A stretch of 64,000 nt of DNA from Apostichopus japonicus (taxonomy: Eukaryota > Echinodermata > Holothuroidea > Aspidochirotida > Stichopodidae), in contig NC_092575.1 of assembly GCF_037975245.1 (NCBI RefSeq), forward strand, positions 7,413,001 to 7,477,000, read 5' to 3'. Positions 1 to 64,000 of this stretch are shown here, in pieces. The notes below the pieces were generated by a model that searched no databases, was not told the DNA's origin, and worked only from the letters and a program-made list of their open reading frames with translations. The translations under genes and the position numbers were made by a program. How positions within the stretch are numbered: the stretch's first letter is position 1; the number at the start of each line of letters is the position of its first letter.

Positions 1-285
1 AGGGATGGGGAGTCGTATAGCGAGCCTTCAAATCTTCGCGAGTTTTGCTTCGTAAATCCTTCACCAAGGTTGAATCAGTATCCTTACTTTGAAGAACAGA
101 CGTAGTAAGATGGCTCAATGTATGGAACAAGTTGGACGCTGTAACGTACTTGTCGCCCCCCAACAAATCAGTGAAGTCGGCTAACGGACGAAGGACATCC
201 TGCAAGTCTTTCAGAACCTGGAGGTCTTGCCACTTCAACACAAGGTGAACCAACCTAGGATCCTCTGCGAGAACTTCCGGACGGG
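1..285 (-). mobile_element. hAT-family transposase fragment (ZBED-like C-terminal part)
   Basis: On the minus strand this stretch reads openly to the window edge. It contains LVHLVLKWQDL, then VLRPLADFTDLLGGDKYVT, then TSVLQSKDTD and VKDLRSKTREDLKARY. That order (KWQD, then a DFTD-x-LSG/GGxKYVT block, then a Lys/Arg-rich ED-L-x-RY block) is what I know from the catalytic and dimerisation half of hAT transposases and of host ZBED proteins. The frame appears to change upstream of about position 285, where hAT-like words continue in another frame, so it looks like a decayed transposon. The protein continues past position 1. A domesticated ZBED gene exon is the alternative, but the frame change argues against it. 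Confidence 0.65.
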
Positions 286-2198
286 TACATCGTTCTCCAA
301 CAGGGGGTCCACCATTTCGAACAGCGACCTCAAACAAGTTTCACATTCCTTTGAAAATAAAAAATATCAATTCGTTATTTCTCGATGACATGTAGGCCTA
401 TATTTATTTCATCGGCGGCGTATATTTGAAGGAACCGATTCAACATAAATTTATAAGGCAAATGTCCGGAATTTAGAAGAAAGAAAAGAGAGAGGGTGGC
501 AACTTTTCAAGGGCTAACAATAATAGGAATCGGTGGTATCATGAGTGGCAGGTACACGAACTACATATTAGAGCACATCCTCTGCTGCAACCGTTACATA
601 TTTATTGTGAACGATGATATTTGCAATTCAAGTATTTTGCTTGCCGTATAGTCGGGACACAAACTAACATTACTGGTGAGTGAGTCACCTTCATCAAGAC
701 ATTCTTCATTCACTGTCTGGTTAAGGGTCCTCACAACGATGGTACAGTATCCCTTAACATTCTCTCTTCTTCTGTGTAATTATCATCTTTAATGAGGATC
801 TTAAGGTCGGTCACAAAAATGTCAAACTTCTCACCTTCCATTTGTTTTCTGCGATGAAAATTCACTGTTGCTCTGATTTCATTCTTTTTTGGTTTCACAT
901 TTAGCTTCATATTTGTTGTAGACTACTTGTAAGGTATCACTTTCTGCAGGAATATTAACTTCATTTTCGACTCTTCCTGAACTCCATTGAAAGGTATGGT
1001 AAATCTCCCTGCCCTTGTCACCAATGTAGGTCATGAGATAAATTCACCTTTTCTACTTCAGTCTTGCTTGCAAGTGGCCCTTTAAAAGTGAATTCACAAT
1101 GCTGCTTGAATCTTCTCCATTCTTTGTGCAAATCTTCCACATGCCAGATCATGTTTGGTTTATCCCAACGCCATTCTAGAGCGATTTCGGAAGGGCTTGC
1201 GTATTATGGTACAGTAGGTGCATGTATAACGTACACAGATGCACTCACAGCTACTCACAATTTCAACTACAACACTTAGACTAGGTCGCATACGCATTCT
1301 ATGTTAATGAAAGACTATACTAAACTACCTGTGGTATTGTATAGCATTAGCCTACATATGCTCTAACATGAAGACTAGGCCATGCAGAGGTACATCACAG
1401 ATCACACAAATTGCCATAAATTATGTGATTTTGAAATCTTGCTTCTGACAGTGTGCCTCACCGGAACTAATTTTGAGTCAGTCTACTTCCGTTGGTCGTT
1501 CCGACTCATACTACCATTTTATATAGTCGATAATATCGTAAATAAAAGAAAATCCAGGACTCTGTAATCGGTTATGTATAACGCCATGCTGTAACTTGCT
1601 TCTTACAATCGCCAAATGGGCCCTCAGAAACAATCAACACATAACAATAATGAAGATTCCAGAAAACTCTTCAATGGGTTGATACATTTCTGAAGCATAG
1701 ATTTTGGTAAAAACAAGGTACAATTATAGAATAAAGGGCCATTCATTAACTCATCCCAGCATCCGGATGCGCGGTGCGTCTGTACATGTCCGTACACGTT
1801 TGACGCCCTCGAAAATTCCATCACGTATTTCATTTTGACTCCGCATCCGCGCATCCACCCGGGAGTACTATAGGAATGGACTTGGAAACGTTTTACCCAT
1901 ATACCATCACGTATTTCAAATACTGAAAGTCCCGCATGTACGAAGATATTCCACATCAATAGTATGTCGTCCTTAAAAGGCATTCATACTAGGAAAGAAG
2001 TTAGGAAATTTTTCACCCCCCATCCAAGTGTCCACTCAAAAAGAAAGATCTTGGACTAAGCCATTTTTTACTCACATACGTACTTGGGTGAGACTGAGCA
2101 TCTGCACATCAGGATGCTCAAATGGAATCATAGAGTGGCTCTGCATTCTAAAGTTACTCCAAGTTTTTTTAACATATAATCATCCGGAACTAAAAGTT
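286..2198. other. Intergenic, no gene recognised
   Basis: AT-rich sequence with only short, unconvincing open frames on both strands. The longest, on the minus strand at 1624-1983, has no motif I recognise and no splice context. No tRNA, long repeat or clear promoter was seen. Confidence 0.5.
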
Positions 2199-2785
2199 AT
2201 TATATATATGGTGACATCCCTATGTTTCAACGTCTCTATGTTCCAAAGTCTCTATGTGTCGACGTCTCTACGTTCCAACAATTTTTTTGGACTATATTTT
2301 TTTAACAAAATTCTTTCTTTTTTTTGGACAATTTTTTTTTTACAAAATTTTTTCGGACCAAATTTTTTATTGGAGACTAAATCTTTTTGGTCCCCCATTT
2401 TTCGGACCAAATTGTTTGGGGGGACACAATTTTTGGATGCACCAATTTTTTCACAAAGAAAAGGGCCCAAAGTTTATTATGACCCAAATAGTGCTTGTGG
2501 CCAAAAGTTGCTTGTGACCCGAAATTTAATTATTTGTACATACTAAATTGGTCCGAAAAAAGTTGGTCGGAAAACATGTTGGTCAAAAGTCTTAGTCCAA
2601 AAAAAATTGAGTCCGAAAAAATTTGGGTATAAAAATTGTTGGAACATAGAGACGTCGGAACAAAAAGACGTCGGAACATAGAGACGTCGGAACATAGAGA
2701 CGTCGGAACATAGAGACCTCAGAACATAGAGACGTCGGAACATAGAGACGTCGGAACATAGAGATGTAACCATATATATTATATA
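2199..2785. repeat. Fold-back (inverted-repeat) element with 16-bp subrepeats
   Basis: The left arm (ATATATGGTGACATCCCTAT, then CGTCTCTATGTTCC-type repeats, 2200-2280) is the reverse complement of the right arm (16-bp units of ACGTCGGAACATAGAG from about 2641 to 2765, then ATGTAACCATATAT). About seven to eight units are visible on the right and about four, more diverged, on the left. The centre is T-rich then A-rich with repeated TTCGGACCAAA-like words that also partly pair. This is the architecture of a fold-back or long-TIR MITE. No transposase is visible and the target duplication cannot be read in the AT-rich flanks. Confidence 0.7.
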
Positions 2786-3394
2786 TTTCAATATATAAGA
2801 CTTACTTGATTCATTTTTCTGTAGACTCTGGCTTGCCAAACAAGATGTGTCTGTCTTGCACTTGAATGTGGTCTTGAACGTGGTCATGGTCTCTGCAAAT
2901 TCATTGAATGACTTCACTAAGGCAATAATGGACAACCCCTGGAATCTAAATGATGAGAAACTGTGTAGTCTTTAGGCAATTGGATTTGAACAGTTTATCA
3001 TTAGTTTTTACCAGTGCTGATACTTAGTTTATTTCTGTTGCTTGTGAACTTTTGTATCTGTTTTGTGTTGTGTGTAAAAAGGACTTTCCTTTCTTGGAGC
3101 CGGTCAAGCATCAATAATCAGACACCAACTGCTTCAGACAGAGCCTTGTCTCAAAATTGAACTGGAATTGGAGTTGCATCTACAGTAACTGACTGGGCCA
3201 CTGTTTGTAGCAGTTTTGAAGGCACTGAAATAAAATACTATGGTTCATGTGTTCATAACAACAATAACTGTTTGAACTTGTAAAGTGTATAGCAATTTGC
3301 AATTTGAATACCAGTTTTTATTTGTCAAAATAAAACAAAACTGTTAGCTAACTGCTAATCCACTAGAATTCCCTGTTGTTGGCAAAAACTTTAT
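2786..3394. other. Intergenic, no gene recognised
   Basis: No convincing open frame, structural RNA or repeat seen. The sequence has the same AT-rich character as its surroundings. Confidence 0.4.
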
Positions 3395-3677
3395 CTAGGA
3401 TACGCCTTGGCAGCCTTTTCATGTAAGGTTAGCCTACAAAGAGACTCATTGCCTAATCCCAAGCAACATAAATAACCTTCTTGAAGACAAAGACAAACCA
3501 ACTACACGTCAATCTCACAGTCTGAATTATAAAATTCCTCAAGCTCAAACGAACTGTTATAAATATTCGCTTTATCCTCGCACCATTCCTCAGTGGAACG
3601 CACTCCCACCTGATCTAGAATCAGCACCAAACACCACCTCCTTCAATTTCATGCTGGGAAGTCAGCAGCACCAATAG
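3395..3677 (+). mobile_element. LINE reverse-transcriptase C-terminal remnant
   Basis: An open frame with no methionine start reads PFHVRLAYKETHCLIPSN, then TTRQSHSLNYKIPQAQTN, then CYKYSLYPRTIPQWNALP, and stops at TAG about 3677. The order (R-L-x-x-x-YK, then RxSH, then FSxFPRTIxxWNxLP) is the usual extreme C-terminus of CR1/jockey-type non-LTR retrotransposon polymerases. Everything upstream (catalytic RT and endonuclease) is absent, as expected for a 5'-truncated LINE insertion. Similarity is by motif only, so the clade is uncertain. Confidence 0.65.
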
Positions 3678-4457
3678 CAAACTTGAAGGACTGCACGTCA
3701 ACAGCCACATCAGGAGCGATTTGTGCAGTATCACACCAAGACCAAGACCAATTGATCGGTGCTACTGCTAGCCTACAATTTATCAGTGCTAGCCTATAGT
3801 AGTAGCCTAACAATATACTAGTGATAACTGATAGTGATAGTCATAACTTGTGTACCGCCAAATCACGTACACTCGCCGATTCTCCTCAATAATCTGTTCT
3901 GAGCCAAAAATTTGCTCTCGCATGTGTCTTACCTGATACCAAAGCAAATTGGAACCTTGGCTAATGAGTTAAAACTTTTTAGTTTCGACTGTGAGTGTAA
4001 CTTAGTGTAGGTTTCAGATTAGTAATATTACTAAAACCACAGATTTTTTTATTTGGGAAGTCGAAGATAGTTATAGTTGACCATGCCGCGGTATACATAC
4101 GTCTTTTACTTTGCTTGGGTTCTAGCGTTCACCCTGCCGCCACTGAATTATTTCCCATGCGGCCTACCATAGACGATGAAAGCATGTTATATTCTAGTGT
4201 AAACATCTATAATGTTGCGTTCACACCTTACACACTTTTATCTATTTTTTCCCCATTCTACATGTTTCAATGAATCAATCGATGTCACGCAAATATCCCA
4301 TTCCCACCACGACACTTTACAGACACTGTTCATCAAGGCCCCTACCCCCAATCCCGCTCGCAAAATTTATTTTTATATGGTAATTGTTCTGATGTTCTGT
4401 ATTTTCTCCAAAAAAGTGGGTCGCATTGAGAAATGAGCCCGCATTTGTTACAATAGC
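3678..4457. other. Intergenic, no gene recognised
   Basis: No gene, RNA or clear repeat structure seen. It may include untranslated tail of the LINE remnant just upstream. Confidence 0.35.
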
Positions 4458-4835
4458 TTAAAGGGTGTGAAGACTCGCGAAAAATGAACGTCTAATGCCG
4501 GTAATCTGACCTAGTTTCGAACGAGGAGTAACAGAAGTGTTAGACACCACCGATCCCAGAACATACACACAGCTTGCTACCGACGGTAATTAGACCAGCT
4601 CCCTGATTAGACACTAGTGTACAGTCAGTACATATACAGCTGTGGTCAATACCCACAGCACAGTGTACAAACGATAAAGCGATGGACAATTCAGGTCCAG
4701 CTAAAGATAACAAGGTATCATGTTTCATTAATGTCTGCATTTTGTAGCGACACGAACAAAACGTCACTTGCAAGCAACAGAAAGTTAACTTTTTGAGATG
4801 GCCCCACGCGGTTTGGGGCGAGTCTTCAATAACTT
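4458..4835. mobile_element. MITE, copy 1 (TTAAAGG...GACTCGC ends)
   Basis: Starts TTAAAGGGTGTGAAGACTCGC and ends GGGGCGAGTCTTCAATAA, so the ends are imperfect inverted repeats. A second copy in the same orientation at 59229-59594 shares long blocks such as AATCTGACCTAGTTTCGAA, GTAACAGAAGTGTTAGACAC and GTCACTTGCAAGCAAC. It has no coding capacity. The left TTAA suggests a TTAA-targeting superfamily, but the right flank does not confirm it. Confidence 0.65.
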
Positions 4836-5547
4836 GACGAAAGTAAAACAGACAAATTAAATAGCTGGATTAACAACCATCAGGCAAAACACTCCTTTAT
4901 GCAGTGGCGTCGCCAAAGGGGGGGGGGCAGGGGGCACGTGCCCCTGGAAAACCTAGTACCCCCGAGTGCCACCCCATCTGAGATTTGGGTTGGTAAAAAA
5001 TATATATATATATTTTGTTATATTCAACTCCCATCACCTGAGTTGGTTTTCATAAGGACAAAGAAGCACAGTAATTCTTATTTTCTTCAAATGAGCTGCG
5101 AAAAAATGAAAAAGTTTATTCTTGACCGTCGGGTATCGAAGTCGTAACCCGCGCCATCACATCAGGTGTCGATATTTACATTGAATTTGTCAGTGCTCAC
5201 GCCATACCAGCGGCAATACACGTCCGCTTCGCCGCCATACTCGATGTGTGATCAAACTTTGGATTGCATGGTGAGATCCCTGATAGGAGCCAATAACGAT
5301 GCTGGAACCTGTTACATCTTAATAGATAATGGGAGAAAACGAGAAGGACAAGAAAGGAGTAGGGGATCATGCACACATTAATTCAACAAATGTAGGTTCT
5401 ATTGATAGGGTTAGGCATAATATAGACAGCATGTGGTTCATATCCTGTGCAAAATTCTGCGCGTTGTTTAAATCATAACCTAAAAAATAGCAATTTCTGT
5501 ATATATCTTCAGATCGAAGTTAGCATCAAATGTGGCACCATTTTGCA

Positions 5548-7070
5548 TCTAACAGGCGCGTATCCAGGGGGGGTGTAGAATTGGGAAAAAACTTGAAGCA
5601 CGCCACCAACAGAATCTTGGTCTCGCTGATAACTTTATTTATGTTAACCGATTCACTGCAAACGAGAACAAATTAAACCAAAATAAAATAATAAAATATA
5701 CAAGAAAAAGATACATTAAGACATACAGAAATACTGTCACAAACGGCCTTCCTAAGAGATGGACGATACCATAACGGACTAGAAACACACACGATATTGT
5801 GACTAAATACAAGTAAAAGCGATGTACACTCACGTAAGGTAAAATACAACAAAAGAAATTAACTAGAGTAAGGACAAGAGCTTATGAACGCTCCGGGAGG
5901 GGTTATGAACTTGTACACATATACAAGCTAGGTAACGCACAAAACCTAGGCTTACAACAACAATAGTGCACTGTAACTTATCCTAAATGGTTAACAGTGC
6001 AACCGTAAACACAACTTAAATAACTTATTTATCTTAACTACACAAATGTCAAATCAAATCAACTACACCGTAATTCTTACCGAAGTTTTGTGGCCTTTAA
6101 AAATAATCCCTCATCTACAGATAAAATGCATATGAACCAAAAAAGAACTTTAAAAGGTAAGCTTTAACATCACGCTTAAGGCGTTAGTGTCGCCATGTTG
6201 TTTCTTAAAGAAAAACGTACAAAACCCGTCGAGCGCCCTCCCCTATACCTTGAATCTACCCTGCAACAGGGGGCGTTGGGGGCGCGCGCCTCCCTGGTAA
6301 GAAAAAGAGAAGAGGAAAAAAAGAGAAGAAAAAAGGGAAAAAAGAGGGGGGAAAGAGGAGGAGGGAGAGGAAGGAAGGGAAAAGAAAAAGAAGAAGGAGA
6401 AAGGGAAGAGAAAGAGGAACAGTGACATCATTGCAGCGCTGATCCCTAGTATACACATGGCCGGGTAACCGGTGACGGATCGAGGATTTCGGAAGGATTT
6501 ACACCAATAAATTAACTGTGTCTGAATTTTCGAAAAATTTTTGACCAACATTCTTCATCATACTTCCCTCTACTTATGTAACTTTGACCGGTCTGTTAGG
6601 GGTTGGAGGAGGTTTTTCTATATTGTCCATAGATGACATTCTTGCAACATTATGGCTATGTTTTGAAGTGAGTTTATTCACGAGAAATGTGAACTTTCAA
6701 ATTCTGAACAAATAATGGGCTGAAAACCTTGAAAAGTTGGGCTGTCGGGCATTTTGGGCCGCGACGTATAATCACCTACAAAAGCAATGATTCACAGGAC
6801 ATGCGATGAGGTCGAACATGATGTGTGACTGGTGAAAATCTTCAAAAGGTTATGGATGGAAAACAAACTATTGGGAAATACTTGGTTCTCGGGCAAAAGT
6901 GTATATCTGGTTGGTCATTTTCAAGCCCGAGAAGTGCCGTTTCCAGTGATCTGGAGGGTATCAAAACCAGAAATTTTGTTGTACGCTGCGCGCCAACCAA
7001 TGGTGGCGCTCCGCTTAGATAGTAATTCGCGCCCCCCGGGTTAGAAAATCCTGGATACGCCCCTGTCTAG
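5548..7070. mobile_element. Element with CAGG-GCGTATCCAGG ends, copy 1 (nested)
   Basis: Left end CAGGCGCGTATCCAGG at 5553 and right end CCTGGATACGCCCCTG ending at 7065 form an inverted repeat. Flanks TCTAA (5548-5552) and TCTAG (7066-7070) match at 4 of 5 bases. The right 550 bp (ACACCAATAAATTAACTG... to the end) closely match 35879-36448, and the G-rich plus polypurine block (6262-6422) matches 32036-32227. It sits inside the hAT-type element 4902-7228. About 0.7 kb after the left end is not shared with copy 2 and may be a further insertion. No transposase is visible. Confidence 0.65.
6300..6422. repeat. Polypurine tract within the CAGG element
   Basis: About 120 bp made almost only of A and G on the plus strand, following a G/C-rich block. 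It creates open frames rich in Lys/Arg/Glu on one strand and Phe/Leu/Ser on the other, which I regard as compositional artefacts. The same tract is kept in copy 2 at 32080-32227. Confidence 0.75.
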
Positions 7071-7236
7071 CGCATCCTCCGTATGCGGAAATTTTCCAAA
7101 GGGGGAGGGCACCACCTCCCCTTAGACCCCTCCCCCAGGACGGCGATCCGTATCCAACTAAGTGCCCCCCTACCAAATGCTGGTGCCCCCCTGTGCCCCC
7201 AAGACTGAAAAGTCTGGTGACGCCACTGCCTTTATG

Positions 7237-7794
7237 ACTATAACATATCAACAGCCCTGACGAGAGAGGTGGTCACTTTAGGACTACAGTCCAGTATATT
7301 ATATAGGGACCCGAAAAAATGGGTAAAAGAAGCTTTGGAGATCTGCGTCACAGAAATTGAAATGCGTGTTTGATTTGGACAAGGATTGCGCAACTCCAGA
7401 TCTCTGAGTGTTGTTCCACTATGTTAAATAGTGAAAGAGCTAGATTTATATCAAACTTATCATTCCAATACATTATTTCTACATATTAAATAAAATGAAC
7501 AATATTATTATTTTGAATTGACTCGTCGATTTATAATGTCGTGTATATAAAGACAATTTCGTTTCTGCAAGTATCATATTCTCTTTAATTGTATGATATC
7601 AGTAGATCCATCTTGCGCAATTTGTGGAAACATGTGAGGAGCGCTATTCCTTAATTCATACTTGGATAGTTACGGAAGCATTTCTGTAGCGTAACAGCAG
7701 GCATCAAAAGTTCTCAATGAAAACTTGAATTTTGACAATGTATCGTAGAAACATGTATCCGTTAGTAAATCCGTAAGATATCTGTAGCATTAAA
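7237..7794. promoter_or_regulatory. Upstream region and probable 5' UTR of the S6 kinase gene
   Basis: Lies between the end of the transposon and the S6 kinase start codon. It should hold the promoter and 5' UTR unless an upstream noncoding exon exists. I see no TATA box with matching spacing and no CpG island; the sequence is AT-rich. Boundaries are inferred from the position only. Confidence 0.3.
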
Positions 7795-24872
<17,078 letters not shown>

Positions 24873-27800
24873 TGGGAGCCCTCTGATTAGACCATAGTTT
24901 TTATCTATATTCAAATCATTGGTCTGCAATTAACATGTACATGAATATTCAAAAGCCAAACCTGTATACAATCTTTAGCGCAGAAAAATGATAATCACTG
25001 TTTCGCCTTTCTGGTATCGTTCATGGTCAGGTGAGTCTTCTTACTTTATGAAGCAAGTGACATCAAAATCTTTGTGGAAAATTTGAAAAAACAGCCAGGT
25101 TATCAACATCTGCTTCTGTAGAGAGAAGCAGATGGTTTACTGGCACTGTCATGGAGCTTGATTCATGCAAATTCATGTTGCTATGACAACGGAGTTCACA
25201 TAAGTATCGTCATAGTTTCAACAACATGTTTGGAAGTTAAAAGGAAAGCTGAAGACTATGGAGAAATTTGATTTCTTGTAATAGCAAAGATGACAAAGAT
25301 CGTTAAAACTAATCTGATAGAGTGTCAACGATTGATGGCCATGAGACGGATTAGTGAAGCGATGGACATGTGACTATCATGCGATCAGGTCACGTGACTT
25401 ATCGTTTCATTAGTTCACAAGGGATTGATAACTCCACACCCTCAGTCTCGGCATTGAGGATTTGGAGAGGTATGTGCAATCTTTATGAACTGATGAATTA
25501 TTAATGAGGTATGACAATATGCTGCAGTGTTTTGATTGGTCGTTTTACAAGATTAAATCCAGATGATGCCAGAAGGGTGACCTAGCAGGAGGATGGAGCT
25601 CTTTTGTTCGATTCCTCCTACCCGAGAAAGCTGATGGTGTTGTGTGTGCTCGCGTTATTATATTCGTTTCAGCCAAAGAACCGTGTGACGTGTAGTTGCA
25701 TTTTATATTGAGTTATAATAATAATAATGTCGTCTGCTTGGTGTTATCATGTGGTGTGATTTCTATCCAATGAGAGGTTGGATAGGTATGAATGCAGAAT
25801 GGAAGTTATAATGTTTTGGTCAATATTAAGTGGTTCTTGCTTGCAGATGAAAAAAAAAAAAAGGTATTCTGAAATGTAATTTATGCAGAACAAAACCAGT
25901 GTGAAATTTTGTGATTAAGGTTGCAATTTGGTTTAATTTGACATCAGTGGAAAACTGTATCGTGGTTAGGAAGATGGTTTAGAGTCGAGATGTTAAATCG
26001 ATGAGCTCAGGAAAACTACACTTGAGGTACAAAATGAACAAACTAATTTTTAATCAAAGAATATGAAAAGTGAAAAATCAAAACTAAAAGTTTTCCAACA
26101 ATACATAGTTAAATAATTGCATATTGTACTCAGGGTTAAATGGTATCAATTCAGATTGAATTGGAATTTGTTTTCTCTGATCAAAAAACTGAAATAAAGA
26201 AATAGAACAGAGTTATCAAGTGCAGTCAACATGGCTGCATGGTGCAGTCAACATGGCTGCCATATTCTTTCTGTGAGGATCAAAACCCGGGAGGGTGCAG
26301 ATTTGTGTTTTTCCTTTTTTCAATATTAAGGTATGGTTACTGGTTCTGGATTTAGTCTTAACACACCCCTGCCTCCTCCCTCCATACCCATCCGTAGTAG
26401 TCATGGTGCTCCAGTTTCATGTGGAGGGGGGGAGGGGGTAGTGGTTGGCTTTGAAAGATCAGAATTAATACAGTTATGATATGTTTGCTGATGGATTTGA
26501 TCAATAGTGACTGAAAGAAGACATTTCAGTAACTTGTACTCTGGGCAGCTCAGGTGGTATATGTTACTACAAGTCAACTATTAACCAATCTAAAGTTACA
26601 GCAGCTTTTTGCAGCAAAAGCATGAATGGCCAAAATCCATTAACACTCTAAGTAAACTTTATTAGTGGATTTGTATTTCAAATAATGAAGTTAACAATTT
26701 GGAAAACAATGTCAAAATATTGTAATTTGTCATGTCTATGTGGTCAAATATTTTACAGATTTTTTGGGTGATGACATGTTTGAGAATCAAGTGCTTATCT
26801 TACCTTAAATTTGGGTAAAACTGAAAATCAAGCATAGGGAGTTATCTTTCTTAGTATGGTAAAATACTTACTTAGCTTAAGTAAATATGAAAAGGTTGGC
26901 TCAATTCGATGGCACCGCTCGAAACACTACTTGAAATACGAAGGGAATCCCTGAAAGGTTGTAGATTATATAGTCAGTCGGCAATAGTCAGGATTGAACA
27001 TTATGAAAAGGAGAGTGATTACATCATTTGGAGATGAGTTCAGTCAAAGGCTCAGTTATCGTTCCCTGTATAAATCACTCCCAAGTTCATATACAAGCTG
27101 GATTGTACATTACCACGTACATATGGAAGCATTTCTTTTCCGAGCTTAGTCGACAGTTTTGTTATGCTCCAGTTGTAGATAATAATGATCAAGCTGTTAG
27201 AAGAAATTCTTAACTTCTGATGGACTGTATCATTGAAAAGATTAGGGGGGGGGGGTTAGGGGGAGGTAGTTTCAAAATATTCTTCAGTTTGAAACAGTTG
27301 TGTTTGCATTTTTGAATTGTGATGGCTATAGATAGCTCTATCGTTTAAAAAAATTAAAAGTACAAAGGGAATGTTTCTTGAGAACCATTTCATGGGAAGA
27401 AAATTTTAATTTAGGCATGATGGGAATTCTGGTATGAGGACACCTAAGTGCAATGGAAATTTGTTACTACCAGATGTTTTTTTAGTGTTCCTATCATGTT
27501 TTCAGTTTGCTAAGATCTTTTGTTTTATCCTGTGCACACTGGAATTACCACATTTATTAGTGGTCGATGCCTATTCTGACAGTTTGCGCATTCCGGCGAT
27601 CTTTTACATTTTAATCTCAGCCCATAAAGACCTTGTCCAGCAAACCATGTATTCCCACTTTAGTGCCAGTCGTGAGGTTGTCTATGTACCTGGTTTGCAC
27701 ATGGCAGTTCTTATGTATGTATATATGTACGTATTTTAGATCCTCCTGCAAGCAGTTACTCGCGAAGAAGCCTCATTGGCTTATCAAAGCTGCAAGCTGA

Positions 27801-29564
27801 CCGAAGTCAGTCTCTTACATTCATATTTTACGTCCATGATTATGAATTGTCAATTGTCAACAACTTTGTAATTGGACGACATTATTAATCTTGGAGTGAC
27901 TCTATCTGTCTGTCTGTTACTTCGTTTGTTAGTTTATTTGTTTGCATATCTCTACTCAGAGGTGTGATTTCATATAGTCCTCTATATACATGGATATTTC
28001 TTGAAAGTTCCTAAATCGGTTGACTGTCTCAAAAAGGACCTCGTCCGATGATATGGAAAGGTAAATTACATGGCTAATAGTCAGATGTAATCACAATAAA
28101 AAGGAAAAGTATTTTCGGTAAATAGCTTCCATTGTTGGACTAGTGATGAGTTCATCGGTTAAGTGTTATCGTGTATCCTTTTCTCTTTCACCAAGTGTAA
28201 AATTCATTCTGAACAGAATTCCATTGAATTCAAGAAACTGCTGTGTTAATCCTCAAGAAAAGCAAAGGTTGGGGGGTAGGGTGGGGGAGAAGGTCTGAAC
28301 CTTCCTTGCTCGCAGCACAATATTTCTGAACAGTTTAAGCAATAACTTACCTACTGTGTAAAGGTAATCTTACTTTCTGTATTTTTCAGTATTATTCATA
28401 ATATATATATATAAATATATGTATATGTGTAATTCTGCAGTTATTCACATGAGATGGTAAACTACACAGATTTATATTTTGATGGGGTCTTGTTTTGTGT
28501 TTTTGCTCTTTTTGGGGTGGGGGTGGAGAAGGGGGGGTTGGCATGAATCTCTCAGAGAAGTTTCCTTGAGATTTCTGTTCTATAGAATAAAAAGATTTTG
28601 AGGTGGACATGTCTGTATGTAGACTGTTTATGGCAAGTATGCAGATCTTTGAGCAGGTACTTAAAATATTATGACGGGTGAAACTCCACACTTCCCCAAC
28701 GACATCTATAGATATGGTGACAGCAAATCAGTACTGAAAATGTAGCAGAAGTGAACCAATTGATAATTTAAAGGAATGTGCACATGTATTAACGATTGGT
28801 CGAGTATCTCCTCATATGTGTGTAAAATGGTAAGATTTGGTGTTTAGGAAAAGGGGAGGGGCAAGGGGAAGCTAATGACACCACCAACAAATCTTGTTTA
28901 TATAAGTTTGGAAATTGACGACATTTTACAGAGCTTGAGTTTAGATGTCAACAGAAAGCATAGTATTTTAGAATCAGCACAAGATGGTATGGGGTGAACA
29001 TCAGGAATTGAAGCATTTTTCTTGTAAAACAACGTTGTCTTCCCTATCTGTAAAAATTTGAATGACATTAAGGTGCTTTAGATTAGAGTATTGATGCATA
29101 TAAGTTCACCTACTACCTCATGAGTATTCATGTAGTGCAACGAATCGACCCAATTAACAGAAACTGTTTAATAAGTGTCTCAAAGTCTTGATAACTGCAA
29201 GTCCACGAAGATGCACCGTAAAGTTTTCATTAGAGAATACTTCGCACAATAAATGTTTACTGCTGAGATACTCCATGTTGTTTTTCACTTCTTTTTTCTT
29301 TCTTTCTTTCTAAGTTTTCACGCTAACGTAAGTAAAGTGATAATGTGGTTTACAAAATGTGTGGTAATGTTTGTTCATGTGTGTGTATGCAAATGAGTTA
29401 AGAAACAGACTGTAATAAGTTGAGGTATGCAGGTAGGACCTGATCGGTGGCAGAAATTTAACAACCAAAGGACGCAGGTCATGAAATGGTGTCAGACATA
29501 CAAGCTTTTGTGTCTAGAGAGTGAACATACGGTATGATTTGCTAATAACACCCACAGGAGACTG

Positions 29565-29592
29565 TGTATGTATGTATGTATGTATGTATGTA
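29565..29592 (+). repeat. (GTAT)n microsatellite
   Basis: Seven tandem copies of a TATG/GTAT tetramer. Confidence 0.9.
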
Positions 29593-29949
29593 CATTATGA
29601 TATATACATGAAAAGCTGTGTTCAGTTAATTGATAGGGTATATAGATGATATATATGCTACATAGTTCATGGGTATAAAGAAACAGTTAAAAGCAATTTG
29701 TAAAGCACTTTTTATGCATGCCACACTATTATTATTACTATTGATAGCATTAGTGCAGCACAATGTACGAAGGCTAGTATCGTGCAGGATAATGTACAGG
29801 ATAACGTATATGTAGGCCTACTTGATAATGTAGAATTATATATGATAGTGTTTGTATAGCGGAAGGGTTTTATTCATCAGTGGCGAGGATGGTATGTTAT
29901 TTACTGAGGAAACATATGTTATGATTATGTTATAAACATGTTTAAAAGT

Positions 29950-30000
29950 AAGTTGGCCTGACATTTCGATCCTAGCAGGATCTTCTTCAAAGGCTAAAAA
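29950..30000 (-). repeat. Dispersed GATCCTGCTAGGATC block, copy 1
   Basis: On the minus strand it reads TTTGAAGAAGATCCTGCTAG followed by GATCGAAATGTCAGGCC. The same block occurs at 37059-37098 (+) and, diverged, at 58650-58700 (-). I associate it with the ends of retroelements in marine invertebrates, without a family name. Confidence 0.5.
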
Positions 30001-31159
30001 AGGTATTTATAATAACATGTTATAAATACTTTGCTCACAGAAAAGCATTCATGAAGGAAGTTGTGTAGGCTATAACTTGTGGATGACATTGATACGGTAT
30101 ACGGGGGTGCTGATTGGTGGATAACAGTCCATATAGGATACACAGAGCACACACATATCACAATGTAATATAAAAATTAAATAACACAGCAGCTGATGGT
30201 AGTAGTTTTAAAGACGGTTTCTAGTTCGCTTGAGTCTATAGACATGGTTACGTTTGATCGCAGCAATTCTAACTTTAATCGTGCAAATTGTGGATGAATT
30301 CAAGCAACAGTAGAACCTAGGGAGGAAGAGGAGTCAATTTGGGGTGGGGGAGGGAGGTGGGGGTAAATTTTGGAGCATATCAAAGAGAAGAATGATTGGT
30401 GGCTATGAAAGGTACAATGGTCCACTGTGACGTTATTATTATAAAGCTCACTCCATTGTCTTTTAAAAAAAAAAAATTACCCTGAACTGAGTAAAAACAA
30501 TCAAGAAAGTTTCAGAAGTGGGTTTGGACTAGTAAATAGGCCTGGTATGGTTCTGGTCTACTATTTCAGGCTGTTATGTAATTTGTCATTTTTTTCTTTC
30601 TTTCTCTCTCTTTCTTTCGTTTCCATTGAATTTTGCTTTGTTGACAATTGTTAATCAATATAATGGTAATATTGTCTATGTCCATGCTTAAGTTATATTC
30701 ATTTCATAAAATATTTTTGGATAAACAATAAAGTTAGGCCAGATTTTTACTTGAATTATATTTCAATTTCTGTTTTCTCTTGTTTTTTTTTTTGGTTTCT
30801 ACCTTTTCCTTAGTCAATTCTTATTCAGCTACTTCACAGTCATCACTTGGGTTAGTTAAGGAGACACGAATCTGACAGTTGAACCACACCCCACCTGCGC
30901 AAACAAGAAAAAAATTGCATTATAACCCGATATTAATATGCAACAGGGTGGATTCCAAGTCCAACCAGTTGGGAAAGTCTTGGTAAATGCTAATTCCTCT
31001 CTAAACTGCCCCCCAATCTCACGCTTCAAAGCACTCGTATTGTACAAACAGTTCCTAAACTGTTCACCCAGTTGGGACAATTTTTGGTTTTCGCTGATAA
31101 TCATAACCTTTGCATTCATGATGGCGTATGTGTGTATGTAAGTGCGTGTGTGTGCATGA

Positions 31160-31440
31160 CACCTTGCATGTAAACAATATCTCAAGAAGGGAAGCTTGGG
31201 CCAATCTCATATTTGGTCAGTTGGTGAACCATATTGAGTAAGAATGAGCCTATTGTTTTTAGTGGAGGTCAAAGTTCATTTGGGATCAAAAGGGGTCAAA
31301 TTGTGAAAACCTTGTAAACATGATATCTCAAGATGGAAAGCTGGGATCGATTTCGTGTGAAGGAATACCACATTAAGAAAAAGAAGCCTATTTTGTGGTG
31401 GTCAAAGGATACTTGAGTCACCAGATGCCAAATTGTGGAT
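31160..31440 (+). repeat. Half-site repeat units (related to S6K intron 7 array)
   Basis: Two degenerate units with TATCTCAAGAAGGGAAGCTT- or TATCTCAAGATGGAAAGCTG-like, GGTCAAATTGTGAAAACC and GTAAACATGATATC blocks. Contains a DR1-type AGGTCAAAGTTCA at 31266-31278. Confidence 0.55.
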
Positions 31441-32079
31441 ACCTTTTTTTAATAAGCTACTGTTTCTCCCACCAACCAGTTTATCCGAAACGTGTGTTAC
31501 GCCTCATAAGAATAGGAGGCTGTAGGCAATTGGAAATTATAGCTTATGGGCATTGGTAGAATCAAATTAAAATCTCACAAACAAAGCTCAGTAGGCTTCA
31601 GCGTGTCGCTAAGGTGCATATCTTCGCTACATACATTGCATGCAAACTGGTGCACTCTTTGTACATACAGCGGTGCTATATGAAGTTTTTCCGTCATATT
31701 TCGCAATTGTCGAGATTCAGTGCCAAATAAAAACTTCAGGTTTGGATAAAGTTACGTAAGGGTAATGGCTAGGCGCCGTTTACGAAAATTAACTGTCGCC
31801 TTGTTAGATTTCTATCAATAACCAATCTCAATGCGAGTTAAATGGTTCGCTATCTGCCCGTGCATTATGTACGGGAAGTTTTCATGTGCGGAGATTGTTC
31901 ACAACCTTCATGGAGTATTTACAAACATACAGCAAAAGCATCATTTAAAATCTAAAATAACAATTTATTAGAGGAACTGTTTGTTTTAAAGGCATTCATA
32001 AATATGTTGTGTTCCTATACAGGTGCGTATCCAGGGGGGGGCGTTGGGGGCGCGCGCCCCCCGGGTATGGAAAAGAGGA

Positions 32080-32227
32080 GAGAAAAAAAGAGAAGAAAAA
32101 AGGGAAAAGGAGGGGGGAAAAAGAAAAGGAGGAGAGGAAGGAAGGGAAAAGAAAAAGAAAAAAGAGAGAAAAAGGAAAAAAGGAGGGAGTAGAAGATAGC
32201 CAAGACCTCGGGAAGAGAAAGAGGAAC
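32080..32227. repeat. Polypurine tract within copy 2
   Basis: About 145 bp, nearly all A/G on the plus strand, after GGGGGGGGCGTTGGGGGCGCGC. It matches the tract in copy 1. Confidence 0.75.
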
Positions 32228-32607
32228 AGTCATAGTTAAAGCGTTGATCCCTATAATATACACAGGGTAGCCAGTGACAGATCAAGGATTACGGAGGGGG
32301 TGTGCGCCTCACCCTACCCCTTACACCGACAACTCCATTTTTGACGTTTCCATTTTTCCTCTCTCACTAATGTATCTATATAAACTAGCAGATATACCCG
32401 TATATAAAATATGCCAATATACTGTGGTTGTATAGTTATGGCTGTAACTATGGCTGCTCTTTGTGAAATTGTACCGATTGAAAGGTGAAGAGGCATTATT
32501 AGATAGAATTAGGGGCAGTGCCTGTGGCAGGGAGGCGGTGAAATATTGGTCAATTTTTTGACCAATATTTCATGACCAATATTTCATGACCAATATTACA
32601 TGACATT

Positions 32608-32636
32608 ACATCTTTGTCATGTAATGACAAAGATGT
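32608..32636. repeat. Perfect 13-bp hairpin
   Basis: ACATCTTTGTCAT, a GTA loop, then ATGACAAAGATGT. It sits among ATGACCAATATTTC tandem copies (32560-32600). Confidence 0.85.
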
Positions 32637-33489
32637 CATTACATCCTTCAGACAATGTAACAAATGAGAACATATATCTACATTCACTGCAACTAAGTCT
32701 GCACCCTTCAGGTAATGTAACAGATGAAATTTGGTACCTGTCAAGCTAAATACAGTAGTCAGTAACATGTTGTCTCTTTACTGTGGCTATCACTAAGCAT
32801 CCACTGTTCATAGCTTACTGTGTATACAATTGAAAACTACAAAGCTTTTTATGCAAGATTTTTCAGTAGAACACTTAACCCCAGTAGGCTATTTACAGTA
32901 CTGTCCTTCTTGAAAAGTCATATGGTTATGGCTAAAAATGGTCACCGTCACACTGAATTCCTGAATTCGAGAATAGCTAAGGATAGTGTGTGTACAGTGA
33001 CGTCACTGTCACGCCGAATCCGAGAATAGCATAATCCGCTCAGTGTTTGAGGCACATGTTCACTTAAATGCAAATAACGTTAGACCTAGGCTAAGAATAG
33101 TCACACGAACATCACCATGTTACACACGAACATCAACAGGTGTAACATTAGGCCAAGGCTAGGCCTATGTCAAGTTAGGATAGCCAACCTGCAGTGCTAC
33201 CGTGCGTACGAACAGCACCAGGTCAACCGAATTCGAGAATAGAATAATTTGCTCACTGCTTGAGGCACATTACTTGAATGCAAACTGAAGGCCGATCACA
33301 CAACTCACCAATCGTAGTCACACGAACATCACTGCGTTACACACGAACAGCACCAGGTGTAAACATTAGGCCAAGGCTATGCCAAGTTCGGATATACTAT
33401 ATAGCCTACCGTACCGTGCGTACATGAACAGCGCCAAGTGTAACAGTGTAACCTCTAGGCTAGGCTAAGGATAGTGTGTGTACGGTGAC

Positions 33490-34397
33490 GTCCCGGTCGC
33501 GAAATTATTTTTCCCACTTCGACGCGGCCATATTAGCATAATGGGCGTGGACTATCGGTCGTTGTTACGGTTTATTGGTCACGTCACAGACTATGCAGTG
33601 ATATCTCTCGGGTGTTTGTTTGGGTGCTGAAAGTTCTCAATTAAGTTACATGTCAGGGATTCTAGTACACGTACCAGTAAAATAAATAGTATAGTACAGA
33701 GGGACATTGCTATTTAGGCATAGTTATAGCAGGGAGCTGCTACTCTAACAGTAACAGCTCCCTGGTTATAGTTAATACAGACGCAAGTGACAACTGTTTA
33801 ATAAAATGGGTAGAATATTTCAAGTCCGTAACAATACCCAGTAGCGTACGTAAACTAATGATGAAAGCACGTAGGCTCCTTACTGCCGTTTAAAAGGGGG
33901 TTCATTTATAAATGAACAAATAATTTAGAATGATGGATAAAACAATATGGGGCACAATACAATACATGTATAGGTTTTTAGCATTGAAAGGTCAGTGGGC
34001 CTACCTGGTGTAATATGAAGTGTAATAATCAATACCACGGGAGGTTCATTTATAACTTTTCCAGACCCTGCTGTCACGGGAGGTTCTTTTCCAGACACGG
34101 GAGGTTCATAACACATCTAATAAACAAACACAGTTTGATTTTGTGATGGAATTTACCTCAAGAGCTCCATAAGACCCGATTGACTGGGAGGAGCAGTCGC
34201 ACATCATCATGCATCTCATGAAGTCATGTCTTAGGCCTGAGTATATTAGGCCTGAGTATATTAGCTGAGTATATTATTAAAGAGCTATACGTTAGAGCTC
34301 GAAGTCGAAGTCACAAACTTGCCGGCCTGTGACGTATTTCATAAGCCACGCCCATGTGGCCGCGTCGAAGTGGGAAAAATAATTTCGCGTCCCGGTC
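33490..34397. mobile_element. Mutator-like MITE with 9-bp target duplication
   Basis: Element 33499-34388 starts GCGAAATTATTTTTCCCACT and ends with its reverse complement. The terminal inverted repeat is about 33 bp perfect (through CGACGCGGCCA) and then continues imperfectly with GGGCGTGG. It is flanked by GTCCCGGTC at 33490-33498 and 34389-34397, a perfect 9-bp duplication. Long TIRs plus 9 bp is the signature of Mutator (MULE) elements. It is 890 bp, noncoding, and itself contains a 35-bp hairpin insertion. Confidence 0.8.
33723..33771. mobile_element. Mini-hairpin element A (35 bp) with 7-bp direct repeats
   Basis: CAGGGAGCTG at 33730, a middle CTACTCTAACAGTAA, then CAGCTCCCTG ending 33764. 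Bounded on each side by GTTATAG (33723-33729 and 33765-33771). A sister copy with its own, different 7-bp repeats is at 57363-57407. Confidence 0.7.
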
Positions 34398-36453
34398 ACA
34401 TCGAATCGGAGAATAACACAATTCGCTCACTGTTTGAGGCACATGTTCACTTGCAAATTGAAGGGCCGATCACACAACTCACCAATCACTTACTAATTGT
34501 CCCGCTACTGCCGTGGCGTGTAGGCCTACATCTGCCGTGGCGTGTAGGCCTACATCTACAAACTGTACAACTTCGTTTCATTTAAACAACTTTTATACCG
34601 CAGCGCTACGTCGACGAAGGAGCGCAAATATCACCTAAAACACAAAGCTCACGATACGAAAAACAATCTGTAATGGATATTTCAAGATGATTTATTCTTA
34701 AGTTACCAAAACGCGACAATTATACCAAAACTAAGCCCCCTTAGGACAATAAGAAAAACAAATTATGTCTTTTCCGAAAATTGTAGTCTAATCGAGCAGC
34801 AGACGACTGAGAAAAGTGATTTCAAACAATTATAAGCTTAGCCAAATTATAGTAAGGATACTATATATGGTCTATCATAACGCGTGTGTGTGTATGGACG
34901 CCTTAAACAATTGTACAATTGTGCTATATGGAACCAACTGTGGCTGGTCTTGAAATCGACCGAGTCGTCGGGGTACATGACGCATTTCGGGAAGGGGGCG
35001 ACCGCCCCCCCCCCCCCCCGAGCAAATTTTCTTTATGACATCGCTAGTAATTTCAAAATAGACAATGCTTAGATGCAACTTACAAGGCCTGGGAAGTGTC
35101 ATTTCCAGCGATCTGGGAGGCATTTTCGGCCAAAATTTTTCTTGTACGCTTCGCGCCAACTCATGGTGGCGCTTCGCTTAGATAGTTTGCCTACAGGCTT
35201 CGCCCTTCCCTTGGCAATTACTCGCTACACTCCTGTTCGAATTTGTAAAGCAAAGAGCAGATATAACATCATATCAGTGAGCATTGAAATGCATGTTCCA
35301 CGATGAACAGCCTCAAAAACTGTCTATGTGTGTAGTTAAAGGCGTAGGAGCCCAATTGGATTTGGGGGCTGTAATGACTTGCCCGAAAAAAAAGCCAAAA
35401 TTTTTCGCGCGCGTTCAACATATCAATGCCAATATCATATAAGCAAGCATCGGTCATTACAGTGCATAGCATCGTGTACCTTACGGTCCGTGAAAGTTGC
35501 ACAGTATACCGCTGGATGCTATGTAAACAACCAAATGTCTTATGTAGATGGAGAAAAATCATACAGATCCATTTATGTCAAAACTCTCTTTTACAGTAGT
35601 AATGTCGGCCAAGCTTAGAACTTTATTTTAATTACCAAGGATCATTTTAAGCTATTCATTGCTATTTATATTTCTTTCAGTAGGTGCCCGAAAAAGATGG
35701 GGAAAAATTTGGTTGCGGGTGGGGGGGGGAGGGGGCTGCAGCCACCGCTTTCTACGGGACCTACGCCTATGTGTGTAGTGTTCGGTTTCGATATACCTGA
35801 TATCGGAAATATCTGCTATTTTTCATTTCCTTCAACCAAGTTTTATAATAGCCATTATAAGAGGTTTTAATATTTGTACACCAATAAATTAACTGTATCT
35901 GAATTTTCGAAAATTTCCTCACCAACATTCTTCATCATACTTTCCTCTACTCGTGCAACTTAGACCTGTCTGTTAGGGGTTCAAAGAGGTTTTTCTATAT
36001 TGCTTGTCCATAGATTGAATTTTGTGCAACATTATGGGTATGTTTTGAAGTGATTTTATTCACGAGAAATGTGAATTTTCAAATTCTCAACAAATAATGG
36101 GCTTAAAACATTGAAAAGTGGGGCTTTCGGATATTGTGGGCCGTGACGTAGAATCACCTACAAAAGCAATGATCCATAGGACATGCAATGAGGTCGAACA
36201 TGATGTGTGACTGGTGACAATCTGTAAAAAGGTTATGGATGGAAAAAACTTTTGGGAAACACTTGGTTCTCAGGCAAAAGTGTACATCTGGTTGGTCATT
36301 TTCAAGCCCGAGAAGTGCTATTTCCGGTGATCTGGGGGGTATCAAAACCAGAAATTTTCTTGTACGCTGCGCGCCAACCGATGGTGGCGCTCCGCTTCGA
36401 TATAGTAATTCGCGCCCCCCGGGTTAGAAAATCCTGGATACGCCCCTGCTATA

Positions 36454-38060
36454 TTAATTTCTCAACCAATTAAACAATATTAAACGTCGATATCACAATG
36501 GATTGGTTATGCGCAGGCAACACCTGCCCAATAGAGTATATGCTGGTAGACTACTAATCACAAGCATTGTTAAAATGTTTCGTGTCAGAATTCCAATTCT
36601 AACATGGCCAAACATCTTCTAAATTGTTTCTTAATGCATTTCGTACATGCCATCAGTCATAAATCGCAAAATATACAACAATTTAAGGAATTTTCGAGAC
36701 AAGTTTGTTGTTATTGCTGCTAGGATTTTTTTGCAAAGATTTTCAATCAACACCAGCTGCGAGTTGAAGATATGCTCTTTCATGCCCTTAGATTTTCATT
36801 GCGTAAAATATCGGGGGAAGAGGAGTTGGTAGGAGATAAACAGTGGAGGGACAAAGAGAGGATTATAAGGGAAGGGGATAGGGAATAAACTGGAGAAGGA
36901 CAAAGACAAAGAGGCCTCTTCCCCTGTTGGTTTCTTTCTTTCTTCTCTCCATCCCTTGTCTACTAATGCCCTTACAGATCAATATGTGTTCATCATGCTC
37001 CTGTTTGTATTCTGTGTGTGTTTTTGTGTAAGTTCTGTAACTGTTACTTGTCATTTAGCCTCTGAAGAAGATCCTGCTAGGATTGAAACGTCAGGCCAAC
37101 TCACTTTTGCACATTATTTATAATTCTGCGACATGTTTTCTTTGTTCAGCACTTACTTTTGGTGGAATAACTTTCAATTTCTACACTGCGTAAACATGAT
37201 TTTCCAATATACAATTACACAGCACCATGTATCTGCCCAAGTGCCTAATCTTTGTTTACAGCAAGTATTGATGTTTTAGATCCGTACTATGCAGAACTGA
37301 ACAACAACCATCATAGTGCAGAGTGAATTTGCGTTTTGGCGAGTATATTTGTAATCACGATCCTCAAATAGCGATTACCTTCAAAATATTTGTCTAGGCT
37401 TGAGAAGAAGCCATGTTGTCTTTGGTAGAGATCAATATGTATGCTGAATACAAGAAAAGTGTGCATCTCGGTTATCAGCTTCTAATGTGAATATTGTTCG
37501 TTGTATCTCAATGATATTTACAGGACTACTTTGACGTATGTTGTATGCTACAGCCTAGTGTGTCACATTCATATAAGATAATTCATGTAGCATCATCGAA
37601 ACCAAACTGCAGTTTTGCTGTCTGGTTTACCTTTGACATATGACGTCATCAATCACACAGGCACGAGTTTACATGGTCAGGCAACTACCCACCAAGTTTG
37701 AACTTCATCGGCATGTGACGAGTTCGCGGCACACTTTGTTGCTCACACAGTACACTCTTAAAACGTTGGTTAAAAAAAGAATGGTATAGGACCCCCGTTC
37801 ACTTAATTGGTTAGTTTGTACCCTTAAGTTGGTTAACTGGCAGAGTTTGGGCCATTCCAATAAGTATGTACATTTCACAGCCCGACGTTTAACCAACTTG
37901 TTTATAACTTTACCGCTCTCTGAGTAAAAAATTCGCGCGTACACATATATGTACACTGTACGTACATCAGTGCAGCATCTATAACACACACTACATAACA
38001 CGTCATGCATAGTACGATCCCTGACAGGCTGGTTTAGTTATCAAGATTACAGCTAACGCC
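36454..38060. other. Intergenic, no gene recognised
   Basis: No exon found. Contains the conserved GAAGAAGATCCTGCTAGGAT block (37059-37098) and, from 37751, an ACACTCTTAAAACGTTGGTT repeat (below). The promoter of the next gene should lie at its right end. Confidence 0.4.
37751..37905. repeat. TTGGTTAA repeat element, copy 1
   Basis: Starts ACACTCTTAAAACGTTGGTT and contains TTGGTTAG, TTGGTTAA and, inverted, TTTAACCAAC at about 37889. The element at 44580-44975 ends in the mirrored AACCAACTGTTTTTAGAGTGT. Confidence 0.45.
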
Positions 38061-39641
38061 ATGGCAGATATCGAAGACAGTGCTGTCTTGATTTTCTTGA
38101 AAAAATACCAGGTCGAGTCTCTACATGAAACTTTTATCGGTAAGTGTAGCTTAACATTGGTAAAAAGTATGAACTTATGTGGGCACTGAGACCCCCAGTG
38201 ACAGTATAACGTTAGGCTCATAGGCCAACGTTAGGCTTATACTAGGCTAACGTTAATACTAGTACTATACTAGTATGCCTAATACTAACACTAGTAATAT
38301 TAGTAACAGTATACTACTAAACTGCCACTGAGTTTAACACAGTGCTTTAATCGATGTTAAATGTTATGAATCTTTTTCGTGTTTTCACCTTATAGTGTTG
38401 TTCGTGTAAACGACATAGGCCTAGGCCTAATTATTAATGAAAATGTTGTATCCTATTAAAGTCCAAATACAAAAACTTCGACCAACTGTCTAGGCCTATA
38501 GCCTAGCCTAGTGTATACACCCTATTTTCAAGTGCCCTGGAGACCAAGAGATATTTTTAATAGAATTTATAATAAAAATTATTCAATATGGTTATGTTTC
38601 TGAATGGATTGTTTCAATTGTCAATAGATAGGCCTAGGATACAATTTGCTGTATTGTTATCAACATTTTACCTATTTCCTTTTAATCTACAGGCCAAGCT
38701 CCTTTATTAAGGCAGCGTTAGCAGCTCAGCAGTTGTTGATTTGTTTCCATTTCTGAAGGATCCAGAATCTCCTGGGGTTATGTAAGCATGTTTATGTTCT
38801 AATATCCCTCGGCTTAGTTGTCATTAGCCATAGTATAGACCACTTTCGTTGTTGTGTTGAGGTGACTAGTTTCCTTTTCCTGCCCTTTCAAAATGTCTCT
38901 AAAATGTGGACCACAACACACTGCCCACAATATCACTACTTTTTGTCATCTGCAGTCAAGTAATATACTCTTTTGTGGGATCTACCAAGTAATTTGTTCA
39001 TCTCATAGAGGACTGTGATACTGAAATCTATTTTCAATACTACCAGGATTATATAGGCATCATTAAACTGAATAATTTCTAATTGAAGTCAGCACTAGGG
39101 TGACAAGGCCTTTTAATATGTTAAAAATATCAAAATGGTTGTTCAATTGTCACATTGGGAAATCCAAAAACTGTAACATAGGCACTGGTTTTCAGTGGGC
39201 TTCATCTCTCAATCTAACCAAGGTATTAATGAAGTTTGCTGTTCAGTATTCCATAAAATATCAGAATTCTGCAACTTATTGATTATATGTGCAATTAGGG
39301 TCAAACCCATTACTTTTAGGCTTATCACTTAAAATGAATTGTCATAGTGTCCCCTGGGACAATACTGTTTCATCAGTAAGCATACAATATTTTGTGAGGA
39401 CAGTATGGAGTGCCACAGTGTCCTTAGTCATAGCGTCCATATTGTTACCGTGCAGTTGTGGACATGTACAAGACATGTTTGTGGTTTGCTGGCTAAAAGC
39501 CTATGTTTCAACCAGCTAGGAAGTTTTAAATGTTGGTGTACAACAGCTTTACATGTAGATCAATAGGTCTTTTTCTGAGTTGACTTGAATTTTGCTACCA
39601 TACTTCAGTTTGATAAAAGAGTATGCTGATTTCATGTGCAG

Positions 39642-39807
39642 GAAACATGGTACTGCAAAGGTGCTGCAGGACGACCGGCGACAGGGTATCTAGAAGAGCA
39701 CCTACGCTACGTACGTAAAAAGAAGATTGCCATGGTGAAAGATTCCCCCGGTGCATCAAGTCCACCTACTCCTTTGACTAAAGTGTCCACTCCACCAAAA
39801 TTGAGAG
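39642..39807 (+). pseudogene. SAMD3-like exon with RPATG motif
   Basis: Encodes ETWYCKG, GRPATGYLEEHLRYVRKKK, then a Ser/Pro/Thr-rich linker. The G-R-P-A-T-G-x-L-E-E-x-L-R block is a family hallmark. Intact, phase 0 in, 1 out. Confidence 0.65.
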
Positions 39808-39973
39808 GTGTGTAATAGGTTTTACCAACTATTCTCAGGATTTGACTCTCATGCCATGACAATGATCAAAGACTGGGTTATACCTACAGTACCACAACCA
39901 TTGGTAACTTCAAAATTTGATGTTAAGGCATCTCTATTTAGTAGGAAATATATGTTTTTATTGTCCTTGCCAG

Positions 39974-40164
39974 AAGCTGATCTGGAGAACAAAGAGGAAT
40001 TGGTGATGATGACTGAGTGGCTGAAATGTAACATGGAACCAAGAGAAAAAGTATTGGACTTCATGAGGCAAACTGCAGTTTACAGACAACAGCAGATCAA
40101 AGACCACTCAACTAACATTTCAGATATTCTGAAAGAGTATCAAAGGTTGTTAGACCGTGAAATG
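39974..40164 (+). pseudogene. SAMD3-like exon with DHSTNISDILKEYQRLLD
   Basis: Intact exon in frame with the previous one, phase 1 in, 0 out. It has the motifs EPREKVLDFMRQTAVYR and DHSTNISDILKEYQRLLD. Confidence 0.65.
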
Positions 40165-41305
40165 GTAACTATCAAATTTGATTTTTTGCTGCTTAATTAA
40201 AGAGAAATACGTAGGTGATTTTGCATCAAAAATACTAAAGAAGTGAGCTCTGAATACACATATTACGAAGATACTTTTCAAGACCATATCCTTTAACTCT
40301 TGAAAAAGGAAGTGGAAAAATTACTAGCAAGGTTTTGATTTAGCAGAAACACTGAAATTAATTAAGTCACTAACCTCACTGATGAGTTAATACTATATTT
40401 CACTTTGAAGCCTATTTGGCCAACTTAAAAACAGTACTTTGATTGTCTACATATCTGGTTTGATTGGAAAGTTTCACTGCTTTTTTTAAATGACGGCATT
40501 ATATTTTAAATCTCTTTTAATTTATGTCTGGAAGTTTATGACAGTTATCAGCCACACAGTGAAGAAATGTGACTGACTTTTAATTTAACCTTAGGCATCT
40601 GGCAGATCAGTATGCTTTATAAAGACCAGATTGGGAATCAATTTTATTTTTGGATGAAAATCTTGCTTTATTCAAGGATATAGCTAGGATTTTAAGAAAG
40701 GTTGCTGATGTTGAGTGTAAAAAAAGGTACAGATTCAAGCGGTATAATATGGTTTACAATTTGTACAAAGTTTTTTTGTTTTAATATGGTGTCTTTGCCA
40801 TTCAGTGCTATGGCTTTATGTGCAATGTTTGCTCTGCATTTCTTGCAATTGTGTACAAATCTAACAACTTGTCTATCATCTTGTTACAGGGAGACAAGAT
40901 AAATTATTCCCATGAATATGCTTATGTTCAGTAATGATATCACAAATGTTAAATATTGAATTTTTGCAATTCAAATTTTTCCCCCACCACATTAAAAAAA
41001 ATATTTTGAAAAAAATATATTTTTGAGATGTATTCTGAGATATTTTCAAAGCATGTGTCAATAAATGTTAAATACTTACTTTTCTTTCCCAGATGTTTTC
41101 TAAATGTTATTAAACTAGCCAAAGGTATCAAGCAGTTGGATTTACCACATCCAGCTTCAACAATACTTAGTGTTTGTATAGTTGCATGGAACCAGACTTT
41201 AACAAATTCAGTGAGAGGGATTTTTTAATGGATCCTAGCTGAGGATCAAAAAAAAAGAATACGCTTACACACATTAAAGTATTCTATTTCCCTTTGCTCT
41301 TTCAG

Positions 41306-41464
41306 ATAGAACAAGATTTTTCAGTGCTTTGGCCTGAGCATGAGGATCACCTGTATGAGAAATGGGACTTGTACTACAATGGGATTATAGAATATGGCAA
41401 ACAGGTTGAAAATTGGCAAGGCCTCTTGGATTGGAGTACGTTGACCTAGAGAGTTTGTCTATTG
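41306..41464 (+). pseudogene. SAMD3-like exon with one-base loss
   Basis: Reads IEQDFSVLWPEHEDHLYEKW onward, then NWQGLLD, and hits TAG at 41448. Shifted by one base it continues EYVDLESLSI and reaches donor GTAAGA in the phase the next exon needs. Confidence 0.65.
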
Positions 41465-42266
41465 GTAAGAGTGCTTCTTATTTCAGTGCACATAGTTGAG
41501 CTAATTTAATTTTTGTATGTTGATCATTCCTTGCAACCTTTTACCACCATCACACTAGGAACTTCTGAAAGATCAGGTTTGACCAATTATCTGTAATATA
41601 TCTGATCTTGTTCTCAAAATAGCCTTAGTTTACTTTTGTAAAGACAACAACACTTCCTTTTCTTTTTTTATAAAAATAATAAACTGAAATTGAACAAAAA
41701 GCATCAATGGGATCTGGTTCAGACAGAAACCAAGTTGGGTTGGTGCAGATATATTCCCTTGCTTAGACTCCATCTGACCCATCTTTGGGATTTCATTTAA
41801 GCCAAAAGCTAGTGACTACTATAGAACAATAGAACACAAAATATGTCAAAGGTTCATCAGTGTTTTGAGATCTGAATATATAATAAAATATAAAGAGTAG
41901 ATAACTTTGCAAACAGGTTGTGATAGCAGCACAACATTTTGAATGTGGGCTATTAAAAGGAGACATGTATTATTGAAAATAAACATACACAAAATACCAA
42001 ACAGATGCTAACTTATCTCATTACATTCTCATGATATGCCATTTTCTCATTGCATTCTCATGATATGCTATTTTCTGATAAAAATGACTAGAAGGACTTC
42101 TAGTGTTAGAGGCAAGGGAAGATACAAATAATTTGTGCGGGTACTGTACGTGATAATGACAATTTATATGTTAAGTGGTCATTAATTGTGTTATAGTTTT
42201 ATGCACAAGGACTTTGTGAACCTTGGAGGGAAGATTATCTTTAGTTATGTTTTGTCACTTTCACAG

Positions 42267-42385
42267 ATAAGAAGGAAACATTGGCATTTTTTCTTCTTCC
42301 AGTCATCTTGAGAGGGAAAGGAAAGGGAAAAAAAGGATTGTGTTCAGTAAAAGAGGCAATCACCTCCTTCGTGGACATTCAACCA
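42267..42385 (+). pseudogene. SAMD3-like exon with GKGKGKKG motif
   Basis: Encodes KKETLAFFLLPVILRGKGKG and then KEAITSFVDIQP. Phase 1 in, 0 out. Confidence 0.65.
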
Positions 42386-43011
42386 GTAGGTGTTTAAAGC
42401 ATTCATTTGTCCACTTGTTGAAGTTCATTGACAACATGCTTATGACATATGTTTTGTAGTTTGTAATGGATTGCTTGTAAAAGTGGAATCTCAACAATTA
42501 TGCTGGATATGTGTCAATGTACATAGATGCTCCCAGGCACATGAACCATATTCCGTTTGGTTCAAAATGGATAATTAATATTCATGAGTGGGCAGGGCCT
42601 ACGTGATATTACTTAAATATTGATTTCACAACAACAATAGGCTTGTCAAATTTTGCTCAATTTGGTCAATGACAGTAGTAGGATATGGGTCACATGTGTA
42701 GCTGATTTTAAGGAATAAATTATGAGTTGGTGATAAAAAGTTAATGATTGTAAAAGTATCTTCTAAACATGATAACTAAACAGTAAATTTCAAATGTATC
42801 AAACGTTCATAGTACTTTTTTAAAACTAGCATGTCATTGTAAGCATAGATATGGGTGGTTATGAAGTTTGGCTGTGCCAAGTATAATTTCATATAAAGTT
42901 TTTTCTAAATACAAATCTGCTAGAATGGAGGGCTTTTTGCTGTCACAACTTCATATTGATTGACAAAGAGCAGCTTGTGATAATTTTCATTTTTTTCAAT
43001 TTTTCTCACAG

Positions 43012-43331
43012 GAAGTGGCTGATATTCTACAAATTTCAAAAGCTATTGATGCCACACAAAAAAGCCGCAGCCATTTGTGGTATGCAAAGGAACTCTCTTG
43101 GCACCAACCCAAACATTTGTTATTCTAGAACGGAGGCCAGTCCGTCAAGAATCACTACTGAAAGCTATCGATTTCTGTTTCAAAGCAATGTACATTTTGG
43201 ACATGGCTTACCAACCTTCATGCTGTCTTGTGTGGCAGTTCATTCAAAATGTGATTTATGAAATCAAAGAAGCACATGTGCCAAGTTGCATAAGAGATCT
43301 TAGATCATTCTTGGCCTTTAAAAGTAATTAG
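43012..43331 (+). pseudogene. SAMD3-like terminal exon, copy 1
   Basis: EVADILQISKAIDATQ, then a frame change at the A run (43055-43061), then PQPFVVCKGTLLAPTQTFVI and CCLVWQFIQNVIYEIKEAHV before the stop. One added A would restore phase. Confidence 0.65.
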
Positions 43332-43354
43332 TGGCTTAAAAGGAAAGAATTGTA

Positions 43355-43735
43355 AGCAAGATATTCATGGCTGATATTCTACAAAGTTCAAAGGATATTG
43401 ATGCCACAAAAATACTGCAGCTACTTTTGTATCCAAGGAGCCCTCTTGGTACCAACCCAGATATTTGCTATTTTAGAACAGAGGTCAGTTTCTCACAAAT
43501 CTCTTCTATAAAAGCTGTCTATTTCTGTTTCATGGCAAATGTGCATTTTGGACATGGCTTATCGACCTTCGTGCAGTCTTCTTTGGCAGTTCATTCAAAA
43601 TGTGATTAATGAAATCAAAGAAGCACATATGCCAAGTTGTATTATAGCATTCTTGGCCCTGAAAAGTAAGAACTGCCTTAAAAGAAATCGTCAGCAAGAA
43701 GCTCATATAATAATTGTAAGCAAGAAGTTTGTATA
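43355..43735 (+). pseudogene. SAMD3-like terminal exon, degraded tandem copy 2
   Basis: Repeats copy 1 at about 350 bp distance: MADILQSSKDIDATK, then PLGTNPDICYFRTEVS in a shifted frame, then LLWQFIQNVINEIKEAHMPS. Compared with copy 1 it has at least one further one-base loss near 43425 and other changes, and no complete frame. Confidence 0.75.
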
Positions 43736-44387
43736 ATATTACTATTTTAAAATTCACACACCAGCATCAGGTGCAGATAGCATCATCTTGAAGGGACATT
43801 TAATTAAAACTCATGATATGACATATTTTTACATACCATGCTGGTACAAATCAAAACTTTCATTACTAATTTTATTGGAATCCCGATCTGATCAACTGAT
43901 CTTTCATGAGTGAGTAAGGTTTAATGTAGCTAAATTTCACCTACACATGTATCTCTATATGTGGTGAAGATATATACTATACATCCAAATACTGGAAACG
44001 AACAATGCACTGGCTGCAATGTACTGCATATATCATAAATATGTCTCTAAATGTAATCATGTACACCACATATGTATGTGATACTCAATGTAATCCTTAA
44101 TTAACTGTATGTATACTATAGGTAAACCTTGATTAATCAGATCATGATTGATGTTTAGACTCATAGATTGTGTATACATCAATTGATCTATAGTTACATA
44201 TGTGAGATATTGAGTGTTACAAGTTTTCTATGAATAAGGTTCTTCTTGAAGAGTAGAGGTTTGTTACATTGTGTCACCTTAAAGGTCTGGTAGAGCACTG
44301 CAGCTAAGAAGTTGTTACATCCAAGCATATTTATATGTTGTTTTGTTTTGTTTGTATTTTATTCACATGGTTCAGCTGGTTATTGTT

Positions 44388-44394
44388 TTCAATA
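44388..44394 (+). terminator. Possible poly(A) signal after the SAMD3-like locus
   Basis: AATAAA-type hexamer in TTCAATAAAAACAAG about 1 kb after the last recognisable exon. Weak evidence on its own. Confidence 0.25.
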
Positions 44395-44579
44395 AAAACA
44401 AGTTCTCAAAATGTCATCCATCTGGCTTCTGTAATGTAACTGTTTGTTAATTTCTCAATATTTTTCAAGGAATTGTTTACTCTTTGCATTGCCATATTCA
44501 GCTGATTGTTGCAAACTAGGTCTGCATGAACAAAACTTGTGAGGAGCCTTTCAACTACATTAAGTAAAATTCACTGAGG

Positions 44580-44975
44580 ATCTTATCCATCACTGTCCAA
44601 TATATTGCATTCGCCAACATATATTGGGCAATAAAGGCTCATTTAAATGCCCAACCCTTTTGTAATGGTAAAAGCCACTGCCCAATTAAATATAGTAATT
44701 GCTCAATACTATGATTTTAATTCCCCAATTTAATGATCCCTACATTTGTAAGTTCACCAATGATGGGCATAATTTACACAATTAATTTAACCAACAACTG
44801 TTGGGTACAAACTTATAGTTATTTTATTGGTTAAAAATGTTACCCAACGGCTGGTTAAAGCCATTAACCAACAGGTGTTGGTTAAAATATCACCAATAAG
44901 TCGAATTTGACATACGTGCCCAGTGTTGGTTAAGGTATTGGTTAATTTTTTAACCAACTGTTTTTAGAGTGTACA
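44580..44975. repeat. Repeat rich in TTGGTTAA and GCCCAAT words, copy 2
   Basis: CCAATATATTG, GCCCAAC, TTGGGCA and later AACCAACA, TTGGTTAAA, ACCAATAAG recur in both orientations. It ends AACCAACTGTTTTTAGAGTGT. Related to 37751-37905, reversed. Confidence 0.5.
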
Positions 44976-45306
44976 CACCTTGCATTTCTGATGCAATATC
45001 TCACCTCCCTATACATCACAGATAGGGAAATGAGTTAATGGAAACCTACCATGCGAACTGCGAAAGTGTAGCAAATGTAGGGTAAGTCTTTAATATGTTT
45101 GTTAGGTGAAAAACAACCTCCATATCATTTTAAATTTGTCACAGGGTGTTGTTTCCGTAACAACTCCCTGGTTGTACCATAACAAAACTCACTGAACTAA
45201 TGATATCAGTGATATCATTAGTTTGATATCATGTCACAGTTTCTACTCTGTCTCGTGGTCCTTCTGGCGGATTTTTAGTGTCAGACCAACACAGCGCAGT
45301 TACATT

Positions 45307-45570
45307 CTAGTGGTCTATGTTAGTAGTAAGTTGAGTCTCGTCTATATCGACATGCTCAGTGATTAACGTCCGCCACGTATCACGATCTTGCGCAAGGTTT
45401 ATTGCTTCCTCGAAACTGTTAATATTAATGTCCTTAAATTGCGACTTTATTTTTCCAAGTAAGGTAGTCACGGGCCTTCCTACTGGTTTAGCAGCATGTC
45501 TCAGTGCTTGAGCGTCCTCCTGGAGTCTTGCTACATGACCGAAAAATCTCAATCTTCTATATGCGACTAT
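45307..45570 (-). mobile_element. LINE reverse-transcriptase C-terminal fragment
   Basis: Minus-strand frame reads RRLRFFGHVARLQEDAQALR, then KPVGRPVTTLLGKIKSQFKD, then EEAINLAQDRDTWRTLITEH. The pattern R-L-R-x-x-GH-V-x-R, then GRP-x-T, then E-A-x-x-x-AQDRxxWR is typical of the C-terminal tail of non-LTR retrotransposon polymerases. The rest of the LINE is absent. The frame is open upstream to 45702 but that part is not clearly LINE. Confidence 0.7.
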
Positions 45571-45702
45571 GGGTGGTCTCTGTTCGTCCCATAGAAATTG
45601 AAGTACGGAAAATGACGTCTTGTGACATATACTGAAGCCACCCATCCAACTGGTGGCGCTTTGCTTGTACGGCAAGAAAGTACCGGCTCCTATTACAAAC
45701 AC

Positions 45703-47693
45703 TATGTCTTTGACGTAACTAAAGTGATAAAGTTGATAAAAATAATTCCAAATGGTGATATCGTGAGCCGCATTTGGGTGCCAAAATCTTTTAAAATATG
45801 GCAGTGGACTGCAGTTTCACAGGTAATTCTTAGGAAGCGATATTATATGCAATAACATAGGAATCTAATTACTTTACTAGTGTCGTCTGCTCAGCTGTTG
45901 TATTGTTGTTCACTGGACCCTACATATAGTTAGCCTAGACCGACCGCGGCTGTCTTTTCGGATGCGATATGACAAAAGCCTAATGTGAAAATTTTTCACC
46001 ACCCCATTTTACTTAAAACTCTTTCCCTAACGATGAGATCCACATACCAGACTAACATGGGATGACGGAGTTATGATGTCCTGAGCTTATCAGTAACATT
46101 TCAATACTAGGAAAAAAATCTACTACCCACTTTGCAACATTGACATTCAACTGAAAACTGCACATGCACGGACTTATATGGAAGTATTACATAAAAGTAG
46201 GTGTGCATGGGAAGGGGATGGGGCCAGGAGGGAGAATAGCCTTTTCACGCCATTTTCCAGGGACAACTATGACACTATTTGAGTGGAGCACTAAAATAAT
46301 ACAATCAAGAAATATGTGTCCCATGTGCCTCTCAGATACCGGAAATGACACTTTCCAGACATAAAAAGTTGCACAAAACACTCCTCTTACACGAGTAATT
46401 AGAGGCGAATAAAAAGTTTTCAAAGTTGGTTAGAGTATCGTGCTTACCACTCTGGTCATCGTAACATTGCTCTGTAAAGTACACTTACTCTTTCGAAAAA
46501 GTGGGTAAATTTAAATTCAAAGTCGAATGCATAATGTATTTATGACGACGTACAAATGATCTGGCTTTTTGCCATACAACGCAAAGTGCCATCACATTTT
46601 TCAATGCTTAAACACACGGCGATGCACTGTGTCAGCGTTCTTCCTTGTTCAATTTCTATGGTTCGTCCCTACGGCTTACAACCCAACAGCCAATCACATT
46701 TACGTATTTAGCCACGCCTATATATGTGTGTGTTTGCACGATACTATACGATATGTCTTGGTTTTGCACGTATGTATAATTACACCCGTGACGTTTACGC
46801 GTGTGCATGTAAATGTACAGATTCTGGCGAACAATAACATTAACAACGCACTATAATACTCTATGACCACGATGACTTGTACTGTGCTGTCTGTACTGCC
46901 TGCATAGAGAATTTCATGATCATTAAACTGGAAATTGGAACTGTGGAAGATTACTGTTTGGATCGACGTTCCGAAGCATTTGACAGTTAGCGATTAATAT
47001 TTAATGCTATAGCCTCAATAAGACTTGTTAATGTCATTATTGAAAGCTTAGATTTTGGTTTCTCACCGATTTTGGACTCAAATTTAACCAAGTTTTAGCA
47101 TACTCTGAGAATGGATCCTTCAACTGAATTGAAGACGATCAAAGACATGTAGGTCCACTGTCGCCTGTGAACGATATCATAGGCTAGCTGTTATGTCCAA
47201 TTGATATAACCTGCTGACGAATATTCATTAAGCTTTTGAAGTTAAACCTATTCAGTTGAATTTGTCTTGTGGTTGAGGTGTGGGCCAGACGCCATAAGGC
47301 GGAGAAAACAAACAGTTAGAAATTGCAGAGAATTAAAGTTAAAATGAAAATAACTTTATTCCGTGGGCCGTAGCCTAACCAAAGACTAGTATTGGTGAAA
47401 CTCATACAAGAATACTACAAGTACTAGGCCTACTCAGTACTACTACTAGGTCATAGTCATACTGTCATAGGGCCTAAGTTGGCCTCCTCTTTCTGTAAAT
47501 TTACAATTAACTATTGTCTTTATAAACTTGTATGGTTAAACTACAGGAAAAATTGGCTGAAAACATTTTGTGTGCAGTTAGCGTTGCTTCACTAAAATTA
47601 CAGTGTAGGCCTGAAGCGAGTATCCGTTAGGCTTCGAGAACTCTGCATCAAGTGAACGAACCATTTCTGATTGCAGTTCTCTACAGTAAAGGA
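45703..47693. promoter_or_regulatory. Upstream region of the WSB gene
   Basis: No exon recognised. CG is locally more frequent around 45900-47300 than in the introns, which would suit a promoter just upstream of the probable first coding exon. The transcription start cannot be placed. Confidence 0.3.
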
Positions 47694-47733
47694 ATGACTG
47701 AAAATTTTCAATTCGTTGGACCGGATGACATAG
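47694..47733 (+). CDS. WSB1: WSB probable exon 1 (start codon)
   Basis: ATG opens MTENFQFVGPDDI and ends in phase 1 at a consensus donor GTAAGT. That supplies the one base the next exon needs (giving Asp). An in-frame TAG at 47628 with no other ATG between supports this start. No family motif lies here, so it rests on phase, donor and spacing; the intron would be 10.4 kb. Confidence 0.5.
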
Positions 47734-50700
47734 GTAAGTGGAGTACATTGATAAGTGGATTTTAAGGTCTGACCCTTTCATATCAGCAGGATACTGTGTA
47801 CTGTAGGCTATTAACTTTTGGCTTGGCTTATGGTGGTTTCAGATAATCTCAGCACACGGTACCGATTACTTTCTGCTGATAAATTTCTGGCCTAACTTTA
47901 GAATCCGTACCATATGAATGGGAAAGCTTACTTCGAATCGGCAGAATAAGGTTAGGGGTTTAGGAAGTAGGGTTATGGGTTAGGAATTAGGGTTAGGAGT
48001 AGGGAATAGGGGTTAGGAAGTCGGGTCGAATGGTACGGATTCTAAATTAGTACCAAATTTCTGGTTTACATACATGTACACAACATTTTTGTTCAATTTT
48101 AGGATACCAAATCCAGGATGATAAAAATAACATGGGAGAGTATCAAAGAAAGTTGAGAAGGAGAGTTAGACTGAGTACATGTCAGGGAAGTTAAGCTGCT
48201 TATAATTTACTGGAGGCACAGGTGTTTGTAATAAGGGATCATGTAAAGAAGTACATGGTGGTCACGGTCGACGTAAAAGGCACAAGGAGGCCGTGTAGCC
48301 ATGGAATAAGTAAAGTATAAAAATGGGGTCCGCGTATAAAGTTGAAACTTAGGGAGACCAAATTATTCCATACGGCAGCTACATTTTACCTTTTTCACGA
48401 CATATTGAGCCAAACAGCCAAATAAAGTGGCGCCGTTTAACTAAAATTATTGGCCTAACTATTAGAATCTGTACCATATGAATGGGAAAGCTTACTTCGA
48501 ATCGGCAGAATAAGGTTAGCGGTTAGGGAGTAGGGGTTTGGAAGTAGGGTTAGGGAGTAGGGTTAGGGAGTAGGGTTATGAGGTAGGGAATAGGGTTAGG
48601 AAGTTAGGGTCGAATGGTACGGATCCTAAATTAGTACCAAATTATTTTATCACTGCCACTTGTACTAAATCATAATTCCTCTTCAGAAACTAATCTATAT
48701 CATGCATGGCTTATATTTAGGTACAGTATTTAGTTGTTTGATTGTATTGATTCTGGTAGGTGCCATAGGACAAAACTTTAAGGACAGCAATGATCACAAT
48801 CTGAAGATATTGTAACCCATGCATCTCGAGTTCAAATTGTTTAATAAATTCAAACTGTATTTAGGTAGTCTTATTGATGAACCAAAAAGCACATAGCTTT
48901 TCGGAATGTTGTTCAACCCGTCCTCGGTGGTTTGTACAGCTCGAACATTTCCTCCCTCTATAGTAAGTTTCCTGTTGCTAAATATTACATTTAAAGACTG
49001 TGTAATGTCACTTGTAGTTATTGTGATGGTAGAGAGTAACTTTGCGAAGAACATTTATGTTCTTTTAATATGGCAATCTCGCTAAATTTGCACTGTGGGT
49101 TCAGTTGGATATATCCTTCAGCTAAAGGTGATTTCATTGATGATTAGACCAGATTCTACCAAAATTAGACAGGAATATTCTTGTATAGGTTGGCAATCAA
49201 AATGCTCATATTCTGCTTGAATGGGTAAAATAATCTGCAAAAAGTGTTTCAAAATACGGAATTGATGTTTTCTTTGTGTCGATGTGGCAAGATTGGGCGT
49301 TCCTATTAAGGCTTTGTAGATTCAAATTGTGATCGAAAAAGGTGGTTACAATTTGACTTACGAGCACATCAATTACAGTGTCTGTCAGTGCAGCTACATA
49401 TGTAGATCTGTACACAAATTTAGGTCATATGTGAAATAACCCAACACTGACTGGATGAACAGTGTGATTCAACCATGCATTTCAGAAATAAGATATATTT
49501 ACACCATTTATACCATGGCAGTATTGAGTGGGACCATTCAGTATGATATTAAAAATATCCATTTTATTGTTTCCTATTGTTGTTGTCTCCCCTACAAACA
49601 GTTAATTGGTTATATATCCTAGGGCAAGACAAGCCACACTGATTTAAAAAAAAAAAAATGTCAATAAGTTGGTTCCCCACCCCTGCCCCTCGTATGACCT
49701 GGTTGTTGAATGAACAGGACACTGGCCAAGGCCTTGTTTTGACACCTTTGTGGTTCTTGCAAAATAGAGCCTGCAACATCATTGATCTTCTTTTTTTTGC
49801 ACTATGCTCAAAGTGTTAAGTACTTTGAATAGGAATTGATCAATCATAAGCACCACCACCGATGTCTTTTCAAAATCATGACAGTGGGTGCAGTATTAAT
49901 TCTGCTACTTGTGCAAAATTTATTTGATTTGTAATTTGTACTGAACTGTGTTGATCACTTCACTGGGTGGTTGCTAGATGTTACAAGTTCTATATATGAA
50001 TCTAATAACAGGATATATATGTGTATGTGGAGTCATGAGCTGAGGGCTAACTAACACAATAAGCCGATTGATGGCATAGATTTCATTGCCAAACTGCCCT
50101 GTTCACTCTTCATGTGAAACCATGAGGCATCTTACTTGCTCTCTGGAGAAAAAAATTTAGAAAATGGAAATGGCGAATTAGAATAACTGCTGAACAGCGT
50201 TTACGGCACTAAGTTTAATAGTCATGTATGTATACAAGAATATATTCTTCACTTAACTATCGTTACTAGAGATACTTGAATTGAGATCCCTGTAGGAAAA
50301 CGCTACTTCAATTTTGTCAAACTATGCAAAGATGTACATTTATATAGCAGTTTTTTTGTAGTATTTTAGACGCAACATTTAGACACTTCCATGCTGCTAG
50401 TACACAAAATTATTCACCCAGGTTGGATTCCTTAAAAAAAGTTCCGTCATAGAGCTGTGAAGCAGTAACATGAAAGGAAAAAGAGATGGAACGGAATGAT
50501 ACTAAAGTGATTTCTGTAGCTCTGCAGCAGTAACAATATTTAGCTAATTGCTGATTGAATTGGGTTCTTTCACAACATCCTCTATGAACAGTAAGTACTG
50601 TAAGACTGTAAGACTTGCAATGAGGGGTGGATATATTACTTTTTATGTCCCCATAACCTGCTACATGGAAGAATTTAATTGAGTTGGGAACTTTTACATC

Positions 50701-53700
50701 CTTATTCTATTCCTACTGTACTTGTATGCCTGCCAAATACACTCCTGTATGTCCATGTACTTTACAGTACATGGATAGTTGTTTTTCTTCCATCATGGTT
50801 CCACAGTGTCCATATGAGCGCATTGTGTGAAGCATGCTCAAATACAGCAAACTATTTACTACAACTACTACTCAACTGTACAGAGAGTGGAATTGATGAC
50901 TTGTGATAGACACACGCTGTGCAATCTACTGCACAGATGGCCTCTCACTCTGCAGAACGAATGAAACTCTATACAGGTACAGTATACACGCAATCAGTAC
51001 AACCATGGAACAACTGAACGTTCCTTGACCGTTTGGGTTTGATCCATGGAGGGACAAGCTGTGTCCACATTCCTGGGTGCCCAGTGGACCAAGCTACCGT
51101 AAAAGAATCAGCAAGTTATGATATGAGCAGGTGATTATGATAATATATAATATGTTAACTGTATTACACACAGCTATCCATAATATAAGTGAATTAATTA
51201 TGTACAGTAGTTAAGGCAAGGAAACTATTATCTCTCCAGATGGTCATCTGTTTCTGAAGTAAGTCTTGGACAAATTTCACTCAGTTGCTTCTACGGTACA
51301 TCATTCACGTAATTGCTGCCTGTCCGTAAATATGTCACGAGTCACTAACAAAGTCTTGTAGTCAAGTTTCTTCTCTCTTCGAAAAGAGAATTGAACAATT
51401 AAACCTGATTGGAAAAGAAGGTTAGGGTTATATCAGTAGAACTAAGAACATTAATCTAGCAAGTGAAGGCTTATGTTACTTTAAGGATCTTAATACATGT
51501 ATCAGAGGGACTGTAAATTCAAGGATACTGTGGTACAGTAACTAGTAGTAGATGTAACTTTAGACCAAGTAACCTTCCTTCTGGTTTCAAAAATATCTAC
51601 AGAGAATGCAGTCCCAGATAAGATTTTAAGGATTAAAATCCTTTTCAATCACAAGATATATGTGTATCTGGCTTCTGAATGGTAAATTTGGACGGGAGAG
51701 AGCAGTGACCTTAGAGAGGGGTTTTTTTTCAGGGGGAAGGGTTTAGAGGGGTGTGGGGCAGTGCAAGAATGTTACCAATTATTAGGCTGAGGTAGATCGG
51801 AGTGCGTATTTATAGGAGACACTGAGATTGGTCAATATTGTCAAATGTTGCTAAATATCCAAAACCAGTAAGTTCTTTTTTTTTTCTTTTCTTTTTTATG
51901 AGGGGGGATGAGGTGGGGTGTGTTTTACAAATAAGAAGAGTATGTGAAGTTATTTGTTTTGCCCTAGTTAAATCCTGATCATGAATATATAGGTGTAATA
52001 TATATGATCATTGATCTGTCACTGAGTGACAGAGTTGATAAACATATGGTAACCACATATGTCAAAGATATGAATCAGACAGCCGGTATGAAAACAACAA
52101 AGCTGAGTGCAAAGTACATTTACATATACAAACTGTGTAAATATACCTTCAATATACGTGGGTATTATATCTATATGGTACTGACTTCAATTCATATAGT
52201 ATACAGTAGTATACATGCTTTCATGAGGCCATGGTGTGAGTACACATTTCAGCGTTGACAGTGAGCTCTGTGGGACAGAATGTTTAACTACTGTAGATGT
52301 ATATTGACAGGCTTACCAACTTATGTCATTCAGTAAGTTCAACTTACAAAGTCTTGCAACTGTTGCTATGTATAGTTTAGACTGGTGACTTTGTTATTGA
52401 CACAATATTAGACTTTTCCTTCTCAACTGCAATCTGAGCAAAGAGAATGTACACTGATTAATCTGTTGTTTGTTGTTCTTTTGATATTTCTATTTTTACT
52501 CAAATTACTACACAAGAGCCAAACAATTTATGGCTAAAACAGTAGAACAGGATTTGATCTAGTGACCTCCTGGTTTATAAGCCCAACCTCCTACTCTTTA
52601 TATTTAATAAATACTGCATAATTCATTATGTTGCATAACATTCTAGGCAGCCTGTGTTGATTGAATGGATTTAGCCTGTACTAGCCTGTAGCCAATTGAC
52701 AAAAAGTGTCAGTATGTTTTTTTAAATACAGTGTGGCGATATGCCAACTTGTGAGTAACCACCGGTACAGAAAGGAAATTTTACAATGATCTAGCAGTTG
52801 CTGGTGGATGTCTTTTTATGTGTGTGTATGTGTGTGTGTGTGCTATAATACTGTAGTCTGAACTGTGAGTATTAAACAAACATTTACTGTTAGTCAAGGT
52901 TACTACTACAGTATATCACTTTGTTTCGTAATATTATCCTGCCTCTCCATCTCTCATCCCTTCCTCTCTTCCACAACCCCTCTCCCCTGGGGAGGGGGGC
53001 TGTATTAAAACCATGTTGTAACAGGATGTAAAGCAGCTGCTATATACAGTACATGCCATTAGACAGAACATCAATTTACTGGTCTCTTGGATTTCAGCCA
53101 AAACATTTACAGACAGGAATACACATGTTTACTGTGTACATGACAATGACAGGTGTAAACGACAGGAGAACATGACAATATTTGCTGTGCTATTCTTGAA
53201 TGTAATATTGCAATCAGTGTTGGCTTGGCCATACTGCATAGATACATGTAGGCTATCACTTAATATTCAGGAAAACCATTTGTTATATTGACCTGCATAG
53301 GCTGCTAAGCTTCTAGGAAACAGATGGTGGCATACTCCTAATAGAGTCTATATCAGTCAGTCTGACCCTGAATGTTCTCCTTTTGGAAAACTGCCAAAAA
53401 GCAGTAGGAGAACATCTTTTTTAATATGTTAGCAAAATAGGATCTGATCTTTTGAGGCAAATTTAGGCCTCCCAAGAGCTGCAATACAAAAATTATTTAA
53501 GTTCTACTGAGTAAAGAGGTTTGCTTACAAGTGACAAAAAGTTCAGGCTCTCATAACAAAAAATCTGCACTGTCATAATACGGAAAATTGATGGTGCCAT
53601 GAATGGCGGCCAACTTGTCAGCTATCAAGTGATGGTGTGGCATTTAGCAAACTGGAGAACTTCTACCCTAGAGACTTAAGAGGCCACATTACTTTTGTGA

Positions 53701-56700
53701 TTTAGTGTGTAAATCAATGGGGGCTTTTAATAGGCATATACTGTATATGCTATCAGATAGGCTAAAAGATGTATACAAGAGAAAGTTCTGTACACTTAAT
53801 TTGTGAACTGCCTTCAGAGCTCACCGCATTGCCAGACAGTATGTATATATTATAGTTGTTAATACAGTACTGTACCTGCCTCGTGGCTGATTCAATCACG
53901 GAGGTCTGTGTTACCTCCATGATTCAATTAATATCCAATGATCTAACTACTGTACTGTACTGTGGAAGTGCTACTGTACAGTAAGTACAGTATGTAGGAG
54001 TAAGTTATTTTATTTATTTGTACCATCAATATTAATTTATATTTTATAACATGATGATTATTAAATTAATATACTTAGTAATATATATATGATAAATGAT
54101 ATGCAATAATAAGAATTAGTACTTAGTAGTACAATATTACTGAACATGTCTATGGAATAGTTTAGTATTCAAATTCTCTGTGTACTGTAAGCAGATTTGA
54201 AGGCATGGAACTGTGTCTCATACAAACTATACAAAAAAAAGTGCAAATACTGTGTTCATATTTTGCACTTGTATAGCAGGTTGCATATTTTTGCATGGCA
54301 TTTTGCTGTGTGATTCACAGATAAAGTATTCCCCTACATATTCTGTGTATAATCAACACACAAAAAAAAAACCTACTTTGTTTTGTACCTTTATTAGTAC
54401 TGTTCATTGTGCCATCAAAAATAAAGCAGAGTTAATTGCACTGAGCAATATATTATTGACTGAGCTTTATCCAGGTCTGTACCTCTTATCCTAGTTTCAT
54501 TGGTTCAAATCTTGTTCAATCAAATATATTTACTCTTTAAAATTCATCCATAATGTTCCCCCTCAGTTTTCTATGCATGATTTACTTAAATACTAAATAT
54601 ATGTCAAGAAACAGTTTTCTCTTGAAACCCCTTCCCTACCACTATATATACAGTATGGTTGAAATCAAACAATGGAACTGGGGCGTGAATTGTGCTTTTA
54701 TGGCACTGTGCCAATTTCTGTAATAAAATTGATTAGATCCAGGGATATGCCTCTATTTATAGAGATGTCCCTAATAACATTGAGTTACAGTAAAAACATG
54801 TTCAACTAGAGCTTCCATGTATTATCCTCCTGCTAAGTTCAGTGAAATTACAGTCTGAGCTACCAGCCTTGGCAGTTACGCTCACAATTCAATCAATACT
54901 GTATGCACTGAGATACTATATGAATGAGATGTGAGTATTATGGTTCTATTCCTGGACATGATGTCATACTGTAGGCTTCAGCCATATATTGCAGTCAATA
55001 ATGTATACACTGAGATACTATATAATGAGATGTGAGTAATGTTTCTAATCCTGGACATGATGTCATAGGCTTCAGCCATATATTGCAGTCAATAATGTAT
55101 ACACTGAGATACTATATAATGAGATGTGAGTAATGTTTCTAATCCTGGACATGATGTCATAGGCTTCAGCCATATATTGCAGTCAATAATGTATACACTG
55201 AGATGCTATATAATGAGATGTGAGTAATGTTTCTAATCCTGGACATGATGTCATAGGCTTCAGCCATATACTGCAGTCAATAATGTATACACTGAGATAC
55301 TATATAATGAGATGTGAGTTACGTTTGCCTGGATCTGTTCGTCATAGGCTTCCGTTGTACTTGGGTTCTTTTAATTAAGTTCCCTATTCAGGGCTTTTTT
55401 CCAACGTAGTAGTTCAACTGACCATTGTTCTCCACCCGAAGAGCCCATGTGTGAAAATACTCACAATGGTATTTAAATTCAAAGTCTAGCAGTGCAATGG
55501 AGGGGTAATGATGCATCAATCATTTCAATTTGTTATTTGCTAAAATTACTGCATGTTTTGCGTTTTAAAAACAAACATACATGGTGAGTAAAAGGTGCAT
55601 GTTGTTGTAATGCTGGCAGGTTTATCGTCACAAATGAGAAAAAAAAACCAAACTCAAAACAACAGCTCAAAAGTATTTTGCCTATGTGTGCAATCTCATA
55701 CATGTGGCTAACGTGTAGTAAATTTATCCAGGCAGTACTACAGTTTTCAATATTTTCAATTTCTGAGTAAGCAATGTATTTATGATTTAGAAAAGTAGGA
55801 ATCAAGATCCTCACCAAAATACATCATGTTCATTCAAATTGAATGATATATATACTGTAGATCTATTTATGTGGCCAATTATGTATTTCCTTGTCCATTA
55901 ATATGCAAACAACTCCCTACAAGCACTGTACAGTACATTCATGTACAGTATACCAAGGTTACATTCCTTCTTTAATACATCCTTGTAGTACTAGTGCACA
56001 CTGCCACTCCTTACAATCTCACAGTCCCAGCTATGTTCAGTGAGCTGTTGACAAGTATTCTAATTGGTTGATATCATCTCATGTACTGTTAGAGGGGAAA
56101 ATCTCAGCTTCTTCATTGTGGAAGCTTCCCATGCCACATTCCAATACATACAGCTCACATGCCTTATTGAAGCTGTACAATACAACTTCCCAATTTCTTG
56201 GAATGATAACCAGTTGCTTTTAAGAAAGCCTACAGTAAGATGTGAACAATGTTTTTAAGATAGACTTTTTAAGAAAGCCTACAATTAGATGTGGACAATG
56301 TTTTCAAGGTAGACTTTTGAAGAAAGCCTACAATCAGATGTGAAGTTGTGAACAATGTAAGTTTTCAAGGTAGACTTTTATGAAAGCCTTCAGTAAGATG
56401 TCAACAATGTTTTCAAGATAGACTTTTGAAGAAAGCCTACAGTGAGATGTCAATAATGTTTTCAAGGTAGACTTTTGAAGAAAGCCTACAATTAGATGTG
56501 AACAATGTTAGTTTTCAAGGTAGACTTTTTAAGAAAGCCTACAATAAGATGTGAACAATGTTAGTTTTCAAGGTAGACTTTTATGAAAGCCTACAATAAG
56601 ATGTGAAGTTGTGAACAATGTTAGTTTTCAAGGTAGACTTTTATGAAAGCCTACAATAAGATGTGAAGTTGTGAACAATGTTAGTTTTCAAGGTAGACTT

Positions 56701-59700
56701 TTTTGAAAGCCTACAGTAAGATGTGAACAATGTTTTCAAGGTAGACTTTTGAAGAAAGCCTACAGTGAGATGTGAACAATGTTTTCAAGGTAGACTTTTT
56801 AAGAAAGCCTACAATAAGATGTGAACAATGTTAGTTTTCAAGGTAGACTTTTATGAAAGCCTACAGTAAGATGTCAATAATGTTTTCAGGGTAGACTTTT
56901 GAAGAAAGCCTACAGTAAAATGTGAACAATGTTATCAAGGTAGACTCTTTTAAGAAAGCCTACAATAAGATGTGAAGTTGTGGACAATGTTATTTTTCAA
57001 GGTAGACTTTTAAGAAAGCCTACAGTAAGATTTTAACAATGTGTTCAAGGTACTGTAGACTCTGTTTATTTCCCCCTTTAGATATTTAAGTGGGTAGAGA
57101 CTAGTGACCATCATGTTAAGTCGTTAGTGCTACGAAATTTACTTCCAAAAGCTCTTCTCTCACTGTGCCTCATCTCCGTTGAACAGATTGACTCTACTCT
57201 ATCAACTCTACCTATAGCCTGCAGTACAGTATAAAGACAAATTTGAAACATTTTAGAAAATTGCAACTACACATACCCTCTAATTAAACACTAGTTAAGG
57301 ATGAACACAGACCAATTCAATGATTTCTTTTCTACACGCTCGCCTAAGCTCTAAGTCATGATATCAAACCAGGGAGCTGCTACTCTAATGCAGCTCCCTG
57401 ATCAAACTATCCTTTCCAGACTAGTACAATACTGTAAGTGTGTGCTCTCTCATCATTGATACCAGCACAAAACCAAGTTTTTATTTACTACTACCCTCAC
57501 ATCTGCTGTATATAGCCTATAATATTTTACAGTACTTTCCTTGACCGGACAATTCGTTTGTGCATATTTCTAAAGTTTGATATTACTGTATTTCATCCTT
57601 GGAAACTTTTCATCCAAGCAACAGTAAAGGATCTCCAGATTTCAATGCAAGGTATGACATTGTAGAATGGACAATGACATACTGTTCTTGAGGTACAGGT
57701 AGGTCCTACTGTACCGTATATCACTGTATGAAATTACGAACATGGACACGTAGAGATTTGAATCATTTTTGTACTTTTTAACATTTATACCTTTCCAACC
57801 AACATCCGGGGATGGGAAAAATTTGGTCAAACGCTGCCGAGCAGCGATTTTATGGATGCAGGATGGTAGTTTCAACCTAGAAGAACATCTGCTAAATTTA
57901 TACTCGGTAGTAGACCACTGACTTTGATTAATACGACAGTGACTATCCACAGAACGGCAGAATGGTGGCTCATGTTTAGAAACGACCAGATTTGTTCAAT
58001 TCTGTACAGTAATAGTCACGGTGTGAGAGACTGCAATGTACAGTATGTAGGACGTTCCTCCACCGTTTTATTTTGATCAAAAGTTATTTCCTTCTCATCT
58101 CTTCCGCAGACGAAGCACATGAAATATGCACGTTGAACCCTGTTTCAACTCGGACTGGGACCGTATCTGGCAAGGAGACATGGTCGGTAGCCTTCACACC
58201 AGATTATAGCTACTTTGCCTGGTCCAGTGGAAGGGGCATTGTTCGCCTCATACCTTGGATCAGGGATGACAACACATAGTAAGTACAGTGTCGTGGAGCT
58301 GCTTTAAATAGGGCAGACCCTGGCTCAATCTGGCCCAGAAAGATTTCCATCTGCTCCACCCTGCCCTTATCAGATATACAGGCCCTTAAGGACCCTGGGT
58401 CTTGAACACCCCTACTGGTCTAACCTACACATTGCTCGATCTAGGCAAAGTTAGACTTTATTTTAGTTCCCTCAGGTCCTTTGCTCCAATCAATGTTTCT
58501 TTCTGGCTTTGTGGAAGTTTAAGTTCAGCTATAGAGATAAGTTAGACAATGTGTTGCAATATGCATACTGTACTCACAAGTTTTTTGCTTTGAAATGTTA
58601 TACCTGTTGGTTATGTCGCAACAGAACAGCATCACAATTAAATTTGTTCTTATAAGTTTGAGGGCCTGAAATTTCAATCCAAGCAGGATTTCCTTTAAAG
58701 TCAAACTGAAACAAAAACAGATTTAAGGACACATTCAGGACACATTCAGGAAACATTAAGGAAACATTATGGACAATGCTGGACAGATGGACAGACAACT
58801 ATATATTGGACCGATGAAAATAGTAACGATAGACTGAAAAAGAGGCGATGAGTCAGCTCAGGAGATGAAAGGGCTATGGAGACTAACTGTACAGAAGGGT
58901 GTACAATGTGGGTCAATAAGTAAGGAGGTGGTGAATTGGGGGGAGGGGTGGGGGGGAAGAAAAGGGAGATAAGGTGGGATACAAAAGGGAGTGCTGAGGA
59001 TGGACGGGAAGTGTACTAATGGAGAGTGGAGGAACCGAGAAAGGGGCTACTGTAGGGTGTGGAGAAAGGACGAACGATATTCAGTCATTCCAAATTAAAT
59101 TTGTTATAATTATGACCTCTCACCATGACCGGTCACCTTGGGTCAATCTTCTTCCACATTCTACCATCCAAACAAAGTTCTAGTAAAATGTCACACAGTT
59201 ATGTTAAAGTGGTAGATAATATTTCTCCCTAAAGGGAGTGAAGAATCGAGCACATAGAAACATCTGATGCCTATAATCTGACCTAGTTTCGAATGAGGTG
59301 TAACAGAAGTGTTAGACACCACCATCGATCCCAGAAAATACACACACAGCTTGCTACTGTAGGTAATTAGACACTAATGTACAGTCAATACATGCAGCTA
59401 TGGTCAATACCCACAACACAGTGTACATAGCAGCATGGACATCTCAGGTCTAGATAAAAGATAACAAGGTATCACATTTCATTACTGTCTGCACTTTGTA
59501 GCGACAAGAAAAAAAACGTCACTTGCAAGCAACGGAATGTTAACTTTTGCAGAGGGCGGCACGCGGTTGGGAGCGAGTCTTTAACGCCTTTAAAGTGATT
59601 CACTGATCATCTTAATTTTTTTTTGTTGGCTTTACAGTGATTATCGTGCCTTTAATGAATTTGTCAACAAGAACAATCACCGACCATCTATTCACGAGGA

Positions 59701-62700
59701 GAGAAGCGAGACGGAACACAAAGTCATCGAGTACGTCTGCAATAGTAATGTGTGGTCACTGGCATTCGGGTCGTCAGTGTCACACAAGAAACTGACCAAC
59801 ACCCAGCTCGGCTACCGTCACTACCAACATCTCGACGACGACAACATCCTGATGTTGGCCGTGGGTCTTCACTCCGGTTCCATCGTCCTCTTCAACGTGT
59901 TTAAAAGTAAGAACTTCTCTCTAAGCTGTGTTTGGAGCTTCTTCTGTTTTCATTTACTTATTTATCTTTTTTTTGGGGGGGGGGGCTATTCTTGTTTTTG
60001 CTGTTCTTGTGTTGATAGTGGTTTACTGACAATCGGTTAGATGATCAGTATCAGGCCAATGTCTGAGAGATATCAAAATGGAAGAGATTGATTCTTCATC
60101 AAAGTGTGTTGAAGCATCCCTATCTCAGAACCCAGGACAGTAGCTCACTTGGTGAAATAACAATAGATGTGTTGTATCAACTTGTGATCAGTAGTTACAG
60201 TTAAACAATTCAATTCTTGCCAAAACATTTACTCTTCTTTATATAAAACATGTGTTTCTGTCAGGTTAGGTTTCAAAACAGCTAGAACAAACAACATTAC
60301 ATCTAAAACTCTTTTATTTATCTTGTCAGCCCCCTGTAAGCCACTATCAGTGTTTTAACTCTATCAGTTGCAAGCATTAAGTGTTAATCTGACCCCTGGC
60401 ATTCCCATCCCCAAAGTGAAGATTTCCAGCCCTTGTTTTAGTTCCTAGTCTGCACAGGTATGATGATGAAATTATTCAGCTTCCTGTGTTCATACTGTTA
60501 TTACAGGGTGACTAATGACTAGTGATGTACATTCATTCACACACATTTCACTGTACATTCTTGTAGCTGGCCTCACTGAGCGCCTTTCAAATTACACAGC
60601 TTGCAGTGAATGTAATACGCTGTCCTTCCTTCCTTCCTTTAAAAAGTCTATTTTCGTCATATTGCAACTGGATTTCAACAAACTGGGTTCCCTTGAAGCA
60701 ATAGATACTGTATTATTTTGATTGTTAGATTAAATCAGCCATTATTTAGCAATCATACCGAGTCTTGTTGTCCAAATTGTGTATGCAATCAATCAGCCTT
60801 ATGCACTACACCATATCAAGTTTTTTTTGGTCTAGAGCTCAGGAATTCCTGAATAATTAGTGCAATTTAAGAGCAGTTACTTAGCCATTCCATTCAATTG
60901 TTCTGATAAAAGAAAAGAAAAAGCCACGAGTTTGATGTTTTGCTGTTTAGTTTACAAACCTTTAAGGGTTTTGTGTCCAATTTTGCCTATAGTACCTGGT
61001 GCAATTTTGTGGTGAACTAAAGCAAAGGGGGGTAAAAAGGAAGAATTTTACGTTTTGTAGGAACCCTTGATGTAATAGTCCTGTACGCTACAGCTTGTTT
61101 ACAAAAGAACTGAGCCTGTTGAAGGACAGGAAGGATTGCCTCAACGGGAAATCCCGAGTAGTTGCAATTTGAAAACCAGACTTATAAGTTAAGATTTGTT
61201 AAGTCTGTTCGTCAAGGTTCTACGTCACTATTTTCTCTTTGTGCTGTTAAAAGGAAAGCCATCTGACTATAGACTCTATAGCGCATTGTTCGTACCTTTC
61301 ATTGCATTCATAACCCCAGGTATATTATTGTGTTGCCTGTTTATGTTTGCTGTGCACATAAACTCAAAGCATAGAAACGATAGTTTTGTACTGGCGGAAC
61401 ATTTAGTACCTCCTAATCTTGTTGCCATACAAGTTTACTACCTGTGCAAGTTTCTTTCCTGCGTCATTTTCATGGCCGAACGTTTATTCCCTCATTCTCA
61501 GACTTCCCTTGTTTCTTCTTCGCCATACAAGTTTTGCTATAAAACATGTTAAAACCATCAGATTCTAAGCAAAGCTGAAACTGCTGTGGTTACTGCCCTA
61601 ATTCCTTGCTTTGTATTTCTAAATTATCTATGTTGCTATGGATTTTTATTATATAAATCTTGAAATTTGTTATCAAAATTAGTGCTTTATAATTAATTGC
61701 TAACAACCCCAAATGAAATTGATTCCATATTCCACACAAATGGTCATAATAGTCTCTATATATACAGATGTCTGTTTCAGAAGGCTGTTCTCTGAGAAGT
61801 TTGTTTTTGAGAAATGTTTGCACAGTCTCCTTTTGACTTGTCTGTACAACAACAAAATTCAATCATTCTTTTCTGTAATCTGAGGTAATTTTGTTGGTAT
61901 AGCACTGAGAGCTGTGCAAGAAGTAGAGATAACCTTTGTCGGGGAAAACTGCTCACTTTGATCTACAGTACCTTTGCCCTTTGTAAAATAGAGATTTGCT
62001 TTTCTCTCCCTGGAAGACCCTATAACCTTGAGACAGTTGGCAGACATTGTTCTCGTTTCAAGGGGAAGGAAAGTAACAAGTGGAAGTAGGAGTGTGTTGA
62101 TTCACAAGAAGCTTGACAATTCCGTTTGGCTGCAAGATGCTGTGAACTAAGTGTATAGAGATTTCACAGTGTTCATGAGTGTGTATAACATGTCTAGGCC
62201 ATGGTTCTGAATTAGGGGACGAACCAATTTGGTTCCCTCTCCAAGATAACAAAACTAATATTTTGCAAACTTATTGTTTTGTATTTATGAGAGTTATTTA
62301 AGGCTCTTTTAGCCAACTAATTTTTGACCTCTGTGTTTTTTTTTCATTGATAGGAGAGAAATTTACCCTGATAGATCACAAACTGGTGGTGAGAAGTTTA
62401 GCGTTCGCTCCCGACGGTAGCCTGACGTTGGTCTCTGCATGTAGAGACAACACACTGAAAGTATGGGACGTTAAAGATGACGGGAACATGGTGTGCACCC
62501 TCAAAGGTCATAAGGGCTGGGTCCACGACTGTGCCTTCTCGCCTGACGGAACATACATGGCCAGTGTTGGGGCTAGAGGAGCGGTAAGTATACTCACTTA
62601 CAGTGATCAAAACCCTATCCTCCCTCCCCCTCCCCCCACACACACCTCGATAGAAATGGCATATGTACCCTCCTTATACATAAATCTTGTCACAACAACC

Positions 62701-63836
62701 GCATTCTCCTACTGCATATGGCCCAAATAGTCAGTACCCTTGGAATATTGAAATTTTCAATGCAAATGTGAGTAAGTAAGTCAAACGTATCGTGGAGAAA
62801 GATGTTTCCAAATTGTTCTTTTTGCGGCGGTACAGCAATTATTTCTGAAACACATTTCTTCTGTGTGTTGCTGTGTTTGAAGGCCCTACTGTGGAAAACA
62901 CATGTAATCGTAAAGCTAACTGCTTTCGCTGTACCCACCAAAAAAAATTGTTTATTTTTGGGTGTTTTTCTTTTTTTTTCTATGTGAAGGTCTTCATATG
63001 GAACATGTCCAACTACAAAATTGTGCGCAAGTTAGTCGGCCACTACCACGATGCCGTGAATTGCCAGTACTCTCCAGATGGTGGCATCCTGGTCACTTCC
63101 TCATGGGATGCTCGAGCCATAGCTTGGGACCCCTCTACCGGCCAAAAGTTGTTAGAATTCCAGTAAGTCTCTCCGAGTCGTTGTTCCTCTCAGGCAGACC
63201 GTGTAAATATCTACGTCGATGCATCCGATGTGACATTAAGATCGCGCGGTGGATTTTACTGGGAACCTATGCATCCTGAGAGATCTTTTCAGGGCATAAA
63301 ATTGGTTTTCAACAGTGTGAACCAGCTCTGATAAGTTAATTAAAGCAAACTTATATCAACCAGTTGTAGGTAATACTCTTGATGTGTCTGCTTACAGGGG
63401 AACAGGTTTACCCCCACCCCCACCATCCCCCCACCAGCCCCTCCCCCTCCAACTAGCACCAGAAAGGCCAGCAATAGTCACAGGTTTCACAACATTTGTT
63501 TTTCAAAGTTAAATGATAGCTGGCAATGCTTGGTGGCTTAATTTCAGTTGACTTTCTCAGGTATCTGACAAGGAACTTCTTTGTTGCTAAACCTGCTTTT
63601 GTGCTGTATCATTTCGAGAACTGATCTGCAATTCTAGCAGATTTATTAGTTCGGAGACGATACCATCAGTAAATCTCCGTGAATAGCTAGCCATTCGGTT
63701 TCTCTGGTTTTTCTTTTTTCAGTCACATCTATCCACCAATGGATCCGGTCTTTGCCGGCGGTGCAAACAATAGTTTTACTCGCGGTCTCTCCATCTCTCC
63801 CAACGGCCATCACTTTGCAACCCTCTGCGAAGACGG
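47694..63836 (+). CDS. WSB1: WSB-type WD40/SOCS-box protein, 3' end outside the window
   Basis: WSB proteins carry WD40 repeats that bind substrates and a C-terminal SOCS box that recruits Elongin B/C and a Cullin ubiquitin ligase. Exons: 47694-47733 (probable), 58110-58278, 59638-59906, 62354-62583, 62990-63162, 63723-63836, all GT-AG and phase-compatible (995 bp, about 331 residues). Clear WSB features in order: ETWSVAFTPDYSYFAWSSGR and VRLIPW; VWSLAFGSS; LAVGLHSGSIVLFNV; SLAFAPDGSLTLVSACRDNT with LKVWDVKDDGNM; GHKGWVHDCAFSPDGTYMAS; VFIWNMSNYKIVRKL; SPDGGILVTSSWDARAIAWD; FAGGAN. Vertebrates have WSB1 and WSB2; this is probably the unduplicated relative and the symbol marks the family only. 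The last WD repeats and the SOCS box lie beyond the right edge. Confidence 0.9.
47881..48062. mobile_element. MITE with telomere-like core, copy 1 (8-bp duplication)
   Basis: Element 47889-48054, 166 bp, starts GGCCTAACTTTAGAATCCGT and ends ACGGATTCTAAATTAGTACC. TTTAGAATCCGTACCAT is a perfect 17-bp subterminal inverted repeat. Flanked by AAATTTCT on both sides (47881-47888, 48055-48062). The core is GGTTAGGAATTAGGG-type tandem sequence. It lies in WSB intron 1. Confidence 0.8.
48444..48646. mobile_element. MITE with telomere-like core, copy 2 (8-bp duplication)
   Basis: Element 48452-48638, 187 bp, has the same ends as copy 1 with a few changes and a longer GGGTTAGGGAGTAGGG core. Flanked by AAATTATT on both sides (48444-48451, 48639-48646). 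Confidence 0.8.
48794..49054 (-). other. Unrecognised 86-codon open frame
   Basis: Minus-strand frame with MFFAKLLSTITITTSDI and GLNNIPKSYVLFGSSIRLPK. Composition looks protein-like, but I recognise no family and see no splice partners. It lies in WSB intron 1 and may be a transposon remnant or chance. Confidence 0.2.
49055..54889. other. WSB intron 1, central part, no gene recognised
   Basis: AT-rich intron with scattered simple repeats, such as TG-rich 52815-52842 and a T-rich run at 51877-51897. Tetranucleotides of the TACAGTA type recur often. No exon, RNA gene or long open frame was seen on either strand. Confidence 0.4.
54890..55325 (+). repeat. 94-bp tandem array, about five units
   Basis: ACTGAGATACTATATAATGA or a close variant starts at 55009, 55103, 55197 and 55291, exactly 94 bp apart, with a diverged first unit at 54907. 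Each unit also holds CTGGACATGATGTCATAGGC. Confidence 0.9.
56215..57060 (+). repeat. About 50-bp tandem array, some 16 units
   Basis: Units of AAGAAAGCCTACAGTAAGAT, TGTGAACAATGTTTTCAAGG and TAGACTTTTG repeat from about 56220 to 57050. Unit length varies between about 47 and 58 bp because some have GTTGTG or TTAG insertions. Mixed unit types point to unequal exchange. Confidence 0.9.
57363..57407. mobile_element. Mini-hairpin element B (31 bp) with 7-bp direct repeats
   Basis: CAGGGAGCTGC (57370-57380), TACTCTAAT, then GCAGCTCCCTG (57390-57400): a perfect 11-bp stem with a 9-base loop. Flanked by ATCAAAC on both sides (57363-57369, 57401-57407). It shares stem and TACTCTAA loop with copy A. 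Confidence 0.7.
57408..58109. other. End of WSB intron 1, no feature recognised
   Basis: No further repeat or exon-like frame seen up to the exon 2 acceptor. Confidence 0.35.
58110..58278 (+). CDS. WSB1: WSB exon 2
   Basis: Encodes GKETWSVAFTPDYSYFAWSS and GIVRLIPWIRD, the first WSB-specific block (vertebrate: ENWTVAFAPDGSYFAWSQG, VKLVPW). Phase 1 in, 2 out. Confidence 0.92.
59229..59594. mobile_element. MITE, copy 2 (CTAAAGG...CTTTAAC ends) in WSB intron 2
   Basis: Matches 4458-4835 over its length in the same orientation. The right end GCGAGTCTTTAACGCCTTTA is the inverse of the family left end. It ends about 45 bp before the WSB exon 3 acceptor, so it may contain that intron's branch region. 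Confidence 0.7.
59638..59906 (+). CDS. WSB1: WSB exon 3
   Basis: Contains SNVWSLAFGSSVSHKK and NILMLAVGLHSGSIVLFNVF. The linker before it (FNEFVNKNNHRPSIHEE) is longer and variable. The acceptor lies only about 45 bp after a MITE (59229-59594). Confidence 0.92.
59907..62353. other. WSB intron 3, no feature recognised
   Basis: A G run at 59978-59988 and a few T runs. Short open frames only, without motifs. No repeat structure found. Confidence 0.4.
62354..62583 (+). CDS. WSB1: WSB exon 4: two WD repeats
   Basis: Encodes VVRSLAFAPDGSLTLVSACR, DNTLKVWDVKDDGNMVCTLK and GHKGWVHDCAFSPDGTYMAS. KVWDVKDDGNM is nearly identical to vertebrate RVWDLKDDGNM. Confidence 0.94.
62990..63162 (+). CDS. WSB1: WSB exon 5: WD repeat
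   Basis: Encodes VFIWNMSNYKIVRKLVGHYH and SPDGGILVTSSWDARAIAWD. Phase 0 in, 2 out. Confidence 0.93.
63723..63836 (+). CDS. WSB1: WSB exon 6 (last exon in window)
   Basis: Encodes HIYPPMDPVFAGGANNSFTR and LSISPNGHHFATLCEDG, matching vertebrate FPPPTPIFAGGAN and the next WD strand. It ends in phase 2 at GTAAGT, so the gene continues to the right. Confidence 0.92.
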
Positions 63837-64000
63837 GTAAGTTCAACCGCGGTCTGTACCGCGGTCGTAGAAGTGTCGATTTAAAAGGTGCATCCAGTTT
63901 TGTTTAACAAGGATAAGCAATGTTTGCTTAAATGCCTGCAGAGTGTCCAAAAGTGTTTCATCTCTTCTAAATCCAGTGCAATTAATGGATTAGTAGCCGC

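What the first reader, a model, noticed from the sequence alone, without database searches (positions are those of the whole stretch)
33723..33771. A 35-bp hairpin bounded by perfect 7-bp direct repeats: possible ultra-small mobile element
Seen directly: CAGGGAGCTG / CAGCTCCCTG inverted ends around a short middle, with GTTATAG on both sides. A sister 31-bp copy at 57370-57400 shares the ends and the TACTCTAA middle but has a different flanking repeat (ATCAAAC). Different flanks on the same core are what insertion with target duplication produces. Elements this short are far below usual MITE size, and 7-bp duplications are unusual. I do not know a described family like it. It could be a relic of a larger palindromic transposon.
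Basis: partly seen in the sequence, partly recalled or inferred. Interest (0 to 1): 0.75.

Follow-up and report, generated by a model that had tools for sequence, protein, structure and literature searches.

The report
Scars of excised P-type transposons
The tiny hairpin is most likely not a mobile element but the scar left when a P-element-like jumping gene cut itself out and the break was joined; this animal genome holds many such scars, a natural record of how broken DNA was repaired.

Summary
In detail: a 35-bp and a 31-bp hairpin share the ends CAGGGAGCTG/CAGCTCCCTG, each between perfect 7-bp repeats. Genome-wide, 470 places have both exact ends (control 0); a sister end, CAGGGAGTTG, has 1164 (control 0).

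They are best read as excision footprints of P-superfamily transposons. The full form is 40 bp: 20 nt of terminal repeat from each side, joined head to head. Few are longer. Shorter forms lose bases at the central junction. Some keep one arm only (TSD-20 nt-TSD, TSD-10 nt-TSD). Targets lean to ATAGTNNNACTAT, as for P and 1360. One repeat shows the same site empty, with a 10-nt remnant, and with a 20-nt remnant plus flank deletion. Drosophila P junctions, from 17-nt overhangs, look alike.

The 33,730 copy rides in a larger repeat: 39 of 39 other scored copies (186 candidates) carry it with the same flanks.

Three P-transposase loci have a related left end, CATGGAG. No intact element with CAGGGAGCTG ends was found in what I read, so for that subfamily the P link rests on ends, target and scar structure.

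The parts
33723..33729 (.). left target-site duplication GTTATAG
33730..33749 (+). 20-nt remnant of one terminal inverted repeat, CAGGGAGCTGCTACTCTAAC
   Evidence: the 20-nt limit
33750..33764 (-). 15-nt remnant of the other terminal inverted repeat (variant arm CAGGGAGCTGTTACT on the minus strand)
33765..33771 (.). right target-site duplication GTTATAG
33640..33860 (.). stretch of a larger, multiplied repeat that carries the footprint as a passenger (39 of 39 other scored copies at 99-100% identity)
33492..33533 (+). left arm of a 42-nt inverted repeat around the passenger region, possible end of the host repeat (not tested in other copies)
   Evidence: 93% complementary with 34354-34395
34354..34395 (-). 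right arm of the same 42-nt inverted repeat
57363..57369 (.). left target-site duplication ATCAAAC
57370..57400 (.). second footprint: 19-nt arm, one filler base, 11-nt arm
57401..57407 (.). right target-site duplication ATCAAAC
4589..4612 (.). one-armed footprint ATTAGAC-CAGCTCCCTG-ATTAGAC (10 nt of one end) in a repeat whose copy in L139 is an empty site
53890..53928 (.). footprint of the CATGGAG subfamily: ATTCAAT-CACGGAGGTCTGTGTTACCTCCATG-ATTCAAT
45142..45170 (.). probable decayed footprint of the CAGGGAGTTG subfamily; flanking 7-mers differ at 3 of 7 bases

Best explanation
Each hairpin is the excision footprint of a P-superfamily cut-and-paste transposon. Shown by sequence: two inverted-repeat remnants, mostly of at most 20 nt, joined head to head between 7-bp (sometimes 8-bp) target duplications, with base loss, filler bases or larger changes at the central junction. 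Inferred: the element inserted at an ATAGTNNNACTAT-like site and duplicated 7 bp; its transposase later cut one strand at the outer end and the other about 20 nt inside each end; this left 20-nt 3' overhangs of the terminal repeat on the donor DNA; end joining, in part through microhomology, sealed them. The 33,730 footprint then multiplied as a passenger of a larger repeat; the 57,370 footprint is an independent event.
For: 470 places with both exact ends, control 0. Length: spacers 0-25 give 470 places, spacers 21-51 (overlapping range) give 22, of which by my reading 15 hold nested or tandem arms, 6 are 41-46 bp and 1 is 71 bp; the longest of the 50 places listed is 40 bp. After a full 20-nt arm the next bases are those of the other arm, a filler or the duplication. 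One-arm forms with a duplication: L010, L034 and L041, window 4589-4612. One repeat site in three states: empty in L139, 10-nt remnant in the window, 20-nt remnant with about 70 bp of one flank lost in L136/L118. Duplications: 21 of 26 distinct sites with at most 1 mismatch against 14 of 650 control pairs. Targets: 44 distinct exact-duplication sites give A47 T59 A48 G53 T81 percent per half-site; published: P and 1360 tend to ANAGT/ACTNT (passages of PMC4168063), 1360 has a modal 7-bp duplication and motif GTTNAAC (passages of PMC3276498). Drosophila P repair junctions have the same anatomy with 17 nt: blunt joins, microhomologies, short fillers, one-arm products (section 9 of PMC5466332; 17-nt stagger in passages of PMC7776569). 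P transposases are present: 45 matches to PF21787. Three of 20 transposase loci read have a CATGGAG..AAGGAG left end 1.1-1.5 kb upstream of the first exon-like match; that motif, drawn from these loci, occurs 0 times in 141 kb of other held DNA. L147 has PF21787 and PF21789 above cut-off in order on that strand. CATGGAG footprints with their own 7-bp repeats: window 53,897 and L141.
Against: No element with both CAGGGAGCTG ends and an interior was found. Of 80 loci read around exact 20-mers (of 381 genome-wide), 51 have two arms and a duplication, 12 two arms without one, 9 one arm (or one arm plus a short stub) with one, 8 neither; one of the 9 (L119) rests on a 1-mismatch 7-mer some 20 bases off, one of the 8 (L118) is explained by the flank deletion. 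In the 8-10 kb read downstream of these nine single-arm sites, only three weak (3 of 14 mismatched) arm-like hits occur, none with the right flank. None of the 20 transposase loci read has the 20-mer within 5 mismatches; one (L145) has a lone CAGGGAGCTT. The right ends of the CATGGAG transposase loci were not found, and two other places share that left end with no transposase match in the 3 kb read. Only 9 of 44 targets have both GT and AC; 30 have at least one. 5 of 26 distinct sites lack a duplication. The 20-nt arm is longer than the published 17 nt.
Confidence: 0.91

Rival explanations
1. Ultra-small (24-40 bp) non-autonomous transposons moved in trans by a P-type transposase.
For: Short cores with clean 7-bp duplications at many different sites; some cores recur at sites with different flanks, for example the 29-bp and 31-bp forms.
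Against: One-arm remnants between duplications have no second end to pair; junctions vary by central base loss, fillers and tandem arms; a flank deletion at L118; the 35-bp form recurs because its surrounding repeat was copied. Recurring junctions are also seen among Drosophila P excisions.
Confidence: 0.04
2. The hairpins are solo-end insertions: transposase inserted cut 20-nt end fragments, not a whole element that later left.
For: Whole CAGGGAGCTG elements were not found in what was read; arms stop near 20 nt.
Against: Needs two separate short fragments joined in opposite orientation at one target; does not give the flank deletion at L118 or a single 10-nt remnant. Excision products of this anatomy are documented.
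Confidence: 0.02
3. The footprints come from a transposon superfamily other than P that also cuts far inside its ends.
For: No transposase was found joined to the CAGGGAGCTG subfamily itself; the 20-nt arm exceeds 17 nt.
Against: 7-bp duplication and ATAGTNNNACTAT-like target as in 1360 and P; the related CATGGAG end lies upstream of P-type transposase exons in three loci; the long stagger is described as a feature that sets P apart from other characterised cut-and-paste transposons (passages of PMC7776569).
Confidence: 0.04

Closest known systems
Excision products of the Drosophila P element (P{wa} repair junctions, PMC5466332, section 9 read)
   Same: Target duplication, up to one overhang length of each inverted repeat, blunt or microhomology joints, short fillers, some one-arm products.
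   Different: 17-nt arms and 8-bp duplications there; 20-nt arms and mostly 7-bp duplications here; induced in the laboratory there, fixed in an animal genome assembly here.
1360 / Hoppel / ProtoP (P superfamily, Drosophila)
   Same: 7-bp target duplication, palindromic GT..AC target core (passages of PMC3276498 and PMC4168063). From recall, not from a call: 1360 ends start CAGAGAACTG, close to CAGGGAGCTG.
   Different: No full element with these ends found here; the footprint load of 1360 was not examined.
Galileo (P superfamily)
   Same: 7- or 8-bp duplications with consensus GTATTAC or GTANTAC (passages of PMC4168063).
   Different: Galileo has long terminal repeats (abstracts listed); none were seen or specifically sought here.
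MITEs
   Same: Short, inverted ends, target duplications, many sites.
   Different: No interior; some copies keep only one end; the length limit fits twice a cut offset.

Membership tests
P superfamily (source of the footprints) | target duplications of 7-8 bp | tested here: met
   15 of 26 distinct sites exact at 7 bp, 6 more with 1 mismatch; control 14 of 650 pairs with at most 1 mismatch; 8-bp cases L106 and L044 read
P superfamily (source of the footprints) | palindromic target motif ANAGT..ACTNT of P and 1360 | tested here: met
   majority bases of 44 sites fit (only 9 of 44 have both GT and AC) against passages of PMC4168063
P superfamily (source of the footprints) | footprints with long remnants of both terminal repeats (staggered cut far inside the end) | tested here: met
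   comparison
P superfamily (source of the footprints) | stagger of 17 nt exactly | tested here: inconclusive
   20 nt for CAGGGAGCTG; for CAGGGAGTTG 49 of 50 listed places are 25-34 bp (34 = 2 x 17), one is nested
P superfamily (source of the footprints) | transposase of P type coded between the same terminal repeats | tested here: inconclusive
   Left end CATGGAG.. upstream of P transposase exons in L031, L032, L147; right ends not found; no transposase seen with the CAGGGAGCTG 20-mer in 20 loci
MITE / short mobile unit | two ends present in the copies | tested here: not met
   one-arm remnants between duplications
MITE / short mobile unit | same core at independent sites | tested here: inconclusive
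   Some junction forms recur at sites with different flanks, but the window's 35-bp form recurs with the same flanks
MITE / short mobile unit | shown to transpose | not testable with these tools
   no population data or assay

The most novel reading that the evidence does not exclude
A P-superfamily lineage with a 20-nt stagger, longer than the 17 nt known for P, spread through this genome and was removed almost completely by its own excision, so that it is now known only from its scars; the scars (470 and 1164 places with exact ends for two subfamilies, copies in larger repeats included) form a natural catalogue of germline end-joining outcomes.
Probability: 0.3. Interest if true: 0.55.

Novelty: new member of a known kind. 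Interest (0 to 1): 0.45.

Why it matters
These palindromes could easily be taken for tiny unknown elements, as here. Read as scars they map past P-type activity, show which end sequences and cut offsets the lost transposases had, and offer many natural break-repair junctions from one animal lineage. They also suggest that the long stagger of P is not fixed at 17 nt.

Tried and rejected
Looked for an intact CAGGGAGCTG parent around 12 and then 8 P-transposase loci and 8-10 kb downstream of nine single-arm sites: none found. Tried to find element borders by aligning transposase copies: homology ran past the pieces read or gave no terminal repeats. Looked for a footprint-free copy of the 33,730 host repeat with exact flanks and a spacer of 0-30 bases: 0. 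Looked for right ends of the CATGGAG transposase loci: none in the pieces read; pairs of 10-13 matches in 17 with imperfect duplications were taken as chance. A window translation for a family search failed on stop codons. Paper searches: (excision footprint + P superfamily + genome) gave 0 papers. PMC10983969 was seen in passages and not relied on. PMC2895639, PMC2775673, PMC3573991, PMC3688188, PMC8230255, PMC10027918 and PMC13228809 were seen only in listings. The species of the window was not identified.

Full report
Observation. The window is C15:7413001-7477000 of a 671.6-Mb genome in 35 contigs; 470 places there have CAGGGAGCTG and CAGCTCCCTG 0-25 bases apart, and the reversed pattern gives 0.

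Flanks. I read the flanks of 44 of the 50 places that one search listed. 30 of 44 have exact 7-bp repeats, 8 have one mismatch, 6 have 4-6 mismatches. By flank these are 26 distinct sites: 15 exact, 6 with one mismatch, 5 without. Left flank of one against right flank of another: 14 of 650 pairs with at most one mismatch, 1 exact.

The window's own copy. The 35-bp form recurs with the same flanks on several chromosomes. A 221-bp query across it has 186 candidates; the 40 scored, the window included, all span the footprint at 99-100% identity. Only the best candidates are scored, so copies without the footprint could be among the rest; a search with exact flanks and a spacer of 0-30 found none. 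An inverted repeat of 42 nt surrounds the region (33492-33533 and 34354-34395). So this footprint was copied as a passenger. The 57,370 footprint has its own duplication.

Anatomy. The full form is 40 bp: CAGGGAGCTGCTACTCTAAC joined to its reverse complement. Spacers of 21-51 give 22 places: by my reading 15 hold nested or tandem arms, 6 are 41-46 bp and 1 is 71 bp. Pooled over the short loci and the window, 110 records with both arms reduce to 74 distinct by flank; the commonest lengths are 40 (17), 29 (14), 31 (10) and 35 (6); duplications are exact in 39, one mismatch in 12, two in 5, three or more in 18, a few of which are 8-bp duplications read with a 7-bp ruler. This pool was partly chosen by the presence of the full 20-mer, so its lengths are not a genome-wide distribution; in the 50 places listed the commonest are 29 (12), 35 (10), 27 (8) and 40 (7, six of them in one group). 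After a full 20-nt arm the next bases belong to the other arm, the duplication or a filler. L010 is duplication, 20 nt, duplication; L034 and L041 are the same with 1-2 shared bases; L033 has 4 nt of the second arm; tandem arms occur in L001, L052.

Three states of one site. Window 4589-4612 has ATTAGAC, 10 nt of one end, ATTAGAC. The same repeat in L139 has ATTAGAC once, an empty site. In L136/L118 it has ATTAGAC, the 20-nt end, and then the repeat resumes about 70 bp further on, so one flank was lost. The two remnants may come from one insertion copied with the repeat or from two insertions; either way they are different repair outcomes.

Target. 44 distinct exact-duplication targets, both strands, give A (47%), T (59%), A (48%), G (53%), T (81%), three weak positions and the mirror image, that is ATAGTNNNACTAT. 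It is a lean, not a rule: 9 of 44 have both GT and AC, 30 at least one. P and 1360 are reported with ANAGT/ACTNT (PMC4168063, passages), and 1360 with a 7-bp duplication and GTTNAAC (PMC3276498, passages).

Mechanism. P transposase cuts one strand 17 bp inside the end and leaves 17-nt 3' extensions (PMC7776569, passages). Drosophila repair junctions after P excision are tabulated in PMC5466332 (section 9 read): duplication plus up to 17 nt on each side, blunt joins, microhomologies, small insertions, one-arm products. The forms here match these classes, with 20 in place of 17. I did not read the flanks of that subfamily's places.

Transposase. PF21787 (P-type RNase H domain) has 45 matches in the genome, none in the tool's 14 control genomes. 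Of 20 transposase loci read (some are copies of each other), three (L031, L032, L147) carry CATGGAG[CG]TA..AA.. followed by AAGGAGA, in the right direction, 1.1-1.5 kb upstream of the first exon-like match. The motif was drawn from these loci; it is absent from 141 kb of other held DNA. Two more places in the genome share that left end, without a transposase match in the 3 kb cut around them. L147 has PF21787 and PF21789 above cut-off and PF21788 below it, in order. Footprints of the CATGGAG type lie in the window (53,897) and in L141, and nested in L108. Right ends of these loci were not found in the pieces read. The CAGGGAGCTG 20-mer was not found within 5 mismatches in any of the 20 loci; L145 has a lone CAGGGAGCTT.

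Missing parent. There are 381 exact 20-mers (289, 92). A script over 80 loci read around them finds two arms and a duplication in 51, two arms without in 12, one arm (or one arm plus a short stub) with a duplication in 9, neither in 8. L118 among the 8 is the flank deletion above; L119 among the 9 is doubtful. For these nine unclear or deleted sites I read 8-10 kb downstream: three weak arm-like hits, none with the right flank. Intact CAGGGAGCTG elements are therefore rare or absent among the sites read; most 20-mers were not read.

Verdict. Ordinary in kind, unusual in number, with a 20-nt stagger that I could not confirm against a parent.

Noticed in passing
window 4450-4850: Belongs to a very abundant repeat: 2990 candidates at first look; the 39 other scored copies are 85-88% identical. 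Their match lengths suggest that most lack the footprint, but I read only two of the repeat's copies.
   Followed up: partly
window 53897-53921; L141 6112-6136: A 25-bp CATGGAG-type footprint with nearly the same junction at two sites with different duplications, perhaps a favoured microhomology join.
   Followed up: no
L109 (C8:32264277): The two 7-mers around this footprint, GTTACAC and GTGTAAC, are reverse complements rather than direct repeats.
   Followed up: no
L012, L038, L108: Two footprints of different subfamilies share or overlap one target duplication, as if the site was hit twice.
   Followed up: no
G000:C1:1238968-1310568: Six 40-bp footprints with nearly the same sequence within 72 kb, likely a local duplication; flanks of only one were read.
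   Followed up: no
L147 (C20:4575000-4584000): P-type transposase gene in pieces with a CATGGAG left end; an upstream reading frame matches a RAG1 importin-binding profile below its cut-off (E 0.0011).
   Followed up: partly
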